Origin: Dichotomicrobium thermohalophilum
GTDB taxonomy: Bacteria; Pseudomonadota; Alphaproteobacteria; Rhizobiales; Rhodomicrobiaceae
Assembly: GCF_003550175.1 (NCBI RefSeq)
Contig: NZ_QXDF01000001.1
Coordinates: forward strand, 1,760,501-1,824,500
Direction of reading: 5' to 3'
Length of the DNA: 64,000 nucleotides
Shown here: positions 1-64,000 of the stretch, in pieces
Layout: each line of letters begins with the position of its first letter
Position numbering within the stretch: position 1 is the stretch's first letter
Notes under the pieces: generated by a model
What the model was told of the DNA's origin: nothing
What the model saw: only the letters and a program-made list of their open reading frames with translations
Database searches by the model: none
Translations under genes and position numbers: made by a program

Positions 1-14
1 TTCTTCAAAGCCAT
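1..14 (-). CDS. rplB: 50S ribosomal protein L2, 5' end only
   Basis: Only the first four codons and two further bases lie in the window, read on the minus strand from the ATG at 14: M-A-L-K. This agrees with the usual N-terminus of L2, a core protein of the large subunit near the peptidyl-transferase centre. The position directly after rplW is the standard S10-operon order (rpsJ-rplC-rplD-rplW-rplB). The call rests mainly on that order, because four residues alone cannot identify a protein. Confidence 0.75.
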
Positions 15-37
15 GACTCTTCGTCCCTGCTAGGGCG

Positions 38-331
38 TTACAGCCCGGTGGTGACGTCGATGCTGCTGCCTTCCTGCAGCGTGACGATCGCCTTCTTGAT
101 ACTGTTCTGCCGCCCCTGGATTCCCCGAAACCGCTTGAGCTTGCCCTTGCGGTTCAGGGTGTTCACGGACTCGACCTTGACATTGAACAGGCGCTCGACC
201 GCCTCCTTGATCTGCGGTTTCGTGGCGTACGGAGCCACCTTGAACACGACCTGGTTGTTTTCTGACGCCAGGGTCGATTTCTCGGTAATCACCGGGGCAA
301 CGATGATGTCGTAAAGCTCTTCTTCCCTCAT
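38..331 (-). CDS. rplW: 50S ribosomal protein L23
   Basis: A 97-residue protein of normal L23 length. L23 binds 23S rRNA at the exit of the peptide tunnel and docks trigger factor and SRP. The family pattern is visible: an N-terminal 'PVITEKS' segment (about residues 13-19), the '[17 protein letters not shown]' stretch near residues 30-46, and the basic '[11 protein letters not shown]' loop near residues 59-69. Its ATG overlaps the rplD stop by four bases (ATGA), so the two are probably translationally coupled in the S10 operon. Confidence 0.97.
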
Positions 332-948
332 TTGAACCGCGCCTCCAGCGCCGCGATCGCGTCCTTGGTCAGCACCAGGTTATCCCGGCGCAAGATGTCA
401 TAGACGTTCAACCCCTGAACCGGCAGCACGTCGATGTTCGGAATGTTTCGGGCTGCCTTGGCGAACTCGTCCTGCACGTCCTGGCCGGCGACGATCAGGG
501 CGTTCGCAAGGCCGAGCTTCTCCAGCTTGGTATGAAGCTCCTTCGTCTTCGGCGCTTCCACTTCCGCGCGGTCGAGCACCATCAGCGCCTCCGCGCGCGC
601 CTTCGACGACAGCGCATGGCGCATCGCGAGTGCACGGATCTTCTTCGGCAGGTCGATCGCATGGCTGCGCGGCTTCGGCCCGAACGCCTTCCCGCCGCCG
701 CGGAATTGCGGCGCCTTCTTGTCGCCATGGCGGGCACGGCCCGTGCCCTTCTGCCGGTACATCTTTGCACCCGTGCCGGCAACCTCGCTGCGGCCCTTGG
801 CGCTGTGCGTGCCGGCCTGCCGCTTGGCAAGCTGGTAGCGCACCATCCGATGAAGGATGTCTGCGCGCGGCTCCAGCCCGAAGATGCTGTCGTCCAGCTC
901 GACCGAGCCAGCTTTCTTCGCATCAAGCGTTTTGACGTCCACCTTCAT
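328..948 (-). CDS. rplD: 50S ribosomal protein L4
   Basis: A 206-residue L4. The basic internal loop that reaches into the peptide tunnel is clear around residues 45-95, including '[18 protein letters not shown]' and '[12 protein letters not shown]'. The C-terminal half carries the usual alpha/beta fold with '[13 protein letters not shown]' and '[17 protein letters not shown]'. In some bacteria L4 also represses its own operon; nothing here shows whether that holds. It starts three bases after the rplC stop and overlaps rplW by four bases. Confidence 0.97.
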
Positions 949-951
949 GGC

Positions 952-1677
952 TTATCCCTCACTCGCCTCGGGCTGCGGGGTCTCGCCGCCGGTTTCCCCG
1001 CCCGGCATGCGGAAGGCGCCCGGCGTCGGTGCATCCTTTGGCAGTTCCTTCTTCACCGCGTCGCGGAGCATCACCCAGCCGCCTTTCGCGCCGGGGACCG
1101 CACCGCAGACCATGATCAGACCGCGCCCCGCATCGACCTTGACGACCCGCAGGTTCTGCGTCGTGACGCGCTCGTTGCCCAGGTGGCCGGCCATCTTCTT
1201 GCCCTTGAAGACCTTGCCCGGGTCCTGCATCTGGCCGGTAGAGCCATGCGCGCGGTGCGAGACGGAAACGCCGTGGGTCGCCTCCAGGCCGCGGAAATTG
1301 TGCCGCTTCATGGCGCCGGCGAAGCCCTTGCCGATGCTGATCCCGGTCGCATCGACATACTGGCCCTCTACGAAATGATCGGCCGTGATTTCCGCCCCGA
1401 CGTCGATCAGGTTCTCTGGGCTGACGCGGAACTCGGCAACCTTGCGCTTGGGTTCCACACTGGCGACAGCGAAATGCCCGCGTTCGGCGCGGGTGACGTT
1501 CTTCACCTTCGCCTTGCCAGCGCCAAGCTGCAGAGCGCAATAACCGTTCTTGTCGCTCACGCGCTGGGCGACCACCTGGCACTTGTCCAGACGAAGCACC
1601 GTCACCGGCACATGCGCGCCGCTGTCATCGAAGATCCGTGTCATTCCCACTTTCTGCGCGATCACACCTGAGCGCAT
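952..1677 (-). CDS. rplC: 50S ribosomal protein L3 with C-terminal tail
   Basis: A 241-residue L3, one of the first proteins to bind 23S rRNA during assembly. Family signatures include the N-terminal '[13 protein letters not shown]', '[12 protein letters not shown]' and '[22 protein letters not shown]', the last around residues 145-165. It is roughly 30 residues longer than the E. coli protein because of a hydrophilic, Gly/Glu/Pro-rich end (from about residue 215). Extended L3 tails are common in alphaproteobacteria. Second gene of the S10 operon. Confidence 0.97.
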
Positions 1678-1746
1678 GGGTCCAATCCTCTCTTCCGCCC
1701 GGCGAGGGGCTAGCCGCGACGTAGCGCGTTGTCGGGAAGCCGCCTG

Positions 1747-2055
1747 TTAGAGCTTGATCTCCACATCCACACCAGCGGCCAGATCGAGCTTCATCAGCGC
1801 GTCCACCGTCTGCGGCGTCGGGTCGACGATATCGATCAGCCGCTTGTGCGTCCGCATCTCGAACTGCTCGCGGCTTTTCTTGTTGACGTGCGGCGAGCGG
1901 TTCACGGTGAATTTCTCGATCCGCGTCGGAAGCGGGATCGGCCCGCGAACATCCGCGCCAGTGCGGCGTGCTGTGTTGACGATCTCGCGCGTCGACGTAT
2001 CGAGAATTCTGTGATCGAACGCCTTCAAGCGGATGCGGATATTCTGGCCCTGCAT
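1747..2055 (-). CDS. rpsJ: 30S ribosomal protein S10 (NusE)
   Basis: A 102-residue protein of exactly the usual length. S10 is part of the 30S head and, as NusE, also joins transcription antitermination complexes. Recognisable stretches are '[11 protein letters not shown]', '[25 protein letters not shown]' and 'RTHKRLIDI'. It is the first gene of the S10 operon and lies just downstream of tuf. A strong hairpin terminator at 2075-2104 separates it from tuf, so rpsJ needs either read-through or a promoter inside this short gap. Confidence 0.98.
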
Positions 2056-2074
2056 GGCGGCTTACCCCAAAAAT

Positions 2075-2104
2075 AAGAGCGCCCCCGCAACTCGGGGCGC
2101 TCTT
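2075..2104 (-). terminator. Rho-independent terminator after tuf
   Basis: An 11-bp perfect stem (2075-2085 with 2094-2104) closes an 8-base loop. Read on the minus strand it is followed by a T-rich run (TATTTTTGG). It lies 19 bases beyond the tuf stop and 19 bases before rpsJ, and should end most str-operon transcripts. Confidence 0.8.
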
Positions 2105-2123
2105 GTCGTTCACACTGGCTGCG

Positions 2124-3299
<1,176 letters not shown>

Positions 3300-3339
3300 C
3301 TGGCTCTCCGTCTCTTCCTCTGCTTCACAGTGTTGGCAA

Positions 3340-5448
<2,109 letters not shown>

Positions 5449-5480
5449 CGTTCAGCGGCCCCGTATATCCCAAAAATCTA

Positions 5481-5951
5481 TTACCAACGGTAATGCGAGA
5501 ACGCCCGGTTGGCCTCGGCCATGCGATGCGTGTCTTCGCGTTTCTTGACTGCCGCGCCGCGGTTGTTCGCGGCGTCCAGCAGTTCGCCCGACAGGCGCTC
5601 CTCCATGGTGTTCTCGTTGCGTCCCCGCGCGGCCGTGATCAGCCAGCGGATCGCCAGCGCCTGCCGGCGCTCGGGGCGCACCTCCACCGGCACCTGATAG
5701 GTTGCGCCACCCACGCGGCGCGAACGGACTTCGATGGCCGGCTTCACGTTGTCCAGCGCCTCGTGAAAGAGCTGGACAGGGTCACGCTTCGCGCGGTCCG
5801 CGCAGCGATCCAGCGCCCCGTAGACGATGCGCTCGGCCACCGACTTCTTGCCGTCATACATCAGAATGTTCATCAGCTTCGCGAGCACTACATCACCATA
5901 CCGGGCGTCCGGCGTGACCTCGCGTTTTTCCGCTCTGTGACGGCGAGACAT
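5481..5951 (-). CDS. rpsG: 30S ribosomal protein S7
   Basis: A 156-residue S7, the assembly-initiating protein of the 30S head and part of the E site. Typical segments are '[15 protein letters not shown]', '[18 protein letters not shown]', '[16 protein letters not shown]' type residues near 75-90 and '[10 protein letters not shown]' at the end. The gap to rpsL is 166 bases, longer than usual for this pair, while fusA follows after 32 bases. Confidence 0.97.
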
Positions 5952-6117
5952 CTATCGACAGCTCCAACTCTTCCGTTGCGTCTGTTCCGTTAATCCCGAT
6001 CGGCGGCGCGTCACCTGCCCCTTTGGCAGTCCACCCGGCATTCGCTGAAACCGTTCTGCGCAAAGCGCGGTCGCCTATCCGCCGACGAAAAGATGGATGA
6101 ACCCTGAACCTTCCCGT

Positions 6118-6489
6118 TTACTTCGGCCGCTTGGCGCCATACTTCGACCGGCGCTGCCGGCGCTTCGAGACACCCTGCGTATCCAATGCACCCCGGATCG
6201 TATGGTAGCGCACGCCCGGCAGGTCCTTCACGCGGCCGCCACGGATCATCACCACCGAGTGCTCCTGCAGGTTATGCCCCTCGCCCGGGATGTAGCTCGT
6301 CACCTCGTAGCCGTTGGTCAACCGGACGCGCGCCACCTTGCGCAGCGCCGAGTTCGGCTTCTTTGGCGTCGTCGTGTAGACGCGCGTGCAAACCCCGCGC
6401 TTCTGGGGGCAGGCCTCCAGCGCGGGCACCTTGTTGCGCTTCACCGGCGCCTGACGCGGCTTGCGAATAAGCTGTTGAACCGTAGGCAT
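6118..6489 (-). CDS. rpsL: 30S ribosomal protein S12
   Basis: A 123-residue S12, located at the decoding centre. The ATG at 6489 gives the standard start '[12 protein letters not shown]'. The streptomycin-site residues are the sensitive type: P42-K43-K44-P45 and K88 in 'GGRVKDLPG'. It is the first gene of the str operon here. In many proteobacteria rpoB-rpoC lie directly upstream, but here the upstream DNA turns into a divergent cluster of unrelated genes. Confidence 0.98.
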
Positions 6490-6990
6490 TCCACCAATCG
6501 TCCACTGTTTATGGAGCAGAGTCCGCGAAAGGCGCAAAACACACCTGCAGCGATGCCGCGGCATGCTGAGCGCCAAAAACACAGAGGATCGCCGCCCATC
6601 CTGGACGTGCGATCATGACCGAATTCTACTCAGCTTATTTTCGCCAGCGTTTAGCCGAACACTTCGGCGAGGACGCACATAAGCACGTCGGCTACCGCCT
6701 GGCCATCAAATCGCTGGTAAGCTAGTCACCGGAATCCGTAGCGTCAAGCCAAAAAATCAATGATGAGCGGCAAATCGCTGGTGTCCCGTCTGCGCCGCCA
6801 GCGATGCGCTCGCGAGGCACGCAGCGCGGCGGCAAGGCGCCGACTGCGGGGATTGTGATGTTCCGGCTGAGCCAGTAGAAAGCGGTAATTGTTTATGTAC
6901 CGCAAGGGCCGCAGCTTGCAAGAGGGCGCAGGCGGGCGTTGCGAACAATGTTGCAATCCCCAAACGGAAGCAGAGAACGGACCGCGCTTT
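6490..6990. other. Intergenic region between rpsL and the divergent cluster
   Basis: About 500 bases separate two divergent gene groups. Apart from the possible promoter at 6719-6747 it holds a 36-codon plus-strand frame (6615-6725) with no clear ribosome-binding site. The minus-strand frame that enters this region from 7187 is the reverse of the next gene and is not credible. No tRNA or terminator was seen. Confidence 0.5.
6719..6747 (-). promoter_or_regulatory. Possible sigma-70 promoter for the str operon
   Basis: On the minus strand TTGACG (6747-6742) is followed after 17 bases by TAGCTT (6724-6719). The -35 is near consensus and the -10 is weak. It would start transcription about 225 bases before rpsL. 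This is a visual match only. Confidence 0.35.
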
Positions 6991-7398
6991 ATGACCCATC
7001 CTGTCCTCGCCGAGACGCTAGCCGAAAGCTGCCGGCAGATCCCCGACACCAAGGCCGCAGTTTGCGCGGACCTGCGTTCAGGCGACATTCTCGCAAGCCA
7101 AACCAGCGAAGAATCCGCCGGAGATGCGGCGGATCTCGCAGGCGCGGCGGCACGCGTGTTCGCAGACGCGCGACAGGATGCGCTCAACCGTCTGTGGCGG
7201 GATGCAGCGACCAGTGCGGAGGGCGGTGATGAGGTCGTCCTGCTGGAACCGCATCGGTGCTACGTGTTCCTGCGCCCTATAACGCGACCGCACTACGCGG
7301 TTGTGTTTCTGACAGGTCGCGCCGGGGATGTCGGTTTGACCATCGCGCGGGCACGCGCAGTCAAGGCCAGCTTCGAAGAGGCGTTGCGCCGGCTCTGA
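6991..7398 (+). CDS. Small Roadblock/LC7-like protein
   Basis: A 135-residue cytosolic protein. Its pattern fits the Roadblock/LC7 (MglB-like) fold: a helix, the strand pair 'AAVCADLRSGDILAS' (about residues 21-35), a central helix with 'DLAGAAARVFADARQDAL', then 'EVVLLEPHRCYVFLRPI' and 'YAVVFLTGRAGDVGLTIARARAV' leading into a last helix. Members of that family often regulate small or dynamin-like GTPases, and two GTPases follow downstream. The start at 6991 fits the domain; an in-frame ATG at 6895 would add a Cys-containing stretch that looks non-native. The assignment is by pattern and should be treated as tentative. Confidence 0.55.
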   Translation: MTHPVLAETLAESCRQIPDTKAAVCADLRSGDILASQTSEESAGDAADLAGAAARVFADARQDALNRLWRDAATSAEGGDEVVLLEPHRCYVFLRPITRPHYAVVFLTGRAGDVGLTIARARAVKASFEEALRRL

Positions 7399-7425
7399 CG
7401 CGGCTTTCACGGGAGAATGGCAGGC

Positions 7426-8250
7426 ATGAGCGCGACCGGCGGAATTGCAGCGCAGGCTGATACGGAAAAGACCCTGCCCGATGCGCGCCCGTCCGAGCGC
7501 CTTCTGTCGCTGCTGATGCTGGTGCAGCGCACGGTCCTGCCGCGCCATGTCGAGCTGAAGACCGACGACACCGCCGTCGGTCTCGATCTGGCCAGCCAAC
7601 GTCTCCAACTCGGTGTCCGCGCCGGCAACCATTTCTTTATCGACGACACGCTGGCGACTGCCGCACCGGCCGCTCACAAACTGCTTCGCCGCCGCGCCCG
7701 AGGGGTGATCCGCCATGACGAGACCTTGCGGGATCATCAGGCTGCCCTTTGCGCCTGTGCGGCCCGCGCGCTCCTGCGGTTCTGCGCCGAGGGCGAGCCG
7801 CGCTATCGCATCAATGCCGCCCCGCTGGAGGAGGCCTGGGCTGCGGCCTCTTTCTCCGTGATGGATCTCTATGAAGCCGCTCGCGAGCAGGCCATGCAGG
7901 CAGGGCGCGGGCCGGTTCGTGCCTTCTTCGACACCGTCCGGGCGAAGATGGACGAGGCTTGGCTGCTCTCCCAGGACGGCTGGATCGTCGAGGCGCCCGC
8001 AGATGCGCGTGGTCTGGCGCAATACGCCGAGGTGACCAAGACAGCGCGCCTGCTTGCCGCCTGGCGCGATGCGGCATCCGATGCCGGCACGCCCCAACTC
8101 GCCTACGCGACGAGGCCCCCGCACGACTGGATCTGGAGCATTGCCAGCGACGCGAATCACATCGCTCTACTGCGCTGTTCGCCCTTGAAATGGGCGGCGA
8201 CGCTCAGCGCGTGGAGCGACTATGCGGGCGCGTCCGACGTCGAAAGCTGA
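7426..8250 (+). CDS. Uncharacterised protein beside dynamin-like GTPases
   Basis: I do not recognise this 274-residue protein. It has no signal peptide or membrane segment and no obvious catalytic motif. It is rich in Ala, Arg and Leu, with several predicted helices, a central '[34 protein letters not shown]' type stretch (about residues 85-125), and an aromatic C-terminal part 'PHDWIWSI'. It starts about 28 bases after the Roadblock-like gene. The ATG at 7426 is placed 10 bases after GGGAG; an ATG at 7417 is nearly touching it and less likely. Co-orientation suggests a role with the neighbouring GTPases. Confidence 0.6.
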   Translation: MSATGGIAAQADTEKTLPDARPSERLLSLLMLVQRTVLPRHVELKTDDTAVGLDLASQRLQLGVRAGNHFFIDDTLATAAPAAHKLLRRRARGVIRHDETLRDHQAALCACAARALLRFCAEGEPRYRINAAPLEEAWAAASFSVMDLYEAAREQAMQAGRGPVRAFFDTVRAKMDEAWLLSQDGWIVEAPADARGLAQYAEVTKTARLLAAWRDAASDAGTPQLAYATRPPHDWIWSIASDANHIALLRCSPLKWAATLSAWSDYAGASDVES

Positions 8251-8510
8251 TCCGTCTGACGATGTGATTGCCGTTTCTGATGGCGGTGAAGCCGCGATCG
8301 GCGCGCGAAGATCGATATGTTGTGGCGCTCGGCCGCGTTCACCCAATGCGCCCAAGCCCGCCCTTGCGCAATCTTTGCCGACAAGGCACTTTGCAACCCG
8401 AACAAGAACGAAGCCCATTCAACTTCGCGCCTTGACGTTGTAACTACGCCGCGTGAGTTGACGCGCAGAAATGCGCTCCGGGCCCTCAAGGCTTTCCGGC
8501 AAAGCAAGCA

Positions 8511-10658
8511 ATGACAGCGGACACGACACCAACAGACCCGACAAGCGAATCCGGCACACACCATAGCGAAATCGGCCCTGGCAGCGTGCTCCAGCGCATG
8601 GTTGACGAGCTGCAGGACTGTGCCAGCGCGCTGGGCGCCGATCTCGAAGGGCCGCTGGCGGCGATGGCGCAGTCACTCGTGGGCGAACTGCGCGAACAGG
8701 TCTGCCGCGTCGCTGTCATTGGCCAGGTCAAGGCAGGCAAGAGCAGCTTCATCAACGCGCTCGCCGGGCGACCAACCATGCTTCCGACCGACGTCAACCC
8801 GTGGACGGCGGTCGTGACCAAAATCCATTTCGGCGAGCCCGGCGCGCAGGAAGGCGCCTATTTCGAATTCTTCACCGAGGAAGAATGGCGCCACATGATC
8901 GGCGGCGGCCGGATGCGCGAGATGGCGACCAGCCTCGCCCCGAACCTCGACAGCGAGGAGATTCATAAACAACTCTCGCAGTTCGAGCAGCGCGCCAAGC
9001 GCCGGCTCGGCGACAGCTTCCCGCAGATGCTTGGCAAGCATCACCTGTTTTCCTCGGTCACGCCGGGTGTGCTGGAACGTTACGTCACCGCTGGTGAGGA
9101 TCGCCCGGTGACCGACAGCGCGATCGACGAAAGCAACGCGCATTTCGCGGATATCACCAAGAGCGCCGACCTCTATTTTCAGGACAACCCGTTTGGCTTT
9201 CCAACGGTCGTCATCGATACGCCCGGCACGAACGATCCGTTCCTGGTGCGCGACGAGATCACGCTGCAGAACCTGGAAACGGCGGATGTCTACATCGTCG
9301 TGGTGACGGCGCAGCAGCCGCTGTCCAATACCGACCTGAACCTGTTGCGGCTGCTCCAGGGGGTGGACGCGGGCCGCGCGTTGATCTTCCTCAACCGCCT
9401 CGACATGCTGGAGAACGCGGCCGAGAACTACCAGACCGTTCTTGAGCGAGTGCGCACAATTCTGCGCAAGGAATTCTCGACCGACGACATTCCTGTCATC
9501 CCCGGCAGCGCGGCCTGGGGGCTGCGTTCGGTCACGCCTACGGGCGCCCATCGCGACGGCACGCTGGACGACGCGTTTATGGACTACGCGGCATCGCGCG
9601 GCTTTGCCGAGCGCGAGACGCTGCGCCAGGTCGCCGAGACAGAACAGGCTGCGGAGAGCGAGCTAGCAAAACTCCTCACCGACGTCTCCGGCCTCAGCGA
9701 AATCAACGCTGAACTCGCCCGCCTCATGGCCCGATCGCGCGCCGCGCAGAGGATCGCTAGCGTCGCCGGGATCGTTTCGGCGCTCACCCACAACTACGCG
9801 CTGCTCAGCCGCCATGAAGCCGAGCGTATCGAGGCGCGCGCCAAACAGGACGAGGCACAGCGCCGCGAGGACCGAAAGCAGCGGAAGGCCGCCTTCGAGA
9901 CCGCCGCAAAGGAACTCGCCGAGCGCTTCAGGACCTTCGAGCGAGACTATGCCGCGCTGGCCGCAGAAGGCACACGCAAGATCTCGGACCGCCTGAACGC
10001 GGCCGTGACCCGGCTCGCCGACGCGGAGCAGTCCGCGTTGGAGGACAAGCTGCGCGCCGGCGAGAAGCTCGACGCGCCGAGGCTTGATACCATCGGCATC
10101 CGCCACAAGCTGGCGCGCGAGTTCATCGCCGCTTTCGACGAGGTGGCCTCAGCCATGCAGGCCTTCGAGCGCGACAACCTCAAAGAGATCGACGAGATGT
10201 TTTCCGGCTCGGCGCCCGGTCTTGACGGCGCGATGACCGCCGGCCCGCTGCCCGCACCTGCGGCACGGCCGTCGCTCTCACCGCTTGCTCAGGCGATTGC
10301 GGTCGACCTGGATGAGCCGCGGCGTTTCGTCTGGCAGAGCCAGAGTGACGATCCGCGCCAGGCCGTCAAAGCGCTCCGCACCGGACTGGAGCGTGATTTC
10401 CTCACCGTCGCCCGGGAGTTGAGCGAACTGGCCAAGAAGGCCCTAAGCAGCCATGCCGCCAGCGTCACCCGGCGCTATCGCACCATCGTGCACGAGACCC
10501 TGGAGATCGTGGCGAAGCTGGTTCAAGGCGGGGCCAGCGCGGATGAGGCCAATGCCGCGCTCGAAGAAGCGCAGGCGCGCGCCGAGCGCATGGCTGCGCT
10601 GGCGGAGCGCGCGGCGGCGCTTGATGAGCGCTGCCGAGAGGCGCTGAGGAGCTCATAG
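8511..10658 (+). CDS. Dynamin-like GTPase (large)
   Basis: A 715-residue dynamin-superfamily GTPase. The P-loop is 'GQVKAGKSS' (residues 71-79); a switch-I threonine region follows in 'DVNPWTAVVTKI'. The G3 motif 'DTPGTND' is at about residue 235 and the G4 motif 'NRLD' near residue 295. After the GTPase domain comes a long, highly charged helical region (about residues 420-530, many R/E/K/A) likely to form a coiled-coil stalk, then more helices to the end. No clear transmembrane helix is visible. Bacterial relatives are membrane-remodelling or membrane-surveillance proteins; the exact role here is unknown. A second GTPase follows after 15 bases. Confidence 0.85.
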   Translation: MTADTTPTDPTSESGTHHSEIGPGSVLQRMVDELQDCASALGADLEGPLAAMAQSLVGELREQVCRVAVIGQVKAGKSSFINALAGRPTMLPTDVNPWTAVVTKIHFGEPGAQEGAYFEFFTEEEWRHMIGGGRMREMATSLAPNLDSEEIHKQLSQFEQRAKRRLGDSFPQMLGKHHLFSSVTPGVLERYVTAGEDRPVTDSAIDESNAHFADITKSADLYFQDNPFGFPTVVIDTPGTNDPFLVRDEITLQNLETADVYIVVVTAQQPLSNTDLNLLRLLQGVDAGRALIFLNRLDMLENAAENYQTVLERVRTILRKEFSTDDIPVIPGSAAWGLRSVTPTGAHRDGTLDDAFMDYAASRGFAERETLRQVAETEQAAESELAKLLTDVSGLSEINAELARLMARSRAAQRIASVAGIVSALTHNYALLSRHEAERIEARAKQDEAQRREDRKQRKAAFETAAKELAERFRTFERDYAALAAEGTRKISDRLNAAVTRLADAEQSALEDKLRAGEKLDAPRLDTIGIRHKLAREFIAAFDEVASAMQAFERDNLKEIDEMFSGSAPGLDGAMTAGPLPAPAARPSLSPLAQAIAVDLDEPRRFVWQSQSDDPRQAVKALRTGLERDFLTVARELSELAKKALSSHAASVTRRYRTIVHETLEIVAKLVQGGASADEANAALEEAQARAERMAALAERAAALDERCREALRSS

Positions 10659-10673
10659 GCAGGGACGCCCGCA

Positions 10674-12014
10674 ATGCAGGATATGGCCCAGGACCAAGAG
10701 GCCATGATGGACGACCTGGCCCAGCGGCTGCGCGAGACGCGCGCTGTCTTCGAGCAGGCATCTCAGATACCGCGCGTCGCCTCCGCGATCCGAGGTCTGC
10801 AGCGTATCGAGACCAGCCTGGGCCGCCCGCCCCGTGTCGGCATCTTTGGCGAATTCAACTCCGGGAAAACCTCGCTGACCAACATCCTGATCGGCCGCAA
10901 GGCGCTGCCCACGAGCGTGGTCACCAGCGACCGCGGCTCCACGCTGCTGCGCTACGCGGACCAGCCGGAGCTGTATGCCATCGGCGCGGAAGGGGGCAGA
11001 CACCGGCTCACCACCGCGGCCTTTCAAAAGCTCATCGCGCGCCCGGCCCTGACTGAGATCGGCGTGCCCTTCCCCAGGCTCCGGAACTACGAGATCATCG
11101 ACACCGTCGGCGTGTCGGACCCATCGCTGGGCGGACTGCCGCCGAAACGGGCGGCCAATTCCTACGTGCATGGCGCGGTGTGGTGCACGGTCGCCAGCCA
11201 GGCATGGAAACGCAGCGAAGTCAGCCAGTGGCGCACCATCCCCGAGAGCGTGCGCAAGCGCAGCCTTCTGGTCGTCACCCATCTGGATGCCGTGCCCAAC
11301 CCGCAGGACCGTGAGAAGATCGCCGAACGCATCCGCTCCGAGGCGGCCAACCTGTTCCACGGTTTCGTGATGATCTCGCTGACCCAGGCTCTGCGCGCCC
11401 TGTCACCCGAAGGCGAGATCGTCGACGAAACGGCGTGGTACAACAGCGGCGCGGCCGAGCTGGAGCACTGGTTTTCCGAGATCGTGGCGATGGCCCGGGT
11501 CGACAAGCGCCGCCGTGCAGTCGCGGCCGCCCGGGCCATTGCCCAGCGTCTCCTGTCAGCCCCGCTGCGCACCCCGCACGAAATCGCAGTGTCTCACCTG
11601 CAAGCCGCCTGGAGCAACCGGGTGCGCCGGCGGGTCCGGGATGCCGCCGGCGGCCGCGATATCGGCCAGCTCACCGTCGAACAGCATATCGAAACACTGG
11701 TGAGTGCGGCACGCGGGTTCGCGGCTTACGGGCTGGAGCCCTGGCTGCAGAAGCGCGTCAGGACGGGCACAATGCGCGACATCCTCGCACTGTTGCCGCG
11801 GGAGCCGGCACAGGTCCGCGGCGTTGTCGCCGGGATGGAACCGGCGCAGGCGCATCGCGCCCTGGCGTTGATCGTTGATCAGGTTGCGGCGGAACTGCGC
11901 GAGGCGCTCATGGAGATCACACCGGCCAAGGGCGACCGCCCCGCCGAACTACCTCGGCAAGTTGCGGAGGCTGCCAGCGCCGTCTCCGCTTGGGGCAACG
12001 AGCAGGCCGGCTGA
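10674..12014 (+). CDS. Dynamin-like GTPase (small partner)
   Basis: A 446-residue protein with a second, distinct dynamin-type GTPase domain. The P-loop is 'GEFNSGKTS' (residues 59-67), G3 is 'DTVGV' at about residue 142, and the G4 position reads 'THLD' near residue 203 rather than N/TKxD, still with the key Asp. The C-terminal half is helical. It starts 15 bases after the larger GTPase, so the two are almost certainly co-transcribed. Paired bacterial dynamin-like proteins are known to act as hetero-oligomers, which makes a two-subunit machine plausible here. Confidence 0.8.
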   Translation: MQDMAQDQEAMMDDLAQRLRETRAVFEQASQIPRVASAIRGLQRIETSLGRPPRVGIFGEFNSGKTSLTNILIGRKALPTSVVTSDRGSTLLRYADQPELYAIGAEGGRHRLTTAAFQKLIARPALTEIGVPFPRLRNYEIIDTVGVSDPSLGGLPPKRAANSYVHGAVWCTVASQAWKRSEVSQWRTIPESVRKRSLLVVTHLDAVPNPQDREKIAERIRSEAANLFHGFVMISLTQALRALSPEGEIVDETAWYNSGAAELEHWFSEIVAMARVDKRRRAVAAARAIAQRLLSAPLRTPHEIAVSHLQAAWSNRVRRRVRDAAGGRDIGQLTVEQHIETLVSAARGFAAYGLEPWLQKRVRTGTMRDILALLPREPAQVRGVVAGMEPAQAHRALALIVDQVAAELREALMEITPAKGDRPAELPRQVAEAASAVSAWGNEQAG

Positions 12015-12016
12015 GC

Positions 12017-12757
12017 CTACTCGCGTTTCAACAGCCGGTTGACCAGGAAATTCGTGAAACCTTGCGGCTTGAAGCTCCTGGCAACCTCTTTCGGCCGGTA
12101 ACGCTCATCCACCCACTGGAGAAAGTCCATCGGCGCATCCGCGGTCTGTTCGCGGTAGGTGTCCAGGAAATGATCCAGCACGCCGGTATCCGCCTGTCTG
12201 AAATGGCCGTAGCGCAGGCTGAGCTGGCGCGCGGCTTCCTCGACCGGCCGGCCCTCGCGCAGCAAGAGATACAGCGCGGACATCATGCCCGCCCGGTCCG
12301 CGCCCGACTTGCAGTGAAACAGCACAGGATACTGGATGCGCTCGAACAGGGCGCGCGCCTCGTGGATCGTCGTGGGGGACGGCACGCCGCGAGAGCGCAT
12401 CTTGAAATCGATCAACTCGACGCCGTATTTCGCGCAGGCTTGCTGCTCCAGCCGATAGCTCCCGCAATCCCGCGGACCGCGCAGATTGACAACCGTGCGC
12501 AGCCCCCGCTTGGCAAGCTTGCGGATGTCGCGCGGGCTCGGCTGCGCCGAACGCCAAACACCGGGCGCGACCTCGTGCAGGTTGAGATAGGCGAAGCGGA
12601 AAATGCCGTGGTCGACGGCCACAAGGTCGAAATGCTCAAGGAAACGCGCTAGCCGCGGCCGGTCACTGGCCGTATCCGTGCCGGTGAAGCGATTGCGGTA
12701 GCGCCGATAGCTGCTGGCGAGCAAACGCCTCTGCCGCTTAGCGAAATTCATTGCCAT
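12017..12757 (-). CDS. Protein tyrosine/dual-specificity phosphatase-like
   Basis: A 246-residue protein with the CX5R phosphatase loop 'HCKSGADRAG' (catalytic C149, R155) and an upstream 'VWRSAQPSP...LAKRGLRTVVNLRG' block (about residues 68-94) typical of alphaproteobacterial DSP-like phosphatases. The fold predicts a soluble cytoplasmic enzyme, although lipid- or polysaccharide-related substrates are possible for this family. A longer frame begins with TTG at 12841, but ATG 12757 (or 12751) fits the basic N-terminus better. It converges on the GTPase pair with only two bases between the stops; no functional link is proven. Confidence 0.8.
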   Translation of the reverse strand: MAMNFAKRQRRLLASSYRRYRNRFTGTDTASDRPRLARFLEHFDLVAVDHGIFRFAYLNLHEVAPGVWRSAQPSPRDIRKLAKRGLRTVVNLRGPRDCGSYRLEQQACAKYGVELIDFKMRSRGVPSPTTIHEARALFERIQYPVLFHCKSGADRAGMMSALYLLLREGRPVEEAARQLSLRYGHFRQADTGVLDHFLDTYREQTADAPMDFLQWVDERYRPKEVARSFKPQGFTNFLVNRLLKRE

Positions 12758-12842
12758 GTTGCGTTCTGCGCCTCGCGCACGCGTTCCTCGCCTGCGGTCC
12801 GAGGCGCCACAGCCCTCTCCTTTTGATTCTGCCACGCTCAAC

Positions 12843-13112
12843 TTAGTGGAGGACGAGCCGGCCGTCGAGATAGCGCAACTCCGTCGGTGACACCAGGCTC
12901 TTGTGGGTCACCGTGATGCGATGGAGCGGACCGTCGAGATGCGTGCGCCAATAGTCCAGAAACTCTTGGAGTTTCGGAAATTCCGGCGCGTAGTCATAAT
13001 CCTGCCAGACGAACGATTGGATGAGTTTCGGGAAGTCGGGAAGCCGGTAAAGGATTTCGGCGGTGGTCAGGCTGTATCCATGAAGCTGTTGCAAGAGGTC
13101 GCTCGTGGCCAT
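12843..13112 (-). CDS. usg: Usg family protein
   Basis: An 89-residue protein of the alphaproteobacterial Usg family, recognised by 'LHGYSLTTAEILYRLPDFP' (residues 10-28), 'FVWQDYDYAPEFPKL' and 'FLDYWRTHLDGPLH'. The name comes from its position upstream of trp genes in Caulobacter; the function is unknown. It has no signal peptide or metal motif. Here it is not next to trp genes, and it lies upstream of the phosphatase in the same direction. Confidence 0.85.
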   Translation of the reverse strand: MATSDLLQQLHGYSLTTAEILYRLPDFPKLIQSFVWQDYDYAPEFPKLQEFLDYWRTHLDGPLHRITVTHKSLVSPTELRYLDGRLVLH

Positions 13113-13485
13113 TGTTCCCTCAACATCCGCAGCATGTCTTTAGGGCTCGGAGAAGTACCCGGCACCCGATCGGGACGGCGGCACTTGACCCGATAACCAT
13201 GCACAAATTATACCGGAGCCATCGCGCAATGGAAGGAAAAATGTTTCATATCAATATGTTAGCAGCCGCCTCACGCATGTGCTGCTAACCCGTCGGCGCC
13301 AAGCGCGACGATTTGTCCATTGTGGGTGCATTGTTCACCTTGAGACATCACATCCACATCCAAATCCAGCGAAATGGCGTATCAGCGGAACCCCTTAGCC
13401 CTGAACACCGACAGCGCTGGACTTCGACGCCGGCTCATGCCAGACCTCCCCCTTTTGAAGGTCTCCGGAAAGGACGAGAGACATC
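13113..13485. other. Divergent intergenic region usg / hemH
   Basis: About 370 bases between divergent genes. I see no credible small frame. A short 6-bp inverted repeat (AGACCT/AGGTCT) lies about 40 bases before hemH. An iron- or heme-responsive operator could be expected in front of hemH in this class, but I could not identify one by eye. Confidence 0.4.
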
Positions 13486-14592
13486 ATGCTGAAAGCCAAT
13501 ATTTCGCATCTCCCGAAGGACCACCCGAAAGTTGAGTTCGGCCGCATCGGCGTGCTGCTCATGAATCTCGGGACACCGGACGGAACCGACTATTGGTCGA
13601 TGCGCCGTTACTTGAAAGAGTTTCTCTCCGACCGACGCGTGATTGAGGTGAACCCGGTTATCTGGTGGGTCATTCTCAACGCGTTCGTCCTGACCAAGCG
13701 GCCGTTCGCGTCTGGTGAAGCGTATCGCTCCATCTGGAACGAAGAGTTGGACGAGTCGCCGCTGCGTACGATCACCCGCTCGCAGGCCGAGAAGATCGCG
13801 GAGAAGCTGTCGGACGCCCCGCAGATTGTCGTCGATTGGGGGATGCGCTACGGCAACCCATCGATCAAGTCGCGGCTGATGAACCTGCAGCAACAGGGTT
13901 GCGATCGTATCCTGCTGTTTCCGCTTTATCCGCAGTATTCCGCCGCGACGACCGGGACTGCTTGCGACAAGGCCTTCGACGCGCTCAAGCAGATGCGCTG
14001 GCAGCCGAGCGTGCGCGTTGTGCCGCCCTATTACGATGAGCCGCGCTATATCGAAGCGCTGGCCCGCTCCATGAAGGACAGCCTCGCCAAGCTTGACTGG
14101 GAGCCGGAAGTCGTTATCGCTTCGTTCCACGGCCTGCCGCTGGAGTATTTCCAGAAGGGGGACCCGTATCACTGTCACTGCGCCAAGACGACCCGCCTTC
14201 TGCGTGAGGCGCTGGGCTGGGACGAGCACAAGCTGCGGCTGACGTTCCAGTCGCGCTTCGGCAATGCCGAGTGGCTGCAGCCCTACACTGACAACACCAT
14301 CGAGGAACTGGCCCAGGAAGGCGTCAAGCGCCTCGCCGTGGTGACACCCGGCTTCTCCGCCGACTGCGTCGAGACGCTGGAGGAGATCGCCATGCAGGGC
14401 CGCGAGACCTTCGAGGAAGCCGGTGGCGAGAAATATGCCCTGCTCCCGTGCCTGAACGACACGCCGGACAGCATCGACATGCTGGAGGCCGTCATCCGGC
14501 GCGAGCTGGCAGGCTGGGTCGACCTCGACGTTTCGCAGACTGCAGAACAACCGGCCGAGCGGACGCTGGCTGCTTCCGGCACGCACGGTTGA
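13486..14592 (+). CDS. hemH: Ferrochelatase
   Basis: A 368-residue ferrochelatase, which inserts Fe2+ into protoporphyrin IX to make protoheme. Family blocks are 'GVLLMNLGTPDGTDYWSMRRYLKEFLSDRRVIE' (about residues 24-56), 'LLFPLYPQYSAATTG', and the catalytic-His block 'SFHGLPLEYFQKGDPYHCHC' (about residues 211-230), with 'FQSRFGNAEWLQPYT' and 'PGFSADCVETLEEI' further on. The clustered cysteines invite the question of a 2Fe-2S cluster, known in some alphaproteobacterial ferrochelatases. Expected to be cytoplasmic or inner-membrane associated. It stands alone, divergent from usg. Confidence 0.96.
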   Translation: MLKANISHLPKDHPKVEFGRIGVLLMNLGTPDGTDYWSMRRYLKEFLSDRRVIEVNPVIWWVILNAFVLTKRPFASGEAYRSIWNEELDESPLRTITRSQAEKIAEKLSDAPQIVVDWGMRYGNPSIKSRLMNLQQQGCDRILLFPLYPQYSAATTGTACDKAFDALKQMRWQPSVRVVPPYYDEPRYIEALARSMKDSLAKLDWEPEVVIASFHGLPLEYFQKGDPYHCHCAKTTRLLREALGWDEHKLRLTFQSRFGNAEWLQPYTDNTIEELAQEGVKRLAVVTPGFSADCVETLEEIAMQGRETFEEAGGEKYALLPCLNDTPDSIDMLEAVIRRELAGWVDLDVSQTAEQPAERTLAASGTHG

Positions 14593-14677
14593 GGCCCGAC
14601 CGACAGGCGTTTTCACGTTTCCAGATCGGGAATTTTCGCCTAAAAGTGTAACAGTCCATTCGGACTGGAGACACGGC

Positions 14678-15895
14678 ATGGGCCCCTTTGAAATCTTCGC
14701 GATTGCCGTGGCGATCGTGCTGGTCATCACGGTCGCCGCGTCTGTCGTCATCGTCCCGCAGGGCAGCAACTTCACCGTCGAGCGGCTGGGGCGCTACGTG
14801 CGCACCCTGAAGCCGGGGCTGCGCGTGGTGGTCCCCTTCGTCGAGAAGATCGGCCACCGCGTGGTGATGATGGAGCAAGTGCTGGACATTCCCACGCAGG
14901 ACGTCATCACCCGCGACAACGTCGAAGTCCAGGTCGACGCAGTCGCCTTCATGCAGGTGCTTGACGCCGCGCAGTCGGCTTACGCGGTCGCAGACTTGCG
15001 CCAGGCGATGATTACGCTGGTCCTGACCAATACGCGCACGGTCATGGGCTCCATGGAGCTGGACGAGCTTCTGTCCAACCGCGACGCCATCAATTCGCGC
15101 CTGCTGCGCATCATGGACGAAGCCACGCACCCCTGGGGCGTGAAGATCTCGCGTATCGAGATCAAGGACATCAATCCGCCAGCCGACATCACCGAGGCGA
15201 TGGCCCGCCAGATGAAGGCCGAACGCGACAAGCGCGCGGAAATCCTTGAGGCGGAAGGCGACAAGTCCGCGCGCGTCTTGCAGGCGGAAGGCTTGAAGCA
15301 ATCGCTGATCCTTGAAGCGGAGGGCCGCAAGGAAGCCGCTTTCCGGGATGCGGAAGCGCGCGAGCGCGAGGCCGAAGCCGATGCGCGGGCAACCGAGATG
15401 GTCTCGCGCGCGATTGCCGAGGGCAATGTCCAGTCGATCAACTACTTCGTCGCGAACCGCTATGTCGAGGCACTCAAGAACCTCGCCAGCGCCGAGAATT
15501 CCAAGGTGCTCATGATGCCCGTGGAGGCGGCCAGCGTGATCGGGGCAATCGGCGGCATTACCGAACTCACGCGCGAGGCCTTCGGCTCTCCCGGCGGACA
15601 ACCCCCGCCCGCGGCGCCGGACGGCGCGGATCGTGGCACGCAGCACTCGGCCCTGACGACCGACGGCCAAAACGGCAAGGGGAACGGACAGCCCTCACCG
15701 GCACAGAGCGAGCTCGCCCAGTGGGACGGCCAAGCAGATCAGGCGAACGGGCCGGCACCGGCATCTGAGAGCCATGCCGCGCCTATCGAGCAGCACGAAG
15801 CGCAGCAGCGCGAGACCGCGACAGCGTCCGAGATGTCTAACCGCGCCCAAAGCAACGGTCGCGCCGATGACGGCTCAGGCTCCGGCACGAGCTGA
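14678..15895 (+). CDS. qmcA: SPFH/band 7 protein, QmcA-like, with long tail
   Basis: A 405-residue stomatin/prohibitin-type protein. An N-terminal membrane helix (about residues 3-28) leads into the SPFH domain with 'VPQGSNFTVERLGRYVRTLKPGL' and 'PTQDVITRDNVEVQVDAVAF'. A charged coiled coil with repeated 'EAEGxK' units follows (about residues 175-250). Typical QmcA ends near residue 305; here about 100 extra residues follow, rich in Gln, Gly, Ala, Pro and Ser, and probably disordered. Its neighbour encodes an NfeD protein, the usual partner of SPFH proteins in membrane microdomain or protein quality control. Confidence 0.9.
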   Translation: MGPFEIFAIAVAIVLVITVAASVVIVPQGSNFTVERLGRYVRTLKPGLRVVVPFVEKIGHRVVMMEQVLDIPTQDVITRDNVEVQVDAVAFMQVLDAAQSAYAVADLRQAMITLVLTNTRTVMGSMELDELLSNRDAINSRLLRIMDEATHPWGVKISRIEIKDINPPADITEAMARQMKAERDKRAEILEAEGDKSARVLQAEGLKQSLILEAEGRKEAAFRDAEAREREAEADARATEMVSRAIAEGNVQSINYFVANRYVEALKNLASAENSKVLMMPVEAASVIGAIGGITELTREAFGSPGGQPPPAAPDGADRGTQHSALTTDGQNGKGNGQPSPAQSELAQWDGQADQANGPAPASESHAAPIEQHEAQQRETATASEMSNRAQSNGRADDGSGSGTS

Positions 15896-16003
15896 TCGGG
15901 GCTTCGCGTGAACCGCCGAACCGGCTAAACTGCGGCGCGTACCGGCGGCAAGCCGGCATGCGCAGGCGGTATCGAGCGCCATCAACCACCGGAGGGATAT
16001 CCA

Positions 16004-16501
16004 ATGGAAGGCTTTTTCGGCGAGGTGCGCGAACTCGGCGGATGGGCCTGGCTGATCTTCGGCGTGCTCCTGCTGGGGCTTGAGCTGCTGCTGCCGGGTT
16101 TCTTCCTGATCTGGTTCGGCGTCGCTGCGGCGATCGTCGGCGTGACGGTACTGGCCTTCGACATTGCTTGGGCGTGGCAACTGCTCTTGTTCGGCGGCCT
16201 GTCTGTGCTGGTACTGCTCGGTGCCGGGCGCTTCTGGGGACGCGACAGTAGTGATGCCAGCCGCTTTACCGACCGCGCCAGCCAGCTCATCGGCCAGCAA
16301 TACCGCCTGCACCACCCGATCGAGAACGGCCGCGGCGTGCTGCTGGTCGGGGATTCGCAATGGTCGGTGCGCGGGCCGGATTGTCCGCGCGGCGTGACCG
16401 TGCGCGTCGTAGGCGCGCAGGGCACCTATTTGCTCGTCGAGCCGGTAACCGACTCTTCCAACGAGGGCCTGCCGAAGGCGAGTTCTTTCGGCGACGTCTA
16501 G
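16004..16501 (+). CDS. NfeD family membrane protein
   Basis: A 165-residue short NfeD protein. Two to three hydrophobic segments lie in the first half (about residues 10-35 and 40-75), followed by a soluble OB-fold domain with 'LIGQQYRLHHPIENGRGVLLVGDSQWSVRG' and 'GVTVRVVGAQGTYLLVEPV'. NfeD proteins partner SPFH proteins, usually in neighbouring genes, as with the qmcA-like gene 108 bases upstream. The start has a GGAGGG ribosome-binding site. It lacks the N-terminal protease domain of long NfeD forms. Confidence 0.9.
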   Translation: MEGFFGEVRELGGWAWLIFGVLLLGLELLLPGFFLIWFGVAAAIVGVTVLAFDIAWAWQLLLFGGLSVLVLLGAGRFWGRDSSDASRFTDRASQLIGQQYRLHHPIENGRGVLLVGDSQWSVRGPDCPRGVTVRVVGAQGTYLLVEPVTDSSNEGLPKASSFGDV

Positions 16502-16502
16502 A

Positions 16503-16546
16503 GCACTTTCAGCAAAAGTGGGCACCGGTTTTGCGTCAGAAAGTGC
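16503..16546. repeat. Palindromic intergenic element, Rhizobiales-like
   Basis: A nested inverted repeat: outer 8-bp arms GCACTTTC (16503-16510) and GAAAGTGC (16539-16546), inner arms GCAAAA (16512-16517) and TTTTGC (16529-16534), with ACCGG at the tip. The layout and the 'AAAAGTGGG-ACCGG' core resemble dispersed intergenic palindromes I know from Rhizobiales genomes. It begins two bases after the nfeD stop. I found only one copy in the window. Confidence 0.6.
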
Positions 16547-16561
16547 GATAAAACAATAATT

Positions 16562-16603
16562 TAGAGCCTGTTCAGCGATCCGGTTTTTATTGAACAGGCT
16601 CTA
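16562..16603. terminator. Hairpin between convergent nfeD and kdsD
   Basis: A perfect 13-bp stem (16562-16574 with 16591-16603) encloses a 16-base loop containing GGTTTTTAT. It includes the kdsD stop codon. There is no long T-run after it on either strand, but position and strength suit a shared transcription end for the two converging units. Confidence 0.55.
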
Positions 16604-17605
16604 GGCCACGCCCAACCTCAGCAGGTCGTGGATGTGAACAATCCCGACCGGGCGACCATCCTCCACGACAAAAAGCGCGGTGATCTTCGAGGTGTTGAGC
16701 ATATTGAGCGCTGCGCTCGCCAGCTCGTCCGGGCCGATGGTCTTCGGCCCGCGGGTCATGACGTCGCTGACCGTTGCCTCCAGCAGGCCGTCACCCATCT
16801 TCCGGCGCAGGTCGCCGTCGGTGAGGATGCCGATCAGCTTGCCGTCAGTCTCAACGACCCCTAGACAGCCGAAGGACTTCTCGGTCATCAGCACCAGCGC
16901 CTCGCTCATCGGCGTGTCCGGCGTGGTCAGCGGCAGCCGCGCGCCGGTATGCATGAAGTCGCCGACATGCTTGAGGTTCGCGCCAAGCTGGCCGCCCGGG
17001 TGAAACACCTTGAAGTCGTGCGCGGTGAAGCCCTTGCCTTCAAGAAGCGCGATCGCCAGCGCATCGCCGATGGCGAGTTGCATAAGCGAGGAGGTCGTGG
17101 GGGCCAGGCCATGCGGACAGGCCTCTGTCGCCTGCGGCAGGATCAGGGCGTGATGGGCGGCCTTGGCCAGCGAGCTTTCCCCGCGCGAGGTGATGGCAAT
17201 GATCGGCACCGCGAAGCGGCGGGCATAGGTGATGAGATTGGTCAGCTCGACCGTCTCGCCCGACCAGGACAGCGCGATCACGGCGTCCTCCGGGGTGATC
17301 ATGCCGAGATCACCGTGGCTCGCCTCGCCCGGGTGCACGAAAAACGCGGGCGTGCCCGTCGAAGACAGCGTCGCCGCGATCTTCTGGCCGACATGGCCGC
17401 TCTTGCCCATGCCGCTGACAATGGCCCGGCCGGAAAGCGACTGCAGCAGCGCAACCGCCGCAGCGAAGCTCGCACCCAGCGCCCCGCCCATCGCCTGTTT
17501 CAGCGCCGTAACGCCACCGAGTTCAAAATCCAGCGTCCGCAGCGCCGAACTCACCGCCGCATCTGTCTGAAAGTCGGCGCCGTCAGCGACCGTCGCCTGT
17601 GCCAT
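16601..17605 (-). CDS. kdsD: Arabinose-5-phosphate isomerase (KpsF/GutQ family)
   Basis: A 334-residue enzyme that interconverts ribulose-5-phosphate and arabinose-5-phosphate, the first step toward Kdo for lipopolysaccharide. The SIS domain spans about residues 40-180, with 'GMGKSGHVGQKIAATLSSTGTPAFFVHPGEASHGDLGM' type motifs and 'ALSWSGETVEL'. Two CBS domains follow (about 205-330), with 'VSDVMTRGPKTIGPDELASAAL' in the second. The ATG at 17605 has GGAGGG seven bases upstream. It follows galU in the same direction, consistent with an envelope-sugar unit. Confidence 0.93.
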   Translation of the reverse strand: MAQATVADGADFQTDAAVSSALRTLDFELGGVTALKQAMGGALGASFAAAVALLQSLSGRAIVSGMGKSGHVGQKIAATLSSTGTPAFFVHPGEASHGDLGMITPEDAVIALSWSGETVELTNLITYARRFAVPIIAITSRGESSLAKAAHHALILPQATEACPHGLAPTTSSLMQLAIGDALAIALLEGKGFTAHDFKVFHPGGQLGANLKHVGDFMHTGARLPLTTPDTPMSEALVLMTEKSFGCLGVVETDGKLIGILTDGDLRRKMGDGLLEATVSDVMTRGPKTIGPDELASAALNMLNTSKITALFVVEDGRPVGIVHIHDLLRLGVA

Positions 17606-17645
17606 GGTTGATCCCTCCTGAGAATGTCGCCGGTTCCGCGCGCCC

Positions 17646-18548
17646 CTAGTCCAGCGTTTTCGCTATCCGCTTGATCTCCGCGCGCATCCGCTCCGCCAGG
17701 TCCGGGTGGTCCAGCGCATAGGCAATGTTCGCCTCGAGAAAGCCGAGCTTCGAGCCGCAATCAAAACTTTGGCCTTTATGCTCGTAGGCGTAGACCTTCT
17801 GCGTCTCCAGCAGCTTGAGCATGGCGTCGGTGATCTGGATTTCCCCGCCCGCGCCGGGGTCGAGCTTGCCGAGAATATCGAAGATCTCCGGCTGGAGAAT
17901 GTACCTCCCGAGGATCGTCAGGTTCGACGGCGCCTCCTCGACCTTCGGCTTTTCGACCATGCCGGTGACTGGCCAGATCGGTCCCTCGCCGTCTTCGAGG
18001 CTGACAACGCCGTATTTGTAGACCTCGGACGGGTCGACGCGCTCCACGGCGATGAGATTGACCTTTTCGCCGGTTTCAGCGGTTAGCCGATTGTATTCGC
18101 GCATCATTGCCGGCAGGCACCCTTCGCCCGGCGATTTCACCAGCACATCGGGCAAAAGGAGCGCAAACGGTTGATTGCCAATGAGATCGCGCGCGCACCA
18201 GACCGCATGGCCCAGGCCCAGCGGCTCCTGCTGGCGCGTGAAGCTCGCCTGGCCAGGTGGCGGGCGCAGGCTGTCGAGCAGCGCCAGCTCCTCCTTCTTG
18301 TTGCGGTGCTTCAGAACGCTTTCCAGCTCGTACTGGATGTCGAAGTGATCCTCGATCACGTGCTTGTTGCGTCCTGTCACGAATACGCTGTGGTCGATGC
18401 CGGCGGCCCGCGCCTCGTCGACGACGTGCTGGATCAGCGGCCGGTCGACGACGGGTAGCATCTCCTTTGGCACAGCTTTCGTGGCGGGCAAAAAGCGGGT
18501 GCCGAGACCGGCGACGGGAAACACGGCCTTTCGAATTGAAGAGGTCAT
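17646..18548 (-). CDS. galU: UTP-glucose-1-phosphate uridylyltransferase
   Basis: A 300-residue bacterial GalU that makes UDP-glucose for surface polysaccharides and osmoprotectants. The nucleotide-binding start 'AVFPVAGLGTRFLPATKAVPKEMLP' (about residues 8-32) is nearly canonical. Other marks are 'PLIQHVVDEARAAGI', 'GLGHAVWCARDLIG' and 'YRLTAE'-like to 'GEIQITDAM' near residue 235, and 'FDCGSKLGFLEANI' near the end. It ends 40 bases before kdsD, same strand. Confidence 0.96.
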   Translation of the reverse strand: MTSSIRKAVFPVAGLGTRFLPATKAVPKEMLPVVDRPLIQHVVDEARAAGIDHSVFVTGRNKHVIEDHFDIQYELESVLKHRNKKEELALLDSLRPPPGQASFTRQQEPLGLGHAVWCARDLIGNQPFALLLPDVLVKSPGEGCLPAMMREYNRLTAETGEKVNLIAVERVDPSEVYKYGVVSLEDGEGPIWPVTGMVEKPKVEEAPSNLTILGRYILQPEIFDILGKLDPGAGGEIQITDAMLKLLETQKVYAYEHKGQSFDCGSKLGFLEANIAYALDHPDLAERMRAEIKRIAKTLD

Positions 18549-18665
18549 GCAATCTCTCTGGGTTTATCGCGCAGCCGGATCATCCAGCTGGTCAACTTTC
18601 GCGGCAAACGTGGCAAGCCGGTGACAGCCCACATGAGCGCACAAGTTGTTTTTGGGTACCACGGA

Positions 18666-19763
18666 TCACGGCTGCTGCGCCAGCCGTCCCACCATGGACC
18701 GTACAGCTGCGATCTGTGGGGCCGACCGCTCCCGGTAATTCAAACCCGTATAGCCCCACCAGTCCCAGCACGCCTTCGGGTTGACGGTGCTGCGCCTGGT
18801 CTGGGGAAACAGAACGATCAGCTGGTTCGCATCTGCCCAGCGCGCGAAGCCGGAGCCGCGGATGAAAGCATCGCCGATGCGCGCGCGGTTCTGCTCGCAA
18901 CCGTGAAAAGCGACATGCACGGCGCAGCCCGCACCGTCGCGGCAGCTCGGCGGGACATAGACGACGCCCTCGCGGGCCATGCTGTGCTGGTCACCGCCTT
19001 CGATGTAGCGCGTCTGGTCGAAGACACGGAAAACGCCCGCCGGCGGGCCGCCAGGCTCCATCGCGTCAGCGTAAAGATGCCGGATGATCGCGCCGGCCTG
19101 GTCATAATCGCAGTCATTCAGGAACGGCGGACCGGAAACACCGCACTCGGAGCCGTCATCCAGCGTGATGAAGGCGTGCGCGCCGCGGTCAAAGCGGACG
19201 AAGCGGAGGTTGGCGCCGGACACGCCCATCTCGCGGTAATATTCGGCTGCTTTGGCCACCACGGAGCGCGCGACCGTCTGGTCATCCCGGGCATGAAACA
19301 GATAGACGCGGTCCGAGGAGAGCCCGTCCACCGGCGCGATCTTGTCATCGCCGGCCAGCTCACGGGTGCGCTCGACCAGCGTCTCGATGTCGGGCTTGCC
19401 CATCATGGCCAGGCTGTCGTCCATGCAGGCGTTGAGGGCCAGATTCAGGTTGTGTGGGATCGCCGTTGTCCAGATCGGCCAGAGCCGCGAAAACTCGCTC
19501 TCGGCGCAGCCGTACGGCCCGCCGGCTACCAGCCCGGCTCCGACGACGATATCGGAATGTGCCACCTGAAACTGTCCGGCCATGTAGGCGCCGGAAGACA
19601 GACCGGATACGGTCGTACGCTCAATATCCGCGCCAAGCGCGGGTAGCGGCTGAGCGGTGCCTTCTTGCCCGGAGCCCCAGACAAACCACAGGACAACAGC
19701 GGCAATGACGGCGAGCAGGCCAACTACTGCCGTCCAGAAGACGGTGCGCTTCTTGGCCGCCAT
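18666..19763 (-). CDS. Exported PHA depolymerase-like esterase
   Basis: A 365-residue alpha/beta hydrolase with an N-terminal hydrophobic helix (about residues 7-28) acting as signal peptide or anchor. The nucleophile elbow is 'GLSSGAYMA' near residue 55, typical of type-2 short-chain-length polyhydroxyalkanoate depolymerases. 'HVAFHGCEQNR' and the aromatic end 'CWDWWGYTGLNY' also fit that family. Several cysteines suggest disulfides and an extracytoplasmic site. The ATG at 19763 gives a proper Lys/Arg-led signal; the frame extends 10 codons further up. True substrate could be any short-chain ester. Confidence 0.8.
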   Translation of the reverse strand: MAAKKRTVFWTAVVGLLAVIAAVVLWFVWGSGQEGTAQPLPALGADIERTTVSGLSSGAYMAGQFQVAHSDIVVGAGLVAGGPYGCAESEFSRLWPIWTTAIPHNLNLALNACMDDSLAMMGKPDIETLVERTRELAGDDKIAPVDGLSSDRVYLFHARDDQTVARSVVAKAAEYYREMGVSGANLRFVRFDRGAHAFITLDDGSECGVSGPPFLNDCDYDQAGAIIRHLYADAMEPGGPPAGVFRVFDQTRYIEGGDQHSMAREGVVYVPPSCRDGAGCAVHVAFHGCEQNRARIGDAFIRGSGFARWADANQLIVLFPQTRRSTVNPKACWDWWGYTGLNYRERSAPQIAAVRSMVGRLAQQP

Positions 19764-19874
19764 AGGGTGTGCTCCGATCCGTATCCCCCTCACCGCGGCC
19801 GCGGTGATTCCGCGGTGATAGCAGTCACGGTTCGAAGCACCAAGCCTTTGCGGCGCAAATGCGACGGGTGTGGA

Positions 19875-21167
19875 TCAGCGCCCGTTCAGCCGCCCTTCAC
19901 CGTCCAGCCTGATGACCCAGACGTCCTGATAGCCCGCGCCACGCCCGGTCGTGTAGCCCGTCACGAGGATGCCGCCGTCGCGCGTGGTGATTACTGCGGT
20001 GGGCCGCTCCCAGGCTCGCCCGCCAATGATACGTGACCAGACGATCTCGCCGTCCGGCGTGAAGCGCACAAGCCGTGCGTCGCTCTCGCCCAGCCCGCCA
20101 TATTGCGCGGCCGAGACGACGACGAGCCCGCCATCCGGCGTCACCGCGGCGCCCCAGGCTTCGTTGCTGCCGGCATTCTGGCTGAGCTGCTTCCACAGCG
20201 TCTTGCCATCCTCCGCCAGCCGGATCACCCAGGACTTGCTGTCGCGCGGGGTGCGCACCTGCGAGATACCCGCGACGAAAAAACCGCCCTCGGGTGCCGC
20301 ACTGATGGCTGTGCCGGCAGAAAAGATACCGCGCGCGAAATGACGCTGCCATATGATCTCGCCGCGCGGGTCGAGGCGGATGACCCAGTTGTCGAAGTTG
20401 CTGAGGCCGGGTCGCTGCGAATACCCCGCCACGGCGAAACCGCCGTCGGCAGACTGGGTAATGCTTACCGCGCCGTCCTCGCCCGAAGTGCCGTGCGAGC
20501 GATCCCAGAGCTTGTCGCCATTTCCGTCGAGCGCGATCACCCAGACATCGTCGTCTTCCTCGCCGCCCTTGCTGCCCGCGACGACGAAGCCGCCTTCGGC
20601 AAGCGGCGCGATTGCGCGAGCACCGTCGTTTTGGGCACCACCATAGGTCTTCTGCCAGAGGAGTTCCCCGTTGGTGTCGAAGCGGGCAACAAGTGCGTCG
20701 GACCCGCCGCGCCCGATCGAATAGGTTTTTCCAGCAATGACCACATGGCCATCGTCGGTCGAGGTGATGCCGAACACCTTTTCAGTCATCGGGCCGCCCA
20801 GCACCTGCTGCCAGACGACCTTTCCGCGCGGGTCCAGCCGTAGGACCCAGGCGTCGCGGTCGAGCATGCCGTGCGAGCGCGTGTGGCCGGCCAATGCATA
20901 GCCGCCATCCGGCATTTCAACCACGGCGTGGGCCTCGTCGTCGAGGCGGCCGCCGATCACTTCCTCCCAGGTGCAGATGGCCCCGGTTGCCTCACAGTCG
21001 CCGGTGAGTTCGGGAAGAAAATCGCCTTGAAGATCCGGCAACGTCTGCGGCGCAGCGGCGGTCGCTGGGCCCGGGACCACGACTATGGCGAGCGCCAGCG
21101 CGCCGATCACCCTCGCGGCTCGATGAAGCGAAGAGGGACGCCATGGACGCGAAAACAAGACAAACAT
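19875..21167 (-). CDS. Exported beta-propeller repeat protein
   Basis: A 430-residue protein with an N-terminal signal-like segment ('ALALAIVVVPGPATA', about residues 22-36) and about seven repeats of roughly 50-55 residues. Each repeat carries a 'GGFxVAG' strand and a 'WVIRLDxxGxxxWxxxxGG' strand, which predicts a beta-propeller. Cysteines near residue 60 (CEATGAIC) are compatible with a periplasmic or extracellular place. No catalytic residues are recognisable. The ATG at 21167 was preferred over an upstream one that would put 19 non-signal residues first. It lies downstream of a TPR gene on the same strand. Confidence 0.75.
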   Translation of the reverse strand: MFVLFSRPWRPSSLHRAARVIGALALAIVVVPGPATAAAPQTLPDLQGDFLPELTGDCEATGAICTWEEVIGGRLDDEAHAVVEMPDGGYALAGHTRSHGMLDRDAWVLRLDPRGKVVWQQVLGGPMTEKVFGITSTDDGHVVIAGKTYSIGRGGSDALVARFDTNGELLWQKTYGGAQNDGARAIAPLAEGGFVVAGSKGGEEDDDVWVIALDGNGDKLWDRSHGTSGEDGAVSITQSADGGFAVAGYSQRPGLSNFDNWVIRLDPRGEIIWQRHFARGIFSAGTAISAAPEGGFFVAGISQVRTPRDSKSWVIRLAEDGKTLWKQLSQNAGSNEAWGAAVTPDGGLVVVSAAQYGGLGESDARLVRFTPDGEIVWSRIIGGRAWERPTAVITTRDGGILVTGYTTGRGAGYQDVWVIRLDGEGRLNGR

Positions 21168-21382
21168 CGGATCGGCAGCCTCCACGAATGAATAAACGGT
21201 CGTCAAATTGTCATATTGAAACAATCAGGCGTCAAATCACCTGTTTGATAATGGCTATGATCAGATGTGAAGGTGATTGACCGGAGGTTTCCAAGTCGCC
21301 GGAATGGGGCGATTTTCCGCAATCGCAAGGATCACCGGAAAAGTTGCGCGCGTGTTCCAGCGACTGGCGTACAGGGAGCGGC

Positions 21383-23113
21383 TTACCGGAATAGCCAGTC
21401 AAAAAGCGTGCGCGGCTCCCGCTGGCGGCGGTAGCGACGGCGGTCATAGCGCCGATCACCGCGCCACTCCTCATATGTCCAGCTGTCGTCTTCAAGCCGG
21501 CGCTCCGGCTCGCGCCGCACGACCTTTGGCTCCTCGCGAAGCTGATGCGCACTGGGGACGCCATCCGGGTCCGTGACGGTGACGCCGTAACGGCCCCATT
21601 CCCACTGCGCCTTTTCGCCGGCGACCCGATACGGCTCGATTGCCACAACACGCTCCTTGCGCAGATTGATGATGGCGACGTTTTCGTGCCCCAGGTCTCC
21701 CTCCCCGGCGCGCCCCGGCTCACTGCCCGCGTGATAGCGGAGCAGGCCGAAGCCGCGCAGGGTTTTGGTCAGTTCCGTCCATTCGACCAGTCGTGGCTGT
21801 GCCTCGCCGTACATTTCCAGCGGGACGGCAACATCGGGATAATCGTCATTGACCGCGTAATAGCCTGCACTCTTCCCTTTCACGATGCTCCAGCCGTTGA
21901 GCGGCTCACCCACCGTCAGGTCGGGCATGGCGGCTTCGGCCTTCTCTTCGCCCTCCTGGTCCTCTTGGCCCAGACGCCTCAGCGCCGTGCGCGCATCGCC
22001 CAGGAGCGGGTCACGTTTGAGCGCGGCCCGGTAATCAGCCGTGGCCGCCTCGATATCACCCGCTTCCTCAGCCAGTTGCGCCCGAACCAGATAAGCTTCG
22101 GCCATGTCGGGCTCGAGGTCGAGCGCCTGGCTTATATTGGTGCTGACCTGCACCGGTTGGCCAAGCCGGAGATAGGCGCGTGCCCGACACAGATAGGCGG
22201 GGGCGTGGTCCGGCGCGAAGGTCACGGCCATGTCGCAGTCGTTCAATGCCTCCTGCACACGACCGCGCTCGAGCTGCGCCAGGCCGCGCCCGGCATAGGC
22301 CTCACCATTTTCCGGTGCGATCTCGAGCGCGGCGGAAAAATCCTGCACGGCCGCTTGCGGCTTGCCGTCAAAACGGCGCACCTGTCCGCGCAGTATCAGC
22401 AGCTGTGCATCGCCATCGGCGGTCGCGGCGGCCTGCTCCAGATCGTTGAGCGCATCATCATAGTGGCGCACCTTGATCAGCGCGGCGGCGCGATTGCGAT
22501 AGGCGGCGGGATAATTGCGGTTCAGCAGGATCGCCCGGTTCAGATAGCGCAGGCTCGCAAAGGGTCGCGCATCGACCGCCGCAATTTTGCCTCGCCCGTT
22601 GAGCGGGGCGGCGCTTGAGGGGAGCAGCTTAACAGCCTTGCGTAGGTCGGCCTCCGCCTTTTCGAGCTGGCCGAGCGCCAGATAGGCATTGCCCCGGTTG
22701 TTGAAGGCCGCGCCGTAGGCCGGCGCCAGCGAAATCGCCCGGGAAAAATCCTCGATCGCAGCATCGACGCGGCCCATCGCCATCAGCACATTGCCGCGGT
22801 TGTTGTAGACTGGAGCGTAGTCCGGGTTGAGTTCGATGGATTTCTCGAAATCTGCCAGCGCCTTCTCGTAGCGTCGCTCGCGCCAGTGGGCCACGCCGCG
22901 GTCATTATAGATGCTGGCGCGCCGCGCTTCAGGCAGGTTTTCATCCTCAAGCGCCTTGCCGTAAGCTTCAATCGCCTTGCCGTTATTGCCGCGCATGAGC
23001 GCATTGACGCCCTCCTGTGCGTAGAGAAGCGCCTTTTCCACCGAGGCCTGCGCCGGCGCGGCCCCCATCAGGGCCGCCAACAAGATAATGCGCGCTGCGA
23101 GGATCATCGCCAT
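21383..23113 (-). CDS. Exported TPR-repeat protein
   Basis: A 576-residue protein with a cleavable-looking signal peptide ('ILLAALMGAAPAQA', cleavage near residue 24) followed by about ten tetratricopeptide repeats to roughly residue 380. Repeats show the 'YNNRGNxxxxxGxxxxAxxDFxxAIxLxP' pattern. The C-terminal 180 residues are not TPR: they include 'GYYAVNDDYPDVAVPLEMYG' and a very basic, Arg/Tyr-rich end. TPR arrays mediate protein contacts; the binding partner is unknown. The region before the next gene (21225-21382) holds only an imperfect inverted repeat. Confidence 0.8.
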   Translation of the reverse strand: MAMILAARIILLAALMGAAPAQASVEKALLYAQEGVNALMRGNNGKAIEAYGKALEDENLPEARRASIYNDRGVAHWRERRYEKALADFEKSIELNPDYAPVYNNRGNVLMAMGRVDAAIEDFSRAISLAPAYGAAFNNRGNAYLALGQLEKAEADLRKAVKLLPSSAAPLNGRGKIAAVDARPFASLRYLNRAILLNRNYPAAYRNRAAALIKVRHYDDALNDLEQAAATADGDAQLLILRGQVRRFDGKPQAAVQDFSAALEIAPENGEAYAGRGLAQLERGRVQEALNDCDMAVTFAPDHAPAYLCRARAYLRLGQPVQVSTNISQALDLEPDMAEAYLVRAQLAEEAGDIEAATADYRAALKRDPLLGDARTALRRLGQEDQEGEEKAEAAMPDLTVGEPLNGWSIVKGKSAGYYAVNDDYPDVAVPLEMYGEAQPRLVEWTELTKTLRGFGLLRYHAGSEPGRAGEGDLGHENVAIINLRKERVVAIEPYRVAGEKAQWEWGRYGVTVTDPDGVPSAHQLREEPKVVRREPERRLEDDSWTYEEWRGDRRYDRRRYRRQREPRTLFDWLFR

Positions 23114-23294
23114 CCAAGGTTTTGGCGGACCGTGCCCGCGTTTCGTCGAAACCTTGCCCTTATACCACGCCCGTGGTCAACAAAGGGTCATAGTTCGCTC
23201 GCATTCCCCTTTTTTTGCCGGGGAATAGCGGAAAACTGTGTCATCGTGGCGCCGCCGGAAAGGGACGGCGCAGCGGTCTGTGAAGGAGCCGCCC

Positions 23295-25103
23295 GTGAAA
23301 TCTGCGACCTATTCGAGCGCGGCGCGTGCGACCACGTTCGCCGCTGCCGTCAGTGCGGCAATCGTTCTCTTCGCACCGGGGCTGGCCGCCCAGTCCCCCG
23401 GCGAAAGCGGGCTGACGGGTGATCCACTGGTGGACAGCATCCTGCAGGCACCCGGTCCTGATTTCCTGGACCCGCGCGGCCGCCGCGACGATTCGCGTCT
23501 CTGGGATGACGAACCGCGGCGCGAACGCGCACGGGAACGCTGGGACGATGCGCCGCCCGAGACTGCGCGTGAAGGCCGGGATGAGCCTCGGACGTCGGCC
23601 GAAGAGTGGAACCGCAATGTGGACGACTGGGACGATCGCGCGCCGGAGCGCCCCTCGACCCGGGAAGCTCGCCGCGAACCGCCACCGCCACCTGCCCAGC
23701 GGGGAGATGGGCCACTCGACATCATCATCCTCGACTCCGACCCGAGCGAGCCCAGGATCACGGACGTGCCCGAAGCGACCGACTCGCCCAGGGCGGAGGT
23801 CACTGAGCCTTCTGACGCATCTTCCGGTCCCGAGGAAACCCGTGCTGCGGTGGAAGAGCCTTATCGCGAGCAGGCGCCGGGTTCTTATCGCGAGGAAGAG
23901 GCACCAGCCGAGGCCGGCAATACGGGACCGGATCAAGTTGCCGCCGTGACACGGCCCACCGGCAATCCTGTGCCGGCACCCCCGACCCGCGCCCCGGAGC
24001 GCCCCAGATCAAACCCGCAACTGGAGCGCATGATCGGGCAGATGATCATGGTCGGTTTTCCCGGGAAGACGCCGTCCGATCCCGGCGTTAGGCGCGTGCT
24101 CCAGCAAATGGAAACCGGGAAGGCCGGCGGCGTCATCCTGATGAGCCGCAACATTGACACGCCGCGCCAGGTGAAACAGCTCACGCGCGCCCTCACCCGG
24201 GCAGGCGAAAGTCAGCCGACTCCCTTCATCGCGGTCGACCAGGAGGGCGGCTACGTTCAACGGCTCTCGCGGGTCAAGGGTTTCAAGACGCATCCCTCGG
24301 CCGAGCGCCTTGGCGCACGCAACAACCCGCAAGCCGCCTATTCCGCCTATCGCAATCTGGCGCTTGAACTGCGCGACTACGGCTTCAACCTCAATCTTGG
24401 CCCCGTCGTGGATCTCAATCTCAATCCGGCCAATCCGGTCATCGGTCGACTCAAGCGCAGCTACGGCAAGGACCCCGATCACGTTACCGCGTACGCCAAG
24501 GCGTTCGTCTATGCCCATAACGAAACCGGTCTGCTGACCGCGGCGAAGCACTTCCCCGGCCATGGCAGCAGCGATACCGACAGTCACGACGTGCTCGTGG
24601 ACATTTCGCAAAGCTGGCAGGAGCGCGAACTGCGCCCCTACCGAAACCTGATCGAGGCGGAAGCGATCGACATGATCATGGTGGGGCATCTGTACCACCC
24701 CGCCTTTTCCGACAGCCCCGATGTTCCCGCGTCGCTCTCGCCGAAAGCCATTGAGCGCGTGCTTCGCGACAGCCTGAATTTCGACGGCGTCGTCATCACC
24801 GACGATCTCGATATGCGCGGCGTTCGGCAAAACACGAATTTCGAAGAGCGTATCGTCGGTGCCGTGGCAGCGGGCAACGACATCCTGCTGATCACCAATC
24901 AGAACGGCTATCAGCCGGATCTGCCCGAACGGGTCGCCGAGGTCATCCGCGCCGCGATTGCGGACGGCAGGCTGAGCGAACAGCGCATCCGCACGTCTTA
25001 TGAGCGCATCATGACGCTGAAAGACGAACTCGCCCGGCTTCAGCGCACCGCCACCAACGCCGGCGAGGACCGAGGGCTGGCTGAGCATATCTCCGGCGGC
25101 TAG
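23295..25103 (+). CDS. Exported GH3 beta-N-acetylhexosaminidase with charged linker
   Basis: A 602-residue NagZ-like glycoside hydrolase family 3 protein. GTG at 23295 is chosen because AAGGAG lies six bases upstream and it places a signal peptide ('TTFAAAVSAAIVLFAPGLAAQ') at the N-terminus; an upstream ATG at 23238 lacks both. Residues about 35-235 form a low-complexity region rich in Arg, Asp, Glu and Pro. The catalytic domain follows, with 'MIGQMIMVGFPG', 'FIAVDQEGGYVQRL', the catalytic loop 'KHFPGHGSSDTDSH' and nucleophile motif 'VVITDDLDMRGV'. Family members cleave GlcNAc from peptidoglycan fragments; cytoplasmic NagZ lacks this export signal and linker. Confidence 0.88.
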   Translation: MKSATYSSAARATTFAAAVSAAIVLFAPGLAAQSPGESGLTGDPLVDSILQAPGPDFLDPRGRRDDSRLWDDEPRRERARERWDDAPPETAREGRDEPRTSAEEWNRNVDDWDDRAPERPSTREARREPPPPPAQRGDGPLDIIILDSDPSEPRITDVPEATDSPRAEVTEPSDASSGPEETRAAVEEPYREQAPGSYREEEAPAEAGNTGPDQVAAVTRPTGNPVPAPPTRAPERPRSNPQLERMIGQMIMVGFPGKTPSDPGVRRVLQQMETGKAGGVILMSRNIDTPRQVKQLTRALTRAGESQPTPFIAVDQEGGYVQRLSRVKGFKTHPSAERLGARNNPQAAYSAYRNLALELRDYGFNLNLGPVVDLNLNPANPVIGRLKRSYGKDPDHVTAYAKAFVYAHNETGLLTAAKHFPGHGSSDTDSHDVLVDISQSWQERELRPYRNLIEAEAIDMIMVGHLYHPAFSDSPDVPASLSPKAIERVLRDSLNFDGVVITDDLDMRGVRQNTNFEERIVGAVAAGNDILLITNQNGYQPDLPERVAEVIRAAIADGRLSEQRIRTSYERIMTLKDELARLQRTATNAGEDRGLAEHISGG

Positions 25104-25127
25104 GAACCCGAGGCCCGATCAAGCGTT
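25103..25127 (+). promoter_or_regulatory. EcfG-type general stress promoter upstream of rpoE
   Basis: GGAAC (25103-25107), 16 bases, CGTT (25124-25127): a perfect match to the consensus recognised by EcfG, the alphaproteobacterial general stress sigma factor. It overlaps the end of the GH3 stop region and points at rpoE, whose start is about 135 bases downstream. Confidence 0.6.
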
Positions 25128-25209
25128 GTAATCACACCACGACGGCGGCTGAGCCCCCGAGCCAAACCGCGCGATTTGGCGCAGCCGCGTCGCTTTGCCC
25201 CATCTCGCA

Positions 25210-25238
25210 TGATCCAACCGACCCTCGGCCTACGTAGG
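25210..25238 (+). promoter_or_regulatory. RpoE (ECF11-type) promoter of rpoE-chrR
   Basis: TGATCC (25210-25215), 17 bases, CGTAGG (25233-25238). This matches the TGATCC/CGTA type bound by RpoE of the RpoE-ChrR pair and predicts autoregulation, with transcription starting about 20 bases before the rpoE ATG. The same motif precedes two other transcription units nearby. Confidence 0.65.
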
Positions 25239-25263
25239 CTAGGCAAACATTGGGAAGGTGGAT

Positions 25264-25863
25264 ATGCTGGCCAATTCATCAAACGGGGCGTTAACGCCGG
25301 ATCACGCGCGCCGAGCAGACCGGATGCACATGACCGATCTCATCCAGAAGGTGGCGCGAAACCGCGACTCCGAGGCTTTTCACGAACTCTTCGTCACTTT
25401 CGCACCGCGCATCAAGGCCATGCTGATGCGTCAGGGCGCCGATCCTGAAACGGCTGAAGAGATCGTCCAGGAAACGATGCTCTCCGTCTGGCGCAAGGCT
25501 CACCTTTTCGCGGAGAGCAAGGGCAGCTTTTCCACCTGGGTATTCACGATCGCGCGCAATCTGCGCATCGACAAGCTGCGCCGCAACGCCGTCTGGCAGG
25601 ACCTCGGTGGCGAGGCCGAGGAGCGCCCCAGCGAGGACGACAGCCCCTACGACGAGGTGCAGCGCCAGCAGCAGCGCGAGCGGGTTCTGGAGGCGCTTGA
25701 GACGCTGACACCGGATCAGCACGAAGTGGTTCGGCTGGCTTATATTGAGGGATTGACCCATACAGAGATCGCGGAGCGGCTTGGAGTCCCGCTCGGAACC
25801 GTAAAGTCAAGAATGCGCCTGGCCTACGGTAAAATCCGCGAGCGTCTGGGAGACCTGAAATGA
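25264..25863 (+). CDS. rpoE: ECF sigma factor RpoE (ChrR-controlled)
   Basis: A 199-residue extracytoplasmic-function sigma factor. Region 2 is seen at 'FHELFVTFAPRIKAMLMRQGADPETAEEIVQETMLSVWRKA' and 'FSTWVFTIARNLRIDKLRR' (about residues 38-105); region 4 at 'ALETLTPDQHEVVRLAYIEGLTHTEIAERLGVPLGTVKSRMRLAYGKIRERL' (about 140-195). The next gene, overlapping by four bases, encodes a ChrR anti-sigma factor, so this is the singlet-oxygen type (group ECF11) known from Rhodobacter. The ATG at 25264 follows GGAAGG at a good distance; GTG 25258 is possible. Transcription probably starts from the two ECF sites upstream. Confidence 0.92.
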   Translation: MLANSSNGALTPDHARRADRMHMTDLIQKVARNRDSEAFHELFVTFAPRIKAMLMRQGADPETAEEIVQETMLSVWRKAHLFAESKGSFSTWVFTIARNLRIDKLRRNAVWQDLGGEAEERPSEDDSPYDEVQRQQQRERVLEALETLTPDQHEVVRLAYIEGLTHTEIAERLGVPLGTVKSRMRLAYGKIRERLGDLK

Positions 25864-26534
25864 CAATAACACATCACCTCGACGAAGCGACGCTCATGGG
25901 CCTTTCGGCCGGCGCCCTGCCCGAGGCGCTCGCCAGCGTGGCGGCCTGCCACCTCGATGTCTGCCCATCCTGCCGCAAGCAGCTTGGCGAACTGGACATG
26001 CTGGGCGGCGCATTGCTGGAGCATATCGACCCGCAGCCGCTCAGTGACGGCTTGAGCGAGCGCATGGCGTCGTATTTCCGCGACGACAACGTTCGCAGCT
26101 TTCCGCTGCATCGCACCCGCGGCCGGCATAACAACGGCAAGACACGCGGCGAGGTTCCCAAACCGCTACAGAGGTTCATCGGCACCTCGCTGGATGACCT
26201 GCAGTGGCAGTGGCTGGCGCCGGGCATTCGCCAGTACGCGATCAAGCTGCCCGATGAAAGCCGTGGCAGTCTGCGACTGTTGCGCATCAAGGCGGGTATG
26301 CGCATTCCCGAGCATGGACATGGCGGCTCGGAGCTGACGCTGATCCTCCGCGGCGCTTATCACGATCGCTTCGGACGGTTCGGCCCCGGCGACGTCGCGG
26401 ACCTTGACGAGGATGCCGAACATGAACCCCGCGTCGACAAGGACGGCGAGTGCATCTGCCTCGTGGCCACTGAGGAAGCGGCGCGGTTCAAGGGACTGCT
26501 CTCGCGCGTGCTGCAGCCGTTGACCGGCATCTAG
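25860..26534 (+). CDS. chrR: Zinc anti-sigma factor ChrR
   Basis: A 224-residue ChrR. The anti-sigma domain has the zinc ligands H6, H31, C35 and C38, at the same numbers as in Rhodobacter ChrR. The C-terminal half is a cupin with candidate metal ligands H152, H154, E158 and H188 in 'EHGHGGSELTLI' and 'EDAEHEP'. In Rhodobacter ChrR holds RpoE inactive until singlet oxygen or some peroxides trigger its turnover. ATGA overlap with rpoE indicates coupled translation at balanced levels. Confidence 0.93.
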   Translation: MTITHHLDEATLMGLSAGALPEALASVAACHLDVCPSCRKQLGELDMLGGALLEHIDPQPLSDGLSERMASYFRDDNVRSFPLHRTRGRHNNGKTRGEVPKPLQRFIGTSLDDLQWQWLAPGIRQYAIKLPDESRGSLRLLRIKAGMRIPEHGHGGSELTLILRGAYHDRFGRFGPGDVADLDEDAEHEPRVDKDGECICLVATEEAARFKGLLSRVLQPLTGI

Positions 26535-26563
26535 GCGCGCGGCGTCCGTCCGGGAGTTTGGGC

Positions 26564-27352
26564 TTGGCCTACCGTATTATCTGGATAACCGGCGCGAGCA
26601 GTGGCATAGGCAAGGCGCTCGCGGAACTTTATGCCGCGCGCGGTGCCACCGTCGCGGTCTCCGCGCGTTCGGCCGATGCGTTGCAAGCCCTTGCTGGTGC
26701 GAAAGCGAACATCTACGCCTATCCCCTCGACATCACCGACGCGGACGCCGTACCGGACACTGTCCGGCGGATCGAAGCCGAGCTGGGGCCCATCGACCTC
26801 GCCGTTCAGAGTGCGGCGATGTGGTCGCAAATGGGCGTCGATGAGTTCGACACAGCCAAGATCCGCAGGAGCATGGAAGTCAACTACGGCGGCACGATCA
26901 ATGTCGTCGGCGCACTGATCGGCCCCATGATGCAGCGCCGCGCAGGTCGGATCGCCATCATCGCCTCTGTCGCCGGCTATATCGGCTTGCCGCAATCACT
27001 GGCGTATGGGCCGACCAAGGCCGCGCTCATCAGTTTCGCGGAGTCCCTCAAGCCTGATCTGGACCGCTACAATGTCGCTGTAACAGTCGTGAATCCCGGC
27101 TTCGTCGAAACGCCGATGACGGCCGCGAATGATTTCGAGATGCCTTTCATCCTCCAGCCGGATGACGCCGCGCGGCGCATCGCCCGCGGGCTGGACAGAG
27201 GCAAGTTCGAGATCGCCTTTCCCTGGCAGCTTGTCTCGAGCCTGAAAGCGCTGCGCAACCTGCCCTACAGCGCCTTCTTCGGCGTCACGCGGCGGATGAT
27301 CGAAAAGCGTGAAGAACAGAAACGCGCCAGCCAAGAAGCATCGCAGGGCTAG
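26564..27352 (+). CDS. Short-chain dehydrogenase/reductase in the rpoE operon
   Basis: A 262-residue classical SDR. The dinucleotide-binding motif 'GASSGIGKA' is near residue 10 and the catalytic 'YGPTKAA' with a Ser about 14 residues before it is near residue 148. Later segments include 'NPGFVETPMTA'. The start is set at TTG 26564, seven bases after GGGAG; TTG 26558 is too close to it. It follows chrR by 29 bases and is probably in the same transcript. Such SDRs commonly sit with RpoE-regulated lipid genes; the substrate is not known. Confidence 0.82.
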   Translation: MAYRIIWITGASSGIGKALAELYAARGATVAVSARSADALQALAGAKANIYAYPLDITDADAVPDTVRRIEAELGPIDLAVQSAAMWSQMGVDEFDTAKIRRSMEVNYGGTINVVGALIGPMMQRRAGRIAIIASVAGYIGLPQSLAYGPTKAALISFAESLKPDLDRYNVAVTVVNPGFVETPMTAANDFEMPFILQPDDAARRIARGLDRGKFEIAFPWQLVSSLKALRNLPYSAFFGVTRRMIEKREEQKRASQEASQG

Positions 27353-28569
27353 GCCGGCCTGGTCAGCTTGTACAGGCCGACATTAATGGTGCCGCGCTCG
27401 AAGCCCACCGCGCAGTAGGTCAGGTAGTAGTCCCACAGCCGCCGAAAGCGCTCATCGAATCCGAGCGACCGGATCGCCGGCCAGCGGGCATGGAAGTTCT
27501 CGCGCCAGGTCCACAGCGTGCGGGCGTAGCTGTCTCCGAAGGTCTCGACGCCCTCCAGCGCCAGCCCGGCGCGTTCGGCCTCGCGGCGGATGGCCGAATG
27601 GCTCGGCAGCATCCCCCCGGGAAAGATGTAGCGCTGGATAAAATCCACTTGCCGGCGGTACGTTTCGAAGAAGTCCTCCGCGATCGTGATGCACTGAAGC
27701 ACCGCATGCCCACCCCGGCGCAGCCGGTCATAGATCGTCTGGAAATAGCGCGGCCAGTGCTCTTCCCCGACAGCCTCAATCATCTCGATTGAGACGATGC
27801 CATCGTACTTTCCTGTGGTGTGGCGGTAGTCCTGGTGTTCGACTCGGCAGATGTTCGACAGGCCCGCCGCGTCGATCCGCTTCTGGGCATAGGCGAGTTG
27901 CGCATCCGAAATGGTGATGCCGTCTACCTGCGCGCCCTGCCGGCCGGCCCGCTCGGCGAATCCACCCCAGCCGCAGCCGATCTCCAGGATCCGCCCTTCG
28001 GCGCCTTCGCCCAGCGCTTCAAGCACCTTGTCGTATTTCGCCCGCTGCGCATCGGCCAGCGACTGACCCGGCGCGGTGAAATAGGCGCTCGAATAGGTCA
28101 TCGTTTCGTCCAGCCACTGGGCGTAGAAATCGTTGCCCAGGTCGTAGTGGTCGACGATATTGCGCTTGGCGCCCTGCACGCTGTTCCGACGGCGCTGATG
28201 GAAGCGTTTGTCCTGGCGGCGCACCTTGAACCAGCCGCGACCGGCCTGTTTCAGATCCGGCTTATTGTCCAGGAAGAAGCGGAACACGTCGGCAAGGTTG
28301 GGCGTTTCGAAATCGCCGTCGATATAGCTCTCGCCAAAGCCCACCGTGCCGCGGCGCAGAGATTTCCAGAACACGCCGAAATTGCGCAGATGCAGCGTGG
28401 CGTGAACGCCGTCGGCTTGTCCGCGAAAGACGCGGCGGCTGCCACATGGCAGGATCAGCTCGGCGCTGCCCCGGCGCAGATTTTTAAGCGCGCGCTCGCA
28501 GCCTGCAAAGATCAGGCGTGCGCGCAGCGTGTCGGGTGGCGGTGGCGCGTTATGACGGTCGTGCGGCAT
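27349..28569 (-). CDS. cfa: Cyclopropane-fatty-acyl-phospholipid synthase family
   Basis: A 406-residue SAM-dependent enzyme. The N-terminal domain spans about residues 1-120; the methyltransferase domain shows 'NIVDHYDLGNDFYAQWLDETMTYSSAYF' and the SAM site 'ILEIGCGWGGFAE' (about residue 185), then 'SIEMIEAVGEEHWP' and 'FIQRYIFPGGMLPS'. The family methylates unsaturated acyl chains in membranes; in Rhodobacter a homologue belongs to the RpoE regulon. ATG 28569 was chosen because the frame upstream overlaps the preceding gene deeply. It overlaps DUF1365 by 20 bases, and its stop overlaps the convergent SDR by four. Confidence 0.88.
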   Translation of the reverse strand: MPHDRHNAPPPPDTLRARLIFAGCERALKNLRRGSAELILPCGSRRVFRGQADGVHATLHLRNFGVFWKSLRRGTVGFGESYIDGDFETPNLADVFRFFLDNKPDLKQAGRGWFKVRRQDKRFHQRRRNSVQGAKRNIVDHYDLGNDFYAQWLDETMTYSSAYFTAPGQSLADAQRAKYDKVLEALGEGAEGRILEIGCGWGGFAERAGRQGAQVDGITISDAQLAYAQKRIDAAGLSNICRVEHQDYRHTTGKYDGIVSIEMIEAVGEEHWPRYFQTIYDRLRRGGHAVLQCITIAEDFFETYRRQVDFIQRYIFPGGMLPSHSAIRREAERAGLALEGVETFGDSYARTLWTWRENFHARWPAIRSLGFDERFRRLWDYYLTYCAVGFERGTINVGLYKLTRPA

Positions 28570-29377
28570 TGTCCAACACCAACGGTTCGGCGCGCGAGGC
28601 GGTGGCGGGGACGAAATCCACCGAATAGCCCGGCGCGGCCGGACGGCGCACCAGCGGCACGCCCTTCCACCACAGCCGGAAGGCTTCAAGATGAATACCG
28701 CCAATGACTTTCAACGTCATCAACGGGTAGCGCAGTGCCAGCCTTGCGAGCGTCGCATCATTCAGCGGCTCATGCATTCCGGCAAAATGCGCACGCATCA
28801 GCGGGCCCTGCTCGTCACGCAGTGCGACGCCAATGCCGACGCGCTCATCGGGCGGCTGAATGTGAAAGCTGTAGGTGCCCCGCGCGGTGTTGAACGGGGA
28901 GACGTAAAAGCTCTTGGCGCATTTCTGGTAAAGGCTGCGGCCATCTGTCCGGTCGGCCGCGAGCAGATATGTCTTTCGCTCATGAAACGTGTTGCTGACC
29001 TCATAAGCGATCGCACCAAGTCGGCCTGCGCCATCAAGGCAAAAATAGACGCTGAGCGGATTGAAGACATAGCCCAGCATCCGCGGATAGCTCAACAGCA
29101 GGATGCGCGCGCGGCACTCTGACAGGCCCGCCTGGGTCAGCAGCGCGCGGATATGCGCGGCGAGGTCCTGGCCGTCGCCCGGGCCGTGGTCACGGTCGTG
29201 GAAGCTGAACAGGTTGAAGCGGTTGTGCGAGAACAGCCGGAAGCGCTGGCCAAGCTCAGCGATATGGTCGAGATCGACCAGGAGCGAGAAAACGCGATAG
29301 CGCAGCTTGTGATGCCTGGGCCGGAGCCGCTCATGCACCACTTCGCCGCGATAGATCGCCGCCGAGTCCATATTCAT
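28550..29377 (-). CDS. DUF1365 family protein
   Basis: A 275-residue DUF1365 protein. Typical parts are 'YRGEVVHERLRPRHHKLRYRVFSLLVDLDHI' (about residues 8-39), 'PRMLGYVFNPLSVYFCLD' (about 102-119), 'ALVYEVSNTFHERKTYL'-like and 'CAKSFYVSPFN'. The function is unknown, but the gene nearly always lies between a FAD oxidoreductase and a cyclopropane-fatty-acid synthase, as here, pointing to lipid modification. It overlaps the upstream FAD gene by four bases and the downstream cfa gene by 20. Confidence 0.92.
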   Translation of the reverse strand: MNMDSAAIYRGEVVHERLRPRHHKLRYRVFSLLVDLDHIAELGQRFRLFSHNRFNLFSFHDRDHGPGDGQDLAAHIRALLTQAGLSECRARILLLSYPRMLGYVFNPLSVYFCLDGAGRLGAIAYEVSNTFHERKTYLLAADRTDGRSLYQKCAKSFYVSPFNTARGTYSFHIQPPDERVGIGVALRDEQGPLMRAHFAGMHEPLNDATLARLALRYPLMTLKVIGGIHLEAFRLWWKGVPLVRRPAAPGYSVDFVPATASRAEPLVLDNAARPS

Positions 29378-30705
29378 GCGACTTGTTCGTCCTCGCGGGG
29401 CAGACTGAGCCGATCCGACGGGTTATCGAGACGCCAAGGCCGCCGTACGTCGCCAAGCTGCTCGGCCACGGCCAAGCCGCTCTGCAACCCGTCCTCGTGG
29501 AACCCGTAGCCAAAATAACTGCCGCAGAACCAGGTGCGCCGCCGCCCTTGCAGCGACCAAAGTTCCGGCTGCGCCGCCATCGCGGCGCTGTTGAACATCG
29601 GGTGTTTGTACGCGATCGTCGCGATCCGGTTGGTTTCGGCGATCTCGTCGATCGGGTTCAGCGTCACGAAATAATCCCGCTTCGTCTGCAGCGGTTGCAA
29701 GCTGTTCATCCAGTAGCTCACGCACAAGCGTTGGGCGCCCTGCCCTTTCGCCGAAATATAGTTCCAGCTCGCCCAGAGTCGGCGGCGGCGCGGCATCATG
29801 GCGCGGTCGGTATGCAGAACGGCGGTATTATCAGCGTACTGGAATGCGCCGAGCAAGCGGCGTTCTTCCGCATCTGCGTCCGCGAGCATGGCCAGCGCAT
29901 CATCGGCGTGCGCGGCGATGACGACATGATCGAACTGGTGGCGGCCGCCCTGCCCATCGTCGACCTGGACGCCCTCTTCGGTGCGTGTGACGCGACTGAT
30001 CGGCGTGCCGAGCCGTAACTCGCCGCGGAAATCGGAAAGCACCTTGTCGACATAAATGCGGCTGCCGCCGTCCACCGTGCGCCATTCCGGCCGGTTAAAG
30101 GCCTGTAGTAGCCCGTGATTGGCGAAGAAGCGGATGAAAGCCGCCGCGGGGAAGTCCAGCACATGCTCTTCCGGGGTCGACCAGATCGCGCAGGCCATGG
30201 GCAGTATGTGATGATCGACAAAGCCGCGTCCGAAGCCGCGCTGAGTGAGGTAATCGCCCAGGGAAATGTTGCCGAGTGACTGGTCGGCCAGGTCCTGACG
30301 CGCCGTGCGGAAAAACCGGCTCACGTCGCGCAGCATACGCCAATGAGACGCCCGAAACAGGTTGCGCTTCGCGCCGAGCAGGCCGAAGGGCGCATTGCTC
30401 GAATATTCTACACGCGCATCGCTCAGCGACACGGCGAACGACATGCTCGTGCGCGCGCAGTCCACCCCGAGATGATCGAACCACGCCATCAGGTTCGGAT
30501 AGCTCTGCGTGTTGTAGACGATGAAGCCGGTATCGACATTACGTGGACCTTCCGGCGCATCGACGGTGATCGTGTTGCAGTGACCGCCGGGGCGGCCTTC
30601 ACGCTCGAACAACGTGACGCGGTGACGTTTGGCCAGCAGCCAGGCGGCGCTCAGGCCGGACACGCCGGTCCCGATCACACCGATCCGCAACGGGGGGTAA
30701 CTCAT
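29374..30705 (-). CDS. NAD/FAD-dependent oxidoreductase of the cfa operon
   Basis: A 443-residue flavoprotein of the amine-oxidase/desaturase-like type. The FAD-binding motif 'IGVIGTGVSGLSAAWLL' (residues 8-24) is followed by the acidic strand end and 'GRPGGHCNTI'. Other conserved parts are 'DTGFIVYN' and the C-terminal 'GSYFGYGFHEDGLQSGLAVAEQL'. It is the first gene of a three-gene operon with DUF1365 and cfa. An RpoE-type promoter lies 34 bases upstream of its ATG. Likely role: redox modification of acyl chains under photo-oxidative stress; this is inferred from context. Confidence 0.88.
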   Translation of the reverse strand: MSYPPLRIGVIGTGVSGLSAAWLLAKRHRVTLFEREGRPGGHCNTITVDAPEGPRNVDTGFIVYNTQSYPNLMAWFDHLGVDCARTSMSFAVSLSDARVEYSSNAPFGLLGAKRNLFRASHWRMLRDVSRFFRTARQDLADQSLGNISLGDYLTQRGFGRGFVDHHILPMACAIWSTPEEHVLDFPAAAFIRFFANHGLLQAFNRPEWRTVDGGSRIYVDKVLSDFRGELRLGTPISRVTRTEEGVQVDDGQGGRHQFDHVVIAAHADDALAMLADADAEERRLLGAFQYADNTAVLHTDRAMMPRRRRLWASWNYISAKGQGAQRLCVSYWMNSLQPLQTKRDYFVTLNPIDEIAETNRIATIAYKHPMFNSAAMAAQPELWSLQGRRRTWFCGSYFGYGFHEDGLQSGLAVAEQLGDVRRPWRLDNPSDRLSLPREDEQVA

Positions 30706-30738
30706 TCACACTCGCGGGGAATATTTGGACTTTCGACG

Positions 30739-30766
30739 TCTACGCGCGATAGCCGGCAGCGGATCA
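30739..30766 (-). promoter_or_regulatory. RpoE-type promoter of the FAD/DUF1365/cfa operon
   Basis: On the minus strand TGATCC (30766-30761), 16 bases, CGTAGA (30744-30739). It has the same form as the rpoE promoter and stands at the right distance before the FAD gene. Confidence 0.65.
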
Positions 30767-30873
30767 TTTGTCTATCGCGCACTGCGCCGCATCCGCCAAA
30801 AGGATGGGGCGTGTGATCACGCACCGCTCACGAAACTGTGATCTGGAAAACCTGTCTCTCGCTCACACCTCGG

Positions 30874-30901
30874 TGATCCCGCGCAAGAGAAACGGCGTAG
30901 A
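30874..30901 (+). promoter_or_regulatory. RpoE-type promoter reading toward the fasciclin genes
   Basis: TGATCC (30874-30879), 16 bases, CGTAGA (30896-30901), identical in both boxes and spacing to the divergent site at 30739-30766. It would give a leader of about 135 bases before the first fasciclin gene. No other gene lies between. Confidence 0.6.
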
Positions 30902-30989
30902 CCTGCCATCATCGCACAGAACTGTTTAACACGATCGCGCCTTCATTAAACTTTGTTCATGCGGGGCGCAAGTCGATCCCGCTGGAGGC

Positions 30990-31015
30990 GGAACTGTGGC
31001 GATGGCGAATTTGTT
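30990..31015 (+). promoter_or_regulatory. Weak EcfG-like site before fasciclin gene 1
   Basis: GGAAC (30990-30994), 17 bases, TGTT (31012-31015): one mismatch from GGAAC-N17-CGTT. The -10 box ends 27 bases before the ATG, a reasonable distance. By itself the match is marginal. Confidence 0.3.
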
Positions 31016-31042
31016 GACTCATCTCTGGAAAAGGAGGAGTAA

Positions 31043-31546
31043 ATGTTGATTCTACGCAGCCTCGCGCTTGCCATGGCACTGGTTTTCGTAGCCTCCCCGG
31101 CCGCTTTCGCTGGCGGTTCGATGGCCAAAAAGGACATCGTCGACACCGCCAAGGCCGTCGGAGAGTTCAAGACACTCGTGACAGCCCTGGATGCCGCCGG
31201 CCTGGTCGAGACCTTGAAGGGCGAAGGCCCGTTCACCGTGTTCGCCCCGACCGATGATGCCTTCGCCAAGCTTCCGGATGGCACGGTCGAGAACCTGCTG
31301 AAGCCGGAAAACAAGGATCAGCTCGTCTCGATCCTCACTTATCACGTCGTTCCCGGCAAGGTGATGGCCGGCGATGTGCAGGGCAAGCAGCTTGAGGTCG
31401 AGACGGTCGAAGGCAGTAAGCTGACCGTTGATGGCACTGACGGCGTGACCGTCGACGGCGCGACCGTGACCATGCCGGACGTGGCCGCGTCCAACGGCGT
31501 GATCCATGTCATCGACGAGGTCGTGATGCCGGGCTCCACGAGCTAA
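31043..31546 (+). CDS. Exported fasciclin-domain protein 1
   Basis: A 167-residue protein: signal peptide of about 22 residues ('[17 protein letters not shown]'), then one FAS1 domain. The H1 box '[15 protein letters not shown]' and H2 region '[15 protein letters not shown]', followed by '[12 protein letters not shown]', are classical. FAS1 domains mediate adhesion or surface binding and are often stress-induced in bacteria. AAGGAGGAG precedes the ATG by four bases, a very strong ribosome-binding site. It has a close paralogue directly downstream and its own terminator. Confidence 0.92.
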
Positions 31547-31569
31547 GCGGCAGACCGACCCGAACGGAG

Positions 31570-31599
31570 AAGGCGGCGCCCTTGCGCGCCGCCTTTTTT
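31570..31599 (+). terminator. Rho-independent terminator after fasciclin gene 1
   Basis: A 10-bp perfect stem (31570-31579 with 31586-31595) with a 6-base loop, running into a T-run that ends at 31599. It separates the two fasciclin genes into two transcription units. Confidence 0.88.
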
Positions 31600-31707
31600 C
31601 TTGACACCCCGGCAAGCAGTCGTCGCGTTTTCAGACACTCCGGCACACATCCTTAATCTGCAAATACACTTCCTTTACAATACGACCATCAACACCCTGC
31701 GCCGACA

Positions 31708-31732
31708 TGAACCTTGGCGACAGTACTTCGTT
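31708..31732 (+). promoter_or_regulatory. EcfG-like site before fasciclin gene 2
   Basis: TGAAC (31708-31712), 16 bases, CGTT (31729-31732): one mismatch from the EcfG consensus. It lies about 55 bases before the ATG, in a gap of 187 bases that must contain this gene's promoter. Confidence 0.4.
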
Positions 31733-31786
31733 GTATTGGTAATATCACATAGTGACGAATTTTTTCGATCTAAGGAGGAACAATTC

Positions 31787-32287
31787 ATGTCGGTTCTACG
31801 CAGTATCGCATTCGCAACGATCATCGCTTTCGTCATGGCGCCAGCCGCACATGCCGGCAGCATGGCGAAGAAAGACATTGTCGACACCGCCAAGGAGGCG
31901 GGCAGCTTCACAACGCTGGTCAAGGCGCTTGATGCGGCTGGACTTGTCGAGACGCTGAAGGGCGAAGGCCCGTTCACCGTGTTCGCGCCGACCGACGACG
32001 CCTTCGGCAAGCTCCCAGAGGGCGCTGTCGAGGACCTGCTGAAGCCCGAGAACAAGGACAAGCTGACTGCTATCCTCACCTATCATGTGGTGCCGGGCAA
32101 AGTGATGTCCGGGGACATCAAGGGTAAGGAAATGCAGGCGGAAAGTGTTGAAGGCACCCAGTTGAGCATCGACGCCACCGACGATGTGATGGTGGGCGAC
32201 GCCAAGGTGACGAAGGCGGATATCGAAGCCTCGAACGGCGTGATTCACGTCATCGATACGGTTCTGATGCCCGAAGGCACCACCTGA
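31787..32287 (+). CDS. Exported fasciclin-domain protein 2
   Basis: A 166-residue paralogue of the preceding gene. It has a signal peptide ('[14 protein letters not shown]') and one FAS1 domain with '[15 protein letters not shown]' and '[15 protein letters not shown]'. Most residues of the mature part are the same as in protein 1, with changes concentrated in the last third, so this is a tandem duplication. ATG 31787 follows AAGGAGG by eight bases; the open frame upstream is a chance extension. A separate promoter and terminator imply independent control of the two copies. Confidence 0.92.
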
Positions 32288-32313
32288 GCCATCTCTGTCC
32301 CTGCAGCCAACGG

Positions 32314-32340
32314 AAAGGCGGCGCCAGGCGCGCCGCCTTT
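32314..32340. terminator. Bidirectional terminator between fasciclin 2 and argC
   Basis: An 11-bp stem (32314-32324 with 32330-32340) with a 5-base loop. Both ends of the stem are A/T, giving T-rich tails either way. It serves the fasciclin gene on the plus strand and argC, which stops one base beyond, on the minus strand. Confidence 0.75.
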
Positions 32341-32341
32341 C

Positions 32342-33382
32342 TCATGGGAAGAGCGGCTGCTGCTCCAGCCCGGTCGTCTCGGGCAGACCGAACATCAGGT
32401 TGAAGTTCTGCAGCGCCTGGCCGGCGGAGCCTTTCACGAGGTTGTCCAACGCGCCTATAACGACGGCACGGCCCGGCAGCCGGTCGGGAAAGACATTGAC
32501 GATGAAGTGGTTCGATCCGCGCACATGCTGCGTGGCGGGGACGCGCCCCTCGGGCAGCAGGTGCGCGAAGGCCGCGTCGTGATAGCGCGAGTCGAGGCTG
32601 GCGCGCAGATCCCCGACGGTTACGCCTTCCGCCAAGCGCACATGACACGTCACCAGCTCGCCGCGACTCATCGGCACCAGGTGCGGCGTAAAGCTCGCCA
32701 CGATATCGCGGCCTGCCGCGCGGCTGATCTCCTGGTCGATCTCAGGGCCGTGGCGATGCGCGCCAATCGCGTAGGGCGACAGCCCCTCCCCCGCCTCAGC
32801 GAACAGCGTGTTCTGCTTGAGAGCCCGGCCCGCCCCGGAGATACCGGACTTGGCATCAATGATGATATCGTCCGCCACGATCAGCCCCGCGCTCAGCAGA
32901 GGCAGCAACGCCAACAGCACGGCGGTCGGATAGCAGCCCGGACAAGCCACCAGGCGCGCCTCGGCGATCTCGGGACCATAAAATTCCGTCAGGCCGTAAA
33001 CCGCTTCGGCCAGCAGATCCTGAGCCTCATGGGCCCGTCCGTACCATTGTTCGTACACGGAGGCATCACGCAGCCGGAAGTCCGCCGACATGTCGATGAC
33101 CCGCAGATCCTCCGGCAGCGACTTGATGATGTCCTGCGCCGCGCCGTGCGGCAGGCCGCTGAATACCGCATCGCAACCGCGCCAGTCCGTCTCCTCCGCG
33201 CGGGTGAGTGTCGGCGCCTCGACGCGGCCGAGATGCGGGAACACCTCCGCCAGCGTCTGCCCGGCATGCGCCCCGGCCGCAAGCGGGCCGATCTCGATAT
33301 TCGGATGCGCCGCGGCCAGGCGAATGAGGTCGGCGCCCGTGTAGCCCGACGCGCCGATGACACCGATCCGCAATTTGGTCAT
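32342..33382 (-). CDS. argC: N-acetyl-gamma-glutamyl-phosphate reductase
   Basis: A 346-residue ArgC, the NADPH enzyme of the third step of arginine synthesis. The nucleotide-binding start 'RIGVIGASGYTGADLIRL' (residues 5-22), the catalytic cysteine block 'VACPGCYPTAVLLALLPLL' (about 145-163) and 'PHLVPMSRGELVTCHV' are all standard. The length is that of the long (type 1) form. It stands as a single gene, ending at the shared terminator. Confidence 0.96.
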   Translation of the reverse strand: MTKLRIGVIGASGYTGADLIRLAAAHPNIEIGPLAAGAHAGQTLAEVFPHLGRVEAPTLTRAEETDWRGCDAVFSGLPHGAAQDIIKSLPEDLRVIDMSADFRLRDASVYEQWYGRAHEAQDLLAEAVYGLTEFYGPEIAEARLVACPGCYPTAVLLALLPLLSAGLIVADDIIIDAKSGISGAGRALKQNTLFAEAGEGLSPYAIGAHRHGPEIDQEISRAAGRDIVASFTPHLVPMSRGELVTCHVRLAEGVTVGDLRASLDSRYHDAAFAHLLPEGRVPATQHVRGSNHFIVNVFPDRLPGRAVVIGALDNLVKGSAGQALQNFNLMFGLPETTGLEQQPLFP

Positions 33383-33434
33383 GACCCCATCCGTTCCATT
33401 TGGTCGCCGCCCGGGTGCGATTTAATGACGCAGC

Positions 33435-33914
33435 TTAGGGCGCCGAACGCAGCCGCAAGCGGGCTACCGTGAGGGCGAGATTCACGCCCGATTGTCCCTG
33501 AAGGCTCACCGGCTGCAGCGAAATCGTGTCGTTGGAGCCACCGACGAGCACCTTGGCCCCGCCGCCAAGACCGAACGAGGCATCGGCCGCTACGCCGCTG
33601 TAGGTGCCGGCGAGCGCGTAATCCGGCATCCCGCGGCTCGGCGCGAACACCGCCCAGCCCATCACGGTTTCCCCTGTCACGCCAAGGTCCAGCCCGAAAC
33701 GCTCAATCTCGCCTTCATAATACTCCGGCGGGCCGCCGCGCACCGACTCGAATTTGCAGCTCAGACTGCGCGTCGAGCCGAACACGAAGCTCGCTCCACC
33801 ATCGATCCGGCAGGTGAGCGAGCCGACTTCCACCCGCTTGTCACCCGCTTCGGCAGCCGCCGGTGCGAGTATCAGAGCGGCGAGCATCGCCGCAAGCATC
33901 TGTCGCATCACCAT
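33435..33914 (-). CDS. Exported DUF992 family protein
   Basis: A 159-residue protein with a signal peptide ('MLAAMLAALILAPAAAEA') and the DUF992 pattern: 'VGSLTCRIDGGASFVFGSTRSLSCKF' with two cysteines, 'YYEGEIERFGLDLGVT', 'WAVFAP', 'GTYSGVAADASFGLGGGAKVLVGGS' and 'SLQPVSLQGQSGVNLALTV'. The family is almost confined to alphaproteobacteria and has no known function; the fold is probably a periplasmic beta-sandwich. ATG 33914 lies eight bases after AGGAGG, better than the ATG at 33941. Confidence 0.88.
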   Translation of the reverse strand: MVMRQMLAAMLAALILAPAAAEAGDKRVEVGSLTCRIDGGASFVFGSTRSLSCKFESVRGGPPEYYEGEIERFGLDLGVTGETVMGWAVFAPSRGMPDYALAGTYSGVAADASFGLGGGAKVLVGGSNDTISLQPVSLQGQSGVNLALTVARLRLRSAP

Positions 33915-34221
33915 CGTCCATCCCTCCTGATATTTGGTCATTCGGCAGTCAACGCGGCCGGTCTTGTCTCAGTTCCCGGCCCCGTCGCTATGCCCCGAGC
34001 GTGGCAAAAATCGGCCGCCCCACCCAGACCGCTCACGATGGCCGCTGCGGAGCCCGGTCAGGGCGCGATGAACATTTTTTCATTTTTTCAAGTTGCGTTG
34101 CGAGATCACACGCCTAATACCTAGGCACACGAGGCGCCACGGGGGCAGGAGGCAGCCCGTAACTTCCTGCTGGCGCTGTCCACATCAATCCGAGAACGCT
34201 TACACCGCACCACAGCACGAT
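33915..34221. other. Divergent intergenic region DUF992 / TauE
   Basis: About 307 bases between divergent genes. It has an AT-rich patch (around 34070-34100) and a 5-bp inverted repeat (GCCTA/TAGGC near 34110-34125). No clear promoter boxes or small gene were seen. Confidence 0.4.
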
Positions 34222-35154
34222 ATGTTTCAAATCTACCTGCCGATCGCCGAACTGTCAGTGAACATGCTGACCATCATCGGGATGGGCGCGGCTGTGGGCT
34301 TTCTCTCGGGCATGTTCGGCGTCGGCGGCGGCTTCCTCATGACCCCGCTGCTGATCTTCTCCGGCGTGCCCGCCGCGGTCGCCGTGGCCACGGAAGCCAA
34401 TCAGATCGTCGCTTCATCCGTCTCGGGCGCGCTCGCACAGTGGCGCCGCAATAATGTCGACCTGAAGATGGGCACAGTGCTGCTGATCGGCGGTGGCATC
34501 GGTACCGCTTTCGGCGTGCAGGTCGTCAAGATTCTGCGCGAGACTGGCCAGATCGAACTGATCATCGCGCTTCTCTACGTCGTGTTTCTCGGCGCTGTGG
34601 GCATCCTGATGCTCATCGAAAGCCTGAACGCGCTGCGCAAGGCGCGCACCGGAAAAAGCGGCCCACGCCGGCGTCCGGGCCAGCACGGCTGGATCCACGG
34701 CCTCCCCTTCAAGATGCGCTTCCAGCGGTCAAAGCTTTACATCAGCGCGATTCCGCCGCTCATGCTCGGCACGCTGGTGGGCCTGCTCGCCTCGATCATG
34801 GGCGTTGGCGGCGGCTTCATCATGGTCCCGGCGATGATTTATCTGCTGCGGATGCCGACCAACGTCGTGATTGGCACCTCACTGTTTCAGATCATTTTCG
34901 TCACCGCCTTTGCGACTATCCTCCACGCCACGACCAACCAGACGGTCGATGTGGTGCTGGCCATGCTGTTGATGATCGGCGGCGTCATCGGCGCGCAATT
35001 CGGTGTGGTCGCCGGGCAGAAGCTGCGCGGCGATCAGCTCCGGGCGCTTCTGGCCTTGCTGGTGCTTGGCGTCGCAGCGCGGCTGTTCTTTTCTCTCGTG
35101 CTGGAACCGGCAGAGCTTTACTCGATCGGACCGGTCATCGGAGAGGGACACTGA
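34222..35154 (+). CDS. TauE/SafE sulfite or sulfonate exporter family protein
   Basis: A 310-residue inner-membrane protein with about eight hydrophobic segments. The two half-repeats each carry the family motif: 'GFLSGMFGVGGGFLMTPLLI' (about residues 24-43) and 'GLLASIMGVGGGFIMVPAMI' (about 188-207). TauE/SafE proteins are proposed to export sulfite or organosulfur acids; here the neighbours are TusA and a sulfite dehydrogenase, which supports sulfite as the substrate. The ATG at 34222 removes a 43-residue non-membrane extension. The stop overlaps the next start (TGATG). Confidence 0.9.
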   Translation: MFQIYLPIAELSVNMLTIIGMGAAVGFLSGMFGVGGGFLMTPLLIFSGVPAAVAVATEANQIVASSVSGALAQWRRNNVDLKMGTVLLIGGGIGTAFGVQVVKILRETGQIELIIALLYVVFLGAVGILMLIESLNALRKARTGKSGPRRRPGQHGWIHGLPFKMRFQRSKLYISAIPPLMLGTLVGLLASIMGVGGGFIMVPAMIYLLRMPTNVVIGTSLFQIIFVTAFATILHATTNQTVDVVLAMLLMIGGVIGAQFGVVAGQKLRGDQLRALLALLVLGVAARLFFSLVLEPAELYSIGPVIGEGH

Positions 35155-35945
35155 TGGCACGTATCGTCCTGATCACCCTCGCTGCCCTGATGGCGCTCGT
35201 CACCGCGGCGACGGCGCAGCCCGGCGGTTTCCGCGAACGCATCGAGGCGGACGTCTCGTCACGCCAGATCGGCATCGAGTCGGATTTCGCCGGCATTCAG
35301 GTCGTTGTCTTCGGCGCGGTCGATCACAGTCAGCAGCGCTCCGCCGAGGAGAATCTCTACGACGTCGCAGTGGTCATCCGCGGGCCGGACGAGCCCACCG
35401 TGGTGCGCCAGAAGGACCGCGTTGTGGGCCTGTGGGTCAATCAGGCCGCAAAGATCTTTGGAGAGGTGCCGCAGTATTACGCCGTGCTGTCCACCCGCCC
35501 GCTCAACGAGATCGCGCCAGCCGACTTGCTGGATAAGCACCGGATCGGCTTCGAGAATCTACGCTTCACCCTGGTTGAAGGCGCCGAGGCGCCGACAGCT
35601 GCAGAAGAGGAAGCGTTCCGCAAGGCGCTAATCCGTATCAAGGAGGATCAGAACCTCTACCAGGAGCGGGATTTCGCCGTGGCCTTCATCAGCCGCAGCC
35701 TTTTCCGCGCGACCGTCTCGCTGCCGGCTAATGTACCCGTGGGCGTGTATGATGTAGAGATTTTCCTGTTCCGCAACGGCGAATTGCTCGACACGCATGA
35801 GACCGAACTGCGCATCGAGAAGCAGGGGCTTGAGCGGTTCATCTTCAACCTGGCCTACCAGAATTCGCTGATCTACGGCATCGCAGGCGTGATCATTGCC
35901 ATCATCGCTGGCCTGGCCGCCTCGGCGGCGTTCCGCAAGAGCTAG
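35154..35945 (+). CDS. TIGR02186 family membrane protein
   Basis: A 263-residue protein of the TIGR02186 family: a signal peptide ('LITLAALMALVTAATA'), a large periplasmic domain containing 'IEADVSSRQIGIESDFAGIQVVVFGAV' and 'LFRATVSLPANVPVGVYDVEIFLFRNGELL', and one C-terminal membrane helix (about residues 238-258). The family is almost always next to a TauE/SafE gene, as here with a one-base overlap, and is presumed to assist that transporter. No catalytic motif is visible. Confidence 0.9.
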   Translation: MARIVLITLAALMALVTAATAQPGGFRERIEADVSSRQIGIESDFAGIQVVVFGAVDHSQQRSAEENLYDVAVVIRGPDEPTVVRQKDRVVGLWVNQAAKIFGEVPQYYAVLSTRPLNEIAPADLLDKHRIGFENLRFTLVEGAEAPTAAEEEAFRKALIRIKEDQNLYQERDFAVAFISRSLFRATVSLPANVPVGVYDVEIFLFRNGELLDTHETELRIEKQGLERFIFNLAYQNSLIYGIAGVIIAIIAGLAASAAFRKS

Positions 35946-35962
35946 GCGATGCACCCGCGCCG

Positions 35963-36190
35963 TCAGCCACTGTGGCGGATGAGGAAACGGAACACGCCGT
36001 CCTCCTCGCTCGACTCGACAAGCGCATGGCCGCTCACGCGACAGAAGGTCTCGAAATCCTCCACCGCGCCGGGGTCCGTGGCAATTACCTCGAGCGTGCC
36101 GCCAGCAGGCACGCGCTTGATCGCCTTCTTCGCCTTGAGGATCGGCAGGGGACAGGTCAGCCCCGTCGTGTCGAGATGCACATCAGCCAT
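35963..36190 (-). CDS. tusA: TusA-like sulfur carrier protein
   Basis: A 75-residue SirA/TusA-fold protein with the active cysteine C13 in 'GLTCPLPILKAKKAIKRVPAGG'. TusA proteins carry persulfide sulfur in the cytoplasm for tRNA thiolation, molybdenum-cofactor synthesis or sulfur oxidation. Position between a sulfite exporter and a molybdenum sulfite dehydrogenase suggests a role in sulfur oxidation or in Mo-enzyme maturation, but the family is used in several pathways. It converges on the TIGR02186 gene. Confidence 0.9.
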   Translation of the reverse strand: MADVHLDTTGLTCPLPILKAKKAIKRVPAGGTLEVIATDPGAVEDFETFCRVSGHALVESSEEDGVFRFLIRHSG

Positions 36191-36450
36191 GTGGCTGCGC
36201 CCCAGTGGTTACCTCTTGCTGTTTTCGCGTGACGCCAGCGGCCTCCATCCTACGCAAAAGGCGCGGCAAATCCAGCCATCGAGGCGGTCGCATACAGAGT
36301 CCGCCTTCACCTCGCGCAGGTTTGCCATCTGCGGTCAGAATATGGCAGTATTAATGAAACCTGTTTCATTCTCACGCAGACACACCAAACCGGCGCAGTC
36401 GTTCCGACCGTCAGACCTGCCACGCCGACATCACGGAAAGTCCATCGCCC

Positions 36451-39300
36451 ATGGGTGAACCTATCGTTCCGACCTCGTTCAAAGTCGCCGACGAGATCAA
36501 GACCTCGACTTGTTACATGTGCGCCTGCCGCTGCGGGATCAAAGTGTATTTGCAGGACGGCACTGTCCGGTACATCGAGGGTAATCGCGACCATCCCGTC
36601 AACAAGGGCGTGCTGTGCGGCAAGGGCTCGGCCGGCATCATGCAGCACTATTCGCCCGCGCGGCTTCGGGCGCCCCTGCTGCGCGTCGGCGAGCGCGGCT
36701 CCGGCGAATTCAAGGAAATCTCCTGGGACGAGGCGCTGGAGCTGGCCGCGAAGTGGATGGCCGAGACCCGCGCGAGCAATCCGGAACGTTTCGCGCTGTT
36801 CACGGGACGCGACCAGAGCCAGGCGCTCACCGGCTGGTTCGCCCAGCAATACGGCACGCCGAATTTCGCCGCGCATGGCGGCTTCTGCTCGGTCAACATG
36901 GCCGCGGCCGGATTGTACACCTTTGGGGGCTCTTTCTGGGAGTTCGGCGAGCCGGACTGGGAACATACAAAGTACTTCATGATGTTCGGCGTCGCGGAGG
37001 ACCATGCCTCCAACCCGCTCAAGATCGCGCTCGGCAACATGAAGAAGCGCGGCGGCAAGTTCGTCTCCATCAACCCGGTGCGGACGGGCTATTCGGCCAT
37101 CGCGGACGAGTGGGTCGGCATCAAGCCGGGGACGGACGGGCTTTTCGTCGCCGCGCTGATCCATGAGCTGCTACAGGCCGACAAGTTCGATGCGGATTAT
37201 CTCGTGCGCTACACAAACGCGCCGTGGCTGGTCATTCAGGACCCCGGCGCGCCAGATGATGGCCTGTTTGCGCGCGATGAGGACGGCAACCCGCTGGCGT
37301 GGGACCACCATTCGGGCGCGCTGGTCAACGCCAACCTGCCGGATATCGCGCCCGCGCTCGCCGGTGAGCGCGAATTGCCCGACGGGCGCAAGGCCGTGCC
37401 GTCCTTCCAGCTTCTCGCCGCGCGCTTTCTGGATGATGCGTATTCGCCCGAAGCCGTCGCCGAGAAAACGCAGGTGCCCGCCGACACCATACGCAGGATC
37501 GCGGCGGAGCTCGCCGAGGTCGCCTTCGAGCAGGAGGTCGTCCTCGATATCCCGTGGACCGACTGGGCCGGCCGCCGCCATGAGAAAATGATCGGCCGGC
37601 CAATCTCCATGCACGCGATGCGCGGGATTTCGGCGCACTCCAACGGCTTCCACACCTGCCGCATCATCCACATGCTGCAAATCCTGTTGGGCTCCATCGA
37701 TTGTCCAGGCGGCTTCCGCTACAAGGCGCCCTACCCGAAGCCCGTGCCCCCGCCCATCAAGCCGGCCGGAGTCGAAGGGCCGGAGACGCCTCTTGGCGGC
37801 CCGCCGCTCGGCTTCCCCACCGGACCGGAAGACCTGCTCGTCGATGAGGACGGTACACCGCAGCGCATCGACAAGGCCTATTCCTGGGACGCGCCGCTCG
37901 CCGCGCACGGCCTGATGCACATGGTCATCACCAACTCGGCCACCGGCGACCCGTACCCGCTCGACACGCTGTTCCTCTACATGGCCAACATGGCCTGGAA
38001 CTCGTCGATGAACGTGCCGGCGGTGCTGCAGTATCTCAGCGAGAAGAAGCCCGACGGTGCCTATGCGATCCCGCGCATCATCTATTCGGACGCCTACTAT
38101 TCGGAGATGGTGCCGTATGCGGACCTGATCCTGCCCGACACGACCTATCTGGAGCGATGGGATTGTATCTCACTGCTGGACCGGCCGATTTCCGAAGCCG
38201 ACGGCCCTGCTGATGCCATCCGTCAACCCGTCGTCCAGCCGGACCGCGATGTCCGCCCCTTTCAGGATGTGCTGCTCGATCTGGGCGCGCGGCTCGGCTT
38301 GCCGGGCTTCACCGACGAGAACGGCGCTGCAAAATACCCGGGTGGCTATTCCGACTACATCGTCAATCACGAGCGCATGCCCGGCATCGGTCCGCTGGCC
38401 GGTTGGCGGGGCGAAAACGGCGACAAGTTCGGACGCGGCGAGCCGAACCCGAAGCAGCTTGAAAAGTATATCGAGAACGGCTGCTTCCACGTTTACCACC
38501 TCGCGGAAAGCCAGAAATATTTCAAGCACGCCAACAGGGACTATCTGGACTGGGCCGTCGAAGTCGGCTTCATGGGCGCAGCCAAGCCCATCGTGTTCCA
38601 GCTTTATTCCGAGCCGATGCAGAAGTTTCGGCTCGCAGGGCAAGGCCACGGCGAGATTGTGCCGCCGGAGCATCATCGCGCGCGGATCGCCCGGTATTTC
38701 GATCCCCTTCCCTTCTGGTATCCGCCATTCGAGGGCGAGCTCATTGCCGAAGACGAGTACCCGCTGCACGCGATCACCCAGCGCCCCATGATCATGTATC
38801 ACTCCTGGGGTGGGCAGAACGCCTGGCTGCGGCAGATCCAGACGCATAACCGCTTGTTCATCCATCACGAGAAAGCCCGGAAAATCGGGGTTCAGGACGA
38901 CGACTGGGTCTGGATCATTGGGCATCTCGGTCGGGTGAAGGCGCAGGTGAAGCTGATGGATGGCGTCAACCCGGACACGGTCTGGACCTGGAACGCCATC
39001 GGCAAACGCCGCGGCGCCTGGAACCTCGATAACGACGCGCCGGAGAACACGCGCGGTTTCCTGCTGAACCACCTGATCGGCGAACTGCTGCCCGAGGGGG
39101 CGGGCGGCTATCGCTACTCGAATGCGGACCCGGTCACCGGTCAGGCCGCATGGTACGACCTGCGCGTGCGCATCGAAAAAGCGCCCGCTGAGGCCAGCGA
39201 AACCGAGCCGTTTTTCGAGCCCCTCTATGATGGGGAGCTGCCAAAAGCACCGGAGTCGCTTCACTTCGGCGAGGAATTCCGCCCAAGGAACGGAGTCTAG
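36451..39300 (+). CDS. soeA: Sulfite dehydrogenase (quinone) molybdopterin subunit, SoeA-like
   Basis: A 949-residue DMSO-reductase-family molybdoenzyme. An N-terminal 4Fe-4S site is formed by C21, C24, C28 and the cysteine in 'GVLCGKGSAG'. There is no twin-arginine signal, so the enzyme should be cytoplasmic, as SoeA is and as most relatives (PhsA, DmsA) are not. Later signatures are 'GGFCSVNMAAAGL', 'PYADLILPDTTYLERWD' and 'FLLNHLIGELLPEG'. With the next two genes it forms a SoeABC-type complex oxidising sulfite to sulfate and reducing quinone. A polysulfide or thiosulfate reductase role cannot be excluded by sequence alone. Confidence 0.87.
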   Translation: MGEPIVPTSFKVADEIKTSTCYMCACRCGIKVYLQDGTVRYIEGNRDHPVNKGVLCGKGSAGIMQHYSPARLRAPLLRVGERGSGEFKEISWDEALELAAKWMAETRASNPERFALFTGRDQSQALTGWFAQQYGTPNFAAHGGFCSVNMAAAGLYTFGGSFWEFGEPDWEHTKYFMMFGVAEDHASNPLKIALGNMKKRGGKFVSINPVRTGYSAIADEWVGIKPGTDGLFVAALIHELLQADKFDADYLVRYTNAPWLVIQDPGAPDDGLFARDEDGNPLAWDHHSGALVNANLPDIAPALAGERELPDGRKAVPSFQLLAARFLDDAYSPEAVAEKTQVPADTIRRIAAELAEVAFEQEVVLDIPWTDWAGRRHEKMIGRPISMHAMRGISAHSNGFHTCRIIHMLQILLGSIDCPGGFRYKAPYPKPVPPPIKPAGVEGPETPLGGPPLGFPTGPEDLLVDEDGTPQRIDKAYSWDAPLAAHGLMHMVITNSATGDPYPLDTLFLYMANMAWNSSMNVPAVLQYLSEKKPDGAYAIPRIIYSDAYYSEMVPYADLILPDTTYLERWDCISLLDRPISEADGPADAIRQPVVQPDRDVRPFQDVLLDLGARLGLPGFTDENGAAKYPGGYSDYIVNHERMPGIGPLAGWRGENGDKFGRGEPNPKQLEKYIENGCFHVYHLAESQKYFKHANRDYLDWAVEVGFMGAAKPIVFQLYSEPMQKFRLAGQGHGEIVPPEHHRARIARYFDPLPFWYPPFEGELIAEDEYPLHAITQRPMIMYHSWGGQNAWLRQIQTHNRLFIHHEKARKIGVQDDDWVWIIGHLGRVKAQVKLMDGVNPDTVWTWNAIGKRRGAWNLDNDAPENTRGFLLNHLIGELLPEGAGGYRYSNADPVTGQAAWYDLRVRIEKAPAEASETEPFFEPLYDGELPKAPESLHFGEEFRPRNGV

Positions 39301-39309
39301 GGAGACGGC

Positions 39310-40068
39310 ATGACATCGCTACCGAAGGAAACCACCGGCAAAAAGCTTGGCCTGGTGATAGACCTCGATATCTGCGTCGGCTGCCATGCCTGCGCAACCA
39401 GTTGCAAGGAGTGGAACACCACCGGCTATTCGGCGCCGCTGACCGATCAGGACCCCTATGGCAGCGATCCGCACGGCGCCTGGCTCAACCGCATCCACAC
39501 CTACGAGGCGGGCCTCGGCGCCAACAGCATGACGGTGCATTTTCCGCGCTCCTGCCTGCACTGCGAGGAGCCGGACTGCGTGACCGTCTGCCCGACCGGC
39601 GCGTCCTACAAGCGCGCGGAAGACGGCATCGTGCTGGTCAACCCGGACACCTGCATTGGCTGCAAGCTGTGCTCCTGGGCCTGCCCGTATGGCGCGCGCG
39701 AATATGACTATGACGACGGCGTGATGAAGAAATGCACGCTGTGTGTCGACCGCATCTACAACGAGAACCTTGAGGAAGAGGATCGCGTCCCGGCCTGCGT
39801 CCGCGCCTGCCCGACCGGGGCGCGCGCCTTCGGCGATCTCGGCGACCCGAACAGCGAAGTTTCCCGCAACGTGGCCGAGCGCGGCGGTTTCGATCTGCTG
39901 CCCGAGTTCGGCTACAAACCGGTCAACAAGTATCTGCCGCCGCGCGAGCGCAAGGACACGCCACTGGAACCCGAACTGACGTCATTGGCCGAGATGGCCA
40001 AGGCACCAAAGCCCGGTTCGACGGCGGACAAGCTCTTCGCCTGGGCCGACCGCATCCTCTCACGATAG
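39310..40068 (+). CDS. soeB: Sulfite dehydrogenase iron-sulfur subunit, SoeB-like
   Basis: A 252-residue ferredoxin-type protein with four cysteine groups: 'CVGCHACATSC' (about residues 22-32), 'CLHCEEPDCVTVCPTGA', 'CIGCKLCSWACPYGA' and 'KKCTLCVDR...CVRACPTGAR'. This arrangement binds four 4Fe-4S clusters and passes electrons from the molybdenum subunit to the membrane anchor. It lacks a signal peptide, in line with a cytoplasmic complex. It starts nine bases after soeA and the next gene follows after 12 bases. Confidence 0.92.
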   Translation: MTSLPKETTGKKLGLVIDLDICVGCHACATSCKEWNTTGYSAPLTDQDPYGSDPHGAWLNRIHTYEAGLGANSMTVHFPRSCLHCEEPDCVTVCPTGASYKRAEDGIVLVNPDTCIGCKLCSWACPYGAREYDYDDGVMKKCTLCVDRIYNENLEEEDRVPACVRACPTGARAFGDLGDPNSEVSRNVAERGGFDLLPEFGYKPVNKYLPPRERKDTPLEPELTSLAEMAKAPKPGSTADKLFAWADRILSR

Positions 40069-40080
40069 GTGTGCCGAACA

Positions 40081-41025
40081 ATGCATCCCGCTTATTCCGT
40101 CATCGCCTTTACGACGATGTCCGGCGCCGGTTACGGCCTGCTCGCGCTGTTGGGCATTTCCGGCGCGGCCGGGCTCCTGCCGGCCGAGCGCTGGTTCGGT
40201 CTGGTGGCCTTCGCCGTGGCGCTTGGTCTTGTCACGGCGGGCCTCCTCGCCTCGACCTTCCATCTCGGGCACCCGGAACGCGCCTGGCGCGCCTTTACGC
40301 AGTGGCGGAGTTCCTGGTTGTCGCGCGAGGGAGTCGCAGCGGTCGTGACTTATGTGCCCGCCGGCCTCTACGCGATCGGCTGGGTCTTCCTCGAACAGAA
40401 CTCCGGGTTGTGGGCCGTTGCAGGCTGGCTCACGGCGATCTGCGCGGCCATCACGGTCTACTGCACGGCGATGATCTACGCGTCGCTGCGCACCATCCCC
40501 CGCTGGCATAATCGCTGGGTGCCGCCGGTTTACCTGGCGCTCGGGCTGGCGACCGGCGCCGTTCTGCTTGCGCTCATCGCGCAGGTTTTCGGGCTGTTCG
40601 CGCCGTGGATGGCCTGGCTGACCGTTGCCGCCTTCGCGCTGGGCATCGTGCTGAAGCTCGCCTATTGGGGCAGCGCCGACAATGCGCCCCGTCAATATAC
40701 GGCCGAGCAGGCAACGGGGCTCGGTGGCATCGGCAAGGTGCGCCAGCTTGAAGCGCCGCACACCCAGGCAAATTTCGTCCAGCGCGAAATGGGCTATCAG
40801 GTCGCGCGCAAGCATGCCGACCGGCTACGGCGGATCGTGCTGGTCGCTTTCGCCGCCCCCGCGCTTCTGCTCGCGCTGGCTGCGGTAGCGCCCACCGCGA
40901 TCGGTATCCTGCTAAGCCTGCTCGCAGCCGCCGCCGCGACGATTGGGGTGGCGGTCGAACGCTGGCTGTTCTTCGCCGAAGCCGAGCACATCGTGACTCT
41001 CTATTACGGGGCGGCCGCCATTTGA
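40081..41025 (+). CDS. soeC: Sulfite dehydrogenase membrane anchor, SoeC-like
   Basis: A 314-residue DmsC-family integral membrane protein with about eight hydrophobic helices. The start 'MHPAYSVIAFTTMSGAGYGLLALL' is family-like, so the ATG at 40081 is preferred over a GTG four codons upstream. 'STFHLGHPERAWRAFTQWRSSWLSREG' (about residues 62-88) is the DmsC signature loop. It anchors the SoeAB dimer and hands electrons to quinone. Its stop lies two bases from the stop of the convergent DUF192 gene. Confidence 0.9.
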   Translation: MHPAYSVIAFTTMSGAGYGLLALLGISGAAGLLPAERWFGLVAFAVALGLVTAGLLASTFHLGHPERAWRAFTQWRSSWLSREGVAAVVTYVPAGLYAIGWVFLEQNSGLWAVAGWLTAICAAITVYCTAMIYASLRTIPRWHNRWVPPVYLALGLATGAVLLALIAQVFGLFAPWMAWLTVAAFALGIVLKLAYWGSADNAPRQYTAEQATGLGGIGKVRQLEAPHTQANFVQREMGYQVARKHADRLRRIVLVAFAAPALLLALAAVAPTAIGILLSLLAAAAATIGVAVERWLFFAEAEHIVTLYYGAAAI

Positions 41026-41026
41026 G

Positions 41027-41497
41027 CTAGTTGGCGCTCACGGACGGATGCTCCAGCCGGTCGCCGCGCTTCAGCCTCAGGCGTTGCGCGGTGCCGGCGG
41101 CCACTTCCAGTACAACCTTTGCCGGACCGCCGGCCTCGATAATGTCCGTTGAGAAAGGTTCCGTGTCGCGGGCAATGCGGATGATGGTCCCGCTCGCGTC
41201 GGCGAAGATCATGTCGAGCGAGATGTAGGTGTTCTTCATCCACATCGTGATGTTCTGGGGCTCGTCGTAGATGAACAACATTCCCGCGTCATCATCGAGA
41301 CTGCGCCGGAACATCAACCCCGTTGCCCGCGTGCCTGGGGTATCGGCGATTTCCGCGTTGATGGTGTGCCGCCCTGTCTCGGTGACGAGAACAACCGGCT
41401 CCACCCGCAGCTTTGCTGCGTTTACGCCTGAAACGGCGATCATCAACACGCCTAGCAAGACGGCGAGCGCGGCAAACTTAGGTCTGCCGTCGCTCAC
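41027..41497 (-). CDS. Exported DUF192 family protein
   Basis: A 156-residue protein with an N-terminal signal ('FAALAVLLGVLMIAVSGVNA') and a DUF192 domain: 'VEIADTPGTRATGLMFRRSL'-like (about residues 52-72), 'GMLFIYDEPQNITMWMKNTYISLDMIF' and 'VLEVAAGTAQRLRLKRGDRL'. The family function is unknown. GTG 41497 is chosen because it gives a good signal peptide and begins 10 bases after the upstream csp stop; the frame is open much further but that would overlap csp. The ribosome-binding site is weak. Confidence 0.82.
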   Translation of the reverse strand: MSDGRPKFAALAVLLGVLMIAVSGVNAAKLRVEPVVLVTETGRHTINAEIADTPGTRATGLMFRRSLDDDAGMLFIYDEPQNITMWMKNTYISLDMIFADASGTIIRIARDTEPFSTDIIEAGGPAKVVLEVAAGTAQRLRLKRGDRLEHPSVSAN

Positions 41498-41507
41498 GCG
41501 CCGCCGC

Positions 41508-42086
41508 TCAGTGCGAGGAGGAGAGGATCGACGGCTTGCCGTCGGGGCGAAGTTCCGCCGCCATGAGACCTTTCTCGCCTCTGCCATAACGCACCTGGAC
41601 GATCTGTAAAGGCCGCAGCTCCGCAAAGCCGAAACGACGCAGGGTTTCCATGTGGACAAAGATATCCTCGGTTCCCTCGCCGCGTGTCAAGAAACCGAAG
41701 CCCCGCTGCCGGTTGAACCATTTGACCATGGCCCGTTCCCAGTCGCTTTCCGGCTCGACCTTCACCCGCGTGCGCTGCGGCAATTGCGATGGATGGACCG
41801 CAGTACTCTCGTCCATGTCGATGACACGGATGGCCTGAAGTCCTTTTTCGCTGTTGGTGACCTCGCAGACAACGCGCGCCCCCTCATGCGCCGTCTGGAA
41901 CCCGTCACGCCGCAACACCGTCACGTGCAGGAGCACATCCGGCAAGCCGTTGTCCGGCACAATGAAGCCGAACCCCTTGGACGCGTCGAACCATTTGATC
42001 TGTCCGGCGATGACCGCAACGTCCATGCCCCCGGACTTGGAAAGCGCAGTTAGAGTCGTGGAATGAGGAGGTTGTTTGTCCCCCAT
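41508..42086 (-). CDS. Tandem cold-shock-domain protein
   Basis: A 192-residue protein with two cold-shock domains: the first near residues 26-92 ('[18 protein letters not shown]', '[13 protein letters not shown]'), the second near 118-185 ('[35 protein letters not shown]'). Both keep RNP1-like 'GFGFI/L' motifs; the RNP2 'VFVH' reads 'VLLH' and 'IFVH'. Double-CSD proteins of this type are typical of alphaproteobacteria (Caulobacter CspC/CspD type) and bind single-stranded RNA or DNA. A long untranslated upstream region is available for post-transcriptional control. Confidence 0.92.
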
Positions 42087-42582
42087 TAGTCAGTCCCCCG
42101 CTTACTTTATGGTCCGACGGCCGCCAGCGAGTTGCCCTCTTCGCCCGCGATCGCCGGAAACACTGTTTTAACTACGTATCAGCCGCGTGTCTTGCTAGCT
42201 ATCGGAATTTAGCGCCGAGCGCCGGGTTTGTAACGCCATTTTCACCACCGTTATCTCCGGCAATTTGCCGGGCAACCCCAAGTGATTGACTTTCCACCAA
42301 GTTTTCGGACGGGCAACAGGTGGAAAACGCCCACCGGCACCGCGACACACGCTTAGGTTGCATAAATGTTAACGGGCGTCCAGCGCAAAAATGCAACAAA
42401 TACGGGAATTTCCACGAATCAGCCACCTGAAGGCCATGCCAATACGCCATTCACGCTTTCGCCAGCGTCGAAACGACCGCTTGCACCGCACCGGCCACAG
42501 GATTAACTCGGAGGAAGTCTGGATTCGCCCACGCGGCGGGTGACCGATTCGCCGCCTGCGGGAACAATGCAGGAGGAGGCTG
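42087..42582. other. Divergent intergenic region csp / gloA
   Basis: Nearly 500 bases without a credible gene; minus-strand frames here lack coding character. A strong AGGAGGAG site stands before gloA. The 5' leader of the cold-shock gene probably occupies much of the left part, and several short GC-rich inverted repeats could fold, but I found no clear promoter or known riboregulator. Confidence 0.4.
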
Positions 42583-43002
42583 ATGAAGTATCTTCACACC
42601 ATGGTTCGTATCAGCGACATCGACGAATCGCTTGATTTTTACTGCAACAAGCTGGGGCTGCGCGAGTTGCGCCGACGGGACAGCGAAAAGGGCCGCTTCA
42701 CGCTGATCTTCCTCGCGGCGCCCGGCGACGAGAACGCCCAGCTCGAACTGACCTATAACTGGGACCCGGAAGAATACGGCGAAGGCCGCAATTTCGGCCA
42801 CCTCGCTTACCAGGTCGATAACATCTACCAGACGTGCCAGGAGCTGATGGACAAGGGCGTGACCATCAACCGGCCGCCGCGTGACGGCCGCATGGCATTC
42901 ATCCGCTCGCCTGACAATATCTCCATCGAACTGCTGCAGAAGGGCGAGGCGCTGCCACCGCAGGAACCGTGGGCCTCCATGGAAAACACTGGCACCTGGT
43001 AA
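42583..43002 (+). CDS. gloA: Lactoylglutathione lyase (glyoxalase I)
   Basis: A 139-residue glyoxalase I that converts the methylglyoxal-glutathione hemithioacetal to lactoylglutathione. It shows the fold's paired beta-alpha-beta units and metal-ligand regions: 'MKYLHTMVRISDIDESLDFY' (His5), 'LELTYNWDPEEYGEGRNFGHLAYQVDNIY' (Glu and His) and 'AFIRSPDNISIELLQ' (Glu). The length is typical of bacterial Ni/Co-type enzymes. Ribosome-binding site AGGAGGAG. The cytochrome b561 gene follows four bases later. Confidence 0.95.
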   Translation: MKYLHTMVRISDIDESLDFYCNKLGLRELRRRDSEKGRFTLIFLAAPGDENAQLELTYNWDPEEYGEGRNFGHLAYQVDNIYQTCQELMDKGVTINRPPRDGRMAFIRSPDNISIELLQKGEALPPQEPWASMENTGTW

Positions 43003-43006
43003 CCCC

Positions 43007-44140
43007 ATGGCCCGCAATGACTATTCCGGCTTCGCCAAGCTCCTGCACTGGCTGATTGCCCTCGTCATCGCCGGAATGGTGGGGCTGGGTGTCTACATGA
43101 CGGACGTTCAGGGCGATTTCCAGTACAAGCTGTGGCTCTATCAGCTTCACAAATCATTCGGCGTCACGCTGTTCGCCCTGGTGCTCATCCGACTCGTCTG
43201 GCGCCAGATCTCCCCGCCCCCGGCAATGCCCGCCGATATGCCGGCCTGGGAGCGGCAGTCCGCGAAGGCTGCCCATGCGGCACTGTATGTTCTGATGCTG
43301 GCGATTCCCTTGAGCGGCTGGGCACGCGTCTCCGCTTCGCCGCTATCGGTTCCGACCGAGATATTCGGGCTGTTCACGTTGCCGCATATCCCGTGGCTGG
43401 CCAGCCTGCCGACAGAGACAAAAGAGGCCTGGGAGCCGGTCTTTCAGGGCACGCACGAGACGCTCGCCTGGACGCTGGTCGGGCTCGTATTGCTCCATGC
43501 GGCGGCGGCCCTGCGCCACGCATTCATTTTGAAGGATGATGTCATGCAGAGAATGTTGCCGCGCCGCGCTCGCCGGGTCGCGACAGGTATCCTGCTTGCT
43601 GGTCTGCTCGTGCCCCTGGGTGCGAATGAAGGGCACGCGGCGGAGTGGACGATTCTGCCCGAAAAAAGTGAGATCGGCTTTTCGGGCACCGCCGCGGGGA
43701 CGACCATCAAGGGCGTGTTCGAGGACTTCACGGGCTCCGTGACGTTTGATCCGGCCGCGCCCGAACAGACCGAAGCGACGATCATCATCCAGCTCGACAG
43801 CGTGAAGACGGGCAACAGCGACGTCGACGGAACCCTGCCCGGCTCCGACTGGTTCAACACGAGCGAATATCCGCAGGCGACATTCACGGCCGACGGCGCG
43901 GAGAAGGCTCCGGGAGAAAACGCCTATCTCCTCAACGGAACGCTGGAGCTGAAGGGCAACAGCGGCGATGTTGCCGTGCCATTTACCGTCAGCATCTCGC
44001 AGGATACGGCATCGGCCCAGGGTGAGGTGACGATCAACCGGCTGGAATATGGGGTCGGGCCTGAGGGCCCGATTTCGGGGATCACCGTGACAGAAGAGGT
44101 AACGGTCAGTTTGGACCTGCAGGCGGAGAAAGCTCAATGA
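43007..44140 (+). CDS. Cytochrome b561-YceI fusion protein
   Basis: A 377-residue two-domain protein. Residues about 5-180 form a four-helix cytochrome b561 with candidate heme histidines in 'LLHWLIALV', 'YQLHKSFG', 'AAHAALYVL' and 'QGTHETLAW'. A further helix (about 193-212, 'ATGILLAGLLVPLGANEGHAA') leads into a periplasmic YceI lipocalin-like domain with 'WTILPEKSEIGFSGTAAGTTIKGVFEDFTGSVTFDP' and 'LNGTLELKG'. YceI domains bind polyisoprenoid lipids such as quinones, so the fusion may pass electrons to or from a bound quinone. ATG 43007 starts four bases after gloA. Confidence 0.9.
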   Translation: MARNDYSGFAKLLHWLIALVIAGMVGLGVYMTDVQGDFQYKLWLYQLHKSFGVTLFALVLIRLVWRQISPPPAMPADMPAWERQSAKAAHAALYVLMLAIPLSGWARVSASPLSVPTEIFGLFTLPHIPWLASLPTETKEAWEPVFQGTHETLAWTLVGLVLLHAAAALRHAFILKDDVMQRMLPRRARRVATGILLAGLLVPLGANEGHAAEWTILPEKSEIGFSGTAAGTTIKGVFEDFTGSVTFDPAAPEQTEATIIIQLDSVKTGNSDVDGTLPGSDWFNTSEYPQATFTADGAEKAPGENAYLLNGTLELKGNSGDVAVPFTVSISQDTASAQGEVTINRLEYGVGPEGPISGITVTEEVTVSLDLQAEKAQ

Positions 44141-44170
44141 CCGCCTACGCCCCGACCCAAGGACCCTGCC

Positions 44171-44974
44171 ATGAGCTTTGAGGGCAAGGTTGCGATCATC
44201 AGCGGTGCGGCGCGCGGCATCGGCCGGGCTTGCGCCAATCGCCTCGGGCACGTCGGCGCAAAAGTTGTGATCGCCGACGTCAATGAAAAGCTGGGCGAGG
44301 AGGTCGCCGACGGCCTCGGGGGCGGCGGGCACGATGCGCGGTTCATCCTCTGCAACGTCGCCGAGCGGCTCGACGTGCGCAACCTTATCGCGGAGACGCT
44401 GAACGCCTATGGCCGCATCGACATCCTCGTGAACAATGCCGCCGTCATGGACAGCGCTCCGTTTCTCGAGTTGCGCGAGGAGGAGTTGGACCGCGTTTTC
44501 GCCACCAACGTCAAGGGGGCGTTCCTGCTCGGCCAGGCCGTTGCCCGCCAGATGGTCACCCAGGTGCAGGCGGGCGAGCGTCCGGGCAGCATCATAAACA
44601 TGAGCTCGGTGAACGATCATTTCGCCTTGCCCGACCATGTCGCCTACACGATGTCCAAGGGCGCGCTGTCGCAGCTCACCAAGGCGATGTCGCTGGCGCT
44701 CGCCCCGCATGGCATCCGCGTGAACGCCGTCGCGCCGGGCAGCATCATGACCGAGATGCTCAAGCCCACCGCCGGCGATCCGGAATCCGCGCGCAGGGTG
44801 CTGTCGCGCACGCCTTTGGGCCGCTTCGGCCACCCGGAAGAGATCGCGCAGATCGTGCAGTTTCTCGCCAGCGATGCGTCCAGCTACATCACTGGCGAGA
44901 CCATTTATGCCGATGGCGGGCGCCGGCCGCTGAACTTCACGGTCGAGGTCAAGAACCCACCACGTCAGCGCTGA
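44171..44974 (+). CDS. Short-chain dehydrogenase/reductase
   Basis: A 267-residue classical SDR: cofactor motif '[16 protein letters not shown]' (about residues 12-27), '[11 protein letters not shown]', catalytic Ser in 'NMSSVNDHF' and '[11 protein letters not shown]' with Tyr/Lys, and 'APGSIMTEM'. The C-terminal '[15 protein letters not shown]' is usual. An acidic residue after strand 2 ('VIADVNE') suggests NAD preference. The substrate is not predictable. It ends inside the 3' end of the convergent hisG (26-base overlap). Confidence 0.88.
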
Positions 44975-45701
44975 GCGGCGGGGCGATCCGGTCCTCGATC
45001 AGGGCGCGGGCAGCAAGGGCGTGTTCGCCCCAGGGGGCAACCTTCGAGGCAACGAGATTGGCCTCGGATTTCAGGATCACGCCGTCTTCCAGGATTTTCA
45101 GGTGATTGGCCTTCAGCGTCGCCCCGGTGGAGGTGATGTCGACGATCATCTCGGCGGTGCCGGCAGCGGGCGCGCCCTCGGTCGCGCCGAGGCTCTCCAC
45201 GATGCGGTAACCGCTTACACCCCAGCTTGCGAAGAAGCGGCGCGTCAGCACCGGAAACTTGGTCGCCACACGGAGCCGCCGACCATGCACACGGTAGAAC
45301 AGCGCGGCCATGTCCTCCAGATCGCCCATGCCCTGCACGTCGATCCAGCAGGCCGGCGCCGCGACCACAACATCCGCGCGGCCGAAGCCGAGCCCACGTA
45401 CCAGTTCGACCCGCTCGTCCCAGCGCGGAATCTCCTCGCGGACCAGATCCTCGCCCGTTATGCCGAGATGCGCGCGGCCCGAGCCGAGATAATGCGCGAT
45501 CTCCGAGGCTGACAGAAACAGCACGGCGATGTCGTCGCGGCCTCCCACCGCACCGCGATAGCCGCGCTCATGCCCGACCCGGTGCAGCGGCAGCCCTGCC
45601 TCCGCGAAAATCTCCAGGCTGCGCTCCATCAGCCGGCCTTTCGACGGTACGGCGAGGATCAGCTTGTCGGCCGCCGCGGCCTCTTCGGCAATCGCAGTCA
45701 T
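44949..45701 (-). CDS. hisG: ATP phosphoribosyltransferase catalytic subunit (short form)
   Basis: A 250-residue HisG, first enzyme of histidine synthesis. It starts with '[25 protein letters not shown]' (about residues 13-37) and contains '[12 protein letters not shown]' and the PRPP loop region '[21 protein letters not shown]' (about 185-205). It lacks the C-terminal regulatory domain of long HisG, so it needs HisZ, which is encoded just upstream with a four-base ATGA overlap. Confidence 0.94.
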
Positions 45702-46870
45702 TCCAATGTCCCCTGCACGGCGGCAAGCAGGCGCTCGGTATGAATCGCCGAGCCGACGGCCGGCACGTTCTGGGCTGCGCCTATCTCGGCCAGCAGACCG
45801 TCATAGCGCCCGCCGCCCGCGATATGGCCGCCACGGCCCACGCCCGGAATCTCGATCTGGAAGACGAAGCCGCTATAATATTCGAAGTGGCGGCCGAAAT
45901 CTGCGGAGAATACCGCCTGCCCCACATCGATGCCCGCCCGCTGCATCAGCTCGCAGCGTCGGCGGTAGGCATCGAGCGCGCCCTTCATCCGCAGTCCAGC
46001 CTGGGTCAGCAAATCCTCAATCCGCGCCAGCGCCGCCCGCGCCGGCCCCGACACGGCCAGGTACGCTTCGATGAGCCGGGCATGGTCGCGCGGCAGCGGC
46101 GCCTCGCGGAGATCCGCCGCGCGCTCCAGAAGCCGCTCCGTGATCTCGCCAAGCGTCCGCGTCCCGATCAGCGCGATGTCATGCTCGGCCAGGTAGTCGC
46201 CGACCATGTTCTCCGCCGCCTCGCGGTCCCTCGGGTCAAGCCGTCGCGCCAGCTCATCCTCCGGCCGCCGCGACGCCGCCCCACCCTCGCAGAGCTGCTG
46301 GAGGGTGGCGGGAAAAGCCTTTGGCCGCCAGAAGCTGTGGATGAGCCTCAGGCGCCAGCGTTCGGGCAGGCCCAGCGTGTCCAGCAGCGCGCTGAACAGG
46401 CCCAGATCACCGATATGCAGCCGGAAGTCTTCCAGGCCAGCACGTGTCACGCCGTCATGCACCAGCGCGAGCACCTCGACCTCGGCCTTCTCGCGGTCCC
46501 CAGCGCCGAAATACTCGATGCCGGCCTGGCGGAATTCGCGTGGCAAAAGCGCGTTATCCGCAGGCTGATGGCGGAAGGCCGGGCCGTTGTAGCAGTAGCG
46601 CGCGGGGATGTCGGCGCCGGGGTGCCGCTCCATGTAAAGCCGCGCGACCGGGATGGTCAGGTCCGGGCGCAGGCAAAGCTCGGTCCCGTCGGCGTCGGTG
46701 AAGAGATAGGTGCGGCTCCGGATCGCCTCACCCACGCGGTCGAGAAAGATCGAAGCCGGCTGAATGATGGCTGGGGCGACACGCTCATAGCCGGACGCCT
46801 GAAACAGCTCCACAAGCTGATTGGCCTGGCGCTCGAGCGCGTCGAAGGCGCGGGCGGTTTCGGCGACCAT
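45698..46870 (-). CDS. hisZ: ATP phosphoribosyltransferase regulatory subunit
   Basis: A 390-residue HisRS paralogue that lacks the anticodon-binding domain. Class II synthetase-like blocks are visible: '[19 protein letters not shown]', '[18 protein letters not shown]' (motif 2 region), '[15 protein letters not shown]', and the C-terminal '[15 protein letters not shown]'. It forms a hetero-octamer with short HisG and gives it histidine feedback control. It overlaps hisS by one base and hisG by four. Confidence 0.93.
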
Positions 46871-48384
46871 CAGCGATACCTCGCCAGCACGCTCTGGACC
46901 GCCTCGATCATCTCGTCTTCCGGCACGCTGAACTGCGCCGGGCGGCCTTCGCGCCAGCTCACATTGTCCTCGATCTGCTCCGAAAGTTTCGCGCCCTCGA
47001 TCAGGTCCTTGATCTGAACTTCGCCGCGCGCGCGCTCATCCTCGCCCTGAATGACGACGCAGGGCGCGGCGCGCTTGTCGGCATATTTCATCTGCGCCTT
47101 CATGCCGGCAGTGCCGACATACATCTCCGTGCGGATGCCGGCAGCGCGGAGCGATTGGGTCATACGGGCGTAGTCGGCGGTGCGGTCGTGGTCCATGACC
47201 AGCACGACAACCGGGCCGTGTTTCGCACCCGTCTCGATCTTGCCCAGCGCCTTGAGCGCGGCGTAGAGGCGCGAAACGCCGATGGAAAAGCCGGTCGCAG
47301 GGACTTCCGCGCCTTTGAAGCGCGAGACAAGGCCGTCATAGCGCCCGCCGCCGCCCACCGAGCCGAAGCGCACGGGCCGGCCGTCCTCATCCTCAACCTG
47401 GAATGTCAGCTCCGCCTCGAAGACGAGCCCTGTATAGTATTCCAATCCGCGCACCACCGACGGATCGAAGCGAATGCGGTCGGTACCGAAACCACAGCCC
47501 GCGACGAGTTGACGGATCCGGTCGATCTTTTCGATGCCTTCCAGAAACTCCGGCGTGTCCAGTCCCGGCCATTCGCGCTCCATCAGCGAGACCTGGTGCT
47601 TGACGAGCACGTCCCCCTCCGCCGCTTCCGTCTCGGCGGGAATGTCGGTGGTCATGAAATCCAGCAACAAGTTTGCGGAACGCTCCGGCAACTCGGCCCC
47701 GGGCGTGAAATCGCCGCTTTCATCCTTGCGGCCCGATCCGAGAAGCTGGCGCACGCCCTCAATCCCAAGTCGGTCGTACTTGTCGATGGCGCGCAATACG
47801 GTCAGCCGCTTCTCAGGCGGGATGTCCGCCGCGTCCATGACGCCGTCGAGTACCTTGCGGCTGTTCACGCGGATCACGTAATCGCCGCGCTTGATGCCAA
47901 GCGCCTCCATGGCGTCGGCCGCGAGCATGCACATCTCCGCATCCGCCGCGACGTTGTCCGTCCCGACCGTATCGGCGTCGAACTGCATGAACTGGCGGAA
48001 GCGCCCCGGCCCCGGCTTCTCGTTGCGCCAGACCGGCCCGAGCTGATACCGCCGGAACGGCTTGGGCAGCGCGTCGTAATTCTGCGCGACATAGCGCGCC
48101 AGCGGCGCCGTCAGGTCATAGCGCAGGCTGAGCCACTGCTCGTCTTCATCCTGAAACGAGAACACGCCCTCGTTCGGCCGGTCCTGATCCGGCAGGAACT
48201 TGCCCAGCGCGTCTGTGTATTCAAAGGCCGGCGTGTCCAGCGGCTCGAAGCCATAGCGCTCGTAAACGGCGCGGATTTTCTCCGTCATTTCTGCGACGGC
48301 GCGCAGCTCCGCAGCCTCGACATCCCGCATACCCTTCGGCAGGCGGGCCTTCGGGCGCAGCGCCTTCTTGGTCTTTTTGCTCAT
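46870..48384 (-). CDS. hisS: Histidyl-tRNA synthetase
   Basis: A 504-residue class II synthetase that charges tRNA-His. Motif 1 '[41 protein letters not shown]', motif 2 '[18 protein letters not shown]' with '[30 protein letters not shown]', and motif 3 '[17 protein letters not shown]' are all present, with '[12 protein letters not shown]' as the HisA signature. The C-terminal anticodon-binding domain covers about residues 410-500. First gene of a hisS-hisZ-hisG operon. Confidence 0.96.
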
Positions 48385-48557
48385 CCCTGAAGAACGAAAA
48401 TATGGCCTCTGTTGCGCTCCTTCTAGCCCATCAGTGCCCAGGCGGCAACACGCGCAGGCAGCAGAAACAAAAAGCGCCGTGGAAGGCAGCGGCCCTCCCG
48501 GCGCTCGGTCTGCGCTTTGCCTCTCAGCGCGATTTTACGGTCTGCGTGACATCCGCA

Positions 48558-48740
48558 TTAAGCCGCCGAGTTCTGGCTCATTCGCAGGCGCTCCATCTGG
48601 TCCTTGATACGCAGCTTTTCGCGCTTGAGCGCCGCGACCTTCAAATCGTCATGAGCGGCGTGCGCCAGTTCGGCTGCGATCTGTTTCTCGAGCTCGCGAT
48701 GCTTGCTCGCCAGACCTTCCAGATGCGCTTCCAGAGCCAT
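48558..48740 (-). CDS. DUF465 (YdcH-like) small protein
   Basis: A 60-residue, almost wholly helical charged protein of the DUF465 family: 'EAHLEGLASKHRELEKQIAAEL' followed by 'ALKREKLRIKDQMERLRM'. It should form a short antiparallel coiled coil; the function is unknown. The ATG at 48740 has GGAGG five bases upstream, better than ATGs at 48752 or 48821. A second DUF465 gene lies divergently about 355 bases away. Confidence 0.88.
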   Translation of the reverse strand: MALEAHLEGLASKHRELEKQIAAELAHAAHDDLKVAALKREKLRIKDQMERLRMSQNSAA

Positions 48741-49095
48741 ACCAGCCTCCATGGTTGCATTGCGAAATATTTCGCGAAACGTGCTGAGTATGACAGATAA
48801 ATGACACGGTGTCCAACGCATGCGCGTCCGGATGGCATTGAATGCAACTTCAGGTTGATAGAGCGTTGCGCCTTGTTTGAGCGTGCCCGATCAACGCAGT
48901 GAAGGGAGACAGCGGGGGGAACCGCTGCCTCCCCGGTCCTATCGAGAGGGATGCTCGATAGCCACCAATGAAAAATGCGCTTCGCGCGTTTCCGTCAAGC
49001 AACTCACAAGGGCATCGCCGCCGCGCCGGCTTGCCTTCACGCGCTTGAATGGCGATACTTGCGGCGTTCCGGCGGCGGCGTGAGCGAGAGTAACG
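48741..49095. other. Structured intergenic region between two DUF465 genes
   Basis: About 355 bases between divergent genes. It contains a perfect 8-bp hairpin (48939-48946 with 48954-48961, loop AGGGATG), a 5-bp GC hairpin (48911-48915 with 48922-48926), a CCTCCCC run near 48928-48934, and an 8-bp hairpin with one wobble pair (48973-48980 with 48984-48991) followed by a weak T-tract. This could be a long leader or a small RNA; the evidence is structure only. Confidence 0.35.
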
Positions 49096-49305
49096 ATGCA
49101 CGGCAGCAAGGAGGAGCCTGATCTGCGGCAGCGCCTGAGTGAGCTGCAGCGTGAACATCGCCAGCTCGATGCCCGGATTGCCGAGATGGAAAACGCCGCA
49201 GCCGTCAATCAGATCGAAATAACGCGGATGAAGAAGCGCAAGCTCTGGCTCAAGGATGAGATCGCACGGATCGAGGACCAGATTTTTCCCGACATCATTG
49301 CCTGA
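49096..49305 (+). CDS. Second DUF465 small protein
   Basis: A 69-residue DUF465 protein: 'EEPDLRQRLSELQREHRQLDARIAEME' and 'IEITRMKKRKLWLKDEIARIEDQI'. Helical hairpin with alternating charge, no signal peptide; the function is unknown. It precedes purE-purK, an arrangement common in Hyphomicrobiales. It differs clearly from the DUF465 copy at 48558-48740, so the two are old paralogues rather than a fresh duplication. Confidence 0.88.
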   Translation: MHGSKEEPDLRQRLSELQREHRQLDARIAEMENAAAVNQIEITRMKKRKLWLKDEIARIEDQIFPDIIA

Positions 49306-49431
49306 AGACGTGTTTGCGGAACCTGTGGAAACTTCGGCCGCGTCTTGCACGCCGGGCTACCGGTCCTATACTTCCGCCTTTTCAATCCGGTTTGGGCCAG
49401 TCAACCGCCGCACCGCGAACTGGACGAGGAC

Positions 49432-49923
49432 GTGAGCCAAGCTATCGTCGGCATAATCATGGGCAGCCAGTCGGATTGGGCCACCATGCGCGCGGCCGCC
49501 AATCTGCTGGACCAGTTCGCTGTTCCCTATGAGACCCGCATCGTGTCGGCCCATCGCACGCCGAACCGGCTTTATGATTATGCCCAGTCCGCTCGTGATC
49601 GTGGGCTGAAGGTTATCATCGCGGGTGCCGGCGGCGCAGCCCATCTGCCGGGTATGACGGCGGCCATGACGCCTCTCCCTGTGCTCGGCGTGCCCGTGAA
49701 AAGCGCGGCGCTGTCCGGGCAGGACAGCCTGCTTTCGATCGTGCAGATGCCCGCAGGCGTTGCGGTGGGAACGCTGGCGATCGGTGAGGCCGGCGCGACC
49801 AATGCCGGCCTGCTCGCCGTGCAGATCCTGGCAGTGGAGGATGGGGAACTAGCCGCAAAGCTGGACGAATGGCGCGCCCAGCGCAGCGCCGATGTCGCGC
49901 AAACACCGACGGACGATGACTGA
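49432..49923 (+). CDS. purE: N5-carboxyaminoimidazole ribonucleotide mutase
   Basis: A 163-residue class I PurE of purine synthesis, which moves the carboxylate from N5-CAIR to give CAIR. Conserved parts are '[21 protein letters not shown]', '[14 protein letters not shown]', '[20 protein letters not shown]' and '[20 protein letters not shown]'. GTG 49432 is the most likely start because it gives a normal N-terminus; a TTG at 49345 would add 29 unrelated residues. The ribosome-binding site is not clean. It overlaps purK by eight bases. Confidence 0.94.
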
Positions 49924-51022
49924 AGCGCTCCAACCCGGCAGTGTGATCGGCATTCTTGGCGGGGGCCAGCTTGGCAAGATGCTGGCGCAAGCCGCGGCGA
50001 AGCTGGGCTTCCGCGCGCATGTGTTCGCGCCGGACGACGACGCGCCAGCCGCGCATGTCGCCGCGCATTACGTCAAGGCGGCTTACGAAGATGCCGAGGC
50101 GCTGACCGCGTTCGCGCGCGGGGTGGACGTGCTTACCTACGAATTCGAGAGCATCCCGGCCGACAGCCTCGCGGTGGTCGAGGACATCGTGCCACTGCGC
50201 CCCAATCGCCGGGCGCTCGCCGCCACGCAGGACCGCCTTCATGAGCGGGAATTGCTGGCCGCGGTTTACGCGCCCGTGCCGGATTGGGCGCGTGTCGACG
50301 GCGAAGCGCAGATCGAGGCAGCGTTTGATGCGCTTGGCGGGCCGGCAGGGCCGCAGGGGCTGTTCCTGAAAACTCGCCGGCAGGGCTACGACGGCAAAGG
50401 CCAGTTCCGCATATACAGCCGCGACGACCTGAACGAAGCGCGGCGCTGGCTTGGGGGACGCCCCGCGATCCTCGAACAGGGCATCGCCTTCGATTTCGAG
50501 TTTTCGGTCATCGCGGTGCGTGGCTTCGACGGCCCATGCGTCTTCTATGATCCGCCGCGCAACCAGCACGCCGAAGGGCGGCTGGCAGTGAGCCGCGTTC
50601 CCGCAGGGCTGAGCGACGCGGAGATCAAAACCGCGCGCGGCATCGTCGAATCGCTTTTGAGCGAGCTGGGCTATTACGGCGTGCTTGCCGTCGAGTTCTT
50701 CGCGGACCGCAGCGAAGGCCGCGTGCTCGTCAACGAGATGGCCCCGCGTGTCCATAACACCGGCCACTGGACGATCGAAGCCTGCGCCATCAGCCAGTTC
50801 GAGAACCATATCCGCGCCATCGCCGGCTGGCCGCTCGGGGCGACCGCGCGCCATAGCGATGCAGAGATGGTCAACATCATCGGGCCTGACATTCACGAGT
50901 GGGCGGCGCTTGTCGGTTACAACCCGGACCGCTCGCTGCATATTTATGGCAAGGCCCACGCCGCACCCGGCCGCAAGATGGGCCATTACGTCGATCTGCT
51001 GCCGCGCTCGCAGGAAACCTGA
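49916..51022 (+). CDS. purK: N5-carboxyaminoimidazole ribonucleotide synthase
   Basis: A 368-residue ATP-grasp enzyme that carboxylates AIR using bicarbonate and ATP, delivering N5-CAIR to PurE. The N-terminal '[22 protein letters not shown]' (about residues 12-33), '[11 protein letters not shown]', the ATP-binding '[15 protein letters not shown]' and the metal-binding region '[29 protein letters not shown]' are standard. ATG 49916 lies within the purE 3' end, in another frame. Confidence 0.95.
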
Positions 51023-51066
51023 TACCTGCGCGTCGGCAGAATTTCAGATGCAACCGCTGTTGCAGA

Positions 51067-51095
51067 TAGACGCGGGACCATCTGCTTGCTATATA
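51067..51095 (+). promoter_or_regulatory. Possible sigma-70 promoter of rpsU
   Basis: TAGACG (51067-51072), 17 bases, TATATA (51090-51095), about 70 bases before rpsU. A 6-bp hairpin (51107-51112 with 51117-51122, loop TTTC) follows in the leader. Visual match only. Confidence 0.4.
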
Positions 51096-51167
51096 AGAAA
51101 TAGCGTGCCGACTTTCGTCGGCGCGACGAATTTGTGTTTTCTGTCGAGCGAAGGGAAAGGAGGACAC

Positions 51168-51395
51168 GTGCAAGTACAAGTCCGTGACAACAATGTCGAT
51201 CAGGCACTCCGTGCTCTCAAGAAGAAGATGCAGCGCGAAGGCATCTTCCGTGAAATGAAGCTTCGCAACGCTTATGAAAAGCCCTCGGTGCGCCGCGCCC
51301 GCGAGAAAGCCGAAGCCATCCGCCGGGCCCGCAAACTGGCGCGCAAGCGTGCCCAGCGTGAGGGTCTGCTGCCTTCCAAGCGCAAGGGCCGCTAA
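51168..51395 (+). CDS. rpsU: 30S ribosomal protein S21
   Basis: A 75-residue S21, which sits near the 3' end of 16S rRNA and aids initiation. The sequence '[23 protein letters not shown]' and '[31 protein letters not shown]' is characteristic. It starts with GTG at 51168, four bases after a full AAGGAGG. The very basic C-terminus is longer than in some species, as usual for alphaproteobacteria. It follows purK after 145 bases, probably with its own promoter. Confidence 0.95.
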
Positions 51396-51602
51396 ACACA
51401 CGCGCCCGCACCCTGGCTTTGTTTTGAGCAGCAAAAATCTCGGCAAACCGCGATCCGCGCCCCAGTACGGTTTGCCCTGCGCGAACGTAATTCAGCCCAA
51501 ATCGCGTTCTAATCAGGACCAGGATGGTGAGCGGGGCCTGAGGCCTCGCAGGACTGTTGGCAAGGCGGGGCTTCTGGCTACATGCACGCAGCCGAGGGCA
51601 GA

Positions 51603-52427
51603 ATGAGACTGGGCATCGCCGGCACGCTTGCGGCGAGCTTGGTGCTCGCGGGGTGTCAGACCAGCAATGTCGCCTCTCAACTCTCGCCCCGCGACCGGCA
51701 GGCCTACCAAGATCAGCAGCGGAATATCGCCTCGCTGACCAGAGTCGTGGAGGAAAACCCGCGCGACCCGGAAGCACTGAACATCCGGGGCACAGCCTAC
51801 GGCCAGGTCGGCGAATACGAAAAGGCGATCGCCGACTTCACCGCTGCGATCCGTCTTGAGCCGCGTTTCCATCAGGCCTATGCGAACCGGGCTCTCGTCT
51901 ATGCCAAGATGGGCAAGCTGCGGGAGGCCCTGTCCGACTACGACCAGGCGATCTCCATAGAACCGGAATACGCCATCGCCTACAGCGGGCGTGCCCAGGT
52001 ATTCCGCAAGGCGGAGAAGTATGAAGCGGCGCTTGCCGATTATAGCCGTGCGCTTGAACTCGCTGGCAGCGACCCGGCAATGCATTTCAACCGCGGGCTG
52101 GTCTATCAGAAGCTGGCGCAACACCAGAACGCGATCGCGGACTTTGACGAGGCCATCAGCTTCAAGCCGGACGAAATCGAGCCCTATTACGCGCGCGGCG
52201 TGAGCCAATTGGCGCTGTCGAATTACGCCGATGCCTACAAGGATCTGTACAAGGCCGCTGTTGCCCGAAAAGACTCGGTGAAGGCCTGGACGCTGGCTGG
52301 CAGGGCCGCCGAAGGCGCGGGGGACAAGAAGCGCGCCGCGTCCGCCTACCGACGCGCGCTGCGACTGAAGTCGGATTACAAACCGGCTTACGACGGCCTG
52401 CAGCGGGTGCGCTCCGAAGAAGCCTGA
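51603..52427 (+). CDS. TPR-repeat lipoprotein
   Basis: A 274-residue protein. The N-terminus is a lipoprotein signal with lipobox 'LVLAGC' (cysteine about residue 18). Around six tetratricopeptide repeats follow, such as 'ALNIRGTAYGQVGEYEKAIADFTAAIRLEP' and 'AYANRALVYAKMGKLREALSDYDQAISIEP'. This is similar in build to NlpI-type lipoproteins that scaffold cell-wall enzymes, but no closer assignment can be made. ATG 51603 begins the lipoprotein signal directly; an upstream ATG at 51582 would add seven residues. Confidence 0.87.
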   Translation: MRLGIAGTLAASLVLAGCQTSNVASQLSPRDRQAYQDQQRNIASLTRVVEENPRDPEALNIRGTAYGQVGEYEKAIADFTAAIRLEPRFHQAYANRALVYAKMGKLREALSDYDQAISIEPEYAIAYSGRAQVFRKAEKYEAALADYSRALELAGSDPAMHFNRGLVYQKLAQHQNAIADFDEAISFKPDEIEPYYARGVSQLALSNYADAYKDLYKAAVARKDSVKAWTLAGRAAEGAGDKKRAASAYRRALRLKSDYKPAYDGLQRVRSEEA

Positions 52428-52453
52428 ATCACAGCGCTTTAACGCCCCTGCTT

Positions 52454-53467
52454 TTAACCTGATTTGCCTGTGGGCTTCCGACGGCTCGCGCTTCCCTTGG
52501 CCGCCGACGCGCTGTCTGCGCTCGCCGTCTTGGTCGGCGGTGCGCTTTCCGTCGACTTCGCAGGCGCCTTGCGCGTGGTACGCTTGGGCGCGGCCGATGC
52601 GCTCTCGGCAAGCTGAATGCGGTCCTCGCCATCGGCGCTGATAATGACATGCCGATGCGGGTAAGGAATGGTGATCCGCGCCTCATCAAGCGCATACTTG
52701 ATCGCCCGCGTCATGTCGAAGTGCACCGGCCAGAACTCATCGTTCCGCGTCCAGGCGCGGATCTGCAAGTTGACCGAGCTGTCGCCGTAGCTTGAGACCA
52801 GAACCTGCGGCGGGTCCGGCTCCTGCAGGATCCGCTCGTCCGCATTGACCATCTCCCTGAGGACTTCGCTGGCCCGGTCGATGTCATCGTCATAGGAAAT
52901 CCCGGCATCCAGGACGAGCCGCCGATGCGGGTTGCGGCTGTAGTTGACGATGGTATCGGCCCAGATCTTCGAGTTGGGAACGGCGATGAACATCCCCTCG
53001 AAGTCCTTGAGCTTGGTCATGAAGAGGCCGATCTCCTCACACGCGCCGCTCTTGCCCGCCGCATCGATCCAGTCACCGACCTGAAACGGGCGCAGGATCA
53101 GCAGCATCAACCCCGCAGCGACATTTTGGAGCGTGCCCTGCAGCGCAAGTCCGATCGCCAGGCCCGCCGCACCAATCACAGCGATGAGGCTGGCCGTCTG
53201 CACGCCGAATTGCGCAAGCACCAGCACCGCCGTAAAGGCCAGGATAGTATAGCGCAGGGCCTGCCCCAGCACGGGGATCAGCGTGGCATCGAACTTCTTG
53301 GCCTCGCGCAGCCGGCTTTCCAGCGCGCGCGACGCCCAGCCGGCCACGATGTACCCGGCGATCAGGATGATGATCGCGGAGATCAAGCTGATCCCGAAGG
53401 CCGTACCCTGCTGGATCAACTCGCTGGCCAGCGCGGAGAGCTGGTTCGCATCGGTCAGCGTTTCCAC
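52454..53467 (-). CDS. Small-conductance mechanosensitive channel (MscS family)
   Basis: A 337-residue MscS-type channel. Three membrane helices lie at about residues 22-115; the pore helix and following beta domain are marked by 'GLALQGTLQNVAAGLMLLILRPFQVGDWIDAAGKSG'. The cytoplasmic vestibule follows ('VPNSKIWADTIVNYSRNPHRRL'). After residue 285 the protein has an extra Lys/Ala/Ser-rich tail, probably disordered. The start is a GTG with AAAGGG upstream. It lies downstream of the pnt operon in the same direction. Confidence 0.9.
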   Translation of the reverse strand: METLTDANQLSALASELIQQGTAFGISLISAIIILIAGYIVAGWASRALESRLREAKKFDATLIPVLGQALRYTILAFTAVLVLAQFGVQTASLIAVIGAAGLAIGLALQGTLQNVAAGLMLLILRPFQVGDWIDAAGKSGACEEIGLFMTKLKDFEGMFIAVPNSKIWADTIVNYSRNPHRRLVLDAGISYDDDIDRASEVLREMVNADERILQEPDPPQVLVSSYGDSSVNLQIRAWTRNDEFWPVHFDMTRAIKYALDEARITIPYPHRHVIISADGEDRIQLAESASAAPKRTTRKAPAKSTESAPPTKTASADSASAAKGSASRRKPTGKSG

Positions 53468-53516
53468 GGCGCGCCCTTTCGTGCTGTCGATGTCGGTCGG
53501 CGGCGCCGGGTGAGCG

Positions 53517-54908
53517 CTAGAGCGCCTTGGCGATCTCTTCGGTCATCTTCTTGGCGTCGCCCAGCACCATCAACGTATTGTCGCGATAGAACAGCGGGTT
53601 GTCGATACCTGCATAGCCAGAGGCGAGCGAACGCTTGTTGAAAATGACCGTATTCGCCTTCCACACTTGCAATACCGGCATGCCGTAAATTGGCGATGAA
53701 GGATCGTCTTCGGCAGCCGGGTTGGTCACGTCGTTTGCGCCGATGACATAGACAACGTCAGCTTGCGAGAACTCGTTATTAATGTCCTCAAGCTCGAAAA
53801 CCTCGTCATACGGTACATTCGCCTCGGCCAGCAGCACGTTCATGTGCCCAGGCATCCGGCCGGCGACCGGGTGAATGGCGTAGGCGACGTCGACCCCTTC
53901 TGCCTTGAGCGAGTCGGCCAGTTCGCGTAACGCGTGCTGCGCCTGAGCCACGGCCATGCCGTAGCCGGGCACGATAATGACTTTCGCCGCGTTCTTCATC
54001 AAGAAGGCCGCATCCTCGGCCGAGCCGCGCTTGATGGTCCGTTCCACGCCCTCCTCCGCCGCGGCCGCCGCCTCGCCCCCGAAGCCGCCCAGGATAACCG
54101 AGATGAAGGAGCGGTTCATGCCCTTGCACATGATGTAGGACAGGATCGCGCCGGAAGAACCGACAAGCGCGCCCGTGATGATCAGCGCGACATTGCTGAG
54201 CGTGAAGCCAATCCCCGCGGCCGCCCAGCCGGAATACGAGTTCAGCATCGACACCACCACGGGCATGTCCGCGCCGCCGATCGGAATGATGAGCAGCACG
54301 CCAATCGCGAAGGCGAGCAGCGTCAGGGCCCAGAACGCCAGATGCGACTCTGACACGGAAAACGCGATGATCAGCAGAACGATGATTGCGCCGATCGCGA
54401 TATTGACCAGGTGCCGGGCCGGCAGAAGGATCGGCGCTCCGGACATGCGCCCATCAAGCTTGAGAAAGGCAATGACCGAGCCCGTGAAGGTGATGGCGCC
54501 GATCGCCGCGCCGATCGACATTTCGATCAGCGAGACGGTGAAGATGTTCCCCGGCGTGCCAATGCCGAAGGCTTCCGGCGCGTTCAGCGCGGCCGCCGCC
54601 ACGAACACGGCCGCCAGACCAACGAGGCTGTGAAACGCCGCCACGAGCTGCGGCATCGCCGTCATCGGGATACGACTGGCGATATAGGCGCCGATGGCGC
54701 CCCCGACGCCAATCCCCAGAATGATCAGCAGGAATTTCGCGGCATCCGGAACCGCCACGGCCAGCGTCGTGAGCACGGCGATCGTCATGCCGGCCATGCC
54801 CATGTAATTGCCGCGCCGCGACGTCTCCGGGTGCGACAGCCCCCGCAGCGTCAGAATGAACAGAACGCCGGCGCCCAGATAGAGCAGCGCGACCAGATCA
54901 GCAGGCAT
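53517..54908 (-). CDS. pntB: Proton-translocating NAD(P) transhydrogenase subunit beta
   Basis: A 463-residue PntB. The first half holds about nine membrane helices of the proton channel; the second half is the NADP(H)-binding dIII domain with 'VIIVPGYGMAVAQAQHAL' (about residues 305-322), 'HPVAGRMPGHMNVLLAEANVPYDEV' and 'VIGANDVTNPAAEDDPSSPIYGMPVLQVWKA'. With the two alpha parts it uses the proton gradient to make NADPH from NADH. It follows pntAB after 21 bases. Confidence 0.96.
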   Translation of the reverse strand: MPADLVALLYLGAGVLFILTLRGLSHPETSRRGNYMGMAGMTIAVLTTLAVAVPDAAKFLLIILGIGVGGAIGAYIASRIPMTAMPQLVAAFHSLVGLAAVFVAAAALNAPEAFGIGTPGNIFTVSLIEMSIGAAIGAITFTGSVIAFLKLDGRMSGAPILLPARHLVNIAIGAIIVLLIIAFSVSESHLAFWALTLLAFAIGVLLIIPIGGADMPVVVSMLNSYSGWAAAGIGFTLSNVALIITGALVGSSGAILSYIMCKGMNRSFISVILGGFGGEAAAAAEEGVERTIKRGSAEDAAFLMKNAAKVIIVPGYGMAVAQAQHALRELADSLKAEGVDVAYAIHPVAGRMPGHMNVLLAEANVPYDEVFELEDINNEFSQADVVYVIGANDVTNPAAEDDPSSPIYGMPVLQVWKANTVIFNKRSLASGYAGIDNPLFYRDNTLMVLGDAKKMTEEIAKAL

Positions 54909-54929
54909 GAGTGTTCCCCCCGCGCCGCG

Positions 54930-55331
54930 TTATTGCTTCTCTTTCTTCTTGTACATGCCCAGCATCCGCTGGGTGACGAGAAAGCCGCCGAAAATGTTGA
55001 CCGACGCCATGACCAGCGCCAGGAAACCAAACACGGTTGCCCAGCCTGCGCCTTCGACCGCCGCCTCGACGCCGACGGACAGCAAGGCACCGACCACGAT
55101 CACCGACGAGACCGCATTCGTCACCGACATGAGCGGCGTATGCAGCGCCGGCGTGACGCTCCAGACCACGTAGTAGCCAACGAAGATCGCCAGAACAAAG
55201 ATAGCAAACAGATAGATGAACGGGTCGATCCCAGCACCCGCCCCGGCGGCCGCCTGCGCCGGCGTCGCCAAAAGCGCGAAGGCCGCGGCCAGGACCAGCG
55301 CGGCAGAAAGCCTCGGCATGATCTGCTTCAT
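54930..55331 (-). CDS. pntAB: Transhydrogenase subunit alpha part 2 (membrane part)
   Basis: A 133-residue membrane protein equal to the C-terminal, membrane-spanning piece of PntA. A signal-like first helix is followed by about three helices including '[47 protein letters not shown]'. Splitting PntA into two genes is usual in alphaproteobacteria. It overlaps the soluble alpha part by four bases. Confidence 0.93.
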
Positions 55332-56467
55332 TCCTTCTCTCCCGTAAGGACCGGGTGGATCACTGCACCGTCCCGCGTCAGGGCCGTCCCCTGGATGATT
55401 TCGTCGTCCCAGTCGACCTTGATGGCGCCGGATTCGCTGTCGATCATCAGTTCGGTGAAAGCGTAGAGGTTGCGCGCGTACAGGCTGGAGGCATCGCCCG
55501 GCACCTTGCCCGGAATGTTCACGGGGCCCATGATGCGGATGCCCTCATGCACGATATCCTCGCCGGCCCGCGTCAGTTCGCAGTTGCCGCCGCGCTCGGC
55601 CGCCATATCGAGGATGATGGCGCCAGGCTTCATGGTCTTGACCATGTCCGCGGAAATCAGCCGAGGGGCCGGGCGGCCCGGGATCAGCGCCGTGGTGATG
55701 ACGATGTCCTGCGACTTGATATGCTCGGCGATCAGTTCGTTCTGCTTGCGCTTGTATTCGTCGGACATTTCCTTGGCGTAGCCGCCGGCCGTCTCCGCCT
55801 CGCGGAATTCCTCGTCCTCCACGGCAATAAACTTCGCACCGAGCGACTTCACCTGCTCTTTCACCGCCGGGCGCACGTCCGTGGCGCTGACAACGCCGCC
55901 AAGACGGCGCGCCGTGGCGATCGCCTGCAGACCCGCGACGCCCGCGCCCATGACGAAGACCTTGGCCGGCGGCACGGTGCCGGCCGCCGTCATCATCATC
56001 GGCATGGCACGACCGAACGCAGCCGCAGCATCGACGACGGCCTTGTACCCGGCGAGGTTCGACTGCGAGGACAGCACGTCCATCGACTGCGCACGGGTCA
56101 CGCGGGGCATCAGTTCCATGGCGAAGGCGAGCACGCCCTGCTGGGCAAGCGCGTCGATGGTACCGCGCGGGCCATAAGGTTCCAGCATCGCGGCCACTAC
56201 CGCACCGTTTTTCATGGCCTTGATCTGCGCATCAGTCGGCGGCCCCACCTTGAGCACCAGATCAGCGCCCTCAAGCGCAGCCTCGGCTGAGTCGGCGAGC
56301 TCCGCACCGGCATTCTCGTACTCGTGGTCGGGGAAATATGAGCGGGCGCCTGCGCCCTTCTCAATGACGACCTGGCAGCCAAGCTTGACGTACTTTTTCG
56401 CCGTCTCGGGGCTCAACGCGACCCGGGGCTCCATCTCTTCTTCAGCCGGAACGGCGATCCTTACCAT
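55328..56467 (-). CDS. pntAA: Transhydrogenase subunit alpha part 1 (NAD-binding)
   Basis: A 379-residue soluble dI domain of transhydrogenase, related to alanine dehydrogenase. It starts '[38 protein letters not shown]' and contains '[23 protein letters not shown]' (about residues 122-144), the NAD motif '[30 protein letters not shown]' (about 170-199) and '[15 protein letters not shown]'. First of three pnt genes; a tiny oxidase-subunit gene precedes it by about 104 bases. Confidence 0.95.
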
Positions 56468-56571
56468 TCTTAGCTCCGATCATGCTGGTGCCAAACATGG
56501 GCGAAACAGCCACCGCCCGGCCAGGCGCGCGCGAGGCCAGAATGCCCGGGATGCCTTGGGCGTCCGGCGTG

Positions 56572-56718
56572 TCAAACCAGGAAAATCGCCATCAGGATGA
56601 GAATGACGGCGACGATCACCGTGCCCCACTGGGCCAGGGTTATGAAGAGTTTGTAGGTCCGCTCGTGTTCTTGATAGTCCATGTTATTGCCATGTTTTTC
56701 ACGATCCGGGTTGTCCAT
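56572..56718 (-). CDS. aa3-type cytochrome oxidase subunit IV (micro-protein)
   Basis: A 48-residue protein found by direct reading of the minus strand. Sequence features: a polar N-terminus, 'MDYQEHERTYKLFITLAQWGTV' from about residue 13, and one membrane helix 'VIVAVILILMAIFLV' at the end. This is the pattern of bacterial aa3 oxidase subunit IV, a single-helix accessory of cytochrome c oxidase. ATG 56718 has GAGGGG five bases upstream; an internal ATG at 56682 is the alternative. The gene standing ahead of pntAA is a Hyphomicrobiales habit. Confidence 0.85.
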   Translation of the reverse strand: MDNPDREKHGNNMDYQEHERTYKLFITLAQWGTVIVAVILILMAIFLV

Positions 56719-56860
56719 ATCAGCCCCTCGCCGCTGGCGAAACCCAAAAAATCGTTGCGACTATACCAAAGCCGCCCACCGGAGCAACCTTAACGCGCCG
56801 CTTTTTGAAAACATTTGCAGCAAATCAGTGGCATCCTGTCGCACCCGTCTTTGCACAGAA

Positions 56861-56888
56861 GAAGAGCCGCCCCGGGGAGCGGCTCTTC
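56861..56888 (-). terminator. Hairpin terminator after groL
   Basis: A 10-bp perfect stem (56861-56870 with 56879-56888) with an 8-base loop, about 50 bases beyond the groL stop. On the minus strand it is followed by TTCTGTGC, only weakly T-rich. Confidence 0.6.
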
Positions 56889-56935
56889 CCATTCGCCTTG
56901 ACGGCGACGGCTGCGCCTCTCGGGGCGCAAGCGGC

Positions 56936-58597
<1,662 letters not shown>

Positions 58598-58632
58598 TCA
58601 CGTGTTGGCTCACGATCAGGTGGCTAACGGCT

Positions 58633-58923
58633 TCAGCCTTCGAGCACGCCCAGCAGATCGGACTCCTTCATGATGAGGACTTCTTCACCGTCGATCTTGA
58701 CCTCGGTGCCGGACCACTTGCCAAACAGCACCTTGTCACCCACCTGAACGCCCATCGGGATGAGTTCATTGTCATCGCCGCGCGCGCCAGGGCCGACAGC
58801 GATCACTTCGCCCTGCTGGGGCTTTTCGGCTGCGGTATCGGGGATGATGATGCCGCCAGCGGTCTTTTGCTCCTCCTCGACGCGCTTGACGGCCACGCGA
58901 TCATGGAGTGGACGAAATTTCAT
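58633..58923 (-). CDS. groES: Co-chaperonin GroES
   Basis: A 96-residue GroES. '[46 protein letters not shown]' includes the mobile loop that binds GroEL. ATG 58923 gives the normal N-terminus; the frame extends 13 codons further without homology. It is the first gene of groES-groL and lies about 115 bases after the promoter and CIRCE operator. Confidence 0.97.
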
Positions 58924-59008
58924 CTTTGTTCTCCGTGGTTTGTGCTCCTGAGTGCCGGGCACGGTGCGATCGCGTGCGTCCGGCCATGAGTCTTTCGGTG
59001 AGACTTTG

Positions 59009-59035
59009 TTAGCACTCTCTGATGGTGAGTGCTAA
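59009..59035 (-). promoter_or_regulatory. CIRCE operator for HrcA
   Basis: TTAGCACTC (59009-59017), nine bases, GAGTGCTAA (59027-59035): a perfect match to the CIRCE inverted repeat bound by the heat-shock repressor HrcA. It sits just downstream of the predicted groES start of transcription. Confidence 0.97.
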
Positions 59036-59045
59036 TACGCCCATC

Positions 59046-59074
59046 GGAATATGTCCGTGCTCCCCGCTTGTCAA
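59046..59074 (-). promoter_or_regulatory. Sigma-70 promoter of groES-groL
   Basis: On the minus strand TTGACA (59074-59069), 17 bases, TATTCC (59051-59046). The -35 box is perfect. Transcription would start next to the CIRCE element, the classical HrcA arrangement. Confidence 0.75.
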
Positions 59075-59217
59075 TAGATATCCGCCGACTTTCCCCCTCG
59101 TATCGGGGCTGTCCCGGTGGAAATTCACTTGCCTTGCGCGGCCTGCCTGCCTAGCCTCGCCGCAAAGCGCCGGCCACGGCGCGATGCCAGCCACATTTCT
59201 CAGTCAAGGGAGGTTGA

Positions 59218-60423
<1,206 letters not shown>

Positions 60424-60541
60424 GCAGCACGGCGGCCACGATTGCAATCCGGCGCAGCGGTTGGAGGCGATCCTGCTTGCCAGCCGCCGCTGTTTTCGTC
60501 TATCTGCATCGACGTCGGGTGTTAACGGGGGAGTAACACAG

Positions 60542-60718
60542 ATGATGCTGTCGCCGCCGACCAAGCTGACCTTCCGCCTGTCGCTGCTGATTGCCATTCT
60601 GGCGCTGGTCGTGCAGTTCGTGCCGCAGGTGGCCACCTACGTCCCGGTGCCGGGCTTCTACATCGCGCTGGCCGCCTTCCTGCTGCTAGCGCTTGGCAAT
60701 GTCCTCAGAGGCATTTGA
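60542..60718 (+). CDS. Small membrane protein, two helices
   Basis: A 58-residue protein of unknown function. Two hydrophobic segments are visible: 'LSLLIAILALVVQFV' and 'FYIALAAFLLLALGNVL', separated by 'PQVATYVPVPG'. ATG 60542 follows GGGGGAG at a fair distance. It lies about 120 bases after the aminotransferase, and a similar small membrane protein follows 40 bases later, so the two are probably expressed together. Confidence 0.65.
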   Translation: MMLSPPTKLTFRLSLLIAILALVVQFVPQVATYVPVPGFYIALAAFLLLALGNVLRGI

Positions 60719-60758
60719 TCCCCCGGCAAGCTGAACCCACGCCTTGAGGGAGAGCGGG

Positions 60759-60929
60759 ATGCGACTTTACCGGCCGCGGCTCAGCGTGTTTCTGATGTCC
60801 GTCACTCTGGCCGGTCTCGGCGTGGCGGGCGTGGTGCACTACATCCCGTTCGTCACCGACGTGTCCTTCTGGCTGCTGTTGGCCGGCTATATCGTCCTGA
60901 TGATGGGTGTGCTTGCCGACGGGATTTGA
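60759..60929 (+). CDS. Small membrane protein, two helices
   Basis: A 56-residue protein of unknown function with two hydrophobic segments, 'LSVFLMSVTLAGLGVAGVV' and 'FWLLLAGYIVLMMGVL', around a short 'HYIPFVTDV' turn. GAGGGAGA precedes ATG 60759 by about six bases. Both size and plan (helix, short turn with Tyr/Pro/Val, helix) parallel the gene just upstream, so they may be distant paralogues or two subunits of one complex. Confidence 0.65.
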   Translation: MRLYRPRLSVFLMSVTLAGLGVAGVVHYIPFVTDVSFWLLLAGYIVLMMGVLADGI

Positions 60930-61194
60930 GTCGCGGCCGATTCGCCGCACGGGGCCTCGGCCTGTGCATAAGCTGTGGGAATGCCGACCGGCCCGTGTGA
61001 ACCCCCTGATTTTCGGGCTGGAATACGCCCCGACAACCTGAATTTGCACCCCATCTCCTGTTGCGTGTGCAACACAGAAACACAATCTCGCCCGGATTCT
61101 TCGTTCTTTAACAGGCGCTTAAGAGTTCACGGGAGAAACTTGCATCCGCCGCGGCCTGGAGCCATGTTTGAGCGTAGCAGCGGGAGTAAGACCT

Positions 61195-61614
61195 ATGCGC
61201 AAAATTCCATTGACAATCCTTGCAGGCGCAGCCGGCCTCGTTCTCTGGTCTGGCGCTGCCTCTGCCTTCAGCGAAGTCGACAGCACGCCATCGGTGCCCG
61301 GAACGGCAGTGACCGAAGCACCGGCCGAACTCAAGGCCGCGCCCGGCACGCCGGTGCAGGATGAGCTTCCCGCGCTGCGCATGATTGACCCGACCTCGGC
61401 CAGCCCGTCGAATGCGGAGGGCACACCGGTCAATATCCCCGGCATCGGCTATATCGGAACGCTGCCGAAGTTCGACTTTGGCCTCGAATTGCTCTACGGC
61501 GCGCCGGAAGAGCCCAAATTCGACATGAAGGACGTCCCTACGACACCCGATGCCACAGGCGAGGCAAAGGAAGACGACGTGATCATCCGCGGCACGCTCA
61601 AGCACCGCTTCTAA
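61195..61614 (+). CDS. Small exported protein, unknown
   Basis: A 139-residue protein with a clear signal peptide ('MRKIPLTILAGAAGLVLWSGAASAF', cleavage near residue 25). The mature part is Pro/Thr/Glu-rich and acidic up to about residue 70, then has 'PGIGYIGTLPKFDFGLELLYG' and ends 'DDVIIRGTLKHRF'. The last, outward-facing aromatic residue and 'GLELLYG' hint at an outer-membrane strand, but the protein is too short for a barrel. Not recognised. ATG 61195 follows GGGAG; the frame opens earlier at 61168 without a signal. Confidence 0.7.
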   Translation: MRKIPLTILAGAAGLVLWSGAASAFSEVDSTPSVPGTAVTEAPAELKAAPGTPVQDELPALRMIDPTSASPSNAEGTPVNIPGIGYIGTLPKFDFGLELLYGAPEEPKFDMKDVPTTPDATGEAKEDDVIIRGTLKHRF

Positions 61615-61671
61615 GGCGTCAGCACATTAACGGGGAAAGATGCACGCACGCGGCGCGCGCGCAACTCCCAC

Positions 61672-62094
61672 CTAACCGACGATCTCACTCTCGTCGAAGC
61701 ACAGGGCAATTTCCTTCTGCGCGTTCTCCGGGCTGTCGGAACCATGCACGGAATTGCGCTCGATGTTCTCGCCGAATTCCGCACGGATCGTGCCCGGCCC
61801 CGCTTCGGCGGGATTGGTGGCGCCCATGATCTCCCGGTTTCTGGCCACGGCATCCTCGCCTTCGAGCACTTGCAATACGATAGGCCCCGAGGTCATGAAG
61901 GTGACGAGGTCGTTGTAGAACGGCCGGTCCTTGTGCACTTCGTAAAACTTCTCTGCCTGCTCCCGCGACCAGCGCACGCGCTTCTGCGCAACGACGCGCA
62001 GGCCGCCCTCTTCCAGCATCGCGATGATCTTGCCGGTGATGTTGCGTTCGGTTGCGTCGGGCTTGATAATCGAAAGCGTCCGCTCGGTGGCCAT
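61672..62094 (-). CDS. ndk: Nucleoside diphosphate kinase
   Basis: A 140-residue NDK, which equalises nucleoside triphosphate pools by a phospho-histidine mechanism. It starts '[23 protein letters not shown]'. The active histidine is H117 in '[16 protein letters not shown]'. All usual blocks ('[33 protein letters not shown]') are present. Single gene, divergent from the ABC-F gene and convergent with the small exported protein. Confidence 0.97.
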
Positions 62095-62233
62095 ACTTTG
62101 AATCCCTCATATTTCCGAATGTGATCTCGGGGCTGCTTATATCCGCCGCGCCCGCGTTGGACAAGGCCGCCGGCGTCGCATCGAGCAAACAAAAGCCTTG
62201 CATTCGCCGGGCGCGTCTCAAACCTTCACAGCC

Positions 62234-64000
62234 ATGTTGCACATCAATGATCTCACCTACCGCATTGAGGGCCGACCGCTGTTCGAGGGGGCGACCGCGG
62301 CGATCCCTAGTGGGCACAAGGTCGGCCTCGTCGGCCGCAACGGAGCTGGCAAATCCACGCTCCTGCGTCTGATCACCGGCGAGATCGCGCCGGATGAAGG
62401 CAGCATCTCGATCCCGAAGAATGCGCGCATCGGCCAGGTCGCCCAGGAAGCGCCCGGCGGCCCGGAGAACCTGCTGGATACCGTGCTCGCGGCAGACACC
62501 GAGCGCACGCGCCTGCTCGCCGAGGCCGAGACGGCGACCAACCCGGAGCGGATCAGCGAGATCCATCTGCGGCTCAACGACATCGACGCCCACGCCGCCC
62601 CGGCGCGCGCCGCGACCATCCTCGCCGGCCTCGGGTTCGACGAGACGGCGCAAGCGCAGCCCTGCTCTGCCTTTTCGGGCGGCTGGCGGATGCGCGTGGC
62701 GCTCGCCTCGGTGCTGTTCGCCGCGCCGGACCTGCTGCTGCTCGACGAGCCCACCAACTATCTCGACCTCGAAGGGGTGATGTGGCTGGAAAATTTCCTG
62801 CGCAGCTACCCCCACACGGTCATCGTCGTCAGCCACGACCGCGACATCCTGAACAGTTCGATGGATGCGATCCTGCACCTCGAAAACCGCAAGCTGACGC
62901 TCTATTCCGGCGGCTACGACAAGTTCGAGGAGACCCGGCGCGAACAGCAGCGGCTTCAGCTCAAGCTGAAGAAGAAGCAGGACGAGATGCGCCGGCACAT
63001 GGAAGCCTTTGTCGAGCGCTTTCGCGCAAAGGCCACCAAGGCCCGGCAGGCCCAGAGCCGGCTCAAGGCGCTCGCAAAAATGCAGCCGATCGCCGCGGCG
63101 GTAGAGGAACAGGTCACGCCGTTCCGCTTCCCCTCCCCCGCGCGCCCGCTCGGCAACCCGCTGATCCGCATTGAGAACGCCGCTGTCGGCTACGACCCTG
63201 ACAAGCCGGTGCTGCGCGAGTTGAACCTGCGGCTCGATGTCGACGACCGCATCGCGCTTTTGGGCGCCAATGGCAACGGCAAGAGCACGCTCGCCAAGCT
63301 GCTGGCGGGGCGGTTGGAGCCGACGGTGGGGCACCGACGCGCATCGAAGAAGCTGGAGACCGGCTTCTTCGCCCAGCATCAGATGGATGACCTCGACCCG
63401 GCGAAATCGCCCTACGACTACATTGCCACGCTGATGGACGACGCCACCGAGGCGCAAAAGCGCGCCAAGCTCGGCCAGCTCGGCTTCGGCGCGGACAAGG
63501 CGGACACGAAATGCGCGAACCTTTCCGGCGGGGAGAAGGCCCGGCTATTGATGGCACTCGCTGCGTTCGGCGCGCCCCACCTGCTGATCCTCGACGAGCC
63601 AACCAACCATCTGGACGTTGACAGCCGCGAGGCGCTGATCCAGGGGCTGAACGACTACGAAGGCGCGGTCATCCTCATCAGCCACGACCGGCACCTGATC
63701 GAGGCCTGCGCCGACCGGCTCTGGCTGGTGGCGGATGGCACGGCACAACCTTATGATGGCGACATCGCCAGCTATCGCGCGCAGGTCACCGGGCCACGCC
63801 CCACCGCCCCCGCGTCCGACCGCGCATCAGCAACCAACAGCCGCCGGAGCCGGGAGGAGGATCGCCGCGCCGCCGCCGCGCGCCGCGCCGAACTCGCCCC
63901 GCTGAAGAAAGCGATCAAACAGCACGAAGAGCGGATGGAGACGCTCCAGGCCAAGCTCGCCAAACTGGATGAAAAGCTGGCTGATCCCGCGCTCTACGAC
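62234..64000 (+). CDS. ABC-F family ATPase, 3' end outside window
   Basis: An open frame of 589 codons that reaches the window end without a stop. It has two ABC ATPase domains: Walker A 'GRNGAGKST' (about residues 33-41), signature 'FSGGWRMRVALA' and Walker B 'LLLLDEPTNYLD' in the first; 'GANGNGKST' (about 343-351), 'LSGGEKARLLMAL' and 'LLILDEPTNHLD' in the second. A charged linker (about residues 235-285) joins them. It has no membrane part, so it is an ABC-F protein acting on ribosomes rather than a transporter (Uup/YheS-like). The C-terminus is basic and coiled-coil-like. Confidence 0.93.
   Translation, partial: MLHINDLTYRIEGRPLFEGATAAIPSGHKVGLVGRNGAGKSTLLRLITGEIAPDEGSISIPKNARIGQVAQEAPGGPENLLDTVLAADTERTRLLAEAETATNPERISEIHLRLNDIDAHAAPARAATILAGLGFDETAQAQPCSAFSGGWRMRVALASVLFAAPDLLLLDEPTNYLDLEGVMWLENFLRSYPHTVIVVSHDRDILNSSMDAILHLENRKLTLYSGGYDKFEETRREQQRLQLKLKKKQDEMRRHMEAFVERFRAKATKARQAQSRLKALAKMQPIAAAVEEQVTPFRFPSPARPLGNPLIRIENAAVGYDPDKPVLRELNLRLDVDDRIALLGANGNGKSTLAKLLAGRLEPTVGHRRASKKLETGFFAQHQMDDLDPAKSPYDYIATLMDDATEAQKRAKLGQLGFGADKADTKCANLSGGEKARLLMALAAFGAPHLLILDEPTNHLDVDSREALIQGLNDYEGAVILISHDRHLIEACADRLWLVADGTAQPYDGDIASYRAQVTGPRPTAPASDRASATNSRRSREEDRRAAAARRAELAPLKKAIKQHEERMETLQAKLAKLDEKLADPALYD

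Follow-up and report, generated by a model that had tools for sequence, protein, structure and literature searches.

The known partners of Roadblock proteins are small Ras-like GTPases, whereas to our knowledge the regulation of bacterial dynamins is largely open. A locus of Dichotomicrobium thermohalophilum (contig NZ_QXDF01000001.1), in which a gene for a small Roadblock-like protein lies close to genes for two dynamin-type GTPases, bears on the question whether the pairing of GTPases with Roadblock proteins exceeds Ras-type signalling. Within the stretch of 64,000 nucleotides that was analysed, here referred to as the window, the following features are relevant:

6991–7398, plus strand: P0001 (P1), stand-alone protein with a predicted Roadblock fold, 135 aa
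7417–8250, plus strand: P0002 (P2), N-terminal part followed by a predicted C-terminal Roadblock domain, 277 aa
7903–8247, plus strand: C-terminal Roadblock domain of P0002, residues ~163–277, as predicted by the model
8511–10658, plus strand: P0003 (P3), dynamin-like GTPase, Cj-DLP1-like, 715 aa
10674–12014, plus strand: P0004 (P4), second and shorter dynamin-like GTPase, Cj-DLP2-like, 446 aa
12017–12841, minus strand: facing phosphatase gene, outside the module

A first-pass annotation of this DNA had described four plus-strand genes in close order. According to the ORF coordinates, this holds for P1–P2 and P3–P4, which are spaced by 18 and 15 bases, respectively, but not for the junction between the two halves, where the gap amounts to 260 bases. 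A search for sigma-70-like promoters in the window module yielded 0 sites as compared to a mean of 0.6 in shuffles, and three terminator-like sites were found versus 4.1 expected. Given the 260-base gap, a single transcript spanning all four genes is no more than a possibility. The ATG at 6991 as start of P0001 is consistent with its homologues, and the ATG of P0002 is preceded by GGGAG. The end assigned previously to the region, 12757, falls inside the minus-strand phosphatase gene. The module is flanked by translation genes on one side and a ferrochelatase-like gene on the other, as named from sequence, and no compositional island was seen (G+C of 0.63–0.69 over the module versus 0.60–0.66 elsewhere in the first 30 kb, in steps of 1.5 kb).

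The Roadblock/LC7 pattern ascribed earlier to the small protein P0001 did not emerge from single-sequence profile searches, which returned nothing useful for P0001 and P0002 (Pfam, NCBIfam, PADLOC). At E ≤ 1, neither Pfam nor NCBIfam gave a Roadblock match for P0001 alone, and the Roadblock/LC7 Pfam model matched neither P0001 nor any of 11 aligned members at this threshold. MAPKK1_Int, which we take to be a Roadblock-type family, matched two of the 11 aligned P1 members in Pfam, with a best E of 0.058. The predicted fold, in contrast to these searches, bears the assignment out. The AlphaFold2 model of P0001 (pLDDT 85.3, pTM 0.81, from an 11-row alignment) displays the order alpha-beta-beta-alpha-beta-beta-beta-alpha and is closest to MglB/LC7, deviating by an extra helix (residues 60–73) and a split last helix (114–123 and 125–133). 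Its top match is MglB in Foldseek (1j3w, E 5.1e-7, prob 1.00) as well as in VIA (6hjm_E, Z 14.6 over 122 residues), where Roadblock rows come first and profilins rank lower, at a Z of about 10.9. Sequence identity is 20–26% to the aligned relatives and about 8–22% to the listed Roadblock structure rows, and P0001 has no Pfam family. A Roadblock fold is thus confidently predicted for P0001, a statement that concerns the fold and not membership in a Pfam family.

In P0002, listed previously as an unknown protein, the C terminus appears to form a second Roadblock domain that had been missed, although this prediction is less strong than that for P0001. In the AlphaFold2 model (pLDDT 79.1, pTM 0.74), residues 163–277 comprise H166–177, E180–185, E190–192, H199–219, E227–232, E239–244, E248–254 and H256–275, which is the element order of the Roadblock fold, at a modest score. 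VIA relates this part to MglB (6hjm_J, Z 9.0, rmsd 3.9, 104 aligned residues) and to 3l7h_B (Z 8.8), and of the 50 rows listed, nearly all represent Roadblock/LC7 proteins or, in the case of Rag/Gtr GTPases, their Roadblock end; a Z of 9.0 is modest, as VIA gives 7–8 as typical best value for models without a clear match. The Foldseek rows listed have E values from 2.8e-4 to 5.1e-3, with weak coverage and a TM score by query of 0.2–0.3. The N-terminal 160 residues are barely covered by the VIA rows, and Pfam revealed no G-domain match in P0002. The protein has sequence homologues (alignment A6), with 13–29% identity to the aligned relatives, and is likewise without a Pfam family.

The earlier reading of P0003 and P0004 as two different dynamin-type GTPases 15 bases apart proved correct. 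Both are distinct Dynamin_N proteins in Pfam, P0003 at 5e-17 (62.9 bits) and P0004 at 4.7e-6 (27.2 bits, barely above the cut-off of 27), and both carry the G1, G3 and G4 motifs of a dynamin-type G domain: GQVKAGKS, DTPG and NRLD in P0003, and GEFNSGKT, DTVG and THLD, the latter at the G4 place, in P0004. The simple DxxG pattern, which P0004 keeps, is missing in 36 of 98 P4-type proteins. Profile A3 for P3 hits 5owv_A best among PDB entries (9.4e-15), followed by 2j68_A (5.3e-14), whereas 5owv_C is the best match of profile A4 for P4 (1.3e-22) and is also matched by P0004 alone (3.7e-13). These chains were assigned to DLP1 and DLP2 from their length and excerpts of PMC6104087. By sequence, P0003 and P0004 are thus a DLP1/DLP2-type dynamin pair encoded by adjacent genes, the best-matching stretches lying in the G-domain region only. 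Neither contains a hydrophobic stretch of transmembrane length (best 19-residue means of 1.29 and 1.06, respectively). In the own genome of 2.99 Mb, P0003 finds one full and two partial matches (E 1.2e-4 and 4.2e-4), and P0004 finds itself only.

Are the four genes conserved together? In one relative from the window's family, P1-P2-P3-P4 occur in the same order (locus L030, genome G007), and in another P3-P4 come first, with P2 and P1 behind them on the opposite strand (L031, genome G001). The module is also present in Rhodobacteraceae and in one Novosphingobium MAG. Among 248 genomes of the family of Actibacterium (G489), profile A7 detected P1 in 52 of the 59 genomes with P3, leaving seven without it, as compared to one of the 189 lacking P3, where the match is weak. 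Of the 58 P1 places, 52 lie within 10 kb of P3, at a median gap of 1,123 bases. The narrower profile A5 finds P1 in 34 of the 248 genomes, all of them among the 59 with P3. Both profiles were built from P1s beside dynamins, which may introduce a bias, and the genome searches were unconditioned on place; hypergeometric values for the co-occurrence ignore shared ancestry. Co-inheritance of the four families thus spans a large evolutionary distance and several arrangements of the genes. The module idea, which had been said to fail if the small protein did not fold as Roadblock or if the genes were not conserved together, survived on both counts, since P0001 is predicted to adopt this fold and the genes do occur together in other alphaproteobacteria.

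P1 is found in 47 of 89 mapped loci; of these 47, 43 also have P3 or P4 and 41 also P2, while a membrane/SEL1-like protein accompanies 19 Hyphomicrobiales loci and never P1. These 89 loci comprise the window, L030–L040, L043–L090 minus nine duplicates, L124–L127 and L158–L191, leaving out L091–L122 (for the most part from other phyla, with E values of 1e-16 or weaker), short genome-search loci and loci fetched later; genes were called by a simple codon-score script and clustered by single linkage. A separate small MglB-like protein, called Roadblock by eye only, was observed at L031, L082 and L179. The P0003-family alignment retrieved 117 stretches encoding a relative, the best 80 being retained, and a DNA-pattern search found no relatives via P0004 alone. 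In a P3 tree of 88 rows (quick method, long branches), 42 rows of the same dynamin family are without P1. The window's P3 falls into a Hyphomicrobiales branch of 38 rows, three of them with P1, which is separate from the Rhodobacteraceae groups, and the P1 label changes 10 times versus 29.6 times in shuffles, where L031 and L162 were manually labelled 'P1 near'. Five module copies from one clade adjoin mreB. According to searches of relatives and of the class, P1 and P2 are rare outside the groups described above: P2 occurs in three of 101 relatives and two of 385 class genomes, including the own genome in both cases and with a weak second class match (7e-4), and P1, searched with A5, in one of 289 class genomes, which is the own genome.

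In loci of the Actibacterium family, P1-P2 often close an operon encoding a Ser/Thr kinase, an FHA-like protein, a PP2C phosphatase and three dynamin-type proteins. P1 is present in 24 of the 26 mapped loci with any of kinase, FHA-like protein and PP2C, and in all 15 with all three. The cassette appears as annotated genes in two complete records, that of Leisingera (NZ_CP081046.1), where four of seven junctions overlap, and that of Ruegeria (NZ_CP065362.1); the FHA-like cluster was identified from a weak match of one member and the annotation of these two records. The kinase cassette was seen in Rhodobacteraceae loci only. In the window, no gene belongs to the kinase, FHA-like or PP2C clusters, leaving the four-gene core, and L030 and L077 have the module without the cassette as well.

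The phosphatase facing the module, of tyrosine/dual-specificity type according to Pfam, had been proposed as either part of it or a bystander; it is a bystander. Relatives of the phosphatase were detected in 11 of 21 genomes. All eight genomes of the window's family are among them; four of these eight (G003–G006) have no P4 match, and in G001, G002 and G007 phosphatase and dynamins reside on different contigs. Six regions around phosphatase relatives contained no match to P1–P4. Three of them have an 89-aa gene, presumably usg-like, and two have hemH, one region having both and two neither. Membership of the phosphatase in the module was rejected accordingly. At the Novosphingobium locus L080, a single case, a phosphatase follows the ABC gene.

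We consider it rather probable that the four genes represent one functional unit, in which, as we infer, a heteromeric P0003/P0004 dynamin would be bound and controlled by a dedicated Roadblock regulator. P0001 and the C terminus of P0002 would pair as a Roadblock heterodimer, as in p14/MP1, and dock on the dynamin pair, thereby setting the timing of dynamin assembly, GTP hydrolysis or release from the inner membrane. The N-terminal part of P0002 could provide an anchor or sensor arm. P3 would act as main GTPase and the P4-type proteins, often without a plain DxxG, as structural or regulatory partner. In many Rhodobacteraceae loci the unit is linked with a Ser/Thr kinase, an FHA-like protein and PP2C, so that its state is there probably set by phosphorylation. 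According to excerpts of PMC9481161, heteromeric complexes with GEF or GAP function are common among Roadblock proteins. The more specific idea that the P1/P2 heterodimer serves the heteromeric dynamin as GAP, as exchange factor or as a switch of its assembly, toggled in Rhodobacteraceae by the kinase-FHA-PP2C relay, is tentative and in our judgement falls somewhat short of an even chance. As to physiology, the module most likely serves to remodel or repair the envelope or membrane, and phage defence is the less likely role.

Alternatively, the dynamins could serve signalling instead of remodelling, as a switch gated by GTP or phosphorylation that uses P1/P2 as adaptors and acts on another membrane protein. 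A precedent exists in E. coli, where the diguanylate cyclase DgcE is activated by the dynamin-like RdcA and its partner RdcB (PMC6510439, excerpts). The Rhodobacteraceae neighbours of kinase, FHA-like and PP2C type, the lack of a transmembrane-length stretch in P0003 and P0004 and the frequent absence of a simple DxxG in P4-type proteins would fit. However, P3/P4 match best the tethering pair Cj-DLP1/DLP2, whose lipid binding is blocked by a trunk-tip mutation (PMC6104087, excerpts), so that a transmembrane helix is not needed, and no constant client was seen among the 11 of 45 listed neighbour clusters inspected. We regard a signalling switch as unlikely. Membrane defence, suggested by the first-pass annotation, fares worse; a system in which the dynamins would seal or sacrifice the membrane upon phage attack or membrane damage is in our view improbable. 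PADLOC models do match P0003 (LeoA, 6.4e-14; LeoBC, 2.5e-9) and P0004 (LeoA, 9.1e-5, residues 8–82 only), presence among relatives is patchy and Leisingera and Ruegeria have plasmid copies. Yet LeoA and LeoBC are dynamin models and the only matches in the defence library, P0001 and P0002 matching nothing in PADLOC at E ≤ 1. Moreover, in the window the module has translation genes and the ferrochelatase-like gene as neighbours, five copies lie against mreB, each of the eight plasmids found was typed as non-mobilizable, and the 11 clusters inspected of the 45 listed include none that is nuclease-, toxin- or mobile-element-like.

The Roadblock proteins might also serve another partner, be it a small Ras-like GTPase encoded elsewhere or the kinase cassette, and be mere neighbours of the dynamins. 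Known bacterial Roadblock proteins act on Ras-like GTPases (PMC4316618 and PMC9481161, excerpts), and P1 genes distant from dynamins exist, namely at L124 and L126, with no P3 or P4 in 19 kb, and in G497, at 3 Mb from P3. The proximity of P1 to P3 in the Actibacterium family, in several orders and also without the kinase cassette (window, L030, L077), argues against this explanation, to which we attach little credence. In addition, a search of the own genome with one profile, Arf, gave no frame of small-GTPase size, the three matches lying in frames of 473, 885 and 366 aa.

Taken together, the recurrence of the module in many alphaproteobacteria suggests a dedicated bacterial control unit for dynamins. 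If true, control of dynamins by Roadblock proteins would mean that the Roadblock-GTPase principle, beyond Ras-like switches, also covers dynamins that shape membranes. The conserved set of two Roadblocks, two or three dynamins and, in many species, a eukaryote-like kinase/phosphatase pair makes dynamin regulation amenable to direct tests in culturable roseobacters. Among the matches listed from the open-access PMC literature (subscription papers being outside the scope), none described a Roadblock beside a dynamin in bacteria, and none a bacterial dynamin together with an FHA domain and a threonine kinase.

Several known systems resemble the module in part. Cj-DLP1 and Cj-DLP2 of Campylobacter jejuni (5owv), whose GTPase activity and lipid binding are triggered by tetramer formation, are like P3/P4 the products of a side-by-side gene pair (PMC6104087, excerpts), but P0004 has 446 aa as compared to a 614-residue chain. 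RdcA/RdcB (YjdA/YjcZ) of E. coli likewise combine, within a single operon, a dynamin-like GTPase and its own soluble partner protein (32.9 kDa), whereas they include one dynamin and, in the excerpts of PMC6510439, no reported Roadblock. Ragulator/LAMTOR and the Rag GTPases contribute Roadblock proteins, and the structure matches of P0002 include the C-terminal part of Rag/Gtr; they are, however, eukaryotic or archaeal, and P0002 is without a Pfam G-domain match. MglB/MglC, which operate with the Ras-like MglA in Myxococcus and Thermus, share the fold predicted for P0001 and the P0002 C terminus, but the GTPases of the module are dynamins, and beside its Roadblock gene the locus contains P0002 and the two dynamins instead of the small Ras-like GTPase that marks MglA-MglB and the conservons. 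The actinobacterial conservons CvnA-D, consisting of a kinase, a Roadblock, a protein of unknown function and a small GTPase (PMC4316618, excerpts), resemble the module as four-gene operons of Roadblock, GTPase and unknown protein, whereas the module employs dynamins as GTPases and, in Rhodobacteraceae loci only, a kinase of the Ser/Thr type accompanied by an FHA-like protein and PP2C.

The four plus-strand genes read here in the first-pass annotation are indeed present as open reading frames, spaced by 18, 260 and 15 bases:

6991-7398, plus strand, P0001, ORF of 135 aa
7417-8250, plus strand, P0002, ORF of 277 aa
8511-10658, plus strand, P0003, ORF of 715 aa
10674-12014, plus strand, P0004, ORF of 446 aa

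The source genome measures 2.99 Mb (completeness 99.84%). On one flank lie minus-strand genes that we take, from their sequence, to be of the EF-G, S7 and S12 type; on the other are a minus-strand phosphatase (12017-12841) and what we presume to be an 89-aa usg-like gene and a ferrochelatase-like gene. Further on, 2.7 kb downstream of the dynamins, follow a presumed SPFH/stomatin-like protein (14678-15895) and a presumed NfeD-like protein (16004-16501), membrane-domain neighbours whose position may be coincidence. The facing phosphatase, previously left as either a module part or a bystander, proved to be the latter: relatives occur in all eight genomes examined of the window's family, including genomes without a P0004-family match, they adjoin a usg-like gene and/or hemH in four of six regions inspected, and none of these six regions contains a match to the families of P0001-P0004 (hereafter P1-P4).

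That P0003 and P0004 are two different dynamin-type GTPases is borne out by profile searches. Both match Pfam Dynamin_N (P0003, 5e-17; P0004, 4.7e-6, just above the cut-off), and P0004 matched 5owv_C among solved structures (3.7e-13). The family profiles tell the two apart, as the best structure is 5owv_A for P3 (9.4e-15) and 5owv_C for P4 (1.3e-22, compared to 1.9e-10 for 5owv_A). Since 5owv is the Campylobacter DLP1/DLP2 pair (PMC6104087), the window holds a pair of the DLP1/DLP2 type. By a simple pattern, DxxG is kept in 88 of 89 P3-type proteins, whereas it is absent from 36 of 98 P4-type proteins (the window's P0004 retains DTVG), a sequence contrast that hints at a division of labour between the dynamins. 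A hydrophobicity scan detected no stretch of transmembrane length in P0003 or P0004.

The Roadblock/LC7 pattern ascribed to the small protein P0001 is upheld by structure prediction. Curated Roadblock models match neither P0001 (Pfam, NCBIfam) nor the aligned P1 members (Pfam). An AlphaFold2 model from an 11-sequence alignment (A5) reached pLDDT 85.3 and pTM 0.81, and Foldseek returned 90 PDB chains with E<=0.001, the best 50 of which are all Roadblock proteins or Ragulator/Rag complexes, headed by MglB (1j3w, 5.1e-7). The structure comparison tool VIA gave MglB a Z of 14.6 across 122 residues, with profilins below (~10.9). Judged by its modelled fold, P0001 is a Roadblock protein. The C-terminal part of P0002 appears to hold a second Roadblock domain: in its model (pLDDT 79.1) the strands and helices of residues 166-275 follow one another as in Roadblock proteins, and Foldseek points the same way, more weakly. 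MglB scored Z 9.0, modest on VIA's own yardstick; the case is made because the VIA rows, covering residues 162-276, agree on one domain and fold, nearly all of the 50 listed being Roadblock-type. If this assignment is right, each dynamin pair would come with two Roadblock proteins, something that the first-pass annotation could not have detected.

Within the window's family, P2 is present in three of 101 genomes (the window's own, which is counted, G001 and G007), P1 in the same three plus five weak matches, and P4 in six. G007 carries P1-P2-P3-P4 in the order of the window (L030); in G001 (L031), P3-P4 and an extra small MglB-looking protein are followed by P2 and P1, which are encoded on the other strand. 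Neither P1 nor P2 was seen at the remaining dynamin loci retrieved from G001, G002, G007, G008 and G095. Class-wide samples show both to be rare (P2 in 2/385 genomes, the own genome and one weak match; P1 by the narrower profile A5 in 1/289, the own genome).

Scanning named genomes for the P3 family and searching the loci found with profiles revealed P1 adjoining the dynamin pair in Rhodobacteraceae and in one Novosphingobium MAG. Of 248 genomes from the family that includes Actibacterium sp. 188UL27-1 (G489), 59 carry P3 (profile A3, E<=1e-30). All 34 genomes with P1 by A5 are among these 59 (hypergeometric 4e-26), as are 52 of the 53 with P1 by the broader profile A7 (1e-44), both values being uncorrected for shared ancestry and both profiles being made from dynamin-linked P1 proteins. 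Seven P3 genomes gave no P1 by A7, and the 189 genomes without P3 gave one weak match (E 4.7e-4). P1 lies within 10 kb of P3 at 52 of 58 places (median 1,123 bases, largest 8,033). Three of the six other places are near contig ends (G555, G738, G518); P1 has an adjoining P4 but no P3 at L166, is 3 Mb from P3 in G497, and in G589 is the weak match. At L124 and L126 no dynamin pair accompanies P1 within the 19 kb fetched. The lone P1 of L126 (9544-9945) stands against the mre operon/mreB in Halocynthiibacter, where dynamin pairs (L088) have P2 and no P1 beside them.

Clustering of the neighbour genes of 89 loci placed P1 at 47, together with P3 or P4 at 43 and with P2 at 41 of these. Recurrent neighbours, each judged from one cluster member searched, are a Ser/Thr kinase (Pkinase, 1e-31), an FHA-like protein (weak PF16697, 1.5e-4; same-place genes are annotated FHA in the Leisingera and Ruegeria records, NZ_CP081046.1 and NZ_CP065362.1) and a PP2C (4.3e-12). 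At least one occurs at 26 loci, 24 of them with P1, and all three at 15, every one with P1. A frequent arrangement starts with the kinase and continues with FHA-like, PP2C, P4-like dynamin, P3, P4, P1 and P2. Leisingera has eight genes in this order with overlaps at four of seven junctions; its P1 is a tblastn match, its P2 and first dynamin are assigned by position, and all three are annotated 'hypothetical protein'. In Ruegeria, two dynamin pairs flank P1 and the next gene, followed by kinase, FHA and PP2C. In five loci of one P3-tree clade (L169, L174, L176, L178, L183) the operon runs into mreB. The forms and neighbouring proteins seen are:

24 loci with P1 from the set L127 and L163-L191 (Rhodobacteraceae), as well as L204 and L205: kinase/FHA-like/PP2C operon that also encodes P1, P2 and as many as three dynamin-type proteins
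L077 10671-11789; L080 7152-8294; L083 4734-5951: ABC-type ATPase adjoining P2, a second module form
L033 4986-5705; L034 5695-6336; 17 further Hyphomicrobiales loci: small membrane/SEL1-like protein at dynamin loci (by eye, with a membrane stretch and an end resembling SEL1)
L031 3210-3563; L082 869-1243; L179 4364-4717: small protein of 117-124 aa at dynamin loci that resembles classical MglB (by eye), shorter than P1 and distinct from it

The C-terminal part of the L083 ATPase bears a weak likeness to dual-specificity phosphatase (Tc-R-P, E 0.0038), and at L080 a separate phosphatase follows the ATPase (7.9e-19). None of the 19 SEL1-like loci has P1, and this protein may be an alternative partner there. 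No Pfam Roadblock model matches the MglB-looking proteins.

Taken together, our data show co-inheritance of the P1-P4 families and predicted folds for P0001 and P0002. One profile (Arf) found no small-GTPase-sized frame in the own genome; the GTPases encoded together with the Roadblocks are the dynamins. Roadblock complexes can act as GAPs or GEFs (PMC9481161), and in Cj-DLP1/2 it is assembly into a tetramer that switches on GTP hydrolysis as well as attachment to lipid (PMC6104087). By analogy with both, we propose as the most likely mechanism that P1 and P2 pair as a Roadblock dimer, which would control how the P3/P4 dynamin assembles or cycles GTP. Binding by P1/P2, regulation, action on membranes and phospho-control of the dynamins would all belong to this scheme. 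The main alternative, a signalling dynamin in the manner of RdcA/RdcB (PMC6510439), we consider less likely. A defence system, as the membrane-defence role suggested earlier would have it, is possible, but a PADLOC search yielded nothing specific in its support.

The gene set noted in the first-pass annotation is confirmed and conserved, and it extends beyond what that annotation saw. The module's parts are of known kinds, and no description of a Roadblock-dynamin combination is among the matches listed by open-access literature searches.
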